Positions 1 to 64,000 of a DNA stretch of 64,000 bases are shown piece by piece. This DNA is from Streptomyces flavofungini. Lineage in GTDB: Bacteria; Actinomycetota; Actinomycetes; Streptomycetales; Streptomycetaceae. The stretch spans positions 3,636,001 to 3,700,000 of the forward strand of contig NZ_CP128846.1 of assembly GCF_030388665.1 (NCBI RefSeq), read 5' to 3'. The translations under genes were made by a program, and so were the position numbers. The notes beneath the pieces are model-generated. The model searched no databases. It was not told where the DNA came from and worked only from the letters and a program-made list of their open reading frames with translations. Within the stretch, counting starts at the first letter, position 1, and each line of letters opens with the position of its first letter.

Positions 1-3000
1 GCGGGCCAGGTCCTTCGGTCCCTCCTGCTTTCCGTACGCGTTGCCGGGCTTCACCTCCCAGATGTACACCTCGTCCTTCCCCCAGAAGATCAGGTCCGCG
101 CGTCCGGTGTTGCCCGCCTTGTTTCCACTCGCCCCAGGAAGCAGGTTGCCCATCGCTCCCTTGTTGAGGTCGATGGTCACGTAGCCGGCGACCTTGTTGC
201 TCTTGGCCCACTCGTTCGCGGCCTTCGCGCTCTGGCAGACGGACGCGTCGTGCGCGCTCAGCGACTTCATGGCCGCGGCACTGCAGCGAGAGCCGACGTT
301 GGACTTCCCTCCGTTGTCCGGAGCTTTGTTCTTCTTGGCCGCGGGCGCCAGCACACCCGTCGAAGCGGCTCCGGCGCCCCCCGCACACACTTCTCTGATG
401 CCCTCGCGGCACGGCAGATGGCCGTCGATCTCCACGAAGCTCGTGGGGTTGCCGCCACCGAACGCGTACCGATTCCCCGTCAGCGGGTCGGACCCCAGGT
501 CCATGTCCGCGAGCGCGCCGGTGTACATGTCCCGGGTCGTGAACCGGTTCGACCCGGGGCTGTAGTCCCGGAACCCCATGTCGTAGGTGCCGGAGGCACT
601 GTCCCAGCGCTTGGAGTTGAAGCGGAAGGAGTTGTAGGCCTCCTTCGTCGGATCCGTCGCCGTCGGCTTGTCGATGCCGGTGAAGTCGGCGGGGTCGGCG
701 CTGCCATAGGCCGTGTAGCCGTACGTGGCCTTCGTGTTGCCGTCCTTGTCCGTGAGGGTCTCGACGTCGGTGTGACTGTTGTAGCCGTAGTAGGTGTCCT
801 CGGTCTTGTTGTCCGCCGTGCGCTTGACCTGGGAGAGCCGCTGGCCCCAGGGGCTGTACTGGTAGGACTTGGCGAGCTTGCCCGCGACGTCCTCGCTCAG
901 GACCTCGCCCGACATGCCCAGGTAGTTGTAGTCCGTCTTCTTGCCGTCGGCGTCGGTGCGGCTGGCGGTGCGGTCCAACGGGTCGTACGCGTACTTCGTG
1001 GCCTTGAGGGCCCCGGACCCGGTGTCCGCCTTCTCGTGCTGCTTGACGCGGTCGAAGCCGTCGTAAGCGGTGCGCTCCACGACCTTGCCGCCCGCCGTCG
1101 TCGACTCCTGGCGGCCGAAGGGGTCGTATTGGTACCAGACCTCGGCCCCGCCCTGCGTGGCTTTCAGGAGGCGGTTCCGGTCGTACCCGTAGGTGGTCGT
1201 CTTCCCCTTCACCGTCTGCGAGATGACGTTCGCGTTGTCGTCGTGGACGTAGGTCTCCGTGCCCGCGCCGTCACCGGTGCGGGTCGACTTCGACAGGCGG
1301 TCCGCCGGGTCGTAGGCGTACTCCGTGGTGGACGACAGGTACTTCGACGTGTCGTCGGCGTTCATCTTCTTCGCCTCGTCCCGCGCCTTGTTGCCGTTGG
1401 GGTCGTAGGCGTAGGTGTGCGAGGAGACGAGGGTGCCGTTCGGCTTCTTCTCCGTCTGGGACTTGAGGGTGCCGTCCAGGTGGTAGGCGTAGTCGACGGT
1501 GTTCTTGTTGGCCTTCGTCTCCTGTTTCTTCTCGCCGCGCCAGGTGTAGTCGTACGACGTGACCTTCGGGGAGGTGTCGGACGCGGACTTGCCGACCGAG
1601 GCGGTCTTGACGAGTTCGCGCAGGTCGTAGGTGTACTTGGCGAACTGGTCGGGGTGGGTCAGGGTCTCGGGCCGGCCGTTCGCGTCGTACGTGTACGACG
1701 TGGTCTTCTTCTCCTGGCCCGCCAGGGCCTCCACGACCTTCTCGACCTGGTTCAGGCCCGTGTAGGAGATCGTGTACGCGTCGACCTTCGTGCCCGTCGA
1801 CTTGTCGTCGATCGAGGTGAGGTTGCCGTTGACGTCGTAGGCGTACGCGAAGCGCTTGTTCTCCGTGTCCGCTTCCGCCGAGGCGTCACGGACGAGTTTG
1901 ACCTTGGAGGCGCCCGCGGCGGTGAGCGTCGTGATCTCGTTCTTCTTGTAGGACTTCGTGGACAGCTTCACCCAGCCCTTGCCGTCACCCGTGCGGTCCG
2001 CGTACGCCGTGTACGTCCCCGACTTCGGGATCGGCAGCTTCCACCCGGCGCTCCCGCGCTTCTGGGCCGCCTCCCCCAGGACCTCGTTGCGGCCCACCGG
2101 AATCCCGTCGTCGTCGAGGGACTTGAGCTTGCCGTCCGGGTAGTGGCCCCAGCGCATGGTGCGGCTGGACGATCCCGCCGCGGAGGTGAGCTGGCGGGCG
2201 CTCTGCTGACCGAGCTTGTTGTAGTCGTAGGTCGTGGTGATGTTCCAGGCGTCCTTGGACGACTTCACCCAGCCGTTGTCGTAGTACCGGTAGTCCGTGT
2301 CGTTGCGGGTCTGCTCGCCCTCGGACGGCGGCATCGAGACCTTCGCGACCCGGCCCACCGCGTCGTACGTCGTCTCCGTCCAGACCTTCCGGTTGTAGCG
2401 CGGGTCCTTCGGGTCGTACGGCTGGATCTGCCGCTTGGGACGGTTGAGTTCGTCGTAGGTGGTCTCGGCGACGAAGGCGTCGGGACGGTCGGCGGCCACG
2501 CTGCGCGGCGTGAACACCTTGATCCGGTTGCCGACCTCGTCGTAGCCGAACTTCGTCGTGCGGAGCGTCTTGTCCGTGTGCGGGACCTCGGTCACGGCGA
2601 GCTTGCCGCGCTCGTCGTAGTGGTTCTTGGTGGTGTTGTTCTCCTGGTCGGTCGTCGAGACGACCAGGGAGTCCTTGTCGTAGGCCTGCTTGGTCGTGCG
2701 CCCGGCCGCGTCCGTGACCGCGACGACCCGGTGGTTCATGTCGTAGTCGGTCTTGGTGGTGTAGTCGTCGGGGTCGGAGGTGGCGTTCTTCTTCGGGTCG
2801 ATGACGCGGACCGAGTTGCCCACGCCGTCGTAGAGGTAACTGACCTTTTCCTTCTTGGCGTTGACGACCGAGGTGAGCTGGTAGATCTCGTCGTAGGAGT
2901 GGGTCGTGACGTAGTCGTCGGGGGTCGACGGGGTCGCCACGCCCTTCGGCTCCGTGGTCGTGCGCAGGTTGCCGACCTTGTCGTACGTGTAGACCGTCTT

Positions 3001-6000
3001 CCGCTCGCCGGAGGAGTCCGTGTCCTTGGGCGCGGTGGCGGACGTGACCTGGTCGGCCTTGTCGTAGACGGCCGTCGACACCGCGCCGTTCGGGGCGGTG
3101 GACTTCTCGACGTTGTCGTTCGGGTCGTACACGGGCGCCGGGGTCGTGATGTACTCGCCCGCCGCCTGGTCCTTCGGGACCTTCGAGACCAGCGGGCGGC
3201 CGTAGGTGTCGTAGGTCTGGGTGGTCTTCTTGCCCAGCGCGTCGACAACGGCGGTGACCTGGCCGCGCTCGTCGTACTCGGTCTGCGTGACCTTGCTGAG
3301 CGCGTCCGTGGTGGTGCGCGGGTAGCCGGAGGGCGCGAAGTCCGAGTAGAGCGTGGGGTTGCCGTTGGCGTCGGTGGACTTGGTCAGCTGGCCGTACGCG
3401 TCGTAGTCGTAGGTCGTCGTGTAGTCGCCGTCCGCGGGGGTCGCCACGCCCTTCGGGTCGGTGACCTTCTTCAGGTTGCCCTTGCCGTCGTAGCCGAACT
3501 CCCAGGTCCGGTTCTCCGCCGAGGTCTTCTTCCGCAGGTCGGCGACGTATCCGTCCTCGCGAGTGTCGTACGCGTAGCGCACCGAGTGGGCCGGGTACTT
3601 GCCCGGGGCGCAGTCCGCCGCGGGCGGCACGCCGTCCTTGTTCTCCTCCGCCGACCGCTCCCACAGCGGGTAGCCGGTCTTCTCGTCGTAGCAGTAGGCC
3701 GTCTTCGCGCCGTTGTTCTCCTCAAGCAGCGTGACGTTGTTGTCGCCGTCCCAGCTCATCTTCGTGTACTCGGACTTGGCGTTGACGACCTTGACCGGCC
3801 GGTCGCCGTCGTCGGTCTCATAGGTGGAGGAGTGCCGCTCGGCGTCGGTGACCCTGGTCTCGTCGCCGCCGCCCTGCCGCTTCTTGTACGTGAAGTCCGT
3901 CGTGCCGTCGAGGCGGTCGGTGACCGTCTTCGTGGACCAGCGGTAGTCGGTCTCGGCGGTGACCGAGTAGTCGAGGCCGGTGCTGTGGCCGCGCGGGTCG
4001 GTGACCTTCGTCAGCTTCGGGTTCTTGGCGCCCTGCGTCGCGTCGTACGTGAACTTGAAGACCTTGGGCTGCGCCGATCCGTCGCCGTCGGTGAGGCGGC
4101 CGAGATGGCCCTTCTGCGTGTAGTGGAAGGCGACCTTGCGCCCCGACACGTCCGTGACCGACTTCAGGTGGTCGTAGATCCTCGGGTTCCAGAGGTCCTT
4201 GCCGGAGGCCTTCTCGCCCTTGTCGTCGATGTACTCGTACGTGGCGTCGCCCGGCCGGTAGTAGTCGAGCCGCAGCGTGGTGCGCGCCGACGGGTCCTTG
4301 ATCGCGGTCAGGAACTTCACGCGCCGGTTGCCGGAGTCGCGCAGCTCGTACTCGTACGTCTGTGTGTTGCCGTTCTTGTCGACGACCGAGGTCAGATAGC
4401 CGTCACAGCCGATCAGGAAGCGGGTGCCGTCCGGCCGTGTCAGCGTCCAGGCGTCCGGCACCTCGGGGTCGACGCCCGGCAGGCACGAGGTGCGCGCGCC
4501 GTCCTTGGCCTTCAGGCGGTAGTGGTACCCGGGCGAGGGCTTCCACTCCCCGCCCCCGTCCTTGCGGAAGATCTGCTGGGTGCCGTCGCCGTCGACGACG
4601 TACGCCTCGCCCGGATTCACGTCCGGGTGGAAGTCGAGCACGGCGCCGAGCCGCAGCGGCCCCGACGCCTGCGCCGACCAGCCGTGGCCCAGCTGCCCGT
4701 CGGAGGTGTCCTGGGCGTTGTACGTGAAGCGCGCGAAGGTGTTGATGCCGCGGCCCGGGTTGCTGAACGCGTCGTAGGACCAGACGGCGTTGCCCGAACC
4801 GACGTTGGACATCAGGGTCGAGCCCGCGCCGGTGTTCTTGCCCGTGTACGCGTGGTACTTCTCCAGGCCGAGCCGGTCCGCCGTCGGGTCCTCGACGGCC
4901 GTCGCCTGGGCGAGGCCGCCGATGCCGGGCTTCTGCGACAGCCAGGTGTCGTCGGCCTTGTTGTAGACGTCCCAGGTCAGGGTGAATCCCGCGCGGCGGT
5001 TGCCGTCGACGGGCGGGGCCTTGACCTCGGCCCGCACGGTCGCGGACGCGCCCGCCGCGAGGGCCGGGACGTCCGTCCGCAGCTGGTTGTCGCCGGACGT
5101 GGCGTCCGAGCCGTCCGGGAACGCCCACCGGTAGCTGAGCTGCCGCTCGCCCGCGGGCCAGGCCGAGGTCGTCGTGTTGGTGACCGTGACCGTCACCGGG
5201 TAGGTGTTGCGGGCGGTCATGCGGGTGGGGGTGCCCGGGGCGTAGTAGGTGTCCCAGGGGGTGGGGGTCGCGTAGACGACACTGAGGCGGGCGCGGCCCG
5301 GGTCGGCCGCCTCCGCCTTCACCGGCAGGCCCTTGCCGGCCTTCGGGTCCTTGAGCCAGCGGCGGGCGAGGGCCGTGGCGTCCCGGGAGAGGTCCTTGCC
5401 GTTCCCGGCCCGCAGGTGGACCCGAGCGTCGAGGACACGGGCCCTCTCCGGGATCCCCGCCATCGAGAACTCCAGCGCGTCCCGGGCCTTCCCCGCGCCC
5501 TTGTCCGCCGCCGTGACGCGGAGGGTGTGGCCCGCCTTCGGTACGCCCACGCGCCGCACCGGCGAACCCAGCAGCCGGCCGTCCTTGGTCTTCACCAGGA
5601 CCCGGTACGCGTAGCGGCGCCCGGTCTCGGTGCGGCTCGACTGCGGGGTCGGTGCGGTGGTGGTGTCCCGGTGGCGCGTGGCCCCCTTGCCGAGGTCGGC
5701 CACGAGGGTCGAGGTCGTCGGGCGGAAGTCGGCCTTCGGGGAGCGGTGCAGCTGATAGCCGACGACGTCGTGCCCCTTGGCCTTGGGCCAGGAGAGTTCG
5801 GGGCCGGTGGCGTGGACGACCGAGGGGGCCTTGATGGCGGTGGCACCGGCCGCGCCGTAGGTGACCTTCAGGAGCGGCGAGTTGCGGGGATAGGTCCGCT
5901 TGGGTGAGTCCTTGGGCGGGTCGGCCCGGGGTTCCGGGGCGTCTTCCTGCCCCTGTCTCTGCGGCTGTTCCGGTACGGCGTCGGGCTCCGACGCGAAGGC

Positions 6001-6075
6001 GAATTGCGGCAGCGCCGTGGCGACCACCGCCGAGATGACGAGGGCGGCTAACGGCCCGCGATGACCAGTTCTCAC
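1..6075 (-). CDS. Secreted Rhs/YD-repeat protein with nuclease-like C-terminal tip (3' end outside window)
   Basis: Starts at GTG 6075 and stays open for 2025 codons to the window edge, so the stop is not visible. Residues 1-27 form a signal peptide (RTGHRG, hydrophobic core, then FAFA). An export-type N-terminal third follows, with a DNRLRE-like stretch (VLDARVHLRAG). From about residue 600 to 1860 there are more than twenty YD repeats (for example YDANGR, YDERGQ, YDPLDR). The Rhs core ends with YDMGFRDYSPGSNRF and NRYAFGGGNPTSFVEIDG near residue 1885. The variable tip after it (plus positions 1-420) contains RADLIFWGKDEVYIWEVKPG, a D...ExK arrangement typical of PD-(D/E)XK nucleases. Known: Rhs cages carry variable C-terminal toxins, usually followed by an immunity gene. 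Inferred: this is a contact-dependent or released nuclease toxin. Any immunity gene would lie left of position 1. The family is certain; the toxin class is moderately sure. Confidence 0.9.
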   Translation of the reverse strand, partial: MRTGHRGPLAALVISAVVATALPQFAFASEPDAVPEQPQRQGQEDAPEPRADPPKDSPKRTYPRNSPLLKVTYGAAGATAIKAPSVVHATGPELSWPKAKGHDVVGYQLHRSPKADFRPTTSTLVADLGKGATRHRDTTTAPTPQSSRTETGRRYAYRVLVKTKDGRLLGSPVRRVGVPKAGHTLRVTAADKGAGKARDALEFSMAGIPERARVLDARVHLRAGNGKDLSRDATALARRWLKDPKAGKGLPVKAEAADPGRARLSVVYATPTPWDTYYAPGTPTRMTARNTYPVTVTVTNTTTSAWPAGERQLSYRWAFPDGSDATSGDNQLRTDVPALAAGASATVRAEVKAPPVDGNRRAGFTLTWDVYNKADDTWLSQKPGIGGLAQATAVEDPTADRLGLEKYHAYTGKNTGAGSTLMSNVGSGNAVWSYDAFSNPGRGINTFARFTYNAQDTSDGQLGHGWSAQASGPLRLGAVLDFHPDVNPGEAYVVDGDGTQQIFRKDGGGEWKPSPGYHYRLKAKDGARTSCLPGVDPEVPDAWTLTRPDGTRFLIGCDGYLTSVVDKNGNTQTYEYELRDSGNRRVKFLTAIKDPSARTTLRLDYYRPGDATYEYIDDKGEKASGKDLWNPRIYDHLKSVTDVSGRKVAFHYTQKGHLGRLTDGDGSAQPKVFKFTYDATQGAKNPKLTKVTDPRGHSTGLDYSVTAETDYRWSTKTVTDRLDGTTDFTYKKRQGGGDETRVTDAERHSSTYETDDGDRPVKVVNAKSEYTKMSWDGDNNVTLLEENNGAKTAYCYDEKTGYPLWERSAEENKDGVPPAADCAPGKYPAHSVRYAYDTREDGYVADLRKKTSAENRTWEFGYDGKGNLKKVTDPKGVATPADGDYTTTYDYDAYGQLTKSTDANGNPTLYSDFAPSGYPRTTTDALSKVTQTEYDERGQVTAVVDALGKKTTQTYDTYGRPLVSKVPKDQAAGEYITTPAPVYDPNDNVEKSTAPNGAVSTAVYDKADQVTSATAPKDTDSSGERKTVYTYDKVGNLRTTTEPKGVATPSTPDDYVTTHSYDEIYQLTSVVNAKKEKVSYLYDGVGNSVRVIDPKKNATSDPDDYTTKTDYDMNHRVVAVTDAAGRTTKQAYDKDSLVVSTTDQENNTTKNHYDERGKLAVTEVPHTDKTLRTTKFGYDEVGNRIKVFTPRSVAADRPDAFVAETTYDELNRPKRQIQPYDPKDPRYNRKVWTETTYDAVGRVAKVSMPPSEGEQTRNDTDYRYYDNGWVKSSKDAWNITTTYDYNKLGQQSARQLTSAAGSSSRTMRWGHYPDGKLKSLDDDGIPVGRNEVLGEAAQKRGSAGWKLPIPKSGTYTAYADRTGDGKGWVKLSTKSYKKNEITTLTAAGASKVKLVRDASAEADTENKRFAYAYDVNGNLTSIDDKSTGTKVDAYTISYTGLNQVEKVVEALAGQEKKTTSYTYDANGRPETLTHPDQFAKYTYDLRELVKTASVGKSASDTSPKVTSYDYTWRGEKKQETKANKNTVDYAYHLDGTLKSQTEKKPNGTLVSSHTYAYDPNGNKARDEAKKMNADDTSKYLSSTTEYAYDPADRLSKSTRTGDGAGTETYVHDDNANVISQTVKGKTTTYGYDRNRLLKATQGGAEVWYQYDPFGRQESTTAGGKVVERTAYDGFDRVKQHEKADTGSGALKATKYAYDPLDRTASRTDADGKKTDYNYLGMSGEVLSEDVAGKLAKSYQYSPWGQRLSQVKRTADNKTEDTYYGYNSHTDVETLTDKDGNTKATYGYTAYGSADPADFTGIDKPTATDPTKEAYNSFRFNSKRWDSASGTYDMGFRDYSPGSNRFTTRDMYTGALADMDLGSDPLTGNRYAFGGGNPTSFVEIDGHLPCREGIREVCAGGAGAASTGVLAPAAKKNKAPDNGGKSNVGSRCSAAAMKSLSAHDASVCQSAKAANEWAKSNKVAGYVTIDLNKGAMGNLLPGASGNKAGNTGRADLIFWGKDEVYIWEVKPGNAYGKQEGPKDLAR

Positions 6076-6296
6076 TGTGCCGACTACCTCTCTGCGCTTC
6101 CGAATGCGGGCAGCACGGAGTGCCGCCCCGTGGAATTCCAGGAGCAGTGAACGGAAAACTGGGAGGAGTTCTAGACAGGTGCGCGAGCTCGGGTCAACTG
6201 CCAGCAGAAGTCGGGCAGTTGACCTCTCGTCACGACAAGAGCGGAGATCTCGGCCGCACCGGGACCCGCTCGACTTGAGGCCGAGGCGGGGAATTT

Positions 6297-6323
6297 CAGC
6301 CCGCCCGGCGTTTGAGGGCGAGG
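6297..6323. repeat. Dispersed intergenic repeat, copy A
   Basis: Contains CCCGGCGTTTGAGGGCGAGG, nearly the same as the element at 9270-9297. Such GTTTGAGG-containing elements are scattered between genes in Streptomyces. It lies in the 293-base gap between the Rhs gene and the MocR gene, where I see no other gene. Confidence 0.6.
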
Positions 6324-6347
6324 CGTGGAGCTCCGATCAGGGGGAAA

Positions 6348-6360
6348 GGGGCGCAGCCCC
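6348..6360 (-). terminator. Short GC hairpin after the MocR gene
   Basis: GGGGC-GCA-GCCCC, a perfect 5-bp stem just past the stop of the MocR gene. It has no T-tract, so it is a weak candidate. Confidence 0.4.
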
Positions 6361-6368
6361 GGCCGAGG

Positions 6369-7802
6369 TCAGGGCAAGGCGCGGCACAACGCGGCGAGCG
6401 CCGCCACCCACGCGTGGTCCGGCGGCGTCCCGTACCCCACGACCAGCGCATCCTCCGAAGGAGCAGTGGCCAGGGGATGCCGGAACCGCGACACCCCCTG
6501 AAGCGCGAGCCGCTGCCAGTGCGCGGCCTGGACCACAGCCTGCTCCGACCCCGGCGGGAGCCGCACCACCGCGTGGAGCCCCGCCGCGATCCCGGTGACC
6601 CGCACCTCCGGCGCCCGGTCGGCGAGCGCGGCCACCAACTGGTCCCGCCGCCGCCGATAGCGCAGCCGGGCGGCCCGGACATGCCGGTCGTACGCTCCGG
6701 ACGTCAGGAACTCCGCCAGCGTCACCTGGTCCAGGGAGCTGCAGGCGGCCCCCGCCGAGTACTTCAACTCGGCGACCTCCAGGGCGATTTCGGCGGGCAG
6801 CACCATCCACGCCAGCCGAAGGCCGGGGGCCAGCGACTTGCTGGCCGTGCCGAGGTAGACCACGCGGTCGGGGTCGAGCCCCTGAAGCGCGCCGACCGGC
6901 TGCCGGTCGTAGCGGAACTCCCCGTCGTAGTCGTCCTCCAGGATCAGCCCGTCCGCGCGCCGCGCCCAGTCGACGGCCGCCGCCCGCCGGTCGGGGTGCA
7001 GCGGCACGCCCATCGGGAACTGGTGGGCGGGGGTCATCAGGACGGCCCGGTGGTCCGCCAACCCCTCCGTGCGGGTGCCGAGTTCGTCGAAGCCGAGCGG
7101 GACGGTGCGAAGGCCGCTGCGCACGAGCCGCTCCCAGTGGAGGTCGAGTCCGTACGACTCCACGGCGACGGTCCGGAGCCCGCGCGCGTGCAACAGCTCG
7201 CCGAGCAGGGTCAGGCCGTGGGCGAAGCCGGGCACGACGACGATCCGGTCCGGGTCCGCGTGCACGCCACGGGCGCGGGCGAGGTAGGAGGCGAGGGCGG
7301 TGCGCAGTTCGACGCGGCCGCGCGGGTCCTCGTAGCCGAGTACGTCGTCGGGGGCGGCGGCGAGCGCGCGGCGGGCCGCCTTCAGCCACCCCGCGCGCGG
7401 GAACGAGGCCAGGTCCGGTGTGCCCGCCATCAGGTTGTACAGCGGGGCGCCGCCCGTCCTCGGCGTGCGCGCGGGCGCCACCGGGCGCGGCACCTCGCGC
7501 TCGGCGACCCGGGTGCCCGAGCCCTGCCGGGCCGTGAGCCAGCCCTCGGCGACCAGGTCCGCGTACGCGTCGGCGACCGTGTTGCGGGCGACGCCCAGGT
7601 CCACGGCGAGCGTGCGGGAGGAGGGGAGACGGGTCCCGGGGGCGAGGCGGCCGCCCCGCACCGCCTCGCGCAAGGCGTCCGTGAGGCTCTTGCGGACCCC
7701 CGAGCGGGCTCCCGTGCCCGCCGTGTCCAGATGGAGGTCGACGCTCCAGCCGCCGTTGCCGGAACCGCTCTCGTCACCCCGATTGGCCCAGGAATCATCC
7801 AT
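6369..7802 (-). CDS. MocR-family (GntR HTH + aminotransferase-fold) transcriptional regulator
   Basis: 477 residues, the usual MocR length. Residues 30-100 form a GntR winged helix (LPSSRTLAVDLGVARNTV, then GWLTARQGSGTRV). Residues 120-477 are a class-I aminotransferase fold. The PLP-binding Asp region is LILEDDYDGEFRYD (near 287-300) and the Schiff-base Lys is K322 in GTASKSLAPG, so it can bind PLP. Start ATG 7802. It is divergent from the CMD/PEP-mutase pair across only 47 bp, so the likely role is control of that pair and of itself. The effector and target metabolite are unknown. MocR proteins control vitamin B6, GABA or taurine genes in other bacteria, but none of those is next door. Confidence 0.92.
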   Translation of the reverse strand: MDDSWANRGDESGSGNGGWSVDLHLDTAGTGARSGVRKSLTDALREAVRGGRLAPGTRLPSSRTLAVDLGVARNTVADAYADLVAEGWLTARQGSGTRVAEREVPRPVAPARTPRTGGAPLYNLMAGTPDLASFPRAGWLKAARRALAAAPDDVLGYEDPRGRVELRTALASYLARARGVHADPDRIVVVPGFAHGLTLLGELLHARGLRTVAVESYGLDLHWERLVRSGLRTVPLGFDELGTRTEGLADHRAVLMTPAHQFPMGVPLHPDRRAAAVDWARRADGLILEDDYDGEFRYDRQPVGALQGLDPDRVVYLGTASKSLAPGLRLAWMVLPAEIALEVAELKYSAGAACSSLDQVTLAEFLTSGAYDRHVRAARLRYRRRRDQLVAALADRAPEVRVTGIAAGLHAVVRLPPGSEQAVVQAAHWQRLALQGVSRFRHPLATAPSEDALVVGYGTPPDHAWVAALAALCRALP

Positions 7803-7849
7803 AGGAATGGACCATACCTGTGGGCTAATCGCGGCGTAGGTTCGACGGC
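7799..7849. promoter_or_regulatory. Divergent promoter and probable MocR operator
   Basis: On the plus strand TAGGTT (7837-7842) ends exactly 7 nt before ATG 7850, the spacing of a leaderless -10 box. On the minus strand TATGGT ends 8 nt before ATG 7802. CCATA occurs at 7799-7803 and 7812-7816, a 13-bp-spaced direct repeat; MocR regulators often bind direct repeats. No good -35 is present on either side, as expected for an activator-dependent promoter. Inference from spacing and context. Confidence 0.5.
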
Positions 7850-8404
7850 ATGACGACGACCAGTGCGACGAACTCGACTCCCCACGCCCACACCGACCGC
7901 CTCCCCGAGCACACCCCCCGCCTCAACATGGCCGAGCTGGCCCCCGACGCGTACCGGGCCATGATCCGGCTCGCCGCCGCGGCCAAGAAGGGCGTCGACC
8001 CGGTCGTCTTCGAACTCGTCCAGATCCGCGCCTCCCAGATCAACCACTGCGCGTTCTGCGTCGACATGCACACCAAGGACGCGCTCGCCGCGGGCGAGAC
8101 CGTGGAGCGGATCGTCCAGCTCAGCGCCTGGGAGGAGTCCAAGCACTTCTACACCGCGCGGGAGATCGCGGCGATCGAGCTCACCGAGGCCGTCACCGTC
8201 CTCACCGACGGCTTCGTGCCGGACGCGGTGTACGAGCGCGCGGCCCGGCACTTCGACGACACCGAACTCGCCCACCTGATCGCGGCGATCACCCTCATCA
8301 ACGGCTGGAACCGCTTCGCGGTGACCACCCGCATGGTGCCGGGCCACTACACGCCGGGTTCCACCGCGCACCGGCCCGCCGCCGAGGCCGGTGCGGCCAA
8401 GTGA
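7850..8404 (+). CDS. Carboxymuconolactone decarboxylase/AhpD-family protein
   Basis: 184 residues, full length for the CMD/AhpD fold. The redox-type motif is QINHCAFCVDMH, with C67, C70 and H74 forming the CxxC...H site used by AhpD-like peroxidase partners. The region near 104-120 (SAWEESKHFYTAREIAAIE) is the usual second helix pair. It probably acts in the cytosol as a thiol-dependent peroxide or alkylhydroperoxide reductase, or on a small reactive metabolite; the substrate cannot be read from sequence. It appears leaderless. Its stop overlaps the next start by 4 nt (GTGA), so the pair is translationally coupled and probably under the divergent MocR regulator. Confidence 0.92.
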   Translation: MTTTSATNSTPHAHTDRLPEHTPRLNMAELAPDAYRAMIRLAAAAKKGVDPVVFELVQIRASQINHCAFCVDMHTKDALAAGETVERIVQLSAWEESKHFYTAREIAAIELTEAVTVLTDGFVPDAVYERAARHFDDTELAHLIAAITLINGWNRFAVTTRMVPGHYTPGSTAHRPAAEAGAAK

Positions 8405-9135
8405 CCGCCGGCGCCGAGGCGTTCGGGGCGCTGCACCACGGGCGGGCGCCCGGTGATCCGCTCGTCCTGCCCGGACCGTGGGACGCGGCCAGCGCCCGTG
8501 TCTTCGAGGAGGCCGGGTTCCCCGCCCTCGCCACGCCCAGCGCGGGCGTCGCCGCGTCCCTCGGGTACGCCGACGGGGCCGTGCCGCCGCTGGAGATGTT
8601 CGAGGCCGTCGCGCGGATCGCCCGCGCCGTGTCCGTGCCGGTCAGCGCGGACGTCGAGGACGGGTACGGGCTGCCCGCCCGCAAGCTCGTCGGGCGGCTG
8701 CTCGACGCCGGGGTCGTCGGGTGCAACCTGGAGGACTCCCGGGGCGGCGGGGACGCTGCCGCCGGGGCCCTCAAGGACCCGCACGAGCAGGCCGACTACC
8801 TCGCCGCCGTGCGGGACGTCGCCGGGGGCGAGCTGTTCGTCAACGCCCGCGTGGACACGTACATCCGTGGGGTCGCGGATCTGGACGAGACGCTGCGGCG
8901 GGCCCGGCTCTACGTCGAGGCCGGGGCCGACTGCGTCTACGTCATCAAGGCACCGGTCGACGTGCTCCCCGCCCTGCGGGACGGGATCGAGGGGCCCCTC
9001 AACGTCGTCTTCCTGCCGGGCGGGCCCTCGCCCAAGGAACTGGGTTCGCTCGGGGCCACGCGGGTCACCTTCGGGCCGGGTCTGCTGTTCCGGGCGATGG
9101 AGGCGCTGCGGGGGATCGTGGCGGAGCTGGGGTAG
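8401..9135 (+). CDS. Isocitrate lyase/PEP-mutase superfamily enzyme
   Basis: 244 residues, GTG start inside the upstream stop. It has the superfamily's metal-binding segment VSADVEDGYG (residues 81-90; D84, E86, D87), the second acidic site GCNLEDSRGG (108-117), and an N-terminal LVLPGPWDAASARV that matches the substrate-loop strand. The catalytic KKCGH-type loop of true isocitrate lyases is absent, and the protein is much shorter. It therefore belongs to the short 'PEP phosphonomutase-like' group that cleaves or forms C-C or C-P bonds of 2-hydroxy-dicarboxylates. The exact reaction is unknown. It is coupled to the CMD gene. Confidence 0.85.
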   Translation: MTAGAEAFGALHHGRAPGDPLVLPGPWDAASARVFEEAGFPALATPSAGVAASLGYADGAVPPLEMFEAVARIARAVSVPVSADVEDGYGLPARKLVGRLLDAGVVGCNLEDSRGGGDAAAGALKDPHEQADYLAAVRDVAGGELFVNARVDTYIRGVADLDETLRRARLYVEAGADCVYVIKAPVDVLPALRDGIEGPLNVVFLPGGPSPKELGSLGATRVTFGPGLLFRAMEALRGIVAELG

Positions 9136-9175
9136 GCCCTGCGGGGGCATTCCCCGACCCCGCCCCTTCCCGAAC

Positions 9176-9194
9176 CTGGGGGCTCCGCCCCCAG
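9176..9194 (+). terminator. Hairpin after PEP-mutase gene
   Basis: CTGGGGGC-TCC-GCCCCCAG, a perfect 8-bp stem 40 nt after the stop at 9135, between convergent genes. Confidence 0.6.
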
Positions 9195-9201
9195 ACCCCC
9201 G

Positions 9202-9297
9202 CTCCTCAAACGCCGGAGGGGCTGAAGATCTCGCCGGTGCGGCACCGTTCCAGCCCGCCCCGGCAAATTTCCAGCCCGTCCGGCGTTTGAGGACGAG
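9202..9297. repeat. Paired inverted intergenic repeat, copies B and C
   Basis: Copy B at 9202-9225 (CTCCTCAAACGCCGGAGGGG) is the reverse complement of copy C at 9270-9297 (CCGTCCGGCGTTTGAGGACG). Copy C matches the element at 6297-6323. The pair can fold into a long hairpin in the gap between the convergent PEP-mutase and betaine-transport genes. Confidence 0.65.
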
Positions 9298-9321
9298 GCA
9301 CGGAGCGCCGACAGCGGGGGT

Positions 9322-9342
9322 CCGGGGGGCGGCAGCCCCCGG
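9322..9342 (-). terminator. Hairpin at the end of the betaine operon
   Basis: CCGGGGGGC and GCCCCCGG surround a 4-nt loop, 38 nt past the stop of the binding-protein gene on the minus strand. It has no T-tract, which is common in this genus. Confidence 0.55.
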
Positions 9343-9380
9343 TTTCGGAGAAGGGGTGGGACTGGGGCGCCCCGCGAAGG

Positions 9381-10346
9381 CTACTTCGGGAGCCACCCCC
9401 GCCACTTCGACTCGTTCGCGTCGATCCACTTCTTCGCCGCGTCCTCGGGGGACATCTTCTTGTCGGCGATCAGGAGGGACACCTCGTTCTGATCGGCCTC
9501 GGACCACTTGAAGTTCTTCAGGAACTCCGCCGCCTTGCCGCCGTTCTCGGCGAAGTCGGCGTTGAAGAACTTCTGGAGCGGCGTATGCGGATAGGCGCAC
9601 TTGATCTTGGCGGGGTCGGCGTCGCAGCCCTCCTTGTAGGCGGGGAGCTTCACCTCCGTCATGGGGACCTTCTTGAAGAGCCACTGGGGCTTGTACCAGT
9701 AGGTCAGGAAGGGCTTCTGCTGCTTGGCGAACTGCTCGATCTGGGTGATCTGAGCCGCCTCGGAGCCCGCGAAGACGACCTTGTAGTCGAGGTCGAGGTT
9801 CTCCACGAGGGCCTTGTCGTTGGTGACGTAGGACGGGGAGCCGTCCATGAGCTGGCCCTTGCCGCCGCTCTCCGGCGTCCGGAAGTCCTTCGCGTACTTG
9901 TTGAGGTTCTTCCAGTCCGTGACGTCGGGGTGCTTCTTGGCGAAGTACGTGGGGACGTACCAGCCGATGTGCCCGGTGACGCCGACGCCGCCGCCGGGGA
10001 CGATCGTCTTCTTGTCCTTGATGTAGCGCTGCTCCTGGTCCGGGTGGCCCCAGTCCTCCATGATCGCGTCGACGCGGCCCTGGCTGAGGGCGTCCCAGGC
10101 GGGGATCTCGTCGATCTGGACCTTGTCGACGCGGTAGCCCAGCTCCTCCTTGAGCAGGTACTCGGCCACGGCGACATTGGCCTGCGCGCCCACCCAGGAC
10201 TGCACGGACAGCGTGACGGTCTTGGCGCCCGCCGCGTTCGCGTACGGCGAGGACTGCTTGGACATGTCGGCCTTGCCGCAGCCGGAGAGAGCGACGAGGG
10301 CGCCGACTCCGGCCAGCGCGGCGGTCATGCGCGTACGGACTCGCAT
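9381..10346 (-). CDS. Glycine betaine ABC transporter substrate-binding lipoprotein
   Basis: 321 residues. ATG 10346 is chosen because AAGGGAG lies 7 nt upstream. The lipobox is LVALSGC with lipid Cys 23. The body is an OpuAC/ProX-type domain: LSVQSWVGAQANVAVAEY, then GRVDAIMEDWGHPDQE, and Trp/Tyr-rich patches (GHIGWYVPTY, LTYWYKPQWLF) of the kind that form the aromatic cage for the trimethylammonium group. It is anchored outside the membrane and delivers betaine or choline to the permease encoded just upstream (2-nt gap). It is the last gene of the five-gene operon that starts with betB. Betaine and choline cannot be told apart from sequence. Confidence 0.93.
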   Translation of the reverse strand: MRVRTRMTAALAGVGALVALSGCGKADMSKQSSPYANAAGAKTVTLSVQSWVGAQANVAVAEYLLKEELGYRVDKVQIDEIPAWDALSQGRVDAIMEDWGHPDQEQRYIKDKKTIVPGGGVGVTGHIGWYVPTYFAKKHPDVTDWKNLNKYAKDFRTPESGGKGQLMDGSPSYVTNDKALVENLDLDYKVVFAGSEAAQITQIEQFAKQQKPFLTYWYKPQWLFKKVPMTEVKLPAYKEGCDADPAKIKCAYPHTPLQKFFNADFAENGGKAAEFLKNFKWSEADQNEVSLLIADKKMSPEDAAKKWIDANESKWRGWLPK

Positions 10347-10348
10347 GG

Positions 10349-12316
10349 TCACGCTCCCTTCTTCGCGCGGCGTTCCGTCGGCTGCGTCACGCGGTCCAGC
10401 ATCAGACCGAGGCACACGATGGCGATGCCGCCCACCAGACCGGTCGCGAGGTCACCGCGGGCGAGACCGGCGAGCACGTCGTAGCCGAGGCCGCCACCGC
10501 CGACCAGACCGCCGATGACGACGACGGCGAGGACGAGGACGACGCCCTGGTTGAGGGCGAGCATCAGCGCGGGGCGGGCCAGCGGGAGCTGGACCTGGCG
10601 CAGCTGCTGCCAGCTGGTGGCGCCGAGGGACTGCGCGGACTCCATCGCGGCGGGGCTGACCTGCCGCAGGCCCTGCGTGGTGATGCGGATGACGGCGGGC
10701 AGGGCGTACACGACGGCGGCGGCGACGGCGGGGGCACGGCCCACGCCGAACAGGGCGACCACCGGGATCAGGTACACGAACTGCGGCATCGTCTGGAAGA
10801 CGTCGAGGACGGGGCGCAGCAGCGCTTCGAGGCGGCGGCTGCGGGATGCGGCGATGCCGATGGCGAAGCCGAGGACGACGGTGACCGCGACGCCCGCGAG
10901 GACCTGGGAGAGCGTGTCGAGGGAGGCGTTCCAGACGTCGAGGACACCGATCGCCGCCATCGCGAGGACAGCCGTCAGGGCGGTCTGCCAGGTGCCGATC
11001 ACCCAGGCGAGGGCCGCCACGATCAGGAGCACCGACCACCAGGGCAGGCCCTGGAGGCCGTCGCGGAGCGGGTCGAGGACGTACTTCGTGAAGTGCGCGG
11101 CCCAGTCCGCCGTGCCGCCGACGACGGGCACGCCCGTGTAGAGGTGGTCGACCATCCAGTCCTTGGCGGTGTTCACGGGCTCGGCGATCTGCACGACCCA
11201 GCTCGTCGGCCACTCCAGGCGGTCCGCGAACCTGGCCGCGAGGGCGCAGGCCAGGGTCACGGCGGCGGCGATGGACCAGCCGCGCCAGCCGCGCAGCGGC
11301 GAGTTGTCCTCGGTGTGCGCGCCGAGGCGTTCGCCGGCCGCGCCGGTGACGCGGTCCAGGACGACGGCGAGCAGCACGATGGGGATGCCGGCGGCGAGGG
11401 CCTGGCCGACGTCGACCGAGGAGAGCGCCTGGTAGACGCGGTCACCGAGGCCGCCCGCGCCGATCACGGACGCGATGACGGCCATGGAGAGCGCCATCAT
11501 GATCGTCTGGTTGAGGCCGAGGAGAAGCTCCTTGCGGGCCAGCGGCAGGCGCGCGGACAGCAGGCGCTGACGGGCGGTCGCGCCGAGGGACGCCACCGCC
11601 TCCATCACGCCGCCGTCGGCGCCGCGCAGACCGAGGGCCGTCAGGCGGGCCATCGGCGGGGCCGAGTAGACGACCGTCGCGAGGACGGCCGCGGGCACGC
11701 CGATGCCGAAGACGAGGACGACGGGCAGCAGGTAGGCGAAGGCCGGGAGCACCTGCATGGTGTCGAGGACCGGGCGCATCATGCGGAAGATCCGGTCGTT
11801 GAGCCCGGCGGCGAGGCCGAGCAGCATGCCGACGATCACCGAGGCGAGCACGGCGACGACCATCAGCGCGAGCGTCTGCATCGTCGGCACCCACATGCCG
11901 AGCAGGCCGCAGACGGCGAACGCGGCGGTGGCCAGGGCGGCGAGCCTGAGCCCCGCCACACGCCAGGCGATGGCGCCCGCGGCGACGGTGACGCCCGCCC
12001 AGCCCGCGGCGAGCAGCACCAGGTAGACGCCGCGCACGGACAGCACGATGGCGTTGGAGATGTGCCCGAAGAAGTACGTGAACAGCCAGTGGCTGTCGCG
12101 GTTGTCGATGATCCAGTCGCTGGCCTTGGTGAGCGGCTCGGTCAGGTCGACGGTGAGCGCTTCGGGCCAGGCGCCGGAGGCCCACTTGGCGTTGAGGATC
12201 GGCACGGCGACGGCCGCGACGACGGCGAGCAGCAGGAGCTTGACGACGGCGCGGCGCCGCAGCAGGGCGCCGATCCCCGTATCTCGTACCGGGGTCGAAG
12301 CGGTGGCGGTGGCCAT
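10349..12316 (-). CDS. Glycine betaine ABC permease, two ProW domains fused
   Basis: 655 residues, about twice the usual ProW length. It holds two BPD_transp_1 domains in one chain. Each has the cytoplasmic coupling (EAA) loop: ASLGATARQRLLSARLPLA in the first half and QSLGATSWQQLRQVQLPLA in the second. Both halves have similar N-terminal helices with a soluble stretch (WIIDN, WMVDHLY). A single chain can therefore form the whole membrane channel without a homodimer. The start ATG 12316 shares one base with the stop of the ATPase gene. Such fused permeases are known in actinobacterial betaine systems. Confidence 0.94.
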   Translation of the reverse strand: MATATASTPVRDTGIGALLRRRAVVKLLLLAVVAAVAVPILNAKWASGAWPEALTVDLTEPLTKASDWIIDNRDSHWLFTYFFGHISNAIVLSVRGVYLVLLAAGWAGVTVAAGAIAWRVAGLRLAALATAAFAVCGLLGMWVPTMQTLALMVVAVLASVIVGMLLGLAAGLNDRIFRMMRPVLDTMQVLPAFAYLLPVVLVFGIGVPAAVLATVVYSAPPMARLTALGLRGADGGVMEAVASLGATARQRLLSARLPLARKELLLGLNQTIMMALSMAVIASVIGAGGLGDRVYQALSSVDVGQALAAGIPIVLLAVVLDRVTGAAGERLGAHTEDNSPLRGWRGWSIAAAVTLACALAARFADRLEWPTSWVVQIAEPVNTAKDWMVDHLYTGVPVVGGTADWAAHFTKYVLDPLRDGLQGLPWWSVLLIVAALAWVIGTWQTALTAVLAMAAIGVLDVWNASLDTLSQVLAGVAVTVVLGFAIGIAASRSRRLEALLRPVLDVFQTMPQFVYLIPVVALFGVGRAPAVAAAVVYALPAVIRITTQGLRQVSPAAMESAQSLGATSWQQLRQVQLPLARPALMLALNQGVVLVLAVVVIGGLVGGGGLGYDVLAGLARGDLATGLVGGIAIVCLGLMLDRVTQPTERRAKKGA

Positions 12317-13464
12317 CAGGAAGCCACCTCGCCGGTCTTGCGCATCGAGGTGTCCGCCTGCGCGGGCGGGCCGCCGCGCCCCGCGGCGCCCTTGGGGGTG
12401 ACGCCCGCGACGACGCCGAGCAGCTGCTCGTGGTCCACGACGCCCAGGCACCGGCCGCCGTCCATCACGCGCGCCGGGAAGCCGGAGCGCGCCACGGCCT
12501 CGATGGCCTCGGCCACCGTCGCGTCCGGCGCGATGGCCGGGCCCTTGACGTCCTCGTCCGTGTCGGAGTCGGCGGGCCGCATCGCGCTGCGGCAGGTCAT
12601 GACCTGCTCGCGCGGCACGTCCCGGACGAAGTCGCGGACGTAGTCGTCGGCGGGCGAGCCGACGATCTCCTCGGGGGTGCCGAGCTGGACGACGCGGCCG
12701 TCGCGCATCAGGGCGATGCGGTCGCCGAGCTTGAGGGCCTCGCTGAGGTCGTGGGTGATGAAGACCATCGTGCGGCCCTCCTCACGGTGCAGGCGGACGA
12801 CCTCTTCCTGCATGTCGCGGCGGATCAGCGGGTCCAGGGCGCTGAACGGCTCGTCGAAGAGCAGGACCTCGGGGTCGGCGGCGAGGGCGCGGGCGAGGCC
12901 GACGCGCTGCTGCTGGCCGCCGGAGAGCTGGCCGGGCTTGCGCTGCTCCAGGCCTTCCAGGCCGACCTTCTCGATGACCTTCATGGCCTTCTCGCGGCGC
13001 TCGGCGCGCGCCACGCCCTGGATCTCCAGGCCGTAGGCGACGTTGTCGAGGACCGTGCGGTGCGGGAGCAGGCCGAAGTGCTGGAAGACCATGGACGCGC
13101 GGTGGCGGCGCAGTTCGCGCAGCCGGTTCTTGTCCATGGCGAGGACGTCCTCGCCGTCTATCTCGACCGATCCCGACGTCGGCTCGATGAGCCGGGTCAG
13201 ACAGCGCACGAGCGTGGACTTGCCGGAGCCCGACAGGCCCATGACGACGAAGACCTCGCCCTTCTTCACCTCGAAGGACACATCGCGCACGGCGGCGGTG
13301 CAGCCGGTGCGCTCGCGCAGCTCCGCGGGGTCCAGGCCGGTCAGCTCGTCGTTGCCCGGGACGGTGTCGGCCTTGGGGCCGAAGACCTTCCAGAGGTTGC
13401 GCACGGCGAAGACGGCGTCCGTGGCCGCGTCGGCGGCGGGGGTGACGGTCGCGGTGTCGCTCAT
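12316..13464 (-). CDS. Glycine betaine ABC transporter ATP-binding protein with C-terminal CBS-like region
   Basis: 382 residues. Walker A GLSGSGKS (76-83), Q-loop [12 protein letters not shown], signature LSGGQQQR (180-187), Walker B LLFDEP (201-206), H-loop FITHDLSEA. The chain has a roughly 30-residue insert before the first strand ([17 protein letters not shown]) that is typical of ProV. After residue 300 a CBS-like stretch follows ([19 protein letters not shown], then [12 protein letters not shown]). In the homologue OpuA, tandem CBS domains sense ionic strength; here only about one CBS is visible, so sensing is uncertain. It overlaps the GMC oxidase gene by 4 nt. Confidence 0.94.
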
Positions 13465-14996
13465 CGGCCGTCACCTCCCAGGATCTCGGCACATTTCTCC
13501 CCGACCATGAGCACTCCGATCATCGGGTTCACGGCGGGCATCGTCGGGAAGACGGATGCGTCCGCGATACGGATTCCTTCGAGGCCCCGGATCTTCAACT
13601 CCGGGTCGACCACGGCGAGTTCATCACCGGAAGCACCCATTCGGCAGGTCCCTGCCGGGTGGTAGACGGTGTGCGCGGCCTTGCGCACCAGCTCGCTGAT
13701 CTCCGCGTCGTCGGTGACCTCGGGGCCGGGGAACACCTCGCGCTTGAGCCACTTCTTGAACGGCTCGGCCTGCGCGACCTTCCGCGCCAGCTTGATGCCG
13801 TCGACCAGGGTCTGCCCGTCGTAGTCCCCCTCGTCCTCGAAGTACTTGAAGTCCAGGGCGGGCTTCACCTCGGGGTCCGCGGACGTCAGGTAAAGCCGGC
13901 CGCGGGCACGGGACTTGGGGATGTTCGGCGTCATCGACACGCCGTGCTCGGGGCGTTCGTAGCCGAGCCGCTCCGGGTTGTCCGTGAACGGGATCTGGTA
14001 GAAGTGGAACATCAGGTCCGGGCCCTTGTGGTCCGGGTCCCGCTTCACGAACAGACCGGCGTCGGAGTCCATCGCGGAGTTGCCCGGGATCGGCCCGTTG
14101 GTCTCCCAGACGATGACCGACTCCGGGTGGTCGATGAGGTTCTCGCCGACGCCCGGCAGGTCGTGCACGACCGGGATGCCGAGGGCCTCGAGGTCCTTCT
14201 TCGGCCCGATGCCCGAGAGCATGAGCAGGCGGGGCGTGTCGACGGCACCGGCGCAGACCAGCACCTCGCGACGGGCGGTGAGCAGCTTCTCGGCGCCGTC
14301 CTTGGTACGGATGTGGACGCCGCGCGCGGTCTTGCCGTCGAGCTCCAGCTTGGTGGCCCAGGTCTCCAGGAAGAGGTGGAGGTTCGGGCGGTCACCGGCC
14401 TCCATGTGGGGGTGGAGGTAGGCGACGGACGCGGAGGAGCGCTTGTTGTTCTCCGGGTGGTACGCCAGGTCGAAGAAGCCGACGCCCTCGTCGAAGGGCT
14501 TGTCGTTGAAGCCGACGACCTCGGGCACGCCGAGCGCGGTCCTCGCCGCCTCGACCCAGTCGGTGGCGATCTGGTTCTGGTCCTTCTTGGCGACGCGTAC
14601 GACGTTGTTGCGCAGCTTGCCGTAGTACGGGTCCATCGCCTCGGCGTTCCAGCCGGTGGCCCCGGCCTCCTCCCACTCGTCCCAGTCGGACGGCAGCGGC
14701 TTGAAGGAGATCAGGGTGTTGTGCGAGGAGCAGCCGCCGAGGACCTTGGCGCGGCTGTGCAGGATGTGCGAGTTGCCGCGCGGCTGCTCGGTGGTGGTGT
14801 AGCCGTAGTCGAGCTCGCCGCCGAGGAGGCCGAGCCAGCGGCGCAGCGTCAGGACGTCGTCCCGGTCGATGTCGCTGGGGCCGCCCTCGATGACGGCGAC
14901 GGTGACGTCCGGGTTCTCGGTGAGCCGCGAGGCGATCACGGACCCGGCGGTGCCGCCGCCGACGATGACGTAGTCGTACTCGTTCGTTTCAGCCAT
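13461..14996 (-). CDS. betA: GMC-family choline dehydrogenase/oxidase
   Basis: 511 residues. The FAD-binding Rossmann motif is [17 protein letters not shown] (residues 9-25), followed by E at the end of the second strand (VAVIEGG). The GMC signatures [10 protein letters not shown] and [18 protein letters not shown] are present. The C-terminal catalytic pair lies in [11 protein letters not shown] (His) and [12 protein letters not shown] (Asn). It probably oxidises choline to betaine aldehyde in the cytosol. The neighbours, betaine aldehyde dehydrogenase upstream and a betaine ABC importer downstream, support choline as substrate over other alcohols. Confidence 0.9.
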
Positions 14997-15062
14997 GGGG
15001 GAACTGCTCCTCTTCCTGCGAGGTCGTGCGAAGGTGCTTGCGCGTGAGGGGGGACGGGCGGC

Positions 15063-16565
15063 TCAGCCCGCGAACCACCGCACCGGCTTCGGCGCGAGGT
15101 TCTCGTAGACGTGCTTGGCCTCGCGGTACTCGGCGAGTCCGGCCGGGCCCAGCTCGCGGCCGACGCCGCTCTTGCCGAATCCGCCCCACTCGGCCTGCGG
15201 CAGGTAGGGGTGGAAGTCGTTGATCCAGATGGTGCCGTGGCGCATCCGGCGGGCCATGCGGCGGGCGCGCCCGGAGTCGGTGGTCCACACGGCGCCCGCG
15301 AGGCCGTACTCGGTGTCGTTGGCGAGGGCGACGGCCTCGTCCTCGGTACGGAAGGTCTCGACGGTCAGGACCGGGCCGAAGACCTCCTCGCGGACGACCT
15401 TCATCTCGCGGTGGCACTGGTCGAGCACCGTCGGCTCGTAGAAGTAGCCGGTCGCGGGCCGGGCGTCGGTGGGCTCGGGCCGCTTGCCGCCGCAGCGCAG
15501 GACGGCGCCCTCTTCGAGCGCCGAGGCGACATAGCCCTCGGTCTTCTCGCGCTGCTCCTTGGAGACCAGCGGGCCGCACTCGACGCCGTCCTCGGTGCCC
15601 CGGCCCAGCTTGATCTTCTCGGCGCGGCGGGCCAGCTCGGCGACGAAGCGCTCGCGCACCGACTCCTCGATGATGAGGCGGCCGCCGGCGGAGCAGACCT
15701 GCCCGCTGTGGATGAAGGCGGCGTTGAGCGCCTGGTCGACGGCCGTGTCGAAGCCCTCGTCGGTCGCGCAGGCGTCGGCGAAGACGACGTTGGGGTTCTT
15801 GCCGCCGAGCTCCAGGGCGACCTTCTTCACGCCGAGGGCGGCGGCCTGGGCGACCTTGGTGCCGGAGACGAGGCCGCCGGTGAAGGAGACCAGGTCGACG
15901 TCGGGGTGGTCGGCGAGGCGGGCGCCGACGGTGTGGCCGGGGCCTGTGACGATGTTGGCGACGCCCTCGGGGAGACCTGCCTCGACGAGCAGCTCGATGA
16001 GCGCGACCGTCGTGAGGGGCGTGATCTCGCTGGGCTTGATGACGAAGGTGTTGCCGGCCGCGAGGGCGGGCGCGATCTTCCAGCTGGCCTGGAGCAGCGG
16101 ATAGTTCCAGGGCGTGATCATGGAGCAGACGCCGATGGGCTCGTGCACGACGACGCTGTGGATGTCGTCGGACCCGGCGTCGACGACACGGCCCGCGCCC
16201 TCGCCGATCACCAGGTCGGCGAAGTAGCGGAAGGCGTCGGCGACGCAGTCGACGTCGACGCGGCCCTCTTCGAGGGTCTTGCCCGCGTCCCGGCTCTCCA
16301 GGAGGCCGATCTTCTCGCGGTCGCGCACGAGCAGGTCGGCGACGCGGCGCAGCAGCGCGGCCCGCTCGGCGACCGGCGTGCCCGGCCAGGGGCCCTCGTC
16401 GAAGGCCGCGCGCGCGGCGGCGATGGCCGCGTCGGCGTCCTCGGCACCGCCCTCGGCGATGGTCGCGAACGGCTTGGCATCCGCGGGGTCGATGATCTCG
16501 CGGGTCGCGCCGGAGGCGGCGCCACGCCACTCTCCCGCGACGTGGATGGTCTGTTGTGCGGACAC
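15063..16565 (-). CDS. betB: Betaine aldehyde dehydrogenase
   Basis: 501 residues from GTG 16565. This start is chosen because AAGGG lies just upstream and the family N-terminus (IHVAGEWRG) begins here; the frame stays open further upstream but without family similarity. ALDH catalytic residues: N154 in TPWNYP, E252 in VALELGGKNPN, nucleophile C291 in HSGQVCSAGG, and K177 in VIKPSE for cofactor binding. It oxidises betaine aldehyde to glycine betaine with NAD(P)+. First gene of the operon, 66 bp before betA. The substrate is inferred from context, because ALDH sequence alone does not fix it. Confidence 0.9.
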   Translation of the reverse strand: MSAQQTIHVAGEWRGAASGATREIIDPADAKPFATIAEGGAEDADAAIAAARAAFDEGPWPGTPVAERAALLRRVADLLVRDREKIGLLESRDAGKTLEEGRVDVDCVADAFRYFADLVIGEGAGRVVDAGSDDIHSVVVHEPIGVCSMITPWNYPLLQASWKIAPALAAGNTFVIKPSEITPLTTVALIELLVEAGLPEGVANIVTGPGHTVGARLADHPDVDLVSFTGGLVSGTKVAQAAALGVKKVALELGGKNPNVVFADACATDEGFDTAVDQALNAAFIHSGQVCSAGGRLIIEESVRERFVAELARRAEKIKLGRGTEDGVECGPLVSKEQREKTEGYVASALEEGAVLRCGGKRPEPTDARPATGYFYEPTVLDQCHREMKVVREEVFGPVLTVETFRTEDEAVALANDTEYGLAGAVWTTDSGRARRMARRMRHGTIWINDFHPYLPQAEWGGFGKSGVGRELGPAGLAEYREAKHVYENLAPKPVRWFAG

Positions 16566-16676
16566 GTCCCTTTTGCCTTCCGTTCCTGGCAGTTTCTGCC
16601 GTTTGCCCCACCTGATCACTCGTGGTAGCCGGGAGCACCTGCCCGGACCCGGGAAAAGCATGCGCATTCGATGGCC

Positions 16677-16740
16677 GAAAGTGCGCTGTGTCACTGCGCG
16701 TGCGGGTACGCGGGGCGAAACGTACGCTCGAAGCACTTTC
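16677..16740. promoter_or_regulatory. Widely spaced inverted repeat in the betB/lipoprotein divergent gap
   Basis: GAAAGTGC at 16677-16684 and its exact reverse complement GCACTTTC at 16733-16740, with 48 bp between. The 194-bp gap separates betB (-) from the lipoprotein gene (+). It could be a looped operator for osmotic or choline control. Observation only. Confidence 0.35.
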
Positions 16741-16759
16741 TGTCACCGGAGGTGACGCT

Positions 16760-17563
16760 ATGAGCAAATTGTCTCGTACGCGACCGCGGGCGGCAGGCGC
16801 GGCCTGCACCGCCGCCGTCCTCGCCCTGCTCGTCCCCGCGTGCTCCGACGACGGCGGCAGCGGCGGCGACAAGGGCGACAGCACGGCGGACCTGAGCGCC
16901 CAGGAGATCTCCGACAGGGCGAAACAGGAGCTGCTCGACGCCGAGTCCGTCCACCTCACCCTGACGGACAAGGGCCGGGACGTCGACAAGGACGACCCGG
17001 CCGAGATGGACCTCAGGCTCGACCGCGACGGCAACTGCACGGGCACCCTGAGCTTCGGCGCGAACGGCGGCACCGCGGAGCTGGTGAAGCAGGGCGACAA
17101 GGTGTGGATGAAGCCCGACGAGGCGTTCTGGAAGAGCCAGGTGCCACGCGGGCAGGGCGCGGCGGCCGCCGAGCTGTTCAAGGACCGCTACGTCCACGGC
17201 ACGACGAAGAACCCCATGCTCAAGGGCTTGTCGGAGGTCTGCGACCTCAAGGAGCTCCAGGACGACGTGAGCGACGACGCGGGGTCCGACGACGACGCGA
17301 AGGACCTGCGCAAGGGCGCGGTCACGACGGTCGACGGCACCCGCGTCATCCCGCTGACCGGCAAGGACGACGACGGCAAGGACACCACGCTGTACGTCGC
17401 GGCCGAGGGCAAGCCGTATCTGGTCCGCGCCACGGAGAAGGGCGACGGCACGGACCGGACGACGACCCTCACGGACTACGACAAGCCGGTGCCGACGAAG
17501 ACGCCGTCGGCGAAGGACTCGGTGGACGTGTCGAAGCTGGAGGAGCAGCTGCGGGAGGTGTGA
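16760..17563 (+). CDS. Exported lipoprotein, LppX/LprG-like fold suspected
   Basis: 267 residues. ATG 16760 has a perfect GGAGGTGA 4 nt upstream. Signal and lipobox LLVPAC with lipid Cys 28, then an acidic low-complexity linker (SDDGGSGGDKGD). The body has alternating strands such as VHLTLTDKGRD, MDLRLDRDGNCTGTLSFG and GTAELVKQGDKVWMKPDEAFW. This layout resembles the antiparallel sheet of actinobacterial lipid-carrier lipoproteins (LppX/LprG group), but that is a fold guess. Two Cys (in GNCTG and EVCDL) could form a disulphide. It is divergent from betB. Confidence 0.88.
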   Translation: MSKLSRTRPRAAGAACTAAVLALLVPACSDDGGSGGDKGDSTADLSAQEISDRAKQELLDAESVHLTLTDKGRDVDKDDPAEMDLRLDRDGNCTGTLSFGANGGTAELVKQGDKVWMKPDEAFWKSQVPRGQGAAAAELFKDRYVHGTTKNPMLKGLSEVCDLKELQDDVSDDAGSDDDAKDLRKGAVTTVDGTRVIPLTGKDDDGKDTTLYVAAEGKPYLVRATEKGDGTDRTTTLTDYDKPVPTKTPSAKDSVDVSKLEEQLREV

Positions 17564-17620
17564 GGGGCGGCCCGCGTGGGGCGGGCGGCCGGGGAGCGGC
17601 TGGGCGGACGGCCGGGGTGG

Positions 17621-17642
17621 CGGCCGGGGCGGGTCCCGGCCG
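17621..17642. terminator. Hairpin between convergent lipoprotein and membrane-protein genes
   Basis: CGGCCGGG and CCCGGCCG with a 6-nt loop, in a very G-rich 85-bp gap. Probably serves both directions. Confidence 0.5.
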
Positions 17643-17648
17643 TATCGC

Positions 17649-18182
17649 TCAGGCGAACTCGTCCGCGTCGAGCTCGTCGAGCCCCGGCTCGTCCCGCGCC
17701 GCGAGCCCCGCCACCCACAGCGGAAGCAACCAGTGCAGTACGAGGGCGCAGACCGCCACCTGGAACACCAGCGCCTTCGCGGTCAGGCCGGCGAAACCGG
17801 CGACGCCCGTCACCACGACGGCCCCGAGCAGCACCCAGGCCATGATCCGGTGCGCCGTGGCCCGCACCCGGTCCCGCTCGGCCCGCTGCCGCTCGTCCAG
17901 GACCCGGGGACGCAGTTCGAGGAGCCCACGGGTGGCGGCGTTGAGGATGCCGGTGGCCACGCACCACGGCAGCAGCAGGGCCAGCATCACCCACCCCGTC
18001 CAGGCCAGCTCGCCGACGACCGTGCCGAGCCAGGCCGCGACGAACGCCGCCGTCAGGGCGGCATGGGCGGCGACGACGGCGCGGCGGCGCGCGGCCGTGC
18101 GGTGCAGTGCCGCGCCCTCGCTCCGGTTCATCAGGTCGTACATCGACTGGTCGTACGCGCTCAACTGCTGCTTCTGCGCCAT
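17649..18182 (-). CDS. Four-helix membrane protein, paired with an XRE regulator
   Basis: 177 residues with four hydrophobic segments near 36-55, 60-80, 113-133 and 138-160, and an acidic C-terminus (DELDADEFA). The cytosolic loop between helices 2 and 3 is Arg-rich (RPRVLDERQRAERDRVRATAH). It follows the small XRE gene by 3 bp, so the two are co-transcribed. Pairs of a small membrane protein and an XRE regulator are common; in several the membrane protein controls the regulator. The function here is unknown. Confidence 0.85.
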   Translation of the reverse strand: MAQKQQLSAYDQSMYDLMNRSEGAALHRTAARRRAVVAAHAALTAAFVAAWLGTVVGELAWTGWVMLALLLPWCVATGILNAATRGLLELRPRVLDERQRAERDRVRATAHRIMAWVLLGAVVVTGVAGFAGLTAKALVFQVAVCALVLHWLLPLWVAGLAARDEPGLDELDADEFA

Positions 18183-18185
18183 GAC

Positions 18186-18437
18186 TTAGCGGTCCCTCCC
18201 GTGCCCGTACACCTGATCCGTGAGCGGCTGGAACGGCTCCAGCGAGAACAGCGCCTCGACGGGAAGGCCGAAGTACCGGGCCACCTTCAGCGCCAGGTCG
18301 AGGCTCGGGTTGTACTGCCCCCGCTCGATGTAGCCGATGGTCTGGTAGTGCACGCCCACGGCTTCGGCGAGGCTCTGCCGGGACACCTTCCGCTCGGCGC
18401 GCACCATCGCCAGCCTGTTGTGCACTTGCTCGCTCAT
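18186..18437 (-). CDS. Small XRE-family HTH regulator
   Basis: 83 residues, almost entirely one HTH: VRAERKVSRQSLAEAVGVHYQTIGYIERGQYNPSLDLALKVA is read in segments as helix 2 SRQSLAEAVG and recognition helix HYQTIGYIERG. The C-terminal tail FGLPVEALFSLEPF fits the YozG/Cro-like subgroup. It has no effector domain and probably binds DNA as a dimer. A perfect AGTACT palindrome lies 9 bp upstream of its ATG and could be an autoregulatory site. In an operon with the membrane protein downstream. Confidence 0.9.
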   Translation of the reverse strand: MSEQVHNRLAMVRAERKVSRQSLAEAVGVHYQTIGYIERGQYNPSLDLALKVARYFGLPVEALFSLEPFQPLTDQVYGHGRDR

Positions 18438-18495
18438 GTATAAGAAGTACTACATTCCAGAGTGGTTCAGCAACAGTCGATCAAGCAGCAGCCGC

Positions 18496-19431
18496 TCACC
18501 CCGACGCCCCTCCCGGCGCCGCGACCAGCTCCCGGACGCACCCCCGCAGCCACGCGTGCGCCGGGTCCGCGTCGTGCCGGGGGTGCCACGCCATGCCGAT
18601 GTTCAGCGGCGGCAGTTCGAGCGGGACGGGGAAGGTGACCAGGCCGAGGGGGTCCATCAGCGGGCGGGCCCAGGACATGCTCAGGCCGACCAGGTCGGTC
18701 CGCAGCAGGATGTAGAGGGCGGAGGGGTACGTGCCCACGTTGCCCACGACCCGGCGGCGCAGGCCGACCTCGGCCAGGGCGGTGTCGACCGGACCGGCCA
18801 TCCGGCCCTTCCGCGAGACGGTCAGATGGTCGGCGGCGGCGAACCGCCGCGCCGTCAACTCACCCCGCAACAAAGGGTGTCCGGGGCGTACGACCCCGAC
18901 CATCACATCGTCGAAGAGGGCTTCGACCCGCACCTCGGGCGCGACCGTGTCGATCACGCCGACCTCCAGATCGGCGACGCCCTCGCGCAGCAGCGGCACG
19001 TCCAGATGGCTCTCGGACAGGAAGCGCAGCCGTACCCCCGGCGCCTCCCGGGCCGCGCGGGCGAACAGGGCGGGCGCGTACGCGGCGGCGAGCGCGTCGT
19101 TGCCGACGAGGGTGAGCGTGCGCGACACGGCCCGCAGGTCCTGGGCGCCGGGCCCGGCGAACACCGCCCGCGCCCGCTCCAGGACCGCGCCGACCTCGGC
19201 CTGCACCGACAGGGCGTAGGGCGTCGGCACCATCTGGCGGCCCGCCCGCACCAGGACCGGATCGCCGAGCGCCTTGCGGACCCGGCCGAGCGTGCGGCTC
19301 ATCGCGGGCTCCGACAGGTGCAGCCGGCGGGCGGCGCCGCCCACGCTGCGCTCGTCGAGCAGCACGTCGAGGGCGAGCAGCAGGTTCAGGTCGAGCCCAG
19401 CGGCGTCGGCGGGGCGTTCCACTTGCGTCAC
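18496..19431 (-). CDS. LysR-family transcriptional regulator
   Basis: 311 residues from GTG 19431, chosen because AAGGGA lies 7-9 nt upstream; a TTG two codons earlier is the alternative. The winged HTH is at residues 12-75 (LNLLLALDVLLDERSVGGAA, then LHLSEPAMSRTLGRVRK). The substrate-binding domain follows (TLTLVGNDALAAAYAPAL, then DLEVGVIDTVAPEVRVE). It is divergent from the MFS gene over about 98 bp, so it probably controls that exporter. The NodD-like ending VRPGHPLLRGELTARRFAAAD places it in the PBP2 group that often responds to aromatic compounds. Ligand unknown. Confidence 0.92.
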   Translation of the reverse strand: MTQVERPADAAGLDLNLLLALDVLLDERSVGGAARRLHLSEPAMSRTLGRVRKALGDPVLVRAGRQMVPTPYALSVQAEVGAVLERARAVFAGPGAQDLRAVSRTLTLVGNDALAAAYAPALFARAAREAPGVRLRFLSESHLDVPLLREGVADLEVGVIDTVAPEVRVEALFDDVMVGVVRPGHPLLRGELTARRFAAADHLTVSRKGRMAGPVDTALAEVGLRRRVVGNVGTYPSALYILLRTDLVGLSMSWARPLMDPLGLVTFPVPLELPPLNIGMAWHPRHDADPAHAWLRGCVRELVAAPGGASG

Positions 19432-19529
19432 ACGCAATCATCCCTTGCAGAACTTGCACTGGAAAGCAGGTACTGGGCGAGCCTACGGTGGCCGTACATC
19501 CCACGCCACGACGCTCCCGAGGAGGAGCC

Positions 19530-21053
19530 ATGCCCTCCCCTGCCCAGGTGCCGGTCCCGGCACCGCGGCCCGCGACCGAACCGTCCGCAAGCGGCCCGTC
19601 CACGCCCGACCAGCCCACGTCGGACCAGCCCACGCCCGCCCCGTCGGCGGCCCCCGCGCCCCCCACCGCCCTCAAGCGGTCGACCCTGCTCGTCCTGTGC
19701 GCCTGCGTGACGGTCGCGCAGAGCATGGTCGCCGCCATCAACCTGCTGATCCCGCAGATCGGTTCGTCGGGGCTGCACCCGTCCGCGAGCGAGATCCTGT
19801 GGACCGTCGACGCGTACGTCATCGTGTTCGCGGGCCTGCTCATCCCGGCGGGCGCGCTCGGCGACAGGTACGGCCGCAAGGGCGCCCTGCTCGCCGGACT
19901 CGGACTGTTCGCGGCGGGCGCCACCGTCAGCGCGCTCTCCGTCTCCCCCGCCGTGCTCGTCGCCGGACGCGGCGTCTCCGGCGCGGGCGCGGCCCTGATC
20001 ATGCCCGCGACCATGTCGATCCTGATGCGCGTCGCACCGCCCGAGCAGCGGCCCCGCGCGCTGGCCTCCTGGACCCTCGCGATGGGCCTCGGCGGCTTCG
20101 CCGGGAACGCGTGCGGCGGCCTCATCGGCGAATACCTGTCCTGGCGCGCCCTGTTCTGGGTGATGGTGCCGCTCGGCGCGCTCCTCGCCCTCGCCGTGGC
20201 CCGCACCACCCCCCGCACCGACCACTCCCACGGCACCGCCGCAGCGCCCTCCCTGGATCCCCTCGGCACCCTCGTCCTGACCGCGGGCCTGGTCGCCGTT
20301 CTCTTCGGCGTCATCGAAAGCCCCCTGTACGGGTGGGGCGCGCCCCGCATCCTGTGCGCCTTCGCCGTCGGGGCGCTCCTGCTCACGGCGTTCACCGCGC
20401 ACGCCCTGCGCTCCCGCGCCCCGCTGTTCGACCCGCGTGTCTTCCGCTCCGCCCGGCTGAGCGCGGCGACCCTCGGCTCGGCGCTCGCCTTCTTCGGCCT
20501 GTTCGCCCTCTTCTACGTCAACTCCCAGTACCTGCAGTACGTGAAGGGGTACGGGGCCGCGCGCGCCGGTTTCGCCATCGTGCCGCTGACCGTCGGCATG
20601 GCCCTGGTGCCCCGGCTCGCGGCACGCTGGGCCGCCTCGCCCCGTCCGGTGGTCGGCACCGGGCTCCTCCTGATCGGCGCGGGCCTGCTCGGCGTCTCCA
20701 CGGCGAACGCGGGCACGCCCTACGCGGCGTACGCCTGCTGGCTGCTCCTCATCTCGGGCGGCACCGGCCTGTGCATGCCCGCCCTGACCATCGGCGTCGT
20801 CACCTCGCTCCCGCCGCACCAGGCGGGCCTCGGCTCCGGACTCGGCACCTCCGCCCGCGAGGTCGGCGCGGCCCTCGGCGTGGCCGTCTCCGGCACGCTC
20901 CTCGCCGCCCACACCGGCACCGGACACCCGGGCGGCGCCGCGGACTTCACCTCCGGGATGGCGGCGGCGCTGCGCGTCGTCGGCACCGTGGTGATCGTCG
21001 GGGCGGCCGTGGTGGCGGCGGGCCTCGGCCCGCGGCGGGCGTCCGAGCGGTGA
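19530..21053 (+). CDS. MFS drug-efflux transporter, DHA2 (14-helix) type
   Basis: 507 residues. ATG 19530 with GGAGGA 3-4 nt upstream. A 45-residue Pro/Ala-rich cytosolic tail precedes helix 1. The MFS motif A is GALGDRYGRKGALLAGLG. The drug/H+ antiporter motif C-type segment is GLGGFAGNACGGLIGEYLSWRALF (read in parts), typical of the EmrB/QacA family. About fourteen hydrophobic segments follow. It probably exports a toxic compound using the proton gradient. Regulated by the divergent LysR gene by position. Substrate unknown. Confidence 0.93.
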   Translation: MPSPAQVPVPAPRPATEPSASGPSTPDQPTSDQPTPAPSAAPAPPTALKRSTLLVLCACVTVAQSMVAAINLLIPQIGSSGLHPSASEILWTVDAYVIVFAGLLIPAGALGDRYGRKGALLAGLGLFAAGATVSALSVSPAVLVAGRGVSGAGAALIMPATMSILMRVAPPEQRPRALASWTLAMGLGGFAGNACGGLIGEYLSWRALFWVMVPLGALLALAVARTTPRTDHSHGTAAAPSLDPLGTLVLTAGLVAVLFGVIESPLYGWGAPRILCAFAVGALLLTAFTAHALRSRAPLFDPRVFRSARLSAATLGSALAFFGLFALFYVNSQYLQYVKGYGAARAGFAIVPLTVGMALVPRLAARWAASPRPVVGTGLLLIGAGLLGVSTANAGTPYAAYACWLLLISGGTGLCMPALTIGVVTSLPPHQAGLGSGLGTSAREVGAALGVAVSGTLLAAHTGTGHPGGAADFTSGMAAALRVVGTVVIVGAAVVAAGLGPRRASER

Positions 21054-21058
21054 CGTGG

Positions 21059-21079
21059 CGCGGCCCGCGCCGGGCCGCG
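21059..21079. terminator. Bidirectional hairpin between MFS gene and next
   Basis: CGCGGCCCG-CGC-CGGGCCGCG, a 9-bp stem 6 nt after the MFS stop and 15 nt before the end of the convergent gene. Confidence 0.55.
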
Positions 21080-21093
21080 GGCCATGGCGCCGC

Positions 21094-21894
21094 TCAGTGC
21101 GTGTCGGGGTCCGCGCAGTAGGCGAGCGGCGGGCAGAACCACGCCAACGCCGTTGCCAGGAGCTCCCGTTCGTCCTTCCTGCCGTCCGCGTCGGCGCCGT
21201 ACGCCGTGAGGGCGTACAGCTTGCCGTCGCTCGCCTCGAAGCGGTGGTCGACCACGTGCCAGGTGCCGATGTCCGGCTCGTCGGAGATCCGGTCGATGAC
21301 GTAGCTGAGGCGGGCGGCGGGGCCGGTGGCGTTCGTCGGGCGGGTCAGGGAGAGCTGTGTGAAGCCGCTGGACTTCGACACCTTCGTGTCGTCGAGGAAG
21401 GCCCGCAGCGAGGCGTACGGCGTCGGCTCGCTCACCTCGTACAGCTGGAGCCGCCGGGTGCTGTCGGGGCTGCGGTAGTTGAGGATCGCGACGCCGTTCA
21501 GGCCCTCGGTGCGGGCGCGGATCCAGCCGCGCGGTACGGCGAGGCGGTAGCCGTCCTGCGGGTCGACGACCTTCTCGTAGGAGGGCGGCGGGCCGCCCGT
21601 CGGGGGCGGTGGCGCGGTGTCCCCCTCGCCCGCGCCCTCGCCCGCGCCCGTCCCCGCCTCGGCGCCGGGGCCCTGCGCGGGCTGCTGGTCCGTCAGGTGC
21701 ACCGTCGGCTCCGGCTCGTCCTTCCAGCCCAGCGCCCAGGTGCCGAAGGCGAGCCCGCACGCCGCGAGCACCGCGACCACGCCGCGCAGGGCGCCCCGTT
21801 GCCGCGCCACGTCCCGCTCGTGGAGCGCCGCGATCTCCCGCTCCCGCTCCCGGCCGACCCACTCCTGCCGGTCCCTGTCGTAGCTCCGCACCAC
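21094..21894 (-). CDS. Single-pass membrane protein with extracytoplasmic sensor-like domain
   Basis: 266 residues, GTG start. Residues 1-36 are cytosolic and highly charged (REREREIAALHERDVARQR). One TM helix at 38-56 is followed by a Gly/Ala/Pro linker (GAEAGTGAGEGAGEGD) and an outside domain from about 105: DGYRLAVPRGWIRARTEG, LNGVAILNYRSPDSTRRLQLYEVSEPTPYASLRAF. That 'PxGW...Y..' pattern occurs in secreted C-terminal domains of actinobacterial serine/threonine kinases and related anchors. No enzyme motif is visible. The two genes after it (21926, 22335) are on the same strand and upstream in transcription, so it may be the last gene of that unit. Confidence 0.82.
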   Translation of the reverse strand: MVRSYDRDRQEWVGREREREIAALHERDVARQRGALRGVVAVLAACGLAFGTWALGWKDEPEPTVHLTDQQPAQGPGAEAGTGAGEGAGEGDTAPPPPTGGPPPSYEKVVDPQDGYRLAVPRGWIRARTEGLNGVAILNYRSPDSTRRLQLYEVSEPTPYASLRAFLDDTKVSKSSGFTQLSLTRPTNATGPAARLSYVIDRISDEPDIGTWHVVDHRFEASDGKLYALTAYGADADGRKDERELLATALAWFCPPLAYCADPDTH

Positions 21895-21925
21895 CGGCCG
21901 CCGCTCCTTCCCCGCGCGTTCGCGG

Positions 21926-22306
21926 TCAGCCGAGGACCGGGACGAGGGCCTGGAGGACGGCCGTCACCGCGGCGGCCGTAGCCGTGGCGGGCGCGTAGTC
22001 GGCGAGGCAGTCGCGCAGCCGGGCCAGGGGCCCGCTCGCGCCGCGTCCGTTCCTTGCGATCTCGCCCTCGACCTCGGTCAGCGCGGCCACGACCTCCTCG
22101 TCCTCGGGCGACTGCGTGCCGTCGCCCAGCTCGCGGCGCAGCTCGCGGACGGTGGTGAGGAGGCGGCTGTGGGCCTGGTCGGCGACCACCGTCGTGTAGT
22201 TGGTGGAATCGGCCTTGCCGTGGGAGCCGAAGGCCTGGGAGCCGCCGTTGATCGCGTGGATGGTGACGTGCGCTCCGCCGCCGCTCTGGGACTGTTCGTC
22301 GCTCAT
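21926..22306 (-). CDS. Small protein with N-terminal Gly-rich motif, unknown function
   Basis: 126 residues. ATG 22306 with AAAGGA 6 nt upstream. Residues 12-36 hold HVTIHAINGGSQAFGSHGKA, a beta-type Gly-rich motif. The middle is helical (SRLLTTVRELRRELGDG), and the C-terminus is Ala/Val-rich and hydrophobic (TATAAAVTAVLQALVPVLG). The tail of the neighbouring 692-residue protein carries a matching motif ([12 protein letters not shown]). The stretch between motif and helix resembles the small adaptor-like proteins seen in actinobacterial conflict or signalling operons, but I do not recognise the family. No catalytic motif. Confidence 0.8.
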   Translation of the reverse strand: MSDEQSQSGGGAHVTIHAINGGSQAFGSHGKADSTNYTTVVADQAHSRLLTTVRELRRELGDGTQSPEDEEVVAALTEVEGEIARNGRGASGPLARLRDCLADYAPATATAAAVTAVLQALVPVLG

Positions 22307-22334
22307 GGGTGGTCCTTTCATGGGTGGTCCGCGC

Positions 22335-24413
22335 TCACGCGGTGGTCTTCTCCGTGTGCGTGGCCTGGCCGTGCGTGCCGGTGGCGAGGGCGCCGCCGGA
22401 CATCTCCTTGATGTAGACCCCGCTGTTGTTGATCTGCGTGATGTGCTGCTCCAGGCGGTCCGTGCGGTAGCCGCCGACGCGCAGTGCGTCGCGCACGCCC
22501 TCGCCGATGCGGTCCTGGAGGGTGCGGGTGTAGCGGGCGACGTCCATCTCCTGGAACAGCGAGAGGCTGTCGGTGGCGGCGAGTTGGCGCAGGGAGACGG
22601 CGGGGGCGTCGGGGGCGCGGCCGGTGTCCGGCCCGAGGAGGCGGGACGCGGTGGCGCGCAGGAGCCGGGTGAGGCGCAGGACGAACGGGGCGTGCCGCTG
22701 CCCCTTGCCGCAGGCGTCCCCCCGCCCCTTGCCGTACGCGCTCCGCGCCCCCTCCGGCTCGTCGCCCGCCCCGTCGCCCGGCTCGTCGCTCACGGGCATG
22801 GTCAGCCACAGCCGCACGGCCGTGCCGAGCGACGGGAGCCAGCGCAGGGCCGTGATGCCGAGGCCGACGGACAGCGCGGGCGCGGCCACGCAGGCGCGCA
22901 GGGCGTCGCGCACCGGGCCGTCCGGTTCGCTCGCCACCAGCGCGTCGACGCGGCGGAACTCGGGCGCGACGGGACCGAGGACGTGCGGCACGACCTCAAG
23001 GACGAGCATGCCGCCCTGGGTGTGCACCCGGACCAGGAGCGAGACGACGACCTGCTCGTTCCAGGCGCCGACGCGGATGCGCAGGAAGTGCCGCCGGGCC
23101 TCGCCGCCCTCGCCCGCCGCCTCGGCGATGTGGCGCTCGACCTGCTCGTCGTCGTACACGACGGCCGTCTTCGTACCGTCGCCCGTGTACAGCTCCTCGT
23201 CCCGCCCGGGGCCCGCGGGCAGGTACACGAACTCCTCGATCTCCAGCTGCCGCAGCCGGTCCCTGCTGGTGTCGGCGGCCGACCTGCGCAGGGACCGCAA
23301 CCGGGGCCCGATCATCGCGATGACGTCCTGCGCGGTGAGCGCGCCGGGGGCGCCCTGCCGGGGCACGGCGCCGTTCGGGACCGCGCCGTTCGGGACCGCG
23401 CCGTTCGGGCCGGCGGCGGAGTCGGCCGCCCGGGTGTCGTCGGGCTTGAGCTCCAGGACGACCGACCAGGGCTTGCGGGGCGTTCCGGCGCCGACGAAGG
23501 GGCGGTTGACGTCGTAGAGGGTGAGGGAGGCGTCCTGCTCGCGGCGGACGCACGCCTCGATGCGGCCGTACCAGGCGGGCAGGCGCGGCTGCGGGGTCTC
23601 GGCGAAGGTCTGCCGGGCGAGCTGTCCGCGCAGCGTCCGGGTGCGCAGGAACTGGTGGCGCCAGACCACGGCCGCGATGAGCAGCGGGAAGATCACGGGG
23701 TACGGCGATTCGGTGATCCGGGCGCACGCGGCGATGCCGTACGCCAGCCCGCACGACCAGGCCGTGAACGTCACCAGCCACCCGAAGCGGCGGCGCAGCC
23801 AGACCAGCGGCGCGGGCAGCGGCACCGGCCGCAGCGGCTCCCCCACCCCCGTGTCGCGGCCCGCGACGACGCGCCCGCACCACAGCAGCAGGACGACGAC
23901 GGCGTACGCGAGGGCCCAGCCGCCCGGCACCATGCCGCCGAGGGCGGCGCCGCCCGGCTCCGACTCGGCGGCGCCCGCCGCGTCCGTGCCGAACGGCAGC
24001 CAGGCGATGTCGCCCGCGGAGAGCCCGGAGTCGCCGCCCGAGCGGTCCGACGCCGCGTCCCAGAGCATGACGGCGTCCGTGGCCAGGAACGCGACCCAGA
24101 CCCCGAGCAGCAGCAGCGCGGTGCGCAGATCGTCGCGCCTGGCCCGCACGGCGTGCGCGAGCACCGGCAGCACGTCCGCGCCGAGCGGCGGCGCGACCGG
24201 GCGCTCGGCGTGCCCGACCAGCTCCTCGACGACGCGTCTGCGGAACGCGGCGTTGACGTGGGCGCCCGCGCAGAGCAGCCGGGTGGCCTCGGTGTGCGCG
24301 TAGGAGCGGCGGGGCCTGCGGTGGGAGTGGCGCGGCGGGCGGTGGGCGGGGTCCGGCCGGGGCCCCGGCTCGGGCGTCTGCTCGGGCCCCTGTCGGGGCG
24401 GCTCGGCTCGCAT
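22335..24413 (-). CDS. Large membrane-anchored protein of unknown function
   Basis: 692 residues from ATG 24413. The N-terminal 40 residues are Pro/Arg-rich. Hydrophobic helices lie near 82-100, 145-165, 208-225 and 228-245. A large soluble part follows: [50 protein letters not shown], then [20 protein letters not shown]. Three copies of the pentapeptide PNGAV stand in a row near residue 340 (plus 23369-23410). The C-terminus ends in [18 protein letters not shown] and [15 protein letters not shown], echoing the motif of the next gene. 28 bp separate the two genes, so they are one operon. I do not recognise a named domain. Start choice is uncertain because no good ribosome site is seen. Confidence 0.8.
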
Positions 24414-24548
24414 GCCGCGCAAAGGTAATGGAGCCGGTGGCAGGCGTCCGGCGAATGGACAGATGTCCCCCGAAAGAAGACACGATGGCCGAAAAGCCCC
24501 CGGTGGCCGCGGGTGCGCGGCTGCCGGGGGCTTTCGGTCAGGCGTGGT

Positions 24549-25731
<1,183 letters not shown>

Positions 25732-25799
25732 TCAGGTTATCGCGCCCTTGCCGTCCTGGTACGCCGGGTGGGTGTGGCCCGGCCCACAAGGCCGCGCGG

Positions 25800-25837
25800 G
25801 GCGGCCGCCACCCCGGAGAGGAGACGTGGCGGCCGCC
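25800..25837. terminator. Strong 12-bp hairpin in the mdh/DUF2690 gap
   Basis: GGCGGCCGCCAC (25800-25811) and GTGGCGGCCGCC (25826-25837) pair perfectly around a 14-nt loop. It lies about 150 nt past the DUF2690 gene and upstream of mdh, so it probably isolates mdh from read-through. The rest of this 372-bp gap shows no gene. Confidence 0.6.
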
Positions 25838-25983
25838 GTGGGGGGTGTGACCACTCCCGTGGGGGTACGGTGCGTCTGCCCTCCGGGGGGCGGGGCATTC
25901 CTGGTTCACGCCGGTTGTTTCGACCGCGCCTGGGCCACGGGCGGCCGTTTGGCGTCCGTCCCCCCGCCCACGCGCCCCGGGGG

Positions 25984-27237
25984 CTACTTCGTGCAGGTCG
26001 TCCCGCCTGCCTTCAGCGTCGCGCACGCCTTCGCCGCCGCCGCGTTCTTCACGGCCACCATGGGTGTGTACGCGTCCAGGTCCGCGTTCACGGTCCCGCT
26101 CTGGCGCGCCGCCGAGCCGGATCCGGTGATCGTTACCTTGTCCCCGGGCGCCGCCTGGGTGATCCGTGCCCACGCGGCCCCGCACGTCTTGCTGTACCGC
26201 ACCTCGACGAGCGTCTTCGTCCCGACGGTCACCCGCGACGTGGTCCGGGCGAACTCGCCGCCGCACCCCATGTTCTCGGGGTCCTTGCCCGTGCAGTCGG
26301 CCCCGCTGCACTCGACCCCGGCGGGCAGGTCGGCCGTGGACTTCGTCGGCGCCGTGGAAGGCCCTGCCTTGCCGTCACCGTCGTCGTCCTTGCCGACGCC
26401 CGTGAGGAACACCGCCGCCGCGATGACGACGAGCGCCCCCACGATTCCCGCGAGGAACATCGCCAGCTTCCGCTTGCGCCGCTGTCCGTCGGGCGACTTC
26501 CCGTCGGCGCCGGGCCCGGCCACGGACCCCGGCCCGCCGCCCGCGTACACGGGCGGGACCGAGGACGTGGCGGCCACGGACCCGGGCGGCGCCGACGCCT
26601 CGTACGAACGCGACGAAGGCGTGGCCGGCGCCTGGGCGGAGGCCGAAGCCGAAGCGGCCCCCGCGCCGGCCCCGGAGCGGGAACCACCGGACCCGGTGGC
26701 GGGCGCGACCGGCGCCTGCGCCCCGTAGCGCACGCCCTCCGGCTCCCGCGCCACGGGCGGCACCGTCGGCGACACCCCGGCGGGCCCGGCCACGCCGGTC
26801 ACGGCCCCGACGCCCCCGCGCGCCTTGCCCGAGCCCCCGCTCTCCTTCGGCGCCCGGGGCGACTTGGCGCCCTTGGAGCTGACCGGCGGGTTCGACGCCA
26901 GTTCGCCGAGCGCGGCGCGCGCCTGCGAGATACGGATGGCCTGCATCGTCATGTCGTGCCGCATCTCGGAGCGGCTCCAGGCGCGCTCCGCGAGCTCCCA
27001 CATGGTGATGAGGTGCACCGGCGGCGTGCCGGTGACTTCGGCGAGCGCGACGATCGCGCCCTTGGGGGCGAGCAGCCGCCCGTTCAGATAGCGCTCCCAC
27101 GACGTCTTGCTGTAGCCGGTCCGGTCGGACACCGCTGCGATGCTGAGACCGCTGCGGTCGACCAGCCTGCGCAGCTGGTTCGCGAACTCCCTGACCTGCG
27201 GGTCGAGCTCATCCGGTAGCGCCTTCCAACGAGGCAT
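25984..27237 (-). CDS. XRE HTH - transmembrane - DUF2690 protein
   Basis: 417 residues from ATG 27237 (AGGGGGAG upstream). Residues 10-80 are a cytosolic HTH (LVDRSGLSIAAVSDRTGYSK, then RYLNGRLLAPKGAIVALAEV). A 150-residue Ala/Ser/Gly/Pro linker follows, then one TM helix (258-280) after the stop-transfer RRKRK. The outside DUF2690 domain has four Cys (ECSGADCTGK, MGCGGEF, YSKTCGAAW). The layout suggests a membrane-tethered regulator whose secreted domain senses something outside. DUF2690 is frequent in Streptomyces and has no proven ligand. Confidence 0.92.
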   Translation of the reverse strand: MPRWKALPDELDPQVREFANQLRRLVDRSGLSIAAVSDRTGYSKTSWERYLNGRLLAPKGAIVALAEVTGTPPVHLITMWELAERAWSRSEMRHDMTMQAIRISQARAALGELASNPPVSSKGAKSPRAPKESGGSGKARGGVGAVTGVAGPAGVSPTVPPVAREPEGVRYGAQAPVAPATGSGGSRSGAGAGAASASASAQAPATPSSRSYEASAPPGSVAATSSVPPVYAGGGPGSVAGPGADGKSPDGQRRKRKLAMFLAGIVGALVVIAAAVFLTGVGKDDDGDGKAGPSTAPTKSTADLPAGVECSGADCTGKDPENMGCGGEFARTTSRVTVGTKTLVEVRYSKTCGAAWARITQAAPGDKVTITGSGSAARQSGTVNADLDAYTPMVAVKNAAAAKACATLKAGGTTCTK

Positions 27238-27372
27238 TGCTCCCCCTATTCCCCCCGTACGTGCCTGAACTGCCCCCGCGCGTGCTGCCGCTGTCCCGGA
27301 CCCCCGGCGCACCGCGCACGGTCCGCTCGCCCCGGTCCTGAACTACCCAGAGGGATGCGCGGAGCCGGGATG

Positions 27373-27567
27373 TCAGTTCCCTGAATGGGAGCGCACGGGA
27401 GCATATGGGACAGAGTGTGCCCCGTCGCACGCCCCCGGTCCACGGCCCAGTGTCCCACCGTCGCCCCACTCCACGATGCGGAACCCCAGCTCCCGGGCCA
27501 GGACGTCCCGGAACCATCCTGAATGCGTTGGTTGGCCCTTTTGCGAGGTACTTCGGTGCCGAAGCAT
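27373..27567 (-). CDS. Possible small protein of unknown function
   Basis: 64 codons, ATG 27567. The product is less Ala/Gly-biased than the shadow frames nearby: it has HSGWFRDVLARELGFRIVEW, with a plausible amphipathic helix, and ends VRSHSGN. It lies 135 bp upstream of the DUF2690 gene on the same strand. The first codons contain a CTTCGG-TG-CCGAAG dyad (27551-27564). No clear ribosome-binding site. Could also be a leader region; low confidence. Confidence 0.3.
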   Translation of the reverse strand: MLRHRSTSQKGQPTHSGWFRDVLARELGFRIVEWGDGGTLGRGPGACDGAHSVPYAPVRSHSGN

Positions 27568-27599
27568 CGAGCACGGCAGCGCTGCGCCTCAGCAGCCGG

Positions 27600-28040
27600 A
27601 CACCGTGATCGAACCACCTGAACCGCCAGTTCCGCCAGTTCCACCAGAGTGGAACCACCCTGCACCACCGCACCACCGAGCGCATTCACACCACCACACC
27701 ACCAAGCTCGCCCGCACCACCGACCGCGCCCGCACCCGCGCCCGCACCGGCTCCTCGCCGCCGCCGTCGCCGCACCCCCAGCGCGACCCGGTTCGACCGA
27801 CTGACGGCGGCGGCGCCCGGTGCGGTTCCTTCCGCGTCCTTCCGCGTCCTTCCGCGCGAGCCCTACTGTCCGTTTCGCCCTTTCCGGCGGGTGCCGTCTC
27901 GCATCCGTAGCGGGCCCGGAACAGCGTTGCGGAATGGTCACTTCCGTGCCACAGGGGCAAGGCTTCCCTTGCTGCGGGGATGGCGCGTCCATGACGCTTA
28001 AGGCGCACCGCGAGCCCCCGGGCTCGCACCGCGGAACGGC
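27600..28040. other. Gene-free stretch with CCACC-rich low complexity
   Basis: 27603-27725 is a run of CACCAC/CCGCACCAC units. Beyond it I see no credible gene up to the terminator at 28041, nor between that terminator and 28255. Open frames here are low-complexity and lack ribosome-binding sites. Confidence 0.5.
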
Positions 28041-28076
28041 GGCGCCCGTCCTCCCACGGGGGAGAGGACGGGCGCC
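28041..28076 (-). terminator. 13-bp terminator hairpin
   Basis: GGCGCCCGTCCTC (28041-28053) pairs perfectly with GAGGACGGGCGCC (28064-28076). About 180 nt past the peptidoglycan-binding gene on the minus strand. No T-tract. Confidence 0.7.
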
Positions 28077-28255
28077 GTCTCACGTTCGCCACCTGCGCGT
28101 TCGGGCGCGCCTCGACAGGAAGGCGCGCCCTGGAGGCCGGTCTCGCCGAAGAGCAGGAGCACCCGGGCCGCCCTCGACCGAAGCCCTCCGAGCGCCGTCA
28201 GCGCGTGGCCCGATACCGTCGGGTAGGTTCACGCCCGCGCGCCGGGTGCGCCCCC

Positions 28256-28681
28256 TCACTTCCGCAACTCGCCCCACGTCTCCGGCCTGACGATCCCGTC
28301 GCTCACCAGACCCCGCTCCCACTGGAAGCGCCGCACCGCCGCCTTCGTGCTGTCGCCGTACACGCCGTCCGGCGCCCCCTCGCCGAAGCCGTGCCGCCGC
28401 AGCAGACACTGGACCTCGACCACCGCCCAGCCGCCGTCGCCCCGGTCGAGGATCGCGTCCCGGGTCCTGCTGTGCCCGGCGTACCGCACCCCGCCCTCGC
28501 GGCCGTCCTCGCACCCGTACCCGCGCCCCTTCTCGTAGGCGTACGCGCTGCTCACCTCGCCGTCGGCGCCCTCCCAGGCCCGGCCCGCGAGCAGGCCGCC
28601 CGCGAAGGCCGCGGCCACGGCGGTGTCAGCGGCCGGCGCGTCCCCGCAGGTCGGCGCGGGGGACAACCCAACTCGTCCCAC
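28256..28681 (-). CDS. Peptidoglycan-binding domain protein, small
   Basis: 141 residues. The C-terminal 65 residues are a PG_binding_1 fold: AVVEVQCLLRRHGFGEG, PDGVYGDSTKAAVRRFQWE, GLVSDGIVRPETWGELRK. The N-terminal half holds an Ala-rich stretch (TAVAAAFAGGLLAG) that is too weak for a normal signal peptide, and Tyr/Cys-containing sequence (AYAYEKGRGYGCEDGREGG). GTG 28681 lacks a good ribosome site; an internal GTG before AAAFAGG is possible. Either the true N-terminus is shorter or the export signal is degraded. It binds cell wall if exported. Confidence 0.75.
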   Translation of the reverse strand: MGRVGLSPAPTCGDAPAADTAVAAAFAGGLLAGRAWEGADGEVSSAYAYEKGRGYGCEDGREGGVRYAGHSRTRDAILDRGDGGWAVVEVQCLLRRHGFGEGAPDGVYGDSTKAAVRRFQWERGLVSDGIVRPETWGELRK

Positions 28682-28785
28682 CGGCCTGGAAGTTGACCGG
28701 TTCGGATCGGCAGAGTCGGTACCGCACGACAGCCGGTGCGGGCCTCCCGGACCGGCGGCCGGACCACAGCAACGGGGAGTTCAGA

Positions 28786-29025
28786 ATGAGCAAGAGCACC
28801 GCGCCCACACCGTCGGAGCGCGAGCAGGACACCGGCTGGCGGGCGCCGTCCCGCCCGGGCGGCCTCGGCAGGTCCGCCACCGTGACCAACCACTGCGGCC
28901 GCACCATGCGGGTGAAGGTCGTCATCAAGTACGGCCCCGACTCGCGCTGCTTCACCCTGCCGCCCCGGCACTGGGCACGCTTCAACTGGACCTTCGGGTC
29001 GTACGACAAGACCGTGACCTGCTGA
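28786..29025 (+). CDS. Small tendamistat-like (alpha-amylase-inhibitor-like) protein
   Basis: 79 residues. ATG 28786 with GGGGAG 6 nt upstream. Residues 31-79 read VTNHCGRTMRVKVVIKYG, DSRCFTLPPRHWARFNWTFG and end KTVTC. The spacing Cys-x6-VKVV...Cys...Cys resembles tendamistat-type beta-sandwich inhibitors and the related small Streptomyces 'VRVKVV' proteins. Unlike them it has no signal peptide: residues 1-30 are polar and Pro/Ser-rich. Either it stays inside, leaves by another route, or the family is different. Divergent from the peptidoglycan-binding gene. Confidence 0.75.
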   Translation: MSKSTAPTPSEREQDTGWRAPSRPGGLGRSATVTNHCGRTMRVKVVIKYGPDSRCFTLPPRHWARFNWTFGSYDKTVTC

Positions 29026-29116
29026 CGGAGCGGTGGCCCCCCCGACAGGACCACGGCGCGCTGGCGGAGCGGTGGCCGCCGACCGGGCCACGGCCCGCCG
29101 ACCGGTGCGCGCCGGG

Positions 29117-29806
29117 TCAGATGCCGGAGCCGCCCGGGGTCACCAGGCCCGTCTCGTAGGCGATCACCACCGCCTGAGCCCTGGTGTCCAGGTCGAGCTT
29201 GTTCATGGTGCGGTTCAGATGCGTCTTGACCGTCGCCTCGCTGATGTAGAGGCGGTCGGCTATCTCCGCGTTGGACAGGCCCCGCGCTATCAGCTTCAGG
29301 ACCTCCAGCTCGCGGCCGGTGAGCGCGGCGAGGTCCGGCGGCGGCTCGCCGGCGGGGGCGGCCCCGGAACGTACCGCGAAGGCCTCCACGAGGCGGCGGG
29401 TGACGCTCGGCGCGAACAAAGCGTCCCCGCTGCCGACGGCGGCCACCGCGGCGAGCAGCCGCTCCGGCCCGGAGTCCTTGAGCAGGAACCCGGCGGCGCC
29501 CGCGCGCAGCGCCCCGTACACGTACTCGTCGAGGTCGAAGGTGGTGAGGACCAGGATGCGGGGCGGCGGCTCGGCGGCCTCGGCGAGGATGCGCTCGGTG
29601 GCCGTGATGCCGTTCATGCCGGGCATGCGGATGTCCATGAGGACCACGTCGGGGCGGGTGGCCGCCGCGAGTTCCACGGCCTCGGCGCCGTCGCCCGCCT
29701 CACCGACGACCTCGATGCCGGGGGCGGCCCGGAGCACACCGACGAGCCCGGCGCGGATGAGGAACTGGTCGTCCACGACGAGCACCTTGATTTGTGCCTG
29801 GTTCAT
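29117..29806 (-). CDS. NarL/LuxR-type response regulator
   Basis: 229 residues. Receiver domain 6-122 with acidic pocket D12/D13, phospho-acceptor D58 in VVLMDIRMPG, Thr in VLTTFDLDEY and Lys in GFLLKDSGPE. LuxR HTH near 162-222 (LTGRELEVLKLIARGLSNAEIA, YISEATVKTHLNR). Its start overlaps the histidine kinase stop by 4 nt (ATGA). It is a DNA-binding regulator activated by the kinase. Target genes are not adjacent; the perfect palindrome upstream of the kinase (31042-31057) is a candidate binding site. Confidence 0.96.
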   Translation of the reverse strand: MNQAQIKVLVVDDQFLIRAGLVGVLRAAPGIEVVGEAGDGAEAVELAAATRPDVVLMDIRMPGMNGITATERILAEAAEPPPRILVLTTFDLDEYVYGALRAGAAGFLLKDSGPERLLAAVAAVGSGDALFAPSVTRRLVEAFAVRSGAAPAGEPPPDLAALTGRELEVLKLIARGLSNAEIADRLYISEATVKTHLNRTMNKLDLDTRAQAVVIAYETGLVTPGGSGI

Positions 29807-30963
29807 TCGGTGGTGTCGTCTCCCGGCGGTGCGGCCCGAGCTGACGTCGGCAGGGTCAGCCTCACGGCGAACCCTCCCACGCTGCGCGGTCCGATGCTGA
29901 TCGTTCCGCCGTAGAGCTTGGCCCGTTCGCGCATACCGATCAACCCATGTCCACCAGGGCTCCTCACTCTGTCCGGAATCACCCCCTCCCCATTGTCGGT
30001 GACGGACACCTCGATGTGGTCGCGGTGATAGTGCAGTTCGACGGTCGCGCTGGCCTGCCGGGCGTGCTTCAGGACGTTGGTCAGGGCCTCCTGCACCACG
30101 CGGTACGCGCACAGCTCGACGCCGGGCGCGATCGGCCGCGGCGTCCCCGTGACCCGGAACTCGACGGGCACCCCGCCCGCCCTGACCCGGTCCGTCATGT
30201 CCTCGATGCGGGCGAGGCCCGGCATCGGGGCGTCCGGGACCTCGCCGTCGTCGTCCTGGGCGCGCAGCACCCGCAGCATGCGCCGCATCTCCTCCAGGGC
30301 CTCGGTGCTGGTGCCGGAGATGGTGCCGAGCGCGGCGCGCGCGGTCTTGGCGTCGGAGTCGAAGACGAACTTGGCGAGCCCCGCCTGCACGGAGATCACC
30401 GACATGTGGTGGGCGACGACGTCGTGCAGCTCCCGCGCGATCCGCCCGCGCTCCTCCACGACCGCGTGCCGGGCCCGCTCCTGCTGCTCGGCGCGGGTCT
30501 TGCGGGCGAGTTCGGCGGAGCGCCGCGCCAGGTATCCCATCCGCCACACCAGGGCGTTGATGCCGAGGGCCTGCGCCGCCACCGACGGCACGGAGGCGTG
30601 GTCCTGGCTCACCAGGCTGCCGAGCACCCAGATCGCGGAGAGCAGCGCCGCGCACACACCGGTCGTGCGGGTCTGGCGTTGCAGGGCGACCGTGTAGAGG
30701 CACAGCATCGGCCCGAACGACGTCACCACGGGCCAGTAGCCGGCGAGGACGTACACGGTCCAGATCGCGTACGTCACGAGGCAGACGAGGAGCGGGGCCT
30801 TGGAGCGGAACGCGGTCGGCGCGATCACGAGCAGCGCGAGGGCGTAGCCCCGCAGGTCCAGGTCGCTCCAGCCGACCGCCGCCGCCTCGGGGCCGATCAA
30901 CGCCAGCAGAGCCACTTGCCCGAGGGCGAGCAGCACGTCGACGGTGAACGGGCGGAGGCGCAT
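29803..30963 (-). CDS. Sensor histidine kinase, HisKA_3 type
   Basis: 386 residues. Hydrophobic helices from about 10 to 140 (four to five TM) with little exposed loop, as in intramembrane-sensing kinases. The phosphorylation helix is RIARELHDVVAHHMS with H180. The HATPase domain has N-box EALTNVLKHA, G1 VTDNGEG and G2 GGHGLIGMRERA. Pairs with the response regulator downstream. The short periplasmic parts suggest it senses envelope stress or a membrane-embedded signal rather than a soluble ligand. Confidence 0.96.
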   Translation of the reverse strand: MRLRPFTVDVLLALGQVALLALIGPEAAAVGWSDLDLRGYALALLVIAPTAFRSKAPLLVCLVTYAIWTVYVLAGYWPVVTSFGPMLCLYTVALQRQTRTTGVCAALLSAIWVLGSLVSQDHASVPSVAAQALGINALVWRMGYLARRSAELARKTRAEQQERARHAVVEERGRIARELHDVVAHHMSVISVQAGLAKFVFDSDAKTARAALGTISGTSTEALEEMRRMLRVLRAQDDDGEVPDAPMPGLARIEDMTDRVRAGGVPVEFRVTGTPRPIAPGVELCAYRVVQEALTNVLKHARQASATVELHYHRDHIEVSVTDNGEGVIPDRVRSPGGHGLIGMRERAKLYGGTISIGPRSVGGFAVRLTLPTSARAAPPGDDTTE

Positions 30964-31023
30964 CGCCGCAGCGTAGCCCGCATACCCGCCGGTATACGTC
31001 CATCGTCGGCCGTACCGCGGGAG

Positions 31024-31057
31024 TTGTAGACGGCGATCGCCTACGACCCGGGTCGTA
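31024..31057. promoter_or_regulatory. Adjacent perfect palindromes upstream of the two-component system
   Basis: GGCGATCGCC (31032-31041) abuts TACGACCC/GGGTCGTA (31042-31057), a perfect 16-bp palindrome, 80 bp before the kinase start. GTTGTAG and CTACGAC also flank the first dyad. Candidate autoregulatory operator. The rest of 30964-31310 shows no gene. Confidence 0.5.
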
Positions 31058-31310
31058 CGGCAACGTCAACCCGGCACGGGACGACGGGCGCTCCCGCCAC
31101 CGCGTAAGTTCTTGCCCAGCACCACCACCCGCGCCGCCTTGAACCGGCGCGCCGGGGGAAGGGGGCGCGGGCCTGCAAACGGGGGTTTGCACGGGGGACC
31201 GGGCCTGCGCCCCGAACGCACAACTACAGACCACTGAGGCATGCGGCTTCGTGCAGGGGCGCACGGAGGAACGGGCCCGCAGCCGACCGCACCACCCCCT
31301 GCCCCCACGG

Positions 31311-31349
31311 CCAACGGCCCGTACTCTCCTGGCGAGTACGGGCCGTTGG
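31311..31349 (-). terminator. 16-bp terminator hairpin after DUF3017 gene
   Basis: CCAACGGCCCGTACTC (31311-31326) pairs perfectly with GAGTACGGGCCGTTGG (31334-31349) around TCCTGGC, 46 nt past the stop at 31396. Confidence 0.85.
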
Positions 31350-31395
31350 TGTGTGCCGACGGAAGCAGCCCGTGGGGCCGCCCGCCGGCCACCGG

Positions 31396-32106
31396 CTAGC
31401 TGCTGATCGTGAAGTGCAGCGTGTCGTCCAGGAACGGGATCTCCAGCCACGGCTTCGGCTGCGCCATCATCGCGAGCAGCACGATCGCCAGGCCGAGACT
31501 GCCGTACGTCACCATGTCCGTGAACCGCGAGCGCACCGCCAGCATGCCGACGCGCGGCAGCCACCAGCGCATCACGGCCCCCGCGAGCAGCGCGAGCCCG
31601 ATCAGTATCGTGCCGACGCGGAACGCGTCGAGGGCGGTCAGGAACAGCCCGAGGCCGACCAGGGACACCACGCTGAGCAGCGGCCACTGCCGCGCGGGCG
31701 CGGGCGCGTCCCCCGAGGCGGCGCGTCCCCCGCCCTCCGGCCGCGCGGTGTCCCGCGTGAACAGCGGGAACCGCCGCGACACCTTGCGGGGCTCGCCGTC
31801 GGGCCCGGGGGCACTGACGGCACCCTTGGCGGTGGGCTCACCGCCGACGTCGGGGTCACCGGACGCTTCGGGCTCGGCGCACGCGGCGGACTTGCCGGAT
31901 GCAGCCGACTTGCCGGACGCAGCCGACTTGCCGGACGCAGCCGACTCGTCAGACTCAGCGAACCCGTCGGACCCAGCGGACATTTCACCCTCCGCCGCCC
32001 CACCGGTCTCCGCCGCCCCACCAGGCTCCGCCGACGCGTCCGCGTCCGAGGCCGCGGGCGCGCCCTTGGACGGATCCGCGGAGCCGTCCTTCGCCTCTAC
32101 GTTCAT
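31396..32106 (-). CDS. DUF3017 membrane protein
   Basis: 236 residues from ATG 32106 (GAAGGG upstream). The first 120 residues are a disordered acidic Ala/Ser/Gly region with three exact copies of SGKSAA. Three hydrophobic segments follow near 143-165, 167-185 and 203-222 (PLLSVVSLVGLGLFLTALD, GTILIGLALLAGAVMRWW, YGSLGLAIVLLAMMAQ). It sits 19 bp after folD, the standard place of DUF3017 in actinobacteria. Function unknown. The N-terminal extension is longer than needed for the family and looks repeat-expanded. Confidence 0.9.
   Translation of the reverse strand: MNVEAKDGSADPSKGAPAASDADASAEPGGAAETGGAAEGEMSAGSDGFAESDESAASGKSAASGKSAASGKSAACAEPEASGDPDVGGEPTAKGAVSAPGPDGEPRKVSRRFPLFTRDTARPEGGGRAASGDAPAPARQWPLLSVVSLVGLGLFLTALDAFRVGTILIGLALLAGAVMRWWLPRVGMLAVRSRFTDMVTYGSLGLAIVLLAMMAQPKPWLEIPFLDDTLHFTISS
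31889..31942. repeat. 18-bp coding tandem repeat, three copies
   Basis: GACTTGCCGGATGCAGCC at 31889-31906, then twice with one change (GACGC) to 31942. It keeps frame and encodes the SGKSAA repeat of the DUF3017 protein. Confidence 0.85.
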
Positions 32107-32125
32107 GGGGTCACCCTTCCCCCGC

Positions 32126-32986
32126 TCAGTCCTCGGCGGCGGCACGTTCCGCGGCCTCGACGACGTTGACGAGGAGCTGGGCACGGGTCATCGGGCCGAC
32201 ACCGCCCGGGTTGGGCGAGATCCATCCGGCGACCTCGGCGACGGCGGGCTCGACATCGCCGACGATCTTGCCGTTGCCGTCCCGCGAGACACCGACGTCG
32301 AGCACGGCGGCGCCGGGCTTCACGTCCTCGGCCTTGATCAGGTGCGGCACCCCGGCCGCCGCCACGATGATGTCGGCGCGGCGCAGGTGCGCGGAGAGGT
32401 CACGGGTGCCCGTGTGGCACTGCGTCACCGTCGCGTTCTCCGACTTCCGCGTGAGCAGCAGCGGCATCGGACGGCCGATGGTGACACCGCGGCCGACGAC
32501 GACGACCTCGGCGCCCTTGATCTCCACGTTGTGCTGCCGCAGCAGCCGGATGATCCCGTACGGGGTGCAGGGCAGCGGCGCGGGCTCGTTCAGGACGAGG
32601 CGGCCCAGGTTGGTGGGGTGCAGTCCGTCGGCGTCCTTGGCCGGGTCCATCAGCTCCAGGATGCGGTTCTCGTCGATGCCCTTGGGCAGCGGCAGTTGCA
32701 CGATGTAGCCGGTGCACGCCGGGTCGTCGTTCAGCTCGCGCACGACGGCCTCGATCTCCTCCTGCGAGGCGGTCGCGGGCAGTTCGCGCTGGATGGAGGC
32801 GATGCCGACCTGCGCGCAGTCGCGGTGCTTGCCCGCCACGTACTTCTGGCTGCCGGGGTCGTCACCGACCAGGACGGTACCGAGGCCGGGCGTCACGCCC
32901 TTTTCCTTCAGGGCCGCCACGCGGGCGGTCAGTTCGGACTTGATCGCTGCTGCGGTGGCCTTGCCATCGAGAATCTGGGCGGTCAT
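32126..32986 (-). CDS. folD: Bifunctional methylene-THF dehydrogenase/cyclohydrolase
   Basis: 286 residues, full length. Active-site Y49 and K53 in [18 protein letters not shown] (residues near 98-104) and the NADP-binding loop [16 protein letters not shown]. The signature [10 protein letters not shown] is near the C-terminus. It interconverts 5,10-methylene-THF and 10-formyl-THF, the formyl donor used by PurN and PurH encoded nearby. Transcribed with DUF3017; divergent from the RDD protein gene. Confidence 0.97.
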
Positions 32987-33232
32987 GCCCCCATCCTCGC
33001 GGATGAGCCCGCTCGCATACCAATCCGGGGGCCACCGCCGCCGCGCCCTGACCCCTCACGATTGCACTCGCACAACGTTCGGTGAGCTGGCTGGACAAAC
33101 ACAACGGCGCTGAAGAAGCATGTGGGCCACAGTGCCGCGGCCGGTGTCGGGGGGACCGACGCTCCTGTGAACGTTTCCTCCGCGCGTGCCGCGCCGTCCC
33201 CGCACGCAGTCCCCGACGGAGGAATCCCCACC

Positions 33233-33940
33233 ATGAGCAACCCTTACGGGCCGCCGCCCCAGCAGCCCCAGTCCGGCCAGGGGCCCGGTTACGGCTACCC
33301 GCAGCAGCCCCCGCAGGGCGTGCCGCCGCAGGGCGGCTACCCGGGCCAGGGGTACCAGGCCTATCCCCAGCAGACCCCCGGCCAGTCTCCGTACGGGGCC
33401 TACCCACAGCCGCCCGCCGGTTACGGCTACGGCTACCCGGGCGGTGGCCCGACCGTGGCGTCCATGGGGCGCCGCTTCGGCGCCCGCCTCATCGACGGCG
33501 TGGCGTTCATCGTCGTCTTCGTCATCCTGATCGGAGCCGGCGCGGTCAGCGCATTCGACAAGGCACAGGACTGCGACCCGGGCAGTGTCAACTACGACTC
33601 CTGCGTCGACAACGCCGCCTCCGACCTGGCGGAGCAGTTCGGCGCCGTGTTCATCGTATTCGCCATCGTCGGCCTGCTCTACGAGTGGCTGATGACCATG
33701 CTGGTGGGCGGCACACTCGGCAAGCTCGCCGTCGGCATCCGCGTCGTCGACTCGGAGACCGGCCAGAATCCGGGCGCCGGCGCCTCGTTCGTCCGCTGGA
33801 TCATCCCGATGGTCGGCGCCTTCGTCTTCATCGGCCAGCTCCTTGTCTACCTGTCCCCGTTCTGGGACAACTCGGGGAAGCAGCAGGGCTGGCACGACAA
33901 GGCCGCGAAGACGATGGTCATCCAGCGGTCCAACAACTGA
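33233..33940 (+). CDS. RDD-family membrane protein
   Basis: 235 residues. ATG 33233 with ACGGAGGAA 9 nt upstream. The first 70 residues are a disordered Pro/Gln/Gly/Tyr tail (YGYPQQPPQG, YGYGYPGGGP). The RDD domain then begins at ASMGRRFGARLIDGVAFI, with Arg and Asp of the family. Three hydrophobic segments and two Cys in an outside loop (DCDPGSVNYDSC). The final WHDKAAKTMV is the usual RDD end. Function in Streptomyces unknown; some RDD proteins act in ion transport. Confidence 0.93.
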   Translation: MSNPYGPPPQQPQSGQGPGYGYPQQPPQGVPPQGGYPGQGYQAYPQQTPGQSPYGAYPQPPAGYGYGYPGGGPTVASMGRRFGARLIDGVAFIVVFVILIGAGAVSAFDKAQDCDPGSVNYDSCVDNAASDLAEQFGAVFIVFAIVGLLYEWLMTMLVGGTLGKLAVGIRVVDSETGQNPGAGASFVRWIIPMVGAFVFIGQLLVYLSPFWDNSGKQQGWHDKAAKTMVIQRSNN

Positions 33941-33960
33941 CCGGGCACTTCATCAACGCA

Positions 33961-33993
33961 CGGGCGTGGCACCCTCGGACGGTGCCACGCCCG
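33961..33993. terminator. Bidirectional 13-bp terminator
   Basis: CGGGCGTGGCACC and GGTGCCACGCCCG pair perfectly around CTCGGAC, between the convergent RDD and purH genes. Confidence 0.85.
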
Positions 33994-34033
33994 CGTCGTA
34001 TGCGGCGCCGGGCCGCTCCGTGGCAGAGACCGC

Positions 34034-35614
34034 TCAGTGGAAGAAGTGCCGCGTCCCCGTGAGGTACATCGTCACGCCCGCCTTCTTCGCCGCTTCCACG
34101 ACCAGTTCGTCGCGGACCGAGCCGCCGGGCTGGACGACCGCCTTGACGCCCGCGGCGGTGAGGACCTCCAGGCCGTCCGGGAAGGGGAAGAACGCGTCGG
34201 AGGCCGCGAAGGAGCCGCGGGCGCGGTCCTCGCCGGCGCGCTCGACGGCGAGCTTCGCGGAGTCGACGCGGTTGACCTGGCCCATGCCGACGCCGACGGA
34301 GGCGCCGTCCTTGGCGAGCAGGATCGCGTTGGACTTCACCGCGCGGCAGGCCCGCCAGGCGAAGGCGAGTTCGGCGAGCTCGCCCGGGGAGAGGGCGTCG
34401 CCGGTGGCGAGGGTCCAGTTGGCGGGGTTGTCGCCGTCGGCCTGGAGCCGGTCGGTGACCTGGAGCAGCGCGCCGCCGTCGATCGGCTTGACCTCGACGG
34501 GCGCGGACGGCGCCTGCGGGGCGCGCAGGACGCGGATGTTCTTCTTCTTGCTGAGGGCTTCGAGCGCGCCGTCCTCGTAGTCGGGCGCGACGATGACCTC
34601 GGTGAAGATGTCGGCGACCTGCTCGGCCATCTCCCGCGTCACCGGCCGGTTCACGGCGATGACGCCGCCGAACGCGGACAGCGGGTCGCAGGCGTGCGCC
34701 TTGCGGTGCGCCTCGGCGACGTTCCCGCCGATGGCGATGCCGCACGGGTTGGCGTGCTTGATGATCGCCACGCACGGGTCGTCGTGGTCGTACGCGGCGC
34801 GGCGGGCGGCGTCCGTGTCCGTGTAGTTGTTGTAGGACATCTCCTTGCCGTGCAGCTGCACGGCCTCGGCCAGGCCGCCGCGGCCGTCCGTGTAGAGGGC
34901 GGCGCCCTGGTGCGGGTTCTCGCCGTAGCGCAGCACGTTCTTGCGGGCGTGGGTGGAGCCGATGAACTCGGGGAAGCCGGAGTCGTCGGCGGCCGCGTAG
35001 TCGTCGGCGAACCAGGACGCCACGGCCACGTCATACGCGGCGGTGTGCTGGAACGCTTCTCCCGCGAGGCGCTTGCGCGCCGTCAGGTCGAAGCCGCCGT
35101 CGCGGACCGCGGCGAGCACCGCGTCGTAGCGCGCGGGGCTGGTGACGACCGTCACGGAGGGGTGGTTCTTGGCGGCGGCGCGGACCATCGAAGGGCCGCC
35201 GATGTCGATCTGCTCGACGCACTCGTCGGGCGTCGCGCCGGAGGCGACGGTCTCCTTGAACGGGTAGAGGTTCACGACGACGAGCTGGAAGGGCTCCACG
35301 CCGAGGTCGGCGAGCTGCCGCCGGTGGTCCTCCAGGCGCAGGTCGGCGAGGATGCCGGCGTGCACGCGCGGGTGCAGCGTCTTGACCCGGCCGTCCAGGC
35401 ACTCGGGGAAGCCGGTCAGCTCCTCGACCTTGGTGACCGGCACGCCCGCGGCGGCGATCCGCGCGGCGGTGGAGCCGGTCGAGACGAGCTCGACGCCCGC
35501 CTCGTGGAGCCCGCGCGCGAGGTCTTCCAGACCGGTCTTGTCGTAGACGCTGATGAGTGCGCGCCTGATCGGGGCTTTCGTACCTTCGGCGGTGGCCGTA
35601 CCTTCGGCGGTCAC
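34034..35614 (-). CDS. purH: AICAR transformylase/IMP cyclohydrolase
   Basis: 526 residues, GTG start that overlaps the purN stop by 4 nt. The N-terminal MGS-like IMP cyclohydrolase domain starts at [17 protein letters not shown] with [23 protein letters not shown] and [15 protein letters not shown]. The C-terminal AICAR formyltransferase carries the catalytic KHANPCG (near residue 285) and ends in GTRHFFH. It does the last two steps of IMP synthesis, using 10-formyl-THF. Confidence 0.98.
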
Positions 35615-36231
35615 GGGATAACTACCTTTCGTCCCTCAATCGAGAAGCCGTCGCGGGCCAGGCGCCCCACGACGTCGACGAGCAGTCCTCGCTCGACTTC
35701 CTTGATGCGCTCGTGCAGCGCGCTCTCGTCGTCCTCGGCCCTGATCTCCACCACGCCCTGCGCGATGATCGGGCCGGTGTCGACGCCGTCGTCGACGAAG
35801 TGGACGGTGCAGCCGGTGACCTTCGCGCCGTACGCGAGTGCGTCGCGCACGCCGTGGGCCCCCGGAAAACTGGGCAGCAGGGCCGGGTGCGTGTTCACCG
35901 TGCGCCCGCCGAACCGGGCCAGGAATTCCTTCCCGACGATCTTCATGAACCCGGCCGAGATCACCAGGTCCGGCTCGTACGCCGCGGTGGCCTCGGCGAG
36001 CGCGCGGTCCCACTCGTCACGGGACGCGTAGTCCTTCACCCGGCACACGAACGTCGGCAGGCCCGCGCGCTCGGCGCGGTCCAGGCCCGCGATGCCGGTC
36101 CGGTCGGCGCCGACGGCCACGATCTCGGCGCCGTAGGCGTCGGCCCCGTGCTCCGCGACGGCGTCGAGCAGTGCCTGCAGATTCGTACCTGATCCGGAGA
36201 CCAGCACGACGAGGCGCTTGGCCTTGGCCAC
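35611..36231 (-). CDS. purN: Phosphoribosylglycinamide formyltransferase
   Basis: 206 residues from GTG 36231, where family similarity begins ([15 protein letters not shown]). Catalytic Asn, His and Asp lie in [15 protein letters not shown] and [10 protein letters not shown], the family triad. It transfers a formyl group from 10-formyl-THF to GAR in de novo purine synthesis. Forms an operon with purH. Confidence 0.97.
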
Positions 36232-36520
36232 GGCGGGGCCCTTTCTCGGGAGTGCTCTTTGTACGGTCGTACGAAGGCTTCGCACTCCCCGATACGGGGA
36301 ACCCTACGAAGCGGCCGACCGTCAGCAACGATACCGGCACACCGGGCGGCCCCTCACGGGACGGGGGCGCGGCCGGAAGGTAGCGTCTGTGGGGGCAGCC
36401 GCCCGAACAGCCAGTAGCCAAGCTCCATCGCCGAGTTGCCCGGCGCCGCCGGGCCGCCGGGTTCCACACGACGAGTCTCTGCCCAGGGCCGAGCTCCACC
36501 AAGGGGAAGACGCACACCTG

Positions 36521-37462
36521 ATGCCGGACCGCAGCCTCCGCCTCCCACCGTCCTTCGCGTACGGCCCGCCCCTCGCGGACGGCCCGTCCTTCGCGGCGGG
36601 CGCGTCCGGCTCGACACCTGGGAGGCGGGACGGGTCGACAGTGCTGCGGGACGGTGGCGGGCAGCCCTCGTCGCCGCCTCGGGGGTCCGAGGGCTCCGGT
36701 GATTCCGGCAGCTCCGGTGGAGCCAGTGGTTCCGGCAGCTCCGGCGGCTCCGGCGGTTCCGGTGGTGGCTCCTCCGAGGACAATCCGTTCGCGCCGCCGC
36801 CCGAGGGCGCGCCCGAGCGGCCGTGGCAGCCGCGGCGGCCCGCGGGCGGGTCGGGCGGCGACGGTTCCGATGGCTCCGGCGGCGACTCGCCTTGGGGCAG
36901 CCAGTGGAGCGACCGGCAGCCCGGGCGGTCGTCCGGCGGCGGCTTCGGCGAGCGCCCCGGCAGCCAGGGCCCCGAGGGTTCGGGATCCGGTTCGGGCGGC
37001 CAGGGCGGCGGCATGCGCTGGGACCCGACCGACCCGGCCCAGCGCCGTGCCCGCTACGCCCTGCTCTCCGGCATGTGGGCCTTCTTCTTCGCGCTGTTCG
37101 GCTGGCAGTACGTGGCGCTGCTGCTCGGCGCCCTCGGTCTGCACTGGGCCATCAGCGCCCTGCGGGCCAAGCCGAAGCTGCCGGACCCGACGGCCCCGGC
37201 GCAGGGCGGGACCGGGGAGAACGGCGCGGCCGGCGGGTCGCGGCCCGCGAGGGCCGGCGGTCGGCCGCAGACCACGGCGGCGATCAGCGGTCTGGTGACG
37301 GCCGCGCTGGCGCTGACCATGGTGCTCGCCACGTTCGCCGCGCAGCTGATCTACCGGGACTACTACACGTGCCGTGACGACGCCCTGACGAACCAGTCCC
37401 GCCAGGACTGCGAGGACATGCTGCCGAAGCAACTGCGTCCGCTCCTGACGGACCGGGACTGA
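36521..37462 (+). CDS. Gly/Ser-rich two-helix membrane protein
   Basis: 313 residues; ATG 36521 with AAGGGGAAGA about 11 nt upstream. Residues 1-165 are disordered, first a PPLADG-type stretch, then Ser/Gly tracts ([12 protein letters not shown]). Hydrophobic regions lie at 176-215 ([20 protein letters not shown]) and 251-278 ([18 protein letters not shown]). The C-terminal outside tail has two Cys ([19 protein letters not shown]). The ending [13 protein letters not shown] is typical of a conserved Streptomyces neighbour of purN. Function unknown. Confidence 0.85.
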
Positions 37463-37486
37463 GAGGCCACTGCCTGGTTCGGCACG

Positions 37487-37520
37487 GACGGCCCTCCCAC
37501 GACCGCGTGGGAGGGCCGTC
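37487..37520 (+). terminator. 15-bp terminator of the Gly/Ser-rich membrane protein gene
   Basis: GACGGCCCTCCCACG and CGTGGGAGGGCCGTC pair perfectly around ACCG, 24 nt past the stop at 37462. Confidence 0.85.
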
Positions 37521-37551
37521 ACCCGCTCGGGTCGCGGCAACGGCGTGGCAA

Positions 37552-37594
37552 CGGCGAAGGGCCCCTCACTCGTGGAGTGAGGGGCCCTTCGCCG
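37552..37594 (-). terminator. 20-bp terminator directly after the tRNA-like gene
   Basis: CGGCGAAGGGCCCCTCACTC (37552-37571) pairs perfectly with 37575-37594 around GTG. It starts 1 nt after the CCA end of the tRNA-like RNA on the minus strand, the usual place for a tRNA terminator. Confidence 0.85.
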
Positions 37595-37595
37595 A

Positions 37596-37667
37596 TGGAG
37601 CGCCCGGCAGGCCTTGCACCTGCATTTCCCATCGGATGATGGGCGTCTTTCCTTGGACCACAGACGC
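37596..37667 (-). tRNA. tRNA-Gly-like RNA with abnormal anticodon and T loops
   Basis: 72 nt including an encoded CCA. All stems form: acceptor GCGUCUG/CGGGCGC (7 pairs, two G-U), D stem GUC/GAC with G16 G17 in the 8-nt loop, anticodon stem CCCAU/AUGGG, T stem GCAGG/CCUGC. The variable loop is AAAU. The discriminator is U, and pairs 1-3 are G-C, C-G, G-C. These, with CC in the anticodon loop (CAUCCG), are the bacterial glycine identity set. Oddities: the anticodon loop has 6 nt and A where U33 belongs, and the T loop is UGCAAGG (G at position 55). It has a promoter (37703-37732) and a terminator (37552-37594). It is either a decaying tRNA-Gly(UCC) gene or a dedicated non-decoding glycyl carrier. 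Paired stems with intact transcription signals favour function. Confidence 0.7.
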
Positions 37668-37702
37668 GCGACTCCCGTGCTGTGCACCGAAGTTACGCCA
37701 AG

Positions 37703-37732
37703 ATCGTACACGAATTCCGGGGTACTGATCAA
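37703..37732 (-). promoter_or_regulatory. Vegetative promoter of the tRNA-like gene
   Basis: TTGATC (37732-37727), 18-bp spacer, TACGAT (37708-37703), close to the HrdB consensus. Predicted start about 30 nt before the mature 5' end of the tRNA-like RNA, enough for an RNase P leader. Confidence 0.75.
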
Positions 37733-37747
37733 CGCCGGTCGGGGGGG

Positions 37748-37806
37748 CGCGGGTCTGGGGCTCGGGGTCTGGGGCGCGGGGTCTGGGGCGCGGGGTCTGG
37801 GGCGCG
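37748..37806. repeat. G-rich tandem repeat
   Basis: About four copies of a 13-14 bp unit around GGGTCTGGGGCGCG, 3' of the DUF6350-like gene and just upstream of the tRNA-like promoter. The plus strand has many G-runs and could form a quadruplex. Confidence 0.75.
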
Positions 37807-37833
37807 GGCGCGCGTCGCGGTTGTGTGTCGCGG

Positions 37834-39579
37834 TTACGTGTCGTGGCTCGGGTCGGGGCCCGGGGCGGGGAGGAAGTCGTAGGGCTCGAAGGTCGGGGGC
37901 GGGGGCGGGGGCGGGGCGGGAGGCAGTGGTGGTGAGGGGAGGGCGTCGGGCGCCGAGTCGGCGGTGGGCGCCGCGCCCCCGATGGGAGACCCGTCCACGG
38001 CGGGCACCGCGTCGACGGCGGGCACCGCCTCGGCCTCCGGCGCCGCCTCCGTGCGGGCGGCCACCACCCCCGCCCCACCGCCGGACACCGCGCCTGCGGC
38101 CACCTCCCCCTCGACCGCCCCCCGTCCGCGCCGACGCCCGCGCCACCACCGCGCCCCCCAGCGCCCGGCACCGCGCTTCCTCCTGCCCCGTTCGTCCCGC
38201 TCGCCCAGCTCGACCCGCTCGACCTGCCCGCCCCGCCCGCCCCGTTCGTCCCGCTTCCCCGCCGCCCCGCCCGGCCCGGCCTCCGCCCTGTTCCGCTTCC
38301 CCTCCGCCCGCGACCGGGCCCGCAGCCGCAACCACCGCGCTCCCAGCGCCACCGGCACCCCCACCACACCCGTCCACGCCACCGCCGCCAGGCCCGTGAG
38401 CCACCACACCGGGCCGAACTCGGCCAGGACCTCGACCCCGAGCGGCCCCCCGGCGAGCCCCGCGAGCGCCGCGCACGCGCCGCCGCACAGCACCGCCGCC
38501 GTCCCGGCTCCCGCCGCTGTCCGCCCCGCCGACCAGGCGGAATCCCCGGCCGTCGCCGCCCGTGCCGCGAACCACCCGAGCACGCATCCGGCCACCACGG
38601 GCACCGCCACCACCGCCCAGGTCAGGGGCGATCCCGGGCCGGCATCGGGGACGGCCGCGAGCAGCGGGAACGGGGGCAGCATCGGGGCGGCGGCCGCGTC
38701 GAGCGGCGTCACGACCGTGCCCGCCCCCAGGACGAACCCGGGCCCGAGCCCGTACGCCGCCCCCCACACCGCGGCGTTCGGCACCAGCGCCAACGCCAGC
38801 AGGAGCACCGCGAACCGTCCCGACCAGCCCGTGGTCACCGTCAGGAACGACTCCCGCACCGGGCCGCCGTGCAGCACCACCGCGACCCCGACGAGCAGCG
38901 CTCCCCCGCCGACCAGGACCGCCGTCGCCGCGACGGCCGCCCGGCCCGCGCCGAGCACTCGTTCGCGTACGAAGAGACGACGTACCGCGCCGGGCACCGG
39001 CAGCGCGTCCGCCGCGCGCCGCACCGCGTCCGGGAGCGGACCGGGCGGGCGCCCGTGCGCCGTCCACACGCCGTAGGCGGCCGCCGCCACGGCGAGCGTC
39101 GGCACGTGCGCCGCCGCGCTCGGCCAGGAGGGACGCAGCTCGCCGCCCGCCGCGTACACCGCCGCCGCTGTCGCGACCAGCAGGTAGCCGCCGACCACGC
39201 CCGCCCACGCGGTGCGCACGCCGAGCGCGCGCCCCTCCGGGTCCGCCGCGTCCCGCGCCGCGCGGTGCACCAGCCAGGCGGGCAGGGCGAGCAGCAGCAG
39301 CGGAGTGAGACCCACCGGCGCGGGCACCCCGGAAAGGGTCTCGGTGCGGACCAGTTCCGTGCCGTGCGCGAGGAGCCACAGCGCGGCCGCCACGTGCAGC
39401 GCGCCCCCCGGTCCGCTGTCCGGGTACGGCGAGCTGATCCACAGGCCCATCACCAGGACCGCGAACGCGCCGAGCCCGAGCCCGGCGGCGATCGCCCCGC
39501 CGATGACGCAGGTGCCGAGGCCGGGTGCCGCCTGCTTCCGGTAGAGCGTGAGAGAACCAGAGTCGGTCATGTCGGTCAC
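37834..39579 (-). CDS. DUF6350-like polytopic membrane protein
   Basis: 581 residues from GTG 39579 (GGGAG 9 nt upstream); ATG three codons later is the alternative. About ten hydrophobic segments in residues 20-425 ([52 protein letters not shown], and others). Then follows a long Arg/Glu/Gly-rich, then Pro-rich cytosolic tail ([30 protein letters not shown]). The start [18 protein letters not shown] fits the actinobacterial family next to purN/purH. No catalytic motif. Transport or envelope role possible. Confidence 0.85.
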
Positions 39580-39686
39580 GCGGCCATGCTCCCAACGACA
39601 CGCGCTTTCATCGGGTAACAGGCGAATGCCGGATGTGTCGCTCAAGATACGTTTATGTACTTTTTCGTGCGACGGATCGGCTAGTC

Positions 39687-41009
39687 ATGTCCCAGAGCCC
39701 TGCCGTCCCGCTGCCGAACCCCAAGGAACGCCGCAGACTGCGCGAGGCGAGGTCGCTGACCCAGGCCGAGGTCGCCGCCCGCATCGGCGTCAGCCGGGAG
39801 ACCGTCCGCGCCTGGGAATCGGGACGCACGCATCCACGGGGGCAGCGGCGGGTGGCTTATGCCCGCTTCCTGGCGGGGTTGGAGGAGGAGCGGGGGGCGG
39901 GGGTTCCGGCGGCGGAGGTGTCGGCGGGGGCCTCGGCGCAGGCACGGCCCGAAGCGCGGGTGGTCCGGCCCGAGGCGCAGGCTGCCCGGCCCAAGGATCA
40001 GACCCCGCCCGGAGCATGCGTCCGGCCCGAGGCGCGGGAGCGGTCGAGCGCGCCGACGCCGGCGCAGGTGCAGGCGGAGGCCGAGGCGCGGGCGGAGGAA
40101 CGGGCCCGGGCCCGGGACCTGGCCGAGGCGCGGGCCAAAGCCGGGGCGGAGGCCAAAGCCGGGGCGGAGGCCGAGGCTGGGGCAGCCGCGTCGGCCGCAC
40201 CCGAGGAGTCCCTGACCGCCGAAGCCGCCTTCGACGCCCTCTGCGCCCGCACCGCCCCCGCCCTCGTACGGCAGGCCTACGCCCTCACCGGCCGCCGGGC
40301 GCTCGCCCAGGAGTCCGTGGAGCGCGCCTTCCAACTGGCCTGGCAGCGCTGGCCCGAGGTGGCCGTGGACCGCGACCCGGCGGGCTGGGTGCGGGCGGCG
40401 GCGCACGAGTACGCGCTGTCCCCGTGGCACCGGTTCCGCCCGGCCCACCGCGCTCCGGACGTACCGCCCGCCGACAAGACGCAGCGCGCGCTGCTCGCCG
40501 CGCTCCTGGACCTGCCCCCTGCGCAGCGCCGCACGCTGCTGCTCTACGACGGCGTGGGGCTCGGCCTGCCCGAGACCGCGGCCGAGACGGAGGCGAGCAC
40601 ACCGGCGGCGGCCGGCCGTCTGCTGCACGCGCGCGAGGCCGTCGCGGACCATCTGCGGGCCGCGGACGAGCCGCCGGAGGTGCTGCACGAGCACCTCGGG
40701 GCGCTCGGCGGCACCGAGCGCCTACAGGTGCCGCGCCCGGCCCGCGTCCGGATCGGCAGCGAGCGCCGGGCCCGCCTGTGGACCCGCGTGGCCATCGCCT
40801 TCACGGCCCTGATCATCGGCGCCACGGCCCTCACCGTCCGCACGGCCCCCACCCGCTACGAGCCCCCGCAGTCCCCCGGCCGGGCCATCAGCGGCGTCCC
40901 CCCGAGAATGGGCCCGGGCCCCTTGTCCTACGAGGACGAAGTACTCCGCGAGAAGCTCCGCAAAGAACCCGCCCGAGGCCCGGCCCGCCTGGTCCCCACA
41001 GCCGAGTAG
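39687..41009 (+). CDS. XRE HTH fused to sigma-factor-like domain, membrane anchored
   Basis: 440 residues from ATG 39687. Residues 13-60 are an HTH (RRLREARSLTQAEVAARIGVS in parts, then ETVRAWESGRTHP). An Ala/Glu/Arg coiled region runs from about 65 to 180 (EAEARAEERARARDLAEARA). Residues 190-330 resemble ECF sigma regions 2 and 4: FDALCARTAPALVRQAYAL, QESVERAFQLAWQRWPE, then LLDLPPAQRRTLLLYDGVG and ETEASTPAAAGRLLHAREA. One TM helix lies at 364-386, with a short outside tail. A DNA-binding plus sigma-like chain tethered to the membrane is unusual. It may act as an anti-sigma-like or signalling module. Divergent from the DUF6350-like gene. Confidence 0.85.
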   Translation: MSQSPAVPLPNPKERRRLREARSLTQAEVAARIGVSRETVRAWESGRTHPRGQRRVAYARFLAGLEEERGAGVPAAEVSAGASAQARPEARVVRPEAQAARPKDQTPPGACVRPEARERSSAPTPAQVQAEAEARAEERARARDLAEARAKAGAEAKAGAEAEAGAAASAAPEESLTAEAAFDALCARTAPALVRQAYALTGRRALAQESVERAFQLAWQRWPEVAVDRDPAGWVRAAAHEYALSPWHRFRPAHRAPDVPPADKTQRALLAALLDLPPAQRRTLLLYDGVGLGLPETAAETEASTPAAAGRLLHAREAVADHLRAADEPPEVLHEHLGALGGTERLQVPRPARVRIGSERRARLWTRVAIAFTALIIGATALTVRTAPTRYEPPQSPGRAISGVPPRMGPGPLSYEDEVLREKLRKEPARGPARLVPTAE

Positions 41010-41113
41010 CGCCGCCGGCGCCGACCGCTGCTGCGCCGGGCACCAGCGCATCGAGCCCGACCGCTGGTGCGCCGGGCACAGCGAGGCAAGCCCCGCCCCA
41101 CCCGGGGCAACGA

Positions 41114-41152
41114 AAGCGGGCCCGCACCCCGACGTGGGGCGCGGGCCCGCTT
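41114..41152. terminator. Bidirectional terminator before sucD end
   Basis: AAGCGGGCCCGC and GCGGGCCCGCTT pair, with CCCC/GGGG inside and one mismatch; loop GACGT. Lies between the convergent HTH/sigma-like gene and sucD and has AA/TT ends. Confidence 0.8.
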
Positions 41153-41168
41153 GCAGCGAGCGGAGGCG

Positions 41169-42053
41169 TCAGCCGGCCAGGATGGCCCGCGCCAGCTTCG
41201 CCGTCTCGGTGGGCGTCTTGCCGACCTTCACCCCGGCGGCCTCAAGGGCCTCCTTCTTGGCGGCGGCCGTGCCGGAGGACCCGGAGACGATGGCACCGGC
41301 GTGGCCCATCGTCTTGCCCTCGGGCGCGGTGAAGCCCGCGACGTACCCGACGACCGGCTTCGTCACGTTGGCCTTGATGAAGTCCGCGGCACGCTCCTCC
41401 GCGTCACCACCGATCTCACCGATCATGACGATCAGATCGGTCTCAGGGTCGGCCTCGAACGCGGCGAGCGCGTCGATGTGCGTCGTACCGATGACGGGGT
41501 CGCCACCGATGCCGACGGCCGAGGAGAAGCCGATGTCACGCAGCTCGTACATCATCTGGTACGTCAGCGTGCCGGACTTCGAGACCAGGCCGATGCGCCC
41601 GGGCTTGGTGATGTCGCCCGGGATGATGCCGGCGTTGGACTGGCCGGGCGTGATGAGCCCCGGGCAGTTCGGGCCGATGATCCGGGTCTTGTCGCCCTTG
41701 GACTTCGCGTACGCGTAGAACGCGGCGGAGTCGTGCACGGCGATGCCCTCGGTGATGACGACCGCGAGCGGGATCTCCGCGTCGACGGCCTCGACGACGG
41801 CGGCCTTGGAGAAGGCCGGCGGCACGAAGAGGACGGACACGTTGGCGCCCGTCTTCTCCATCGCCTCGGCGACGGTGCCGAAGACCGGGATCTCGGTGCC
41901 GTCGATGTCGACCGACTGGCCCGCCTTGCGGGGGTTCACGCCGCCGACGATGTTCGTGCCGTCGGCGAGCATGAGCTTGGTGTGCTTCATGCCCGTGGCA
42001 CCGGTCATGCCCTGGACGATGACCTTGCTGTCCTTGTTGAGGAAGATAGCCAT
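41169..42053 (-). CDS. sucD: Succinyl-CoA synthetase alpha subunit
   Basis: 294 residues. CoA-binding Rossmann domain ([30 protein letters not shown]). CoA-ligase domain has [11 protein letters not shown] and the phospho-His loop [14 protein letters not shown]. Second gene of sucCD, 22 bp after sucC. Converts succinyl-CoA to succinate with NDP phosphorylation in the TCA cycle. Confidence 0.98.
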
Positions 42054-42075
42054 GGTGGTCTGAGTCCCTCGTCCC

Positions 42076-43257
42076 TTACTTCGCAGCCGCAGCGAGCTCG
42101 GCGGCCTTGTCGGCCGCGCCGTCCATGGTGTCCACGCGCTGGACCAGCGGGTGGTTGGCGTCGCTCAGGATCTTGCGACCCAGCTCCGCGTTGTTGCCGT
42201 CGAGGCGCACGACCAGCGGCTTGGTGACGTCCTCGCCCTTGGACTTGAGGAGTTCGAGGGCCTGCACGATGCCGTTGGCGACCTCGTCGCAGGCGGTGAT
42301 GCCGCCGAAGACGTTGACGAAGACGGACTTGACGTCCGGGTCGCCGAGGATGATCTCCAGGCCGTTGGCCATGACCTCGGCGGAGGCGCCGCCACCGATG
42401 TCGAGGAAGTTCGCGGGCTTCACACCGCCGTGGCTCTCACCGGCGTACGCGACGACGTCCAGGGTGCTCATGACGAGACCCGCGCCGTTGCCGATGATGC
42501 CGACCTCGCCGTCGAGCTTGACGTAGTTGAGGTTCTTGGCCTTGGCGGCAGCCTCGAGCGGGTTGGCTGCGGCCTTGTCCTCGAGCGCCTCGTGCTCGGG
42601 CTGGCGGAAGTCGGCGTTCTCGTCGAGCGAGACCTTGCCGTCGAGGGCCAGGATGCGGCCGTCCTTGGTCTTGACCAGCGGGTTGACCTCGACGAGGAGG
42701 GCGTCCTCGGCGACGAAGGTGTTCCACAGGGTCACCATCGCCTCGGCGACACCCTCGGCCACGTCGGCCGGGAACTTCGCCTGGGCCACGATCTCGCGGG
42801 CCTTGGCGATGTCCACGCCGTCGACGGCGTTGACCGGGACCTTCGCGAGGGCCTCGGGGGTCTTCTCCGCGACCTCCTCGATGTCCACGCCGCCCTGCAC
42901 CGACGCCATCGCGAGGAAGGTGCGGTTGGTGCGGTCCAGGAGGTACGAGACGTAGTACTCCGCCTCGATCTCCGGGGACAGCTCGGCGATCATCACCTTG
43001 TGGACCGTGTGGCCCTTGATGTCCATCCCGAGGATGTCCGTCGCGCGAGCGACGGCCTCGTCCGGGGTGGCGGCCAGCTTCACGCCGCCGGCCTTGCCGC
43101 GGCCACCGACCTTCACCTGCGCCTTGACAACCGACTTGCCGCCAAGCCGCTCGGTGGCCTCGCGCGCCGCCTCAGGCGTGTCGATGACTTCACCGGCCAG
43201 CACCGGTACACCGTGCTTGGCGAAGAGGTCCCTCGCCTGGTACTCGAACAGGTCCAC
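42076..43257 (-). CDS. sucC: Succinyl-CoA synthetase beta subunit
   Basis: 393 residues from GTG 43257, where family similarity begins ([19 protein letters not shown]). ATP-grasp domain with [16 protein letters not shown], then the CoA-ligase domain with [15 protein letters not shown] and [27 protein letters not shown] is the family signature. Pairs with sucD. It follows a 517-bp leader with several dyads (see 43422-43474). Confidence 0.98.
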
Positions 43258-43421
43258 GCGCGTCCGTCCCTTTTCAGTGATCTCGCGCCGCCGTGCAGCG
43301 GCTTCAGTCTCTGCGTGCTCTGCGTGGGCGTGCCGCGAAGGGCAACGTGACTGCGCTGTCACAAGGGAGGCGTAGCCGAAAGTCCGGTACGCGGCATGTC
43401 CGTCTCGCAGGTTATCGCCGT

Positions 43422-43474
43422 GGGACGTGCGTCCCTAAATCGCAGATCACATTTGCGCGGTGATGACGGTCACA
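43422..43474. promoter_or_regulatory. Dyads upstream of sucCD, including a Crp-like site
   Basis: GGGACG-TG-CGTCCC (43422-43435) is a dyad 165 bp before sucC. GGTGA-TGACGG-TCACA (43459-43474) matches the Crp-type TGTGA-N6-TCACA with one change. CGCA-N9-TGCG lies between. Suggests control of sucCD by a Crp-like regulator. Motif-based inference. Confidence 0.4.
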
Positions 43475-43500
43475 GATCGCGTCCGCCGGGCGTGTCGGGC

Positions 43501-43537
43501 GGCCCCGGCACGCGCCGTTTCCGCGCGTGCCGGGGCC
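43501..43537 (-). terminator. 14-bp terminator between 43775 gene and sucC
   Basis: GGCCCCGGCACGCG (43501-43514) pairs perfectly with CGCGTGCCGGGGCC (43524-43537). It shields sucCD from upstream transcription. Confidence 0.75.
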
Positions 43538-43599
43538 TGCGGGGCCTTCGCGCGGCTCAGGTCGTGAGGGGTGCGCGACCCCGGGGGTCGGCGTTTGCT

Positions 43600-43770
43600 G
43601 TTGTGATCACCGTCGCAGGTTTCTGCTGCCGTTGTGATCGCTACCGCGCGTGCCGGCTGCCGTTGTGATCACCGCCGGACGTGCGGGCGGTGGCGGCCAC
43701 CGGACGTGCGGGGTGGTGGCGGCCGCCGGACGTGCGGGGTGATGGCGGCCACCGGCCGTGCGGGGCGGTC
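43600..43770. repeat. Two families of short direct repeats
   Basis: GTTGTGATC occurs three times at about 30-bp steps (near 43601, 43632 and 43661). Then three copies of a 27-28 bp unit (GGACGTGCGGGGTGGTGGCGG with drift) run to about 43770, up to the stop of the next gene. Non-coding. Confidence 0.7.
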
Positions 43771-43774
43771 GGCG

Positions 43775-44938
43775 TCAGCCGTTGTACGTGGACTGGTACG
43801 CCGCGTCGTACACCGGCAGGCCCGTCGCGCCGCCGCCCGGCAGGTAGTCCGGGGTGACCGAGCCCGGCACGCCCCGCGCGCCGGTCAGGGCGTCTCCCGC
43901 GAGCGAGCCCGCGTCGGCGCCGACCGTGCCGGTCAGGTCCTCGGCGAACGGCCGCACGTCGGCGACCACCCCGCCCGCGAACGGGCGCACGTCGCCGACG
44001 GCACCCCGCACGAGCCCGTCGGCGCTGCCGCCGACACCGCCCACGACCGGGCTGACCTGGTCGGTCACCGACTCCACGAGCGGCTGCACCGACCCGACCA
44101 CACCACTGGCGAACGGCTGCACGTCGTCGGCCACGACCGTCTGCGCGAACGGCGGCACGTCCGCGACGACTCCGCCCGCGAACGGCTGCACGTCCCCGAC
44201 CACGCCCTGGGCCAGGTAGCTCGCGTCCCCGACGGCGCCGAGCGCGACCGGGACCACGCCGTCGACGGCCGTCCCCGCCACCGGCGGCAGCACGGAGTCC
44301 GAGACGCCGTCGACGGTCGGGCCCATGGCGGTGAGGGTGGATCCGGCGAGGTCCTGGGCGCCCTCGACGTTCCCGCGGCCCTCGACGCCGTCGAGCTGCG
44401 GGGCGAAGGCCGAGAGGGGGCCGAAGAGGTAGTCGATCTCGCCGGTGCCCGGCGCGTCGAGGTCGGCGGCCTTGCCCTTGGCGACCTCGGCCACCTTGCC
44501 CTGCGCGGCGTCGGCCACCTTGTCCTGGACGTTCAGCTTGTCCTGGACGTTCAGCTTGTCCCGGACCTGATCCCGGACGCCGGAGACGTCGAGCTGGTCG
44601 TCCACGCCGGAGACGGTGCCGCGCGCTTCGGAGACCTTGCCCTGCACCCCGGCGACAGTGCCCTGCACTCCGGAGGCCTTGTTCTGCACCCCGGAGACAG
44701 TGCCCTGGACGTCCCGCACCACGGGGGCCTTCTTCTGGACGTCCTTCTGCACGTCCTGCGCGCCCTTCTGGACGTCGCCGACCTCACCCTTGACGTCGGC
44801 GACGGCGTCCGACGCCTGGTCGGGCACGGCGACAGAGTGCGCGGGCAGTTCGTCCGCGCTGGCAACGGCGGAGCCGAGCGCCCACGCACCGGTGACACCG
44901 GCGGCTATGACAAGGGAACGGCGAATGTTCTCGTTCAT
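43775..44938 (-). CDS. Secreted repeat protein, unknown function
   Basis: 387 residues from ATG 44938 (GAAGGA upstream). Signal peptide 1-28 (SLVIAAGVTGAWALGSAVASA). No TM after it and no sorting motif. Residues 40-130 are a Val/Gln/Asp heptad-like region (VQGTVSGVQNKASGVQGTVA). Residues 215-340 have an 11-13 residue beta-type repeat: VVGDVQPFAGG, VVADVPPFAQT, VVGSVQPLVES, AVGDVRPFAGG. It ends GLPVYDAAYQSTYNG. The repeat suggests an elongated cell-surface or spore-coat protein. I do not recognise the family. Confidence 0.85.
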   Translation of the reverse strand: MNENIRRSLVIAAGVTGAWALGSAVASADELPAHSVAVPDQASDAVADVKGEVGDVQKGAQDVQKDVQKKAPVVRDVQGTVSGVQNKASGVQGTVAGVQGKVSEARGTVSGVDDQLDVSGVRDQVRDKLNVQDKLNVQDKVADAAQGKVAEVAKGKAADLDAPGTGEIDYLFGPLSAFAPQLDGVEGRGNVEGAQDLAGSTLTAMGPTVDGVSDSVLPPVAGTAVDGVVPVALGAVGDASYLAQGVVGDVQPFAGGVVADVPPFAQTVVADDVQPFASGVVGSVQPLVESVTDQVSPVVGGVGGSADGLVRGAVGDVRPFAGGVVADVRPFAEDLTGTVGADAGSLAGDALTGARGVPGSVTPDYLPGGGATGLPVYDAAYQSTYNG

Positions 44939-45045
44939 GCGTAGTCGGATCCTTCGCATTCGTTCTGGCTGTGGAACCGGTCCTGTGACCGGCGGGCAGA
45001 CCCGTGCCGCCCCCGCGCGGCAGGTCGAGCGGGGAACGGGCCGCC

Positions 45046-46215
45046 CTAGCCAGGGAATTCGAGGATGTCCCGGTGTCTGTCGCGCACCGGCGCGGCACCG
45101 GCCGCCGCGCCCGGCCCGGCCACGAGCCGGACCTCACCGCGGTCGCGCGAACCGACCGCGCCCACGTCGGCGTGACGCTGCGCACTCCCGTCACCCGCCG
45201 ACTGCCCGCTCACGCATCCGCCCGGCCGCCCGGGCAGCGGAGCCCTCTCCGACCCACCGGTGCCGTACGCGCCGAACACCGCACGGTCGCCGCTCCGCAC
45301 CTCGCCACCACGGAGCCCACCGGAGCCGTCGCCGTACGGCGAGGTCCAACTGCCATAGCCGTACGAGGAGTCCAGGCGCGGCCCGTACGCGGCGGCGCCC
45401 CGGCCCACGTCAGCGCGCCCCCGTCCACCATGACCGTCCTGGCGGTCACGCCGGGGCCGGTCGGCGTCGCCCGCGCCGTGCTCACCCACGACGTCGGAGG
45501 GTCCGGGCCGGGTCGCCCCGGCACCGCCGCCCCCGGCGCCCGGCCGCAAGGGCTCGGGCAGCAGGTGCCGCGGCTCGGGCAACACGCGCTGCGGCCCGGC
45601 GAGCAACGCCTTGGCCTTCGGCACGAGGGGGCCCGCGTCGGGCAACAGCTTTCGCGGCTCGACCGGCACCCGCCGGACCCCGGGCAGCACACGCCCGCCA
45701 CCGGACAGGGCCTGCTTCGGCTCGGACAGGGCCTGCTTCGGCTCGGGCAGCACCCGCCTCGGCTCGGGCAAGGCTTGCTTCGTCGCCTGCTTCGGTTCGC
45801 GCGGCACCTCACGCGGCGCGGACTGTGCCTGAGTCGGCGCGGGCAGAGTCCGGGTCGGCTGCGGCGGCGTCCGGGGCGACGCGGCCAACGCCTCTGCGGG
45901 CGACGCACCTTGCGCAACCCGAGCCGCCTCGTCGACGGCATCCCGCGCCGGGCGTACCGCGGGCTCCGCCACGGGCCGCACCACCTCCCGCACCGCGTCC
46001 GTCACATCCGACGCGTCGCCGCCCTCGGCCGCCCGCGCCCGCTCCCCGCACACGAGGCCGAGGACGACGAGCCCCGCGAGCAGGACGAGCACCCGCAGCG
46101 CCCGCCGCCCGACGGCCGCGCGCACGAGGCGCGCCGCCGTACCGGGCTGAACGACCGCGGAAACCAAGGCGACAACGACCTTCCGTAGGAGAGCACCGCA
46201 TGAGACCCGCCGCAC
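45046..46215 (-). CDS. Secreted LPEP-repeat protein, unknown function
   Basis: 389 residues from GTG 46215; a TTG 16 codons later with GGAAGG upstream is a possible start. Hydrophobic signal near 38-60 (ALRVLVLLAGLVVLGLVC). The mature part begins with EVVRPVAEPAVRPARDAVDE, followed by many copies of a [R/K]xLPEP-like heptad (RRVLPEPKQAL, RHLLPEPLRPG), then a Gly/Asp/Arg-rich tail. Same strand and next to the other secreted repeat protein (107-bp gap), so perhaps a shared surface structure. Frame choice rests on the signal peptide and repeat regularity. Confidence 0.65.
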   Translation of the reverse strand: MRRVSCGALLRKVVVALVSAVVQPGTAARLVRAAVGRRALRVLVLLAGLVVLGLVCGERARAAEGGDASDVTDAVREVVRPVAEPAVRPARDAVDEAARVAQGASPAEALAASPRTPPQPTRTLPAPTQAQSAPREVPREPKQATKQALPEPRRVLPEPKQALSEPKQALSGGGRVLPGVRRVPVEPRKLLPDAGPLVPKAKALLAGPQRVLPEPRHLLPEPLRPGAGGGGAGATRPGPSDVVGEHGAGDADRPRRDRQDGHGGRGRADVGRGAAAYGPRLDSSYGYGSWTSPYGDGSGGLRGGEVRSGDRAVFGAYGTGGSERAPLPGRPGGCVSGQSAGDGSAQRHADVGAVGSRDRGEVRLVAGPGAAAGAAPVRDRHRDILEFPG

Positions 46216-46361
46216 CGGACCCGCACACGCCCCGCGGCACGGGACCCGAACGAGCCCCTCTCAACGCACCGCGCGACGGAGACGGCACGCGGAATCTGTC
46301 GCTCCGCGTGGGCGGGGCGTCGATACTCGCACGACAGTCCGGCCGCCGCGCAAGCCCCCTG

Positions 46362-47561
46362 TTACCGATGCGTATGCATGTCCGGTATGGGCAACGGCCT
46401 CTTCTCGATCGCCGCTGCCATCACGTCGGGGAAGAGGTCCGGCGTACACGCGAACGCGGGCGCGTCGAGCGCGGCGAGCGCCGCCGCGTGCTCGCGGTCG
46501 TACGCCGGTGTCCCTTCGTCGGACAGCGCGAGCAGCGTCACGAACTGCACCCCGGACGCCTTCATCGCCGCGACCCGCTTCAGCATCTCGTTGCGGATGC
46601 CGCCTTCGTAGAGGTCGGAGATGAGGACGACCACGGTCTCCGCGGGCCGGGTGATCTGCGACTGGCAGTACGCGAGCGCCCTGTTGATGTCGGTGCCGCC
46701 GCCGAGCTGCGTGCCGAACAGCACGTCCACGGGGTCGTCGAGCTGGTCCGTCAGGTCCACGATGTTCGTGTCGAACACGACGAGCCGGGTCCTGATGGAC
46801 CGCATCGACGCGAGCACCGCGCCGAACACGGAGGCGTAGACGACGGACGCCGCCATCGAACCGGACTGGTCGATGCAGAGGATGACGTCCTTCTTCACCG
46901 ACTGCGCGGCCCGCCCGTACCCGATGAGCCGCTCGGGGACCACCGTCCCGTACTCGGGCAGGTAGTTCTTGAGGTTGGCCGCGATGGTGCGGTTCCAGTC
47001 GATGTCGTGGTGGCGCGGCCTGCTGACCCGGGCGCTGCGGTCGAGGGCACCGGTGAGGGTGGCCCGGGTGCGGGTCGCGAGCTTCTTCTCCAGGTCGTCG
47101 ACCACCTTCCGCACGACGGCGCGCGCGGTCTCCTTCGTGGTCTCGGGCATCGCCTTGTTCAGGGAGAGCAGCGTGCCCACGAGGTGCACGTCCGCTTCGA
47201 CGGCGGCCAGCATCTCGGGCTCCAGGAGCAGCGCGGACAGGCCGAGCCTGTCGATGGCGTCGCGCTGCATGACCTGCACGACGGACGAGGGGAAGTACGT
47301 CCTGATGTCCCCGAGCCACCGCGCGACCGACGGCGCCGACGCCCCGAGCCCCGCTGAACGCCCCTCGCCCCGCGCCCTCCTGCCCCCGCCTCCGTAGAGC
47401 GCGGCCAACGCCCCGTCCATGGCGGCGTCCCGGCCGGTGAGCTCGCACCCGGTCCCCTCGGCGGCGTCCCCGCCCAGCACGAGCCGCCACCGCCGCAACC
47501 GCTCCTCCGCGGCAGGTCCACCCGCTCCGGCCACACCGTCCACGCCCACGTCCCCCATCAC
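46362..47561 (-). CDS. VWA-domain protein of the MoxR/DUF5682 system
   Basis: 399 residues. GTG 47561 overlaps the DUF5682-like stop; ATG one codon later is possible. The helical N-terminal part (1-220) contains RWRLVLGG and WLGDIRTYFPSSVVQVMQRDA. The VWA domain runs from 225 to 385 with a full MIDAS: D231-S235 in LCIDQSGSMAAS, Thr in GGGTDINRAL, and Asp in LISDLYEGG. CoxE-like VWA proteins partner MoxR ATPases, the MIDAS metal helping to bind or remodel clients. Last gene of the three-gene minus-strand operon. Confidence 0.92.
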   Translation of the reverse strand: MMGDVGVDGVAGAGGPAAEERLRRWRLVLGGDAAEGTGCELTGRDAAMDGALAALYGGGGRRARGEGRSAGLGASAPSVARWLGDIRTYFPSSVVQVMQRDAIDRLGLSALLLEPEMLAAVEADVHLVGTLLSLNKAMPETTKETARAVVRKVVDDLEKKLATRTRATLTGALDRSARVSRPRHHDIDWNRTIAANLKNYLPEYGTVVPERLIGYGRAAQSVKKDVILCIDQSGSMAASVVYASVFGAVLASMRSIRTRLVVFDTNIVDLTDQLDDPVDVLFGTQLGGGTDINRALAYCQSQITRPAETVVVLISDLYEGGIRNEMLKRVAAMKASGVQFVTLLALSDEGTPAYDREHAAALAALDAPAFACTPDLFPDVMAAAIEKRPLPIPDMHTHR

Positions 47562-50152
47562 GCCACCCCCGTCAACGAGTTCCCACGCACCCCGGCGCCA
47601 CGATCACCAGCGTCGAGTCCCAACAACAGCCCCACCACCGGGAGCACCGCGTCCGCGCGCCCCTGGTCCAGTTCCGCGGCGAAGCCGGACGCGCCCTCGA
47701 CGAGCGGCACCGCCGCACCGGCACGCCCGGGCCCGCGCCGCACCAGCTCGCCCAACGTGCGGCGCACACCGGGCTCGTACGCCCCGAACGTGCGCCGCAG
47801 CAACGGCAGTACGTCGACGAAGGCGTCCCCCGAGACCCCCGCGAGCCACTGGTCGACGAGCCCGAGCAGCCGCTCGTCGTGCACGAGCAGCAGCCCTCCC
47901 CCGGCACCGCCCCCGAGGAACCCCTCGATCCACGCGGCGGCCTCCCCCGGCTCGGTGCCCGGCGACAGGGCAAGCCCCACGAACCGCGCGGCCTCCCCCT
48001 CGGCGAGCACCCCGTCATCCATCAACAGCCGAGCACACCGCCCCCGCACGCCCCCAGCAACCCGCTCCCCTCCGACAAGCCCTCGCAGAACCCCCTGCCA
48101 CCGCCCCCGAACCCCACCAACCTCGTGTGAACCTCCAGCCCCCGACGCCGCTGCTGCCTCTGCGGCTGTGCCCACGGCCGCGGTCCCCGTCTCGTCCCAC
48201 CGCAGCCCCGGCCCCCCTGGGCCGCCCCCGTCCCCGGACACCCCCGGCCGATCGGGTCCCCCAGGCCCGCCCGGTCCCCCCGGGGCGCCCACGCCGGCGA
48301 ACTCCCCCAACAGCCCCACCGCCAGGTGGACCGCGTCCACATGCCCCCGCATGACCTCCGCGGCCTCCGCGTCGAGGCCCGCACACGCCGGCGGCAACCC
48401 CACGAACACCCGCTCGGCGAGCCCGAGGGCCACCTCCCCCAGCGCCCCGGTCCCCGTACCCCGCACGTCCCCGTACCGCAGCGACCGCACGAGCGCGGGC
48501 AGCGCCTGCGCCAGATGCCCCACGTCGGCGTCGAGCGCGGCCCGGTCGGCGAGCACCCGCATCACCACGGGCAACGCCCCGGGAAGGTCGGCCAGCAGGC
48601 ACCGCTCGGCCAGCGCGGTCACGTCGGCCAGCGTCCCCGCGCCCACCGCGTCCGCCTCCGCCTTGGCGGTGGCGGCGGCCGGCACGGTGGTGCCCCACAC
48701 CCCGGCCTCGGCGACCCGCACGGACAGCTCCGGCTCCCACCGCAGCCGCCAGCCCTCCCGGAACGTCCCCGTGCTCCCGCGCGACTCGACCGGCTCGCCC
48801 CAGCCGACGCCGAGCAGCCGCAGTCGGTGCAGCAGACGGCTGCGCGCCGCGTCGGTGTCCTTGCGGAGGTCAAGCTCCAACTCCCGCTCCAGCGCCTCCG
48901 GCTTGAGCCGCAGCCTGCGCTGGAGACGGGTGAGGTCACGCTGGAGCGGCACGGCGGGCGCCGCGTCCGGCACCTCGCCGAGGACGTCGCCGACGACCAG
49001 CCGGTCGTGCACCAGCGCGAGCGGCACGTCCGAGCCCTCGCACATCACGGCCCGCACGGCGTCCATCGTCTCGGTGAGCCCGGGCAGCGGCCGCCCCCGC
49101 ATCACGGCGAGCGTCTCCGCGAGCCGCACCGCCTCGATGACGTGCGCGGACGACACGAGCCTGTCCTCGTCCCTGAGCAGCCCGGCGACCTTGGTCAGCC
49201 ACCGCTCCACGGGCCGGTCGGGCGCGCCGAACAGATGCCCGTACCAGCCGGGCGAGTCGATGCCCGCCCCGTACCCGCTGTGCCGGGACAGCCGTCGGTG
49301 CGTCCACGGCACCCACGTCATGTCGACCTTGACCTTCGGCAGCCCCTTCAGGAGCGCGCGGTCGGCGGCCACGGTGGTCTTCCCGCGGAGCGCGGGCACG
49401 TGCCAGGCCCCGCACACCACGGCGACGTGCCGGGCCCCGAACTCCCGCTGCGCCGCCCGGACCTGGAGCCGCATGTACGCCTCGCGCAGCAGGTCCCGGT
49501 CGTGCCCGCCGCTGCCGTACGTCTCGCGCAGCGCCCCCATGGCCTCGCCGAGCGCCTCGAACGGCGCGAACACGTCACCGCCGCCCGCGCGGTGCTCGAC
49601 GACGTCCTCCCACCAGCGCTCCGGGTCGTCGTACCCGGCGGTCTCTGCGAGCACCGCCAGCGGGTCGACGCGCACCGCCTCACCGGCCATGGTGGGCCCG
49701 TCGGCCGCCGGGGCCGCGTCGGTCGCCCCGTCCGGCTTCTCCTCCGTGCCCTTCGCTCCGTCCCCCTCCCCGCGCGCCAGCGTGTGCGCGGCCGGCAGGT
49801 CCATGAAGCGCACCGGCACCCCGCGCCGTACCGCCCACTGGATCGCCACCCACTCCGGCGAGAACTCGGCGAGGGGCCAGAACGCGGAACGGCCCGGCTC
49901 GTCCACGATGTGCGCGAGCAGTGCGACCGGGGGGCGCATGTCGGTCTCGGCGGCCAGCGCCACGAGGCCGTCGGCCTCCGGCGGGCCCTCGATCAGCAGC
50001 ACATGGGGCTCGGCTGCTTCGAGAGCGCTCCGCACGGCCCGCGCGGAACCCGGCCCGTGGTGGCGTACGCCCAGCAGCAGCGGCCCGTCCGCACCCGCCG
50101 CCCGCGCGGTGGCCCCGCGCCCGGCGGCCGCACCCCCCTGGGCGGCCGTCAT
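47558..50152 (-). CDS. DUF5682-like protein with TIKI/ChaN-like N-terminal half
   Basis: 864 residues from ATG 50152. The N-terminal part has LLLGVRHHGPGSARAV (H31, H32), VLLIEGPPE (E55) and near residue 250 VAVVCGAWHVPAL. This His...Glu...GxxH order is the pattern of the TraB/TIKI/ChaN-like fold, where these residues bind metal. The C-terminal 500 residues are helical and repetitive with a Gly/Pro linker (GGPGGPGGPDRPG) near 620. Possibly a metallohydrolase acting with the MoxR-VWA pair. 4-nt overlaps on both sides show tight coupling. The active-site reading is inference. Confidence 0.85.
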   Translation of the reverse strand: MTAAQGGAAAGRGATARAAGADGPLLLGVRHHGPGSARAVRSALEAAEPHVLLIEGPPEADGLVALAAETDMRPPVALLAHIVDEPGRSAFWPLAEFSPEWVAIQWAVRRGVPVRFMDLPAAHTLARGEGDGAKGTEEKPDGATDAAPAADGPTMAGEAVRVDPLAVLAETAGYDDPERWWEDVVEHRAGGGDVFAPFEALGEAMGALRETYGSGGHDRDLLREAYMRLQVRAAQREFGARHVAVVCGAWHVPALRGKTTVAADRALLKGLPKVKVDMTWVPWTHRRLSRHSGYGAGIDSPGWYGHLFGAPDRPVERWLTKVAGLLRDEDRLVSSAHVIEAVRLAETLAVMRGRPLPGLTETMDAVRAVMCEGSDVPLALVHDRLVVGDVLGEVPDAAPAVPLQRDLTRLQRRLRLKPEALERELELDLRKDTDAARSRLLHRLRLLGVGWGEPVESRGSTGTFREGWRLRWEPELSVRVAEAGVWGTTVPAAATAKAEADAVGAGTLADVTALAERCLLADLPGALPVVMRVLADRAALDADVGHLAQALPALVRSLRYGDVRGTGTGALGEVALGLAERVFVGLPPACAGLDAEAAEVMRGHVDAVHLAVGLLGEFAGVGAPGGPGGPGGPDRPGVSGDGGGPGGPGLRWDETGTAAVGTAAEAAAASGAGGSHEVGGVRGRWQGVLRGLVGGERVAGGVRGRCARLLMDDGVLAEGEAARFVGLALSPGTEPGEAAAWIEGFLGGGAGGGLLLVHDERLLGLVDQWLAGVSGDAFVDVLPLLRRTFGAYEPGVRRTLGELVRRGPGRAGAAVPLVEGASGFAAELDQGRADAVLPVVGLLLGLDAGDRGAGVRGNSLTGVA

Positions 50153-51318
50153 GCGCTCACCTCGCGGCAGGCGCGGTAGAAGTCCTTCCACCCGTCGCGC
50201 TCGCGCACGACCGCTTCCAGGTACTCCTGCCAGATCACGCGGTCCGCGGCCGGGTCCCGGACGACGGCGCCGAGGATGCCCGCGGCGACGTCGCCGGGCC
50301 GCAGCACGCCGTCCCCGAAGTGCGCCGCGAGGGCCAGGCCGTTGGTGACCACGGAGATCGCCTCGGCCGTGGACAGCGTGCCGCTGGGCGACTTCAGCTT
50401 CGTACGCCCGTCCGCCGTGACGCCGTCGCGCAGCTCGCGGAAGACCGTGACGACGCGGCGGATCTCGTCGATGCCGTCCGGCCCGGCCGGCAGGTCCAGG
50501 GAGCGGCCGATCTGGTCGACGCGACGGGAGACGATGTCGACCTCGGCGTCGGCGCTCTCGGGCAGCGGCAGGACCACGGTGTTGAAGCGGCGGCGCAGCG
50601 CGCTGGAGAGGTCGTTGACACCGCGGTCGCGGTCGTTGGCGGTGGCGATCAGGTTGAAGCCGCGTACGGCCTGCACCTCCTGGCCCAGTTCCGGGATCGG
50701 CAGGGTCTTCTCCGACAGGATCGTGATCAGCGTGTCCTGCACGTCCGCCGGGATGCGGGTCAGCTCCTCGACACGGGCCGTCATGCCTTCGGACATGGCC
50801 CGCATCACCGGGCTCGGCACCAGCGCCTCGCGGCTCGGGCCGTGCGCGAGCAGCCGCGCGTAGTTCCATCCGTACCGGATGGCCTCCTCGGGCGTGCCCG
50901 CCGTGCCCTGCACGAGCAGCGTCGAGTCGCCGCTGACCGCCGCGGCCAGGTGCTCGGACACCCATGTCTTGGCCGTGCCGGGGACGCCGAGCAGGAGCAG
51001 GGCGCGGTCGGTGGCGAGCGTGGTGACGGCGACCTCGACGATGCGGCGCGGTCCCACGTACTTCGGTGTGATCACGGTGCCGTCGGGCAGCGTCCCGCCC
51101 AGCAGATACGTCGCCACGGCCCAGGGCGAGAGCAGCCAGCGGGCCGGGCGCGGCCGGTCGTCCTGCGCGGCGAGCGCGGCGAGTTCGCCGGCGAAGGCGT
51201 CCTCGGCGTGCGGCCGCAGCGCCTGCCCGGCCGCCTCCTCCGACCCCTCCGCCGGCGCCTCCCCGGCCTCCCCGGCGGACGTGGCGGCCGACCCGGCCGA
51301 CTCCACGGAAACAGACAT
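50149..51318 (-). CDS. MoxR-family AAA+ ATPase
   Basis: 389 residues. A 60-residue acidic Ala/Glu/Ser tail precedes the AAA domain. Walker A LLLLGVPGTAKTW (GVPGTAKT 111-118), Walker B/helix ELTRIPADVQDTLITILSE, sensor 1 FNLIATANDRDRGVN, arginine finger LSSALRRRFNTVVLPLP. It is a chaperone-like ring ATPase that works with the VWA partner encoded two genes on. First gene of the minus-strand operon, with a TGTCAGTG promoter box at 51441-51448. Confidence 0.94.
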   Translation of the reverse strand: MSVSVESAGSAATSAGEAGEAPAEGSEEAAGQALRPHAEDAFAGELAALAAQDDRPRPARWLLSPWAVATYLLGGTLPDGTVITPKYVGPRRIVEVAVTTLATDRALLLLGVPGTAKTWVSEHLAAAVSGDSTLLVQGTAGTPEEAIRYGWNYARLLAHGPSREALVPSPVMRAMSEGMTARVEELTRIPADVQDTLITILSEKTLPIPELGQEVQAVRGFNLIATANDRDRGVNDLSSALRRRFNTVVLPLPESADAEVDIVSRRVDQIGRSLDLPAGPDGIDEIRRVVTVFRELRDGVTADGRTKLKSPSGTLSTAEAISVVTNGLALAAHFGDGVLRPGDVAAGILGAVVRDPAADRVIWQEYLEAVVRERDGWKDFYRACREVSA

Positions 51319-51426
51319 GTGATCCCCCTCCAGATCCTGCGTGCGTCAGTGCCGCGGCGAGTGCGTCCGGGCAGCGGCGCCCCGTGACGACGGCGCCGCG
51401 CCGACGGCTCGGCCGCGATGTGTTCC

Positions 51427-51448
51427 ACCGTGCACCACGCCACTGACA
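51427..51448 (-). promoter_or_regulatory. RecA-independent DNA-damage (PafBC-type) promoter of the MoxR operon
   Basis: TGTCAGTG (51448-51441), then 8 nt, then CACGGT (51432-51427). The known RecA-NDp consensus is TTGTCRGTG-N8-TANNNT; here the -10 keeps A2 and T6. It mirrors the plus-strand copy at 51500. Confidence 0.55.
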
Positions 51449-51499
51449 ATCGCCGCCGCAACTCCCCTGACCTGCACGGACGATGAGCTCCAGGTCGAA

Positions 51500-51521
51500 T
51501 GTCAGTGCTGGGACCTACCTT
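51500..51521 (+). promoter_or_regulatory. RecA-independent DNA-damage (PafBC-type) promoter of the SWIM operon
   Basis: TGTCAGTG (51500-51507), exactly 8 nt, TACCTT (51516-51521), then 6 nt to ATG 51528. Matches TTGTCRGTG-N8-TANNNT except for the first T. Predicts a leaderless transcript. Confidence 0.75.
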
Positions 51522-51527
51522 CGACTC

Positions 51528-52910
51528 ATGACTCAGCAGGGGGTGCGCTGGACGGCGGACCAGGTGCTGGCACTGGCACCTGACGTCTCGTCACAGAAGG
51601 CGGGAAGCAGGCTCGGCATCGCCGGGCCGTGGTCGCGGGCGGGAAGTTCCGGCGAGGGGGCGGTGTGGGGACTGTGCAAGGGCAGCGGCAGCAAGCCGTA
51701 CCAGACGGTGATAGACACGGCGGACGCGGCGGGCCCGGCGTACAAGTGCAGTTGTCCGAGTCGCAAGTTCCCGTGCAAGCACGCGCTCGGCCTGCTGCTG
51801 CTCTGGGCCGGGGACCGCGGCGGCGGGCAGGCCGTGCCGGACGGGGAGCAGCCGCCGGACTGGGCGCGGGAGTGGCTGGACACGCGCCGCGAGAAGGCGG
51901 CGGCGAAGCGGAGTTCGCCCGGCACCGCGCCTGCCGCCGGGGCCTCGGCCCCCGCTGATCCGGAGGCCGCGCGCAAGCGCGCGGAGCGCAGGGCGGAGCG
52001 GGTCACGGCGGGGGCCACGGAGCTGGGGCGCCGCCTCTTCGACCTGCTGCGCGGCGGCCTGGCCGCGACCGAGCAGGCGGGGTACGGCCTGTGGGAGGAG
52101 ACCGCGGCCCGCATGGTCGACGCCCAGGCCCCCGGCCTCGCCGCGCGGGTGCGCGAGTTGGGTGCCGTACCGGCGTCGGGGCCCGGCTGGCCCGCGCGCC
52201 TCCTGGAGGAGTGCGCCCTGCTGCACCTGCTCACGTCGGGCTGGCTGCGCCGGGACGCGCTGCCCGACACGCTGGCCGCCACGGTCCGCTCCCGCACGGG
52301 CCTGCCCGCCCCCGCGCAGGGTGAGCCGCTGCGCGACAGCTGGCAGGTCCTCGCGCAGTACGACACCGCGGACAGCAAGCTGACCACGCGCCGCATATGG
52401 CTGCACGGACAGCGGTCCGGGCACACCGCCCTGCTCCTGTCGTACGGGGCCGCGGGCCGCGCGCCCGCCCTGGCGCTGCCGGTCGGCCTGGCCCTGGACG
52501 CCGAGTTGGTCCCGCACGCCGCGGACCCGGCGTCCCGGCAGCTCCGCGCCGACCTGGGCGAGCAGTTCGCGGCACCGGCCCCCACCACCGGCCACCCGCC
52601 CGGCATCTCGCCCGCCGAGGCCACCGCGCGGTACGGCGACGCGCTGCGCGACGACCCCTGGCTCGACACCTGGCCGGTCACCCTCGGCCGGGTCGTGCCG
52701 GTCCCGAACGGCCCGGACTGGCAACTGGCCGACGCCGACAGCGAGACGGCCCTGCCCCTCGCGCCCTCCGCCGCGTCCCGAGCCGGACTGTGGCGCCTGG
52801 TGGCCCTCTCCGGAGGCGCCCCGCTCACGGTATTCGGCGAATGCGGCCACCGCGGCTTCGCCCCACTGGCGGCGTGGCCGCACGCGACGGCGGAGACCGT
52901 ACGGCTGTGA
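51528..52910 (+). CDS. SWIM zinc-finger protein
   Basis: 460 residues from ATG 51528, chosen because the promoter box ends 6 nt before it. SWIM motif YKCSCPSRKFPCKHALG with C74, C76, C83 and H85 binding zinc, preceded by VWGLCKGSGSKPYQT. The rest is helical then beta (LEECALLHLLTSGWLRRDALP, WQVLAQYDTADSKLTTRRIW). SWIM fingers bind nucleic acid or protein; in this conserved setting it is expected to recruit a target to the MoxR machine. First gene of the plus-strand operon, with the DUF5691-like gene 59 bp after. Confidence 0.92.
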   Translation: MTQQGVRWTADQVLALAPDVSSQKAGSRLGIAGPWSRAGSSGEGAVWGLCKGSGSKPYQTVIDTADAAGPAYKCSCPSRKFPCKHALGLLLLWAGDRGGGQAVPDGEQPPDWAREWLDTRREKAAAKRSSPGTAPAAGASAPADPEAARKRAERRAERVTAGATELGRRLFDLLRGGLAATEQAGYGLWEETAARMVDAQAPGLAARVRELGAVPASGPGWPARLLEECALLHLLTSGWLRRDALPDTLAATVRSRTGLPAPAQGEPLRDSWQVLAQYDTADSKLTTRRIWLHGQRSGHTALLLSYGAAGRAPALALPVGLALDAELVPHAADPASRQLRADLGEQFAAPAPTTGHPPGISPAEATARYGDALRDDPWLDTWPVTLGRVVPVPNGPDWQLADADSETALPLAPSAASRAGLWRLVALSGGAPLTVFGECGHRGFAPLAAWPHATAETVRL

Positions 52911-52969
52911 GGCCCGGCCACGAGTACTCGTACGCACAGAGGCCCGAAGGAAGCGAAAGGAGAGCGGAG

Positions 52970-54682
52970 ATGCCCCCGTCCACAGCACCCGCGAGAACAG
53001 CGGAAGCAGCCGACCGGCACACCGCACCGCCCACGGCACCGGCGGCAGCAGGGCCACACACCCGCACACCCACCGCGCATGCCGAAGCCGCCGGGCCGTA
53101 CGCCCGCACCTCCTGGGAGGAGCTGGTCACGGCCGCGCTCCTGGGCACCGACCGGCGCACCCCGCCGCTCCTCGCCCCCGGCAAGGAAGCTCCGGTGGCC
53201 CTCCTGGACGCGGCCGCCGTACAGACCGTGCGGCGCCGGGCGGGCCTGCGCCCCGCCCGCGCGGCCGAGCGCCCCGCGCCCGCGCCCGCGGACCCACGCC
53301 CGGTCGTCCCCGCGGCGGCCCGGCGCAGGCTCGCGACGCTGCTCGCCGACCACCCGAGCGCGAGCGGCGGCCGCCGGGGCACCGCACCCGACCTGATGGA
53401 ACTGCTGCCCCAGTGGCTGGCCCTGGCCGGGGAGCGGGGCTTCACGGCACCCCCGGAGCTGCTGCCCGCCCTCCTGAACGCGGCCAGGGGCCGCACCGAC
53501 CTGCGCCCCCAGGCCCTGGCCTTCGCGGGCCCGCGCGCCCAGTGGCTGGCCCGGTTCAACCCTGACTGGAAGTTCGCGCTGCGCGCGGCCCCGGGGAGCG
53601 CGCGGGACGTCGGCCCGCAGGACGAGGCGGACATCCGACGGCGCTGGCAGGAGGGCCTGTTCGCGGAGCGCGTCGCCCTCCTCGCCGACCTGCGCGCGCA
53701 CGCGCCGGACGACGCCCGCGAGCTGCTGTCCGGCACCTGGTCGACGGAGCGCGCCGAGGACCGGCTGATGTTCCTGGACTCCCTGCGCACAGGCCTGCGC
53801 GCGGCCGACGAGCCGTTCCTGGAGCAGGCGCTCGGCGACCGGAGCCGCAACGTCCGTTCCACCGCGGCCGAGTTGCTGTCCGCGCTGCCGGGCTCGGCGC
53901 TCGCCGCCCGCATGGCCGACCGTGCCGCCTCCTGCGTGGCCCTGGACCGCACGGCGGGCCGGCCGGAGCTGACCGTCGAGGCCCCGCACGAGTGCGACGC
54001 GGGCATGGAGCGGGACGGCGTCGCGCCGAAACCGCCCGCCGGACGGGGCGAACGCTCGTGGTGGCTCGGCCAGTTGGTGGAGGCCGCGCCCCTGGCGACC
54101 TGGCAGCGCCGCCTCGGCGACCGCTCCCCTGCCGACATCGTGGCGCTCCCCGTGGCCGACGGCTGGCGCGGCGAGCTGCACGCCGCCTGGTGCCGGGCCG
54201 CCGTGCGCCAGCGGGACACCGGCTGGTCGCGGGCGCTGCTCGGCGCCCCGTCGTCACCCGACGCGGCCGGGCCGGGCGCGGTGTCCCTGGCGGAGCGCGC
54301 CAAGCTCCTCACCACGCTGCCCGCGGCCGAACGGGCCGAGTGGGTCGCCGGGTTCATCGACGCGCACGGCCTGTCGGAGGCGTTCCAGCTGCTCGGCGGG
54401 TGCGCGGTGCCGTGGGCGCCCGCGCTCGGCCGCGCGGTGGTGGACGCGCTGAACATCGCCCGGGACGCGGGCAGCTATCCCTGGAGCTTCAGCGGGGTGA
54501 TGGGTCTCGCGGAGCGCTGCCTCGACCCGGCGGAGGCGGTCCGCCTGGACGCCCTGACAGCGACACCGGACGAGCCCGAGGACGCGTCGCCCGGGGCGGG
54601 CGGCTACTGGTCGGAGGCGTTCCAGCGCCTCGTCAGCACGTTGCGCCTGCGCGCGGCGATGCGCGAGGAACTGGGCGGTTGA
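52970..54682 (+). CDS. DUF5691-like HEAT-repeat-type protein
   Basis: 570 residues. ATG 52970 with AAGGAGAG upstream. After a Thr/Ala/Pro-rich 45-residue tail the domain starts at SWEELVTAALLGTDRRTPP, the family signature. The middle is a string of helical pairs like HEAT repeats: ARELLSGTWSTERAEDRLMF, EQALGDRSRNVRSTAAELLS, ARMADRAASCVALDR. No catalytic motif. Likely a scaffold or substrate receptor. It always travels with the SWIM protein in my memory of these clusters. Confidence 0.88.
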   Translation: MPPSTAPARTAEAADRHTAPPTAPAAAGPHTRTPTAHAEAAGPYARTSWEELVTAALLGTDRRTPPLLAPGKEAPVALLDAAAVQTVRRRAGLRPARAAERPAPAPADPRPVVPAAARRRLATLLADHPSASGGRRGTAPDLMELLPQWLALAGERGFTAPPELLPALLNAARGRTDLRPQALAFAGPRAQWLARFNPDWKFALRAAPGSARDVGPQDEADIRRRWQEGLFAERVALLADLRAHAPDDARELLSGTWSTERAEDRLMFLDSLRTGLRAADEPFLEQALGDRSRNVRSTAAELLSALPGSALAARMADRAASCVALDRTAGRPELTVEAPHECDAGMERDGVAPKPPAGRGERSWWLGQLVEAAPLATWQRRLGDRSPADIVALPVADGWRGELHAAWCRAAVRQRDTGWSRALLGAPSSPDAAGPGAVSLAERAKLLTTLPAAERAEWVAGFIDAHGLSEAFQLLGGCAVPWAPALGRAVVDALNIARDAGSYPWSFSGVMGLAERCLDPAEAVRLDALTATPDEPEDASPGAGGYWSEAFQRLVSTLRLRAAMREELGG

Positions 54683-54760
54683 GGCGTGGGGCCGGGTCCG
54701 GACAGGCCCTGGGGCCGCGTGGCGCGGGGGAGCGCACGGCACAGTCCCCCCGGCCCCACC

Positions 54761-54841
54761 GCCGCACCAGCCGCACCAGCCGCACCAGCCGCACCAGCCG
54801 CACCAGCCGCACCAGCCGCACCAGCCGCACCAGCCGCACCA
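54761..54841. repeat. Perfect 9-bp tandem repeat, nine copies
   Basis: GCCGCACCA repeated nine times without a change. Intergenic, between the DUF5691-like gene and icmB (convergent). The copy number is likely to vary between strains. Confidence 0.95.
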
Positions 54842-54889
54842 GCGTCAACGCCCCTGCGGCGCCCGAAGTCCCGTCCCCGGGACAAACAA

Positions 54890-54927
54890 GGGCGGACCCC
54901 GGTGCCCACAGCACCGACGCCCGCCCC
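54890..54927 (-). terminator. Weak hairpin after icmB
   Basis: Nested GGTGC/GCACC (54901-54915) with outer GGGCG/CGCCC pairing, about 40 nt past the icmB stop. Confidence 0.4.
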
Positions 54928-54958
54928 GAACGGCGAGAACCGCGAGAACGGCGAAGGC

Positions 54959-55375
54959 TTACGCTCCGGTCGGCTGCCGCACGTTCTCCCGTACCCACTC
55001 CACGATGGCCGTGGTCGTGGCCCCGGGCGTGAAGATCTCCGCGACACCCTTCTCCTTCAGGGGCGGAATGTCCTCCTCGGGGATGATCCCGCCGCCGAAG
55101 ACCTTGATGTCCTCCGCGTCACGCTCCTTGAGGAGCTCGATGACCCGGGCGAAGAGGGTGTTGTGCGCGCCGGACAGGATGGAGAGGCCGATCGCGTCGG
55201 CGTCCTCCTGGATCGCCGTGTCGACGACCTGCTCGGGCGTCTGGTGCAGGCCGGTGTAGATGACCTCCATGCCCGCGTCGCGCAGCGCCCGCGCGATCAC
55301 CTTGGCGCCCCGATCGTGACCGTCGAGCCCCGGCTTGGCGACCACCACGCGGATCGGACCGGCTGCCACACCCAT
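54959..55375 (-). CDS. icmB: Isobutyryl-CoA mutase small (B12-binding) subunit
   Basis: 138 residues. ATG 55375 with GGAGG 5 nt upstream. B12-binding motif DxHxxG: D18, H20, G23 in [12 protein letters not shown]. Then [11 protein letters not shown] and [10 protein letters not shown] complete the Rossmann fold. Length and the opening [16 protein letters not shown] match IcmB as I remember it. With the large subunit IcmA it interconverts isobutyryl- and n-butyryl-CoA, feeding polyketide precursors. No icmA is in this window, as in other Streptomyces where icmA lies elsewhere. Confidence 0.92.
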
Positions 55376-55829
55376 CACTGCCTCCATGTACAGAAAGCCC
55401 TCTGCGGAATCCCGCCCGCACGGAAATCCAGCTGTCCCGGCACGGACACCCCGCGCCGCACCGGCCGGGTAGGTGAACGAACGTTATCTCCAGCATCGCG
55501 CAGCCCGCAGTTTCGTGGTGCAGAGCGAGGGGGAAATCACACGGTGGGACACGTTCGCTGCGCGCCGCTCCCGTGTTCACCCGGCACATGGGCCGGATCC
55601 GCCCCGGCATCCGGGTCGCATCCCACCCGGCGCCCGGGCCGCGTCGGGGGCCGCGCGAGGGGAGCCGCTGCGAGGCCGCCGCACCCCCGCGCCGTCAGCC
55701 GCACGGCGCGGTGGTGTCGGCGCGTCGCCAAGGAGTGCGCCGCGACGGGGAAGGCACGACCACTCCCGGCTTCCCACGATGAGCCACGGGGGACAGAGCC
55801 GCCTCCTGTGCGCCGACCGGGAGGTCGTC
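55376..55829. other. Divergent gap between icmB and lipase gene
   Basis: 454 bp with no credible gene. TAACGT on the minus strand (near 55485-55490) could be the icmB -10. No -35 stands out. A near-palindrome CGAACGTT lies at the same place. Confidence 0.4.
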
Positions 55830-56684
55830 ATGACGATCACGAGGGTCCAGCCCTTTCGCCTCTGCAGCACCCTGCTGCCCGCAAACCTCGCGGGACTGCC
55901 GCTCGCACTCCTGAAGGCGACCGCCCTCGAGTTCGTGATCCTCGCCGGACACCTCCTGCTGTACCCATCGGGCATCATCCAGGAGCGCAGGGCGGCGCCC
56001 CCGCCGCCACCACCGGACGCCCCCCGGCTGCCCGCGCACGACAAGCCGCCGGTGCTGCTCCTGCACGGCTTCATCGACAACCGCTCCGTCTTCGTGCTGC
56101 TGCGCCGCAATCTCGCCCAGCACGGCAGGCAGCACTTGGAGTCGCTCAACTACTCGCCGCTGACCTGCGACATCCGCACCGCCGCCGAGCTGCTCAGCCG
56201 CCACATAGAGGAGATATGCGAGCGCACGGGCCATGACCGCGTGGACATCGTCGGCCACAGCCTCGGCGGACTCATCGCCCGCTACTACGCACAGCGCCTG
56301 GGCGGCGACGCCCGCGTCCGCACCCTCGTCACGCTGGGCACCCCGCACTCGGGCACCCGGGTGGCGCCGCTCGCTGACGCGCACCCGATCGTGCGCCAGA
56401 TGCGGCCGGGCTCGGACGTGGTGGCGGAGCTGCGGGAGCCCGCGCCCGGCTGCCGTACGCAGTTCGTGAGCTTCTGGAGCGAGCTGGACCAGATCATGGA
56501 TCCGGTCGAGACGGCCTGCGTCGACCACCCCGACCTGATCGCGCAGAATGTCCGCGTCTCCGGGATCGGCCATCTCGCCCTGCCGGTGCACCCCGCCGTG
56601 GCGACGGCCGTCCGCCAGGCCCTCGACCTCGCGGCACCGGGCGCGCCCCCCGCCGCGTCGGCCGGCGGCCTCACGGTGGCCTGA
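55830..56684 (+). CDS. Alpha/beta-hydrolase lipase/esterase
   Basis: 284 residues. ATG 55830 with GGGAGG upstream. N-terminal hydrophobic helix (ALLKATALEFVILAGHLLLY) may anchor it in the membrane. HG motif VLLLHGFIDN (oxyanion hole), nucleophile S144 in DIVGHSLGGLIARYY, likely Asp in SELDQIMDP and His in SGIGHLALPVHP. Looks like the triacylglycerol-lipase/phospholipase-like (LipA-type) group. Substrate probably lipid esters at the membrane. Confidence 0.92.
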   Translation: MTITRVQPFRLCSTLLPANLAGLPLALLKATALEFVILAGHLLLYPSGIIQERRAAPPPPPPDAPRLPAHDKPPVLLLHGFIDNRSVFVLLRRNLAQHGRQHLESLNYSPLTCDIRTAAELLSRHIEEICERTGHDRVDIVGHSLGGLIARYYAQRLGGDARVRTLVTLGTPHSGTRVAPLADAHPIVRQMRPGSDVVAELREPAPGCRTQFVSFWSELDQIMDPVETACVDHPDLIAQNVRVSGIGHLALPVHPAVATAVRQALDLAAPGAPPAASAGGLTVA

Positions 56685-56941
56685 GTCGCACCGGTCAGCA
56701 GCCGGACGACCGGCTCCGGATTCCGGTTCCGCGCGGCCCGATCCGGACCCGAACCCACCCCTCACACTCGAACGAACCTCGAACACAGAGCCAAAGCTGT
56801 GCCCACAGACCGCCGAAAGGCGGCCGAATGCCCGTTTCCGGCGAGCAGGAAACCTGGCGAAGATTGTCGCGCCCGCGTACCGCCGGGTACAGTCGCGGCA
56901 CTGCTCTGCCAGCCCATGCTGTCGAGGCGAAAGAGAAGTTG
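56685..56941 (+). other. Structured leader of the M23 peptidase gene
   Basis: Holds CCGCC-GAAA-GGCGG (56810-56823, a GNRA-loop hairpin) and GTACC-GCCG-GGTAC (56876-56889). It does not match the ydaO aptamer seen before the NlpC/P60 gene. Regulatory role possible only. Confidence 0.35.
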
Positions 56942-58615
56942 GTGAACGACCGTCACCCGTCGGAGACCCCCGCTCCGGCCTCGGCACCCGACGCCGACTA
57001 CGCCCCCTATGGGTCCTACGACCAGCAGGGCGCTCAGCACGTCGGCCTCACCGGGTACGACGGCTACTCCACCGACTCCTTCTCCGCCACCGGTTTCAAC
57101 GCCCCTGGCGGCTATGACGCAACGGGCGGCTTCGATACTTCCGGTTCCGGTTTCGCCGTCCCCGGCGGGGGCTTCGCGACCGACCCGCTCTTCGGCGACC
57201 TGCCCGGCGACCACGACACCGGCCAGTGGTCCACGACCGGCACCCAGCAGACCCTGACGTACGACGCGTACGCCGCCCAGCCGGGATACGACACCGGCAG
57301 CCATGACACGGCCGCCTGGGGCGCCGGGTTCCAGCCGTTGTCGGACATTCCCTCGCAGCCGGGCCCCGCCTCCGGCGCCACCTGGGACGCCACCGCCTGG
57401 AACGAGTCACCGGCGACCGGCCAGTGGGCCACGCAGGTCTTCGACACCGGCGCGTACGACGCCACCGCCTGGAACTCCAGCGGCCACGACGCGTACGACA
57501 CCGCGCAGCACGACGCCTATGAACCCGCGCACCAGCACGACGCGTACGGCGTCCCCCAGCAGCACGACGCCTTCGAAGCGCGCGACACTGCCTACGATCC
57601 GCAGGATGGTTACGCCGCCCAGGACCCGTACGAGACCGCAGCCCTGAGCGCCGAGGCGTACGCCTCCGGCGACCCGGCGTACGACAGCGACGACGCCACG
57701 CACGCGTTCCTGCCCGACGAGGCCCCGGACGACCGGCTCGGCAGCGTCGAAGCGGGCGCCGAGCACGCCGAGTACGGCGACCGGCCCGACAACGAGCGCG
57801 CCACCGACGACGACCACGCGCCGGTGGCCCGCACGGAGCGCTCGCGTTCCGCCCGGTCGGCCGTGCCGCGCGGCCGGTCCCGCTCGCGCCGCTCCCCCGC
57901 CAAGCGTTCGGCGCTGTTCACCATCGCCGTGCCGTCGGCCTGTGTGATGGGCGTCGCCGGTGTGGCCGCGGCCTCCGTCAGCGGTCTCGGCGGGGGCGAC
58001 GACGGCAAGGACACCCAGGCGTCCGCCCCGGACCCGGCGACCGTGAAGCCGTCCACCGCCAACAACAAGCTCGACACGCAGTTGGCGAACCTCTCCGCGG
58101 ACGCGGGCGACTTCGCGGACCGCGCGAGCCGCACGCAGGAACGCATCGACCTCAAGGCCCAGAAGGTGGCCGCGCACAAGGCGGCCGTCGCGGAGGCCGC
58201 GCGCAAGGAGCGGCTGCGGCCGAAGTTCTCCCTGCCGGTCGCGCAGCGCGGCCTGAGCGCCTACTACGGCCAGGCGGGCGTCAACTGGATGTCCGCGCAC
58301 TCCGGGATCGACTTCCCGGTGTCGTACGGCACGGAGGTCAAGGCCGCCACGGACGGCACGGTCTCCACGAAGTACAACAGCGCCTACGGCAACATGGCGA
58401 TCGTGACCGCGAAGGACGGCACGGAGACGTGGTACTGCCACCTCTCCACGCACAAGATCGCGAGCGGGCCCGTGAAGGCGGGCGAGACCATCGCCTTCTC
58501 CGGGAACTCCGGCAACTCCACCGGCCCGCACCTGCACTTCGAGGTCCGTCCGGGCGGCGGCTCGGCGATAGACCCGCTGTCGTGGCTGCGCAGCCACGGA
58601 CTCGACCCGACGTAA
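56942..58615 (+). CDS. Membrane-anchored M23 (LytM) peptidase with long cytosolic N-tail
   Basis: 557 residues from GTG 56942. The first 320 residues are disordered, rich in Tyr/Asp/Ala/Gly with repeats such as QHDAYEPAHQHDAYG. One TM near 321-345 (LFTIAVPSACVMGVAGVAA) follows an Arg/Ser-rich stretch (RSRSRRSPAKRS). Then come a coiled stem (ANLSADAGDFADRASRTQER) and the M23 domain: HSGIDF with zinc H and D near 453, YGNMAIVTAKDGTETWYCHLS, and GPHLHFEVRPGG near 531. It cuts peptidoglycan cross-links outside the cell. The huge cytosolic tail is unusual and could link it to the divisome or polar growth machinery. Confidence 0.93.
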   Translation: MNDRHPSETPAPASAPDADYAPYGSYDQQGAQHVGLTGYDGYSTDSFSATGFNAPGGYDATGGFDTSGSGFAVPGGGFATDPLFGDLPGDHDTGQWSTTGTQQTLTYDAYAAQPGYDTGSHDTAAWGAGFQPLSDIPSQPGPASGATWDATAWNESPATGQWATQVFDTGAYDATAWNSSGHDAYDTAQHDAYEPAHQHDAYGVPQQHDAFEARDTAYDPQDGYAAQDPYETAALSAEAYASGDPAYDSDDATHAFLPDEAPDDRLGSVEAGAEHAEYGDRPDNERATDDDHAPVARTERSRSARSAVPRGRSRSRRSPAKRSALFTIAVPSACVMGVAGVAAASVSGLGGGDDGKDTQASAPDPATVKPSTANNKLDTQLANLSADAGDFADRASRTQERIDLKAQKVAAHKAAVAEAARKERLRPKFSLPVAQRGLSAYYGQAGVNWMSAHSGIDFPVSYGTEVKAATDGTVSTKYNSAYGNMAIVTAKDGTETWYCHLSTHKIASGPVKAGETIAFSGNSGNSTGPHLHFEVRPGGGSAIDPLSWLRSHGLDPT

Positions 58616-58686
58616 CCCCGAGCTCGACCCGACGTGGCCTGAAGGCACGACGCGAGCCCTCCGTGCCGGTGTGCACCCCGAAGGGT

Positions 58687-58715
58687 GCAACTCCAGCCCC
58701 CGTCGCTGGAGTTGC
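58687..58715. terminator. Bidirectional 11-bp terminator
   Basis: GCAACTCCAGC and GCTGGAGTTGC pair perfectly around a 7-nt loop, between the convergent M23 and pcrA genes. Confidence 0.8.
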
Positions 58716-58747
58716 CCCTAGAGTGTCTCTCTTACTCCGGGTGAGGG

Positions 58748-61255
58748 CTACAGCTTTTCCACCGGCGCGTACCTCAGCAGGAGCCGCTTCGGCTTTTCCG
58801 CCCCGAAGTCGACCGTCGCTTCGGCGTTCGCCCCGGTGCCCTTCACGCCGACCACCGTGCCGAGGCCGAACTGGTCGTGCGTGACGCGGTCGCCGATGGC
58901 GAGCGACACCACCGGCTTCTCCGACGCGCGGCGGGTGGCGAAGCCCTGGGCGCCGCCCGCGCGGGAGCGCGACGACGACAGCGAGGCGGCGACCCCGGCG
59001 GCGGGCCCGGACGACGCGGGCGCGCCGACGGATCCCGTCCGCTTCCAGTCCAGATGGGTCTCCGGGATCTCCTCGAGGAAGCGCGACGGCGGGTTGTACG
59101 ACGGCTGGCCCCAGGCGCTGCGCAGGGAGGACCGGGTGAGGTACAGCCGCTCCCGCGCGCGCGTGATGCCGACGTACGCGAGGCGCCGCTCCTCCTCCAG
59201 CTCCTTGACCTGGCCGAGGGCGCGCATGTGCGGGAACACGCCGTCCTCCATGCCGGTCAGGAAGACGACGGGGAATTCGAGGCCCTTGGCGGTGTGCAGC
59301 GTCATCAGCGTGATGACTCCGGAGCCGTCGTCGTCCTCGTCGGGGATCTGGTCGGAGTCGGCGACCAGGGCGACGCGCTCCAGGAAGTCCGAGAGGGACC
59401 CGGCGGGCGCGGCGCCCTCCGGGGCCTCGGGAGCATCGGCGGCGGCCTCCGCTCCCGCCCCCTGGGCGGCGTTGTTGTCCTGCTCGAACTCCAGGGCCAC
59501 GGCGGCCAGTTCCTGGAGGTTCTCGATCCGCGTCTCGTCCTGCGGGTCGGTGGAGGACTGGAGCTCGGCGAGGTAGCCGGTGCGCTCGAGGACCGCCTCC
59601 AGGACGACGGCGGGGCCCGCGCCGGACTCGACGACGGTGCGCAGCTCCTCCATGAGCGTGTTGAAGCGGCGCACGGCGTTCGTGGAGCGGGCCGCCATGC
59701 CGTACGCCTCGTCGACGCGGCGCAGCGCCTGCGGGAAGGAGATCTTCTCGCGCTGCGCGAGGGCGTCGATCATCGCTTCGGCGCGGTCGCCGATGCCGCG
59801 CTTCGGCACGTTCAGAATGCGGCGCAGCGGGACGGCGTCCTCGGGGTTGGCGAGGACCCTCAAGTACGCGAGGACGTCGCGGACTTCCTTGCGCTCGTAG
59901 AACCGCACACCGCCGACGACCTTGTAGGGCAGGCCGACGCGGATGAAGATCTCTTCGAAGACACGGGACTGGGCGTTCGTGCGGTAGAAGATCGCCACGT
60001 CGCCCGCCTTGGCTTCGCCGGCGTCGGTGAGGCGGTCGATCTCGTCGGCGACGAACTGGGCCTCGTCGTGCTCGGTGTCCGCCACGTACCCGGTGATGCG
60101 GGCGCCCGCGCCCGCGTTGGTCCACAGGTTCTTGGGGCGGCGGCTCTCGTTGCGCTCGATGACGGCGTTGGCCGCGGTCAGGATCGTCTGCGTGGAGCGG
60201 TAGTTCTGCTCCAGGAGGATCGTGGTCGCGTCCGGGTAGTCCTCCTCGAACTGGAGGATGTTGCGGATCGTGGCGCCGCGGAAGGCGTAGATGGACTGGT
60301 CCGCGTCACCGACGACGCACAGCTCGCCAGGGTCACCGCCCTCCCCGGAGGGGCCCACCAGCTCGCGCACGAGGGCGTACTGGGCGTGGTTGGTGTCCTG
60401 GTACTCGTCCACCATCACGTGGCGGAAGCGGCGGCGGTAGTGCTCGGCGACGTCCGGGAAGGCGCGCAGCAGGTTCACCGTCGTCATGATCAGGTCGTCG
60501 AAGTCGAGGGCGTTGGCCTCGCGGAGGCGCGACTGGTACATCGCGTACGCCTGGGCGAGCGTCTTCTCGAAGCCGTCGGCGGCCTGGGCGGCGAAGTCCT
60601 CCTCGTCGATCAGCTCGTTCTTCAGGTTCGAGATCTTGGCGCTGAAGGACTTCGGCGGGAACTTCTTCGGGTCGAGGTCCAGGTCACGGCAGACCAGGGC
60701 CATCAGACGCTTGGAGTCCGCGGCGTCGTAGATCGAGAACGAGGACGTGAAGCCCAGCTTCTTGTACTCCCGGCGCAGGATGCGCACGCACGCGCTGTGG
60801 AACGTCGACACCCACATCGCGCCCGCGCGCGGGCCGACGAGCTGCTCGACGCGCTCCTTCATCTCGCCCGCGGCCTTGTTCGTGAACGTGATCGCGAGGA
60901 TCTGGCCGGGGTGCGCGCCGCGCTCCGCGAGGAGGTACGCGATGCGGTGGGTGAGCACCCGCGTCTTGCCGGATCCCGCGCCCGCGACGATGAGCAGCGG
61001 GGAGCCCGCGTGCACGACGGCCGCGCGCTGGTTCTCGTTCAGGCCGTCGAGCAGCGCCGCCGGGTCGATCGCGGGGCGGGGGGCACCGTCGCGGTAGTAC
61101 GCGTCCCGGGGTGCGGGCGCGTCGAACTTCCCGTGGAACAGGTCGTCCGGAATGGGTTCCGGAGCGCTGTCCTCGGGCGGCGGCGGGGGCTCCTCGTCGT
61201 GGCCCTGCGAGGGCTTGAGGTCCGCCAGGAAGCTGTCGTCAAAGAGGCTGCTCAT
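58748..61255 (-). CDS. pcrA: ATP-dependent DNA helicase PcrA/UvrD
   Basis: 835 residues. ATG 61255 with GGGAGG upstream. After a Pro/Glu-rich 60-residue tail: Q-motif LNENQRAAVVHAG, Walker A VAGAGSGKTRVL, motif Ia TFTNKAAGEMKERV, Walker B VDEYQDTNHAQY, motif III VVGDADQSIYAFRGA, motif IV LEQNYRST, motif V TLHTAKGLEFPVVFL, motif VI VGITRARERLYL. A C-terminal Tudor-like end (GDRVTHDQFGLGTVVG) binds RNA polymerase in PcrA. Works in excision repair and clearing of blocked forks. Its promoter carries a perfect PafBC-type box. Confidence 0.97.
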   Translation of the reverse strand: MSSLFDDSFLADLKPSQGHDEEPPPPPEDSAPEPIPDDLFHGKFDAPAPRDAYYRDGAPRPAIDPAALLDGLNENQRAAVVHAGSPLLIVAGAGSGKTRVLTHRIAYLLAERGAHPGQILAITFTNKAAGEMKERVEQLVGPRAGAMWVSTFHSACVRILRREYKKLGFTSSFSIYDAADSKRLMALVCRDLDLDPKKFPPKSFSAKISNLKNELIDEEDFAAQAADGFEKTLAQAYAMYQSRLREANALDFDDLIMTTVNLLRAFPDVAEHYRRRFRHVMVDEYQDTNHAQYALVRELVGPSGEGGDPGELCVVGDADQSIYAFRGATIRNILQFEEDYPDATTILLEQNYRSTQTILTAANAVIERNESRRPKNLWTNAGAGARITGYVADTEHDEAQFVADEIDRLTDAGEAKAGDVAIFYRTNAQSRVFEEIFIRVGLPYKVVGGVRFYERKEVRDVLAYLRVLANPEDAVPLRRILNVPKRGIGDRAEAMIDALAQREKISFPQALRRVDEAYGMAARSTNAVRRFNTLMEELRTVVESGAGPAVVLEAVLERTGYLAELQSSTDPQDETRIENLQELAAVALEFEQDNNAAQGAGAEAAADAPEAPEGAAPAGSLSDFLERVALVADSDQIPDEDDDGSGVITLMTLHTAKGLEFPVVFLTGMEDGVFPHMRALGQVKELEEERRLAYVGITRARERLYLTRSSLRSAWGQPSYNPPSRFLEEIPETHLDWKRTGSVGAPASSGPAAGVAASLSSSRSRAGGAQGFATRRASEKPVVSLAIGDRVTHDQFGLGTVVGVKGTGANAEATVDFGAEKPKRLLLRYAPVEKL

Positions 61256-61264
61256 CGCCTCCCG

Positions 61265-61287
61265 AGTCTAGGCGGCCCCACTGACAA
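61265..61287 (-). promoter_or_regulatory. RecA-independent DNA-damage (PafBC-type) promoter of pcrA
   Basis: TTGTCAGTG (61287-61279), 8 nt, TAGACT (61270-61265): a perfect match to TTGTCRGTG-N8-TANNNT. Start of transcription would fall just before the GGGAGG of pcrA. Confidence 0.85.
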
Positions 61288-61552
61288 CCCGCCCCGGGTT
61301 CCGCGAGGCCGCCCGGAGCCCGCCCGGTTCTCGGCCACGCCCGCGCTCCGCGCCCGGCCCGTCACGCTGTGCCACGGTCCCGGCTCCGCGCGCCAGGGCG
61401 GCGCCAAGGGCCTCGGAAAGTCACGAAAATGTATCGGGCATATCGAACATCATCCTTCCCTCGCGCCACGGGAGTTGGCTAGCGTGCTGCGCGGGCCGCA
61501 CGTCCCCCCACCGGCGATCCCCGCCGGTCCCGCGCGGCCTCCGCCGAGTCCG

Positions 61553-61688
61553 ACGCGTTCGGAGCCGGGGACCCACCACGTTCTTTGGGGTGAATCCGTT
61601 CCGTACGGCGTGCGGAACGGTAGGGCAGCCTTCCGAAGCAACCGCCCGAACCCGACAGCTAACCCGGTAGGCGGTCCACGGAAGGAGT
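61553..61688 (+). ncRNA. ydaO-type c-di-AMP riboswitch
   Basis: Shows the family's conserved blocks in order: GAGCCGGGGACCCA, TTTGGGGTGAATCC, GGAACGGTAGGGCAGCC, TTCCGAAGC, CCGAACCCGACAGCTAACC and GGTAGGCGG. It ends right at the GGAAGGAG ribosome site of the NlpC/P60 gene. c-di-AMP binding normally switches expression off. A TAGCGT (61480-61485) upstream may be the -10. Boundaries are approximate. Confidence 0.9.
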
Positions 61689-61696
61689 CGCCAGCT

Positions 61697-62929
61697 TTGG
61701 CGTCGCACCGCAAGCCGCGCAGCCGCTCAGCCCTCGTACGCACGACCCCCGCCCTCGGCATCACGACCGCCGCCCTGACGTCGGTGGCCCTGCTGTCGCA
61801 GAGCGCGAACGCCGCGCCGTCCGCCCCCGCCGAGCCGGGCAAGCCGAGCCTCGAAGAGGTCCAGAAGAAGGTCGACGACCTCTACCAGCAGGCCGGGGTG
61901 GCCACGCAGAAGTACAACTCGGCCAAGGAGCGCACCGACAAGCAGCGCAAGAAGGCCGACCGGCTCCTGGACGACATCGCCAAGCGCACGGACCGGCTGA
62001 ACGAGGCCCGGCGGGAGCTGGGCTCCTTCGCCGCCGCGCAGTACCGCACCGGTGCCGTCTCCGAGACCGCCGCGATGATGCTCGCCGACGACCCCAAAAG
62101 CTTCTTCGACCAGAACCACCTCGCGGACCGACTCACCAGCCGCCAGAAGAAGGCCGTCGACGACTACCAGACCCAGCAGGTCGCGGCGACCAAACAGCGT
62201 GCCAAGGCCACGAAGAGCCTGAAGTCGCTGCAGGACTCGCGCGACGACCTCCGGACGAGCAAGCAGACCGTCCAGACCAAGCTGACCGAGGCCCGCTCGC
62301 TCCTGTCGAAGCTGACCGCCGAGGAGAAGGCGCGGCTCGCGGCGATCGAGAAGCGCAAGGAGGAGGCCGCCAAGCGCAAGGCGGCCGAGCTGGCGCGCAA
62401 GCAGGCCGCCGAGGAGCGCGAGCGGAAGGCCGAGGAGGCAGCCGAGCGACGCGAGCGGGAGCGTGAGCAGGGTTCGGGGTCCGGTTCGGACTCCGGGGCG
62501 GACAACGGTTCCGGGTCGGGCTCGGGCTCGGACACGGGGTCCGGCTCGGGTTCGGACGCGGGTACGGGCAGCGGCTACGCGGCCAAGGCCGAGAAGGTGA
62601 TCGCCTTCGCCGAGAAGCAGATGGGCAAGCCTTACGTGTGGGGTGCCACGGGGCCCGGCTCCTACGACTGCTCCGGGCTCACGCAGGCGGCCTGGAAGAC
62701 CGCGGGGATCTCGCTGCCCCGCACCACCTGGGACCAGGTGAAGGTCGGCACGACCGTCCCGACCTCCCAGGCCAAGCCGGGTGACCTGGTCTTCTTCTAC
62801 GACGACATCAGCCACGTCGGGATCTACATCGGCGACGGCAAGATGATCCACGCCCCGAAGCCGGGCGCGAACGTCCGCGTCGAGTCGATCTACTACATGC
62901 CGATCCACAGCGTGGTCCGGCCCGCGTGA
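61697..62929 (+). CDS. NlpC/P60 cell-wall endopeptidase under c-di-AMP riboswitch
   Basis: 410 residues from TTG 61697, supported by GAAGGAG 9 nt upstream and by the partner gene at 63820, which starts the same way (MA[S/A]HRKP). Signal peptide 1-38 (ALTSVALLSQSANA). Coiled coil 45-260 (YQQAGVATQKYNSAKERTDK; Glu/Arg/Lys run), then a Ser/Gly/Asp linker. The NlpC/P60 domain has Cys near 324 in SYDCSGLTQAAW, His near 372 in DISHVGIYIGDG and His in MIHAPKPG. It cuts D-Glu-DAP type links. RipA/Rpf-like control by coiled coil. Confidence 0.95.
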   Translation: MASHRKPRSRSALVRTTPALGITTAALTSVALLSQSANAAPSAPAEPGKPSLEEVQKKVDDLYQQAGVATQKYNSAKERTDKQRKKADRLLDDIAKRTDRLNEARRELGSFAAAQYRTGAVSETAAMMLADDPKSFFDQNHLADRLTSRQKKAVDDYQTQQVAATKQRAKATKSLKSLQDSRDDLRTSKQTVQTKLTEARSLLSKLTAEEKARLAAIEKRKEEAAKRKAAELARKQAAEERERKAEEAAERREREREQGSGSGSDSGADNGSGSGSGSDTGSGSGSDAGTGSGYAAKAEKVIAFAEKQMGKPYVWGATGPGSYDCSGLTQAAWKTAGISLPRTTWDQVKVGTTVPTSQAKPGDLVFFYDDISHVGIYIGDGKMIHAPKPGANVRVESIYYMPIHSVVRPA

Positions 62930-62983
62930 ACCGTTGCCCCTCTGCGCGCAGCGTGCGTAAACCGCTGTCTACGTAGAGGTACG

Positions 62984-63017
62984 AAAAAGCCCCGCACGCG
63001 TGCGTGCGGGGCTTTTT
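62984..63017. terminator. Intrinsic terminator with A/T tails
   Basis: AAAAAGCCCCGCACGC and GCGTGCGGGGCTTTTT. The A5/T5 ends give a U-tract in both directions, between the convergent NlpC/P60 and membrane genes. Confidence 0.95.
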
Positions 63018-63071
63018 CATGTCACTCCTGCCGCTCCTGTGCCTCCTGTCACCCCTGTCAGCGGACGTTGA

Positions 63072-63425
63072 TCACGTCCAGAGCACCGCGATGAAGATGT
63101 TCGCCGTCGTGAGGCCGCCGACCGCCCCGAACATCCCCTTGTCGACCTTCTCCTCGTCCCGCTTCACGTACACGAGCCCGAGAATCACGATCAGCAGCGC
63201 GAGCTTGATGCCGATCTTGAGGTTGTTGACCGTGTTGTCGTCGGCCTGGTTCAACCCGACGAGGGCGACACCAGTGATCAACATGGTCAACGCGCCGTGC
63301 AGCATCGCGGGGCTGAACCGGGCCGCGCCCTCGCCCATCGCCTTCATCTGGGTCAGGAAGCCGCCCAGGAGCGAGGCGATGCCGATGATGTGCAGGCCGA
63401 CGAAGAGATGGATGAGTACGTCCAT
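63072..63425 (-). CDS. Small four-helix integral membrane protein
   Basis: 117 residues from ATG 63425. Segments: HLFVGLHIIGIASLLGGFL, MLHGALTMLITGVALVGL, KIGIKLALLIVILGLVYV, AVGGLTTANIFIAVLWT. Two conserved-looking His (H6, and H in LHIIG) plus MLHG may bind a cofactor. Charged linker KRDEEKVDKGM. Recurrent next to the NlpC/P60 genes in Streptomyces as I recall. Function unknown. Confidence 0.85.
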   Translation of the reverse strand: MDVLIHLFVGLHIIGIASLLGGFLTQMKAMGEGAARFSPAMLHGALTMLITGVALVGLNQADDNTVNNLKIGIKLALLIVILGLVYVKRDEEKVDKGMFGAVGGLTTANIFIAVLWT

Positions 63426-63706
63426 GGGGCGGAGCCTAATTCCCGGCCCCGGGCTCGGTCCGGGCGGGGCCATATCACCCGCCGCGGGGAACGCGGGCCA
63501 CAAACGCCACCTCGGTCACGCGGGCCGCGAAACCCGCCACCGCGCCCCGGCACGGCCGCTCGTATCCGTTCACTCGGCGCCACTCATCCGTCGTTAGCGC
63601 ACATCGGGTCACGAACCGGTGACGGTCAGGTTTAGCGTCCTCTGCCAGGTGACCGGCTCCCCACCGCCGCCCCGTCCAGGGCGGCAGTCGGCCACCTCCG
63701 CCGAAA

Positions 63707-63747
63707 GTCCGACGGCGTCCCGCTCCCCTGTGCGAGCGCCGTCGGAC
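63707..63747 (+). promoter_or_regulatory. Hairpin in the leader of the second NlpC/P60 gene
   Basis: GTCCGACGGCG (63707-63717) pairs perfectly with CGCCGTCGGAC (63737-63747); CGCTC/GAGCG inside competes with it. The 394-bp leader (63426-63819) shows none of the ydaO blocks. Confidence 0.45.
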
Positions 63748-63819
63748 CGGCACTCCAGCGGCATCAGGCGCGGCGGCACCGGTGAGGGCCCCGGCCACAA
63801 GGAAGGACGTGGAGCCTCC

Positions 63820-64000
63820 GTGGCAGCGCACCGCAAGCCCAAGCAGCGCTCGCTCAGCGGCCATACGGCCCGTACGGCCGCCACCCTCGCCCTCGCGTCG
63901 GCCGCCACCGCGACCGCCTTCGAGGGCACCGGACACGCGGAACCCCGGCTCACTCCCAGCGAGGTGAAGGACAAGGTCGACGAGCTCTACCGCGAGGCCG
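63820..64000 (+). CDS. NlpC/P60-type protein, 5' end only
   Basis: GTG 63820 with GGAAGGA and GGAG upstream. 60 codons visible: VAAHRKPKQRSLSGHTARTA, hydrophobic signal LALASAATATAFEG, then LTPSEVKDKVDELYREA. This matches the start of the 61697 gene (SLEEVQKKVDDLYQQA), so it is a paralogue cut by the right window edge. The catalytic domain is outside. Confidence 0.8.
   Translation, partial: MAAHRKPKQRSLSGHTARTAATLALASAATATAFEGTGHAEPRLTPSEVKDKVDELYREA

Follow-up and report, generated by a model that had tools for sequence, protein, structure and literature searches.

A dispersed family of tRNA-Gly-like RNAs in Streptomyces, a genus-wide core form, and a possible role away from the ribosome

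The window, i.e. the whole analysed stretch of 64,000 nucleotides, holds on its minus strand a compact unit that sits between a DUF6350 gene (37834-39579, Pfam match) and a plus-strand gene ending at 37462. Its features, in the order of transcription, are as follows:

37727..37732, minus strand: TTGATC, a -35-like element with an 18-nt spacer, not kept across the family
37703..37708, minus strand: -10 element TACGAT, ending 35 nt upstream of G1
37700..37705, minus strand: GATCTT, close to the expected transcription start, matching the published Gbn motif GATCWT
37671..37693, minus strand: leader hairpin ACUUCGGUGC-ACA-GCACGGGAGU, read from the sequence; family leaders fold better than shuffles
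37596..37667, minus strand: tRNA-Gly-like RNA of type B, 72 nt from G1 to the encoded CCA (sequence, alignment to the family)
37633..37638, minus strand: anticodon loop CAUCCG, 6 nt (C32, A33, UCC, G38) (sequence, alignment)
37612..37618, minus strand: T loop UGCAAGG with G55 (sequence, compared with canonical tRNA-Gly)
37552..37594, minus strand: intrinsic-terminator-like hairpin, 20 bp with a 3-nt loop, 1 nt past CCA; a downstream hairpin is found family-wide

The 72-nt cloverleaf with encoded CCA and U73 described in an earlier note can be read directly from the minus strand, and RNAfold of 37598-37669 returned a cloverleaf as both the minimum free energy and the centroid structure, with one extra closing pair in the anticodon and T loops. 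The acceptor stem (GCGUCUG/CGGGCGC) has seven pairs, two of them G-U, and is joined by a 3-bp D stem, the anticodon stem CCCAU/AUGGG and the T stem GCAGG/CCUGC, which forms G49-C65, C50-G64 and A51-U63. Folding energy by itself is no proof of this cloverleaf, since the z score is -1.8 and 12 of 200 shuffles were equally stable. The pairs G1-C72, C2-G71 and G3-C70 are present as claimed, and the window copy carries all six elements of the bacterial glycine identity set, which further comprises U73, C35 and C36 (PMC9976931). The 6-nt loop with A33 was also found as described, but the anticodon, given earlier as CC, aligns as UCC, and the base missing in comparison with the 7-nt family loop CUUCCUG is U37. 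With a 6-nt anticodon loop, A33 and G55, the loops indeed appear unfit for ordinary decoding. The supposed failure of elbow packing stands only in part: the G18-Psi55 contact is impossible with G55, but most other contacts (U8-A14, A15-U48, G26-A44, G19-C56 and U54-A58, judged from the letters) can form. Likewise, the proposed promoter retains its -10 element 35 nt before G1 but loses its "-35" TTGATC, which is not conserved in the family, while the 20-bp hairpin starts 1 nt after CCA as reported.

Both ARAGORN and Rfam miss the window copy, which was not among the 69 matches of a genome-wide Rfam tRNA search. The general tRNA model scoring suggested in the earlier note does not pick up this copy; a covariance model built from 20 copies (R1) finds the family. 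Beyond the single RNA described earlier, there is a multi-copy family and, in addition, a genus-wide core form designated type C. The 46 distinct cores of the family comprise 35 of type A and 11 of type B. Type A, the majority form, has the acceptor strand GCGUUGG and the 7-nt loop CUUCCUG with a UCC anticodon and U33. Type B, to which the window copy belongs, has a 6-nt loop with A33 and lacks U37; a 7-nt loop with U33 occurs in all 35 type A cores and in none of the 11 type B cores. ARAGORN, given 11 loci, reported tRNA-Gly(tcc) for all eight of type A and nothing for the three of type B; with the Rfam tRNA model, the type A locus L003 reaches 39 bits. Neither ARAGORN nor the Rfam model, as used here, picked up type B. 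In an order-wide draw, in which the types were told apart by match length (73 versus 74), six genomes had type B. Since none of these six has a strong type A match, the two types seem to replace each other by lineage.

BLAST with the whole unit gave matches in 12 of 41 genomes, including its own, one of which (G015) matches the terminator only; leaving G015 and the own genome aside, the unit is present in 10 of 40 relatives, all of the same genus. A second copy lies in the same genome at G000:C1:5369785-5369945. On plasmids, 131 BLAST places were found in 67 records, 65 from Streptomyces and two from Streptantibioticus, and a pattern scan of named genomes returned at least 120 stretches, the 80 titles among the matches listed all being Streptomyces. 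With R1, 111 of 199 Streptomyces genomes were matched at E 0.01 (108 below 1e-12, one at about 5e-9 and two near 0.008). One match was seen in 61 of these 111 genomes, two in 27 and three to six in 23; these numbers overstate the copy number of types A and B, because some include the type C match (e.g. G189, G288, G260). In the order-wide draw R1 matched 81 of 147 genomes, 76 strongly and five weakly. The weak matches (G004 and G114, and the five of the order-wide draw) were not taken as family members, and G183 (5.1e-9) is intermediate, counted inside the 109 genomes of the FemAB comparison below and outside the 108. Of eight loci with weak R1 matches (E 7e-4 to 0.27), six proved to be tRNA-Arg(tct) (L209, L242-L246, E up to 0.005), L248 is a tRNA-Trp and L247 has no tRNA. 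Types A and B were not found by R1 in 90 of the 199 genomes (the two weak matches left out), hence they are dispensable. A phage or viral element was rejected, as there was no match in 50,697 phage records and none to the family pattern in viral contigs. A search of the titles and abstract openings of the open-access literature, with subscription papers outside its reach, found no description of the family.

The identity positions lie outside the search pattern that selected the 46 cores. C35, C36 and C2-G71 are present in all 46, and G1-C72, G3-C70 and U73 in 45 each. N34 varies (UCC, ACC, GCC), as does loop length (7 or 6 nt), with C35-C36 constant, as would be expected if the synthetase rather than the codon constrains the loop. 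Position 37 is a pyrimidine (G in one core) or missing. The invariance of the D arm, G49, A51 and the T loop in the 46 cores is no evidence, because the pattern fixed them. G55 was, however, present in all 27 BLAST-found copies with the D-arm word, for which the T loop was not a selection criterion, and A51-U63 in all 20 copies selected without regard to the T arm. Within the 46 cores, U63 occurs in 44 and the other two have A-G (A51 pattern-fixed), G49-C65 occurs in all (G49 pattern-fixed), and the second G of G18G19 in 45 (the first pattern-fixed). Four loci that are degenerate or masked and off the pattern (L196, L198, L207, L208) were left out of these counts, and L199, with a cut 3' acceptor strand, was included.

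Alignment across Streptomyces, also suggested earlier, revealed compensatory stem changes. Standard pairs fill 777 of the 782 pair cells in the 46 cores. In 1000 shuffles they averaged 715 and never exceeded 732, and sliding one side left 307-417 of 736-782 cells with such pairs, neither control being corrected for relatedness; the independent stem changes may be few in number. Pair 31-39 is seen as G-C, C-G, A-U, U-A and G-U, pair 30-40 as C-G, A-U (11 cores) and U-G, and pair 6-67 as G-C, U-G, C-G and U-A.

The flanking signals are retained as well. C74 is present in all 169 flank-distinct copies and the encoded CCA in 73. Among 108 thinned copies, 107 have a downstream hairpin with z < -1.5, and the leader folds in 70, versus eight in an upstream control (mean z -2.0 versus -0.02). 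GATC occurs at -50 to -28 in 86 of the 108 copies, where shuffles predict 11, and the longer GATCWT in 61. The latter is the sequence published as the binding motif for Gbn, a nucleoid protein (PMC9239103), which makes it a candidate Gbn site. The family promoter consists of a conserved extended -10 (TGnG before TAnnnT) and GATC; the window copy fits the extended -10 partly. Promoters, leaders and terminators differ in letters between copies and keep their structure. The claim that the tRNA-Gly-like RNA is conserved and has transcription signals of its own is hence borne out by a family that has promoter, leader and terminator in relatives. The earlier note had allowed for a plain pseudogene, recognizable by absence or random decay in relatives. 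Stems and signals did not decay without compensation: the 777 standard pairs are kept with both sides changing, as are the 107 terminator-like hairpins. The window RNA therefore does not look like a pseudogene, and the observation is confirmed as real, yet the window site itself is empty in relatives. The neighbouring gene could be aligned in 14 of them (12 with at least 300 nt beyond) and no copy was found there, and neither the D-arm nor the T-loop word occurred in any of 15 relatives' loci for this site. A riboswitch or attenuator was also considered and rejected, since the 381 nt around the window copy gave no Rfam family near its gathering score at E <=10, and the downstream genes and terminator letters vary between copies. 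The sole Rfam match at gathering level in the window is a c-di-AMP (ydaO/yuaA) riboswitch at 61532-61688 on the plus strand (81.4 bits). Just past the RNA terminator, where the convergent plus-strand gene ends, lies a second strong hairpin (37487-37520).

Neighbour clustering placed 164 copies in about 96 gene contexts, a number blurred by short loci and gene-calling errors; the first clustering was dominated by two very large clusters, which were taken for wrong-frame ORFs. Judged by position, copies occur on plasmids, towards the ends of chromosomes and also within core regions. The commonest context, with 21 copies, is downstream of what we take from its sequence to be tsaD and an 85-aa gene. 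A partner gene was rejected, as neither neighbour clustering nor nearest-gene Pfam analysis gave a recurrent family (the commonest accounted for 4 of 84 upstream and 2 of 85 downstream neighbours). An RNA ligase neighbour (L031) is a single case, and so are genes that read as immunity-like from their proteins. Similar-looking large NTPase genes (GNAGVGKTSL) lie near copies in two genomes (L322 9868-12804, L206 10025-13486).

Such scatter, together with the empty window site and the duplication of whole units, would also fit a selfish or neutral tRNA-derived repeat with no host function; three loci of one genome (L015, L021, L024) are alike through leader and terminator, so whole units do duplicate. 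We nevertheless consider a mere repeat very improbable. Terminal repeats or target duplications were not seen by eye, the signals keep their structure despite changed letters, the stems show compensatory pairs, and a strong type A match is absent from all six genomes for which type B matches were listed.

Type C (GCGGGUGUAGUUCAGUAGYAGAAC...CUUCCAG...GCAGUGUGCAAUUCCUGU...CACCCGCU) was located via weak R1 matches. By BLAST it is present in 198 of 199 Streptomyces genomes, every one at E 1.7e-18 or better, whereas the same query does no better than E 2e-4 with the canonical Gly tRNAs of this genome. The type C gene here is located at G000:C1:4916740-4916813 on the minus strand, near a tRNA-Gly(GCC) and near genes that we read as lsr2 and purSQL. 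Its oddities are AG at the G18G19 positions, a malformed T loop and A51-U63, the latter in all five distinct type C sequences; G49-U65 is kept. A covariance model of type C (R2) scored at least 95 bits in 28 of 28 Streptomyces genomes of a 296-genome class draw. In the other genomes of the draw the best E was not below 5e-15, with at most 73.8 bits among the matches listed, and two genomes had no match; 15 genomes of the same order outside Streptomyces reached 72.9 bits at best, and canonical Gly tRNAs score 47-65 bits. Because the model rests on five near-identical sequences, diverged relatives could escape it. Types A and C have in common the T arm GCAG-(U)GUGCAA-...CCUG, which makes a common origin of A/B and C plausible. 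Type A is 66% identical to type C and type C 75% to the canonical CCC tRNA; as type C is closer to the latter than to type A, A/B need not descend from type C.

The genome already encodes canonical tRNA-Gly with UCC, CCC and GCC anticodons (27 loci out of the 69 tRNA matches were covered), so decoding needs no extra tRNA-Gly. The family resembles canonical tRNA-Gly(UCC) in its cloverleaf, U73, G1-C72, C2-G71, G3-C70, C35 and C36 and, for type A, in the ARAGORN call. A/B differ in the 3-bp D stem, G55, A51-U63 and a pyrimidine or missing base at 37, and type B in its 6-nt loop and A33. A/B are 52-58% identical to the Gly tRNAs of their own genome (type A 52-56%); five canonical Gly tRNA genes seen there have G49-U65 in all five and G51-C63 in three. 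Types A and C might simply be ordinary extra tRNA-Gly(UCC) for GGA codons, type B being a lineage-specific decayed form. U33 and UCC in both types favour this, as do the ARAGORN calls of tRNA-Gly(tcc) for the eight type A loci and one type C locus (L197) and the Rfam score of L003. We regard it as quite unlikely, given the canonical tRNA-Gly(UCC) and the odd T arms and A51-U63 common to the forms. Moreover, the stems and the identity set are retained across the 11 distinct cores of type B, the type B copies inspected have the -10, GATC, and leader and terminator hairpins, and six genomes, typed by match length, have type B with no strong type A match beside it; type B is hence not simply decaying.

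The reading we prefer, which we put just short of an even chance, is that the locus encodes a glycylated tRNA-Gly paralogue kept off translation and donating its glycine non-ribosomally. Bases read by glycyl-tRNA synthetase are kept and features favoured by the ribosome and EF-Tu are lost: type B lacks U33 and the 7-nt loop length, and A51-U63 replaces G51-C63; this combination favours a glycylated tRNA working off the ribosome. A real tRNA-Gly paralogue would be transcribed, processed and CCA-matured, and the ordinary glycyl-tRNA synthetase would charge it. Poor EF-Tu binding through the weak pair A51-U63 would keep it off the ribosome, in type B helped by the 6-nt loop without U33, and an aminoacyl-tRNA-dependent transferase would pass the glycine to a non-ribosomal acceptor. 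We infer that the accessory A/B copies could boost the supply of donor beside the core type C, whose T arm is similar. Against this, type A with U33, UCC and a 7-nt loop might still decode GGA.

A parallel exists in Staphylococcus aureus, whose non-proteinogenic tRNA-Gly serve the pentaglycine bridge. As described in one study (PMC4052509), they too are extra to the decoding set and combine the glycine identity set with altered elbow contacts and with A51-U63, listed there as a weak EF-Tu pair. In contrast to those RNAs, in which G18G19 is replaced and A49-U65 present, almost every A/B core retains G18G19, and the pair at 49-65 is G49-C65 in A/B (G49-U65 in type C). A/B further differ in G55, type B in its 6-nt loop without U33, and A/B are dispersed, multi-copy and accessory, their use by Fem enzymes being hypothetical. 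By this analogy, and still more tentatively, Streptomyces may have an off-ribosome glycyl-tRNA pool made up of core type C and an accessory multi-copy branch, which in one lineage (type B) would have lost decoding with synthetase recognition kept. Such a pool, if real, would serve cell-wall Gly bridges or another glycyl transferase throughout the genus. The same study calls the diversion of aminoacyl-tRNAs from the ribosome to cell-wall and antibiotic enzymes mostly unclear, S. aureus excepted, and a tRNA-Gly line that lacks a decoding loop and retains the glycine identity bases offers a testable handle in a major antibiotic-producing genus.

Decoding would be equally unnecessary if the extra tRNA-Gly acceptor ends were decoys that soak up tRNA-Gly-specific toxins (acetylating GNAT, toxSAS pyrophosphokinases, anticodon nucleases) or a GlyRS-binding regulator. 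TacT is described as recognizing U73 and G71 of Gly-tRNA (PMC9976931) and FaRel2 as selecting tRNA-Gly by its acceptor stem (PMC11559606), and the positions read by such toxins are conserved in the 46 cores. A patchy, multi-copy and plasmid-borne family, spread on plasmids and chromosome arms, would also suit a defence-like accessory gene. However, an acceptor-stem decoy would not require invariant C35 and C36, no toxin or immunity family is among the best 25 recurrent neighbour families on either side, phage records and viral contigs hold nothing, and type C is found genus-wide. We therefore consider a decoy unlikely.

For the preferred off-ribosome glycine donor, the best single candidate for the acceptor enzyme would be FemX, which adds Gly to LL-DAP, with a transferase of natural-product synthesis or of some other kind equally open. 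The earlier note had found this cell-wall role an attractive idea; it finds no support so far. FemAB (PF02388) was detected in all 199 Streptomyces genomes irrespective of A/B status, 45% of them being without A/B. Its count, taken as matched stretches with a baseline of two that is probably one gene, did not differ between the 109 genomes with A/B and the 90 without (p = 0.30); extra FemAB in A/B-bearing genomes was thereby rejected. In the class draw 134 of 296 genomes have FemAB, and R2 found no type C-like RNA in the 106 of these outside Streptomyces. A cell-wall role for type C is possible, but the distribution gives it no support, as FemAB is universal in the genus, unrelated to A/B and, outside the genus, present without type C. 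No transferase gene recurs beside the copies by nearest-gene Pfam. A dedicated second GlyRS was likewise rejected: dimeric-type GlyRS gave the same two matched stretches in all 199 genomes, and this uniform pattern shows no sign of an extra enzyme.

Two other groups of odd bacterial tRNAs invite comparison. The tRNA-ProX genes of Streptomyces and Kitasatospora are, like the family described here, accessory odd tRNA genes of the same genus, but they are described as working on the ribosome and as joining the identity of a proline tRNA to a different anticodon (PMC11415595), whereas in the present family the anticodon fits the identity and decoding appears impaired. The tRNA-Other pseudo-tRNA of Bacillus cereus is tRNA-like, reported to be non-translational and linked to cell wall and antibiotic resistance (PMC3399842); the likeness is by description only, in a different host and setting, and concerns a single locus beside a genomic island. 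In the genome studied here, a further odd tRNA (L200, G000:C1:8028680-8028754, plus strand) was called tRNA-Ala(agc); its 36.5 bits lie far below the scores of all others among the 69 tRNA matches. As one tRNA-ProX variant bears AGC (PMC11415595), L200 may belong to this published mistranslating family.
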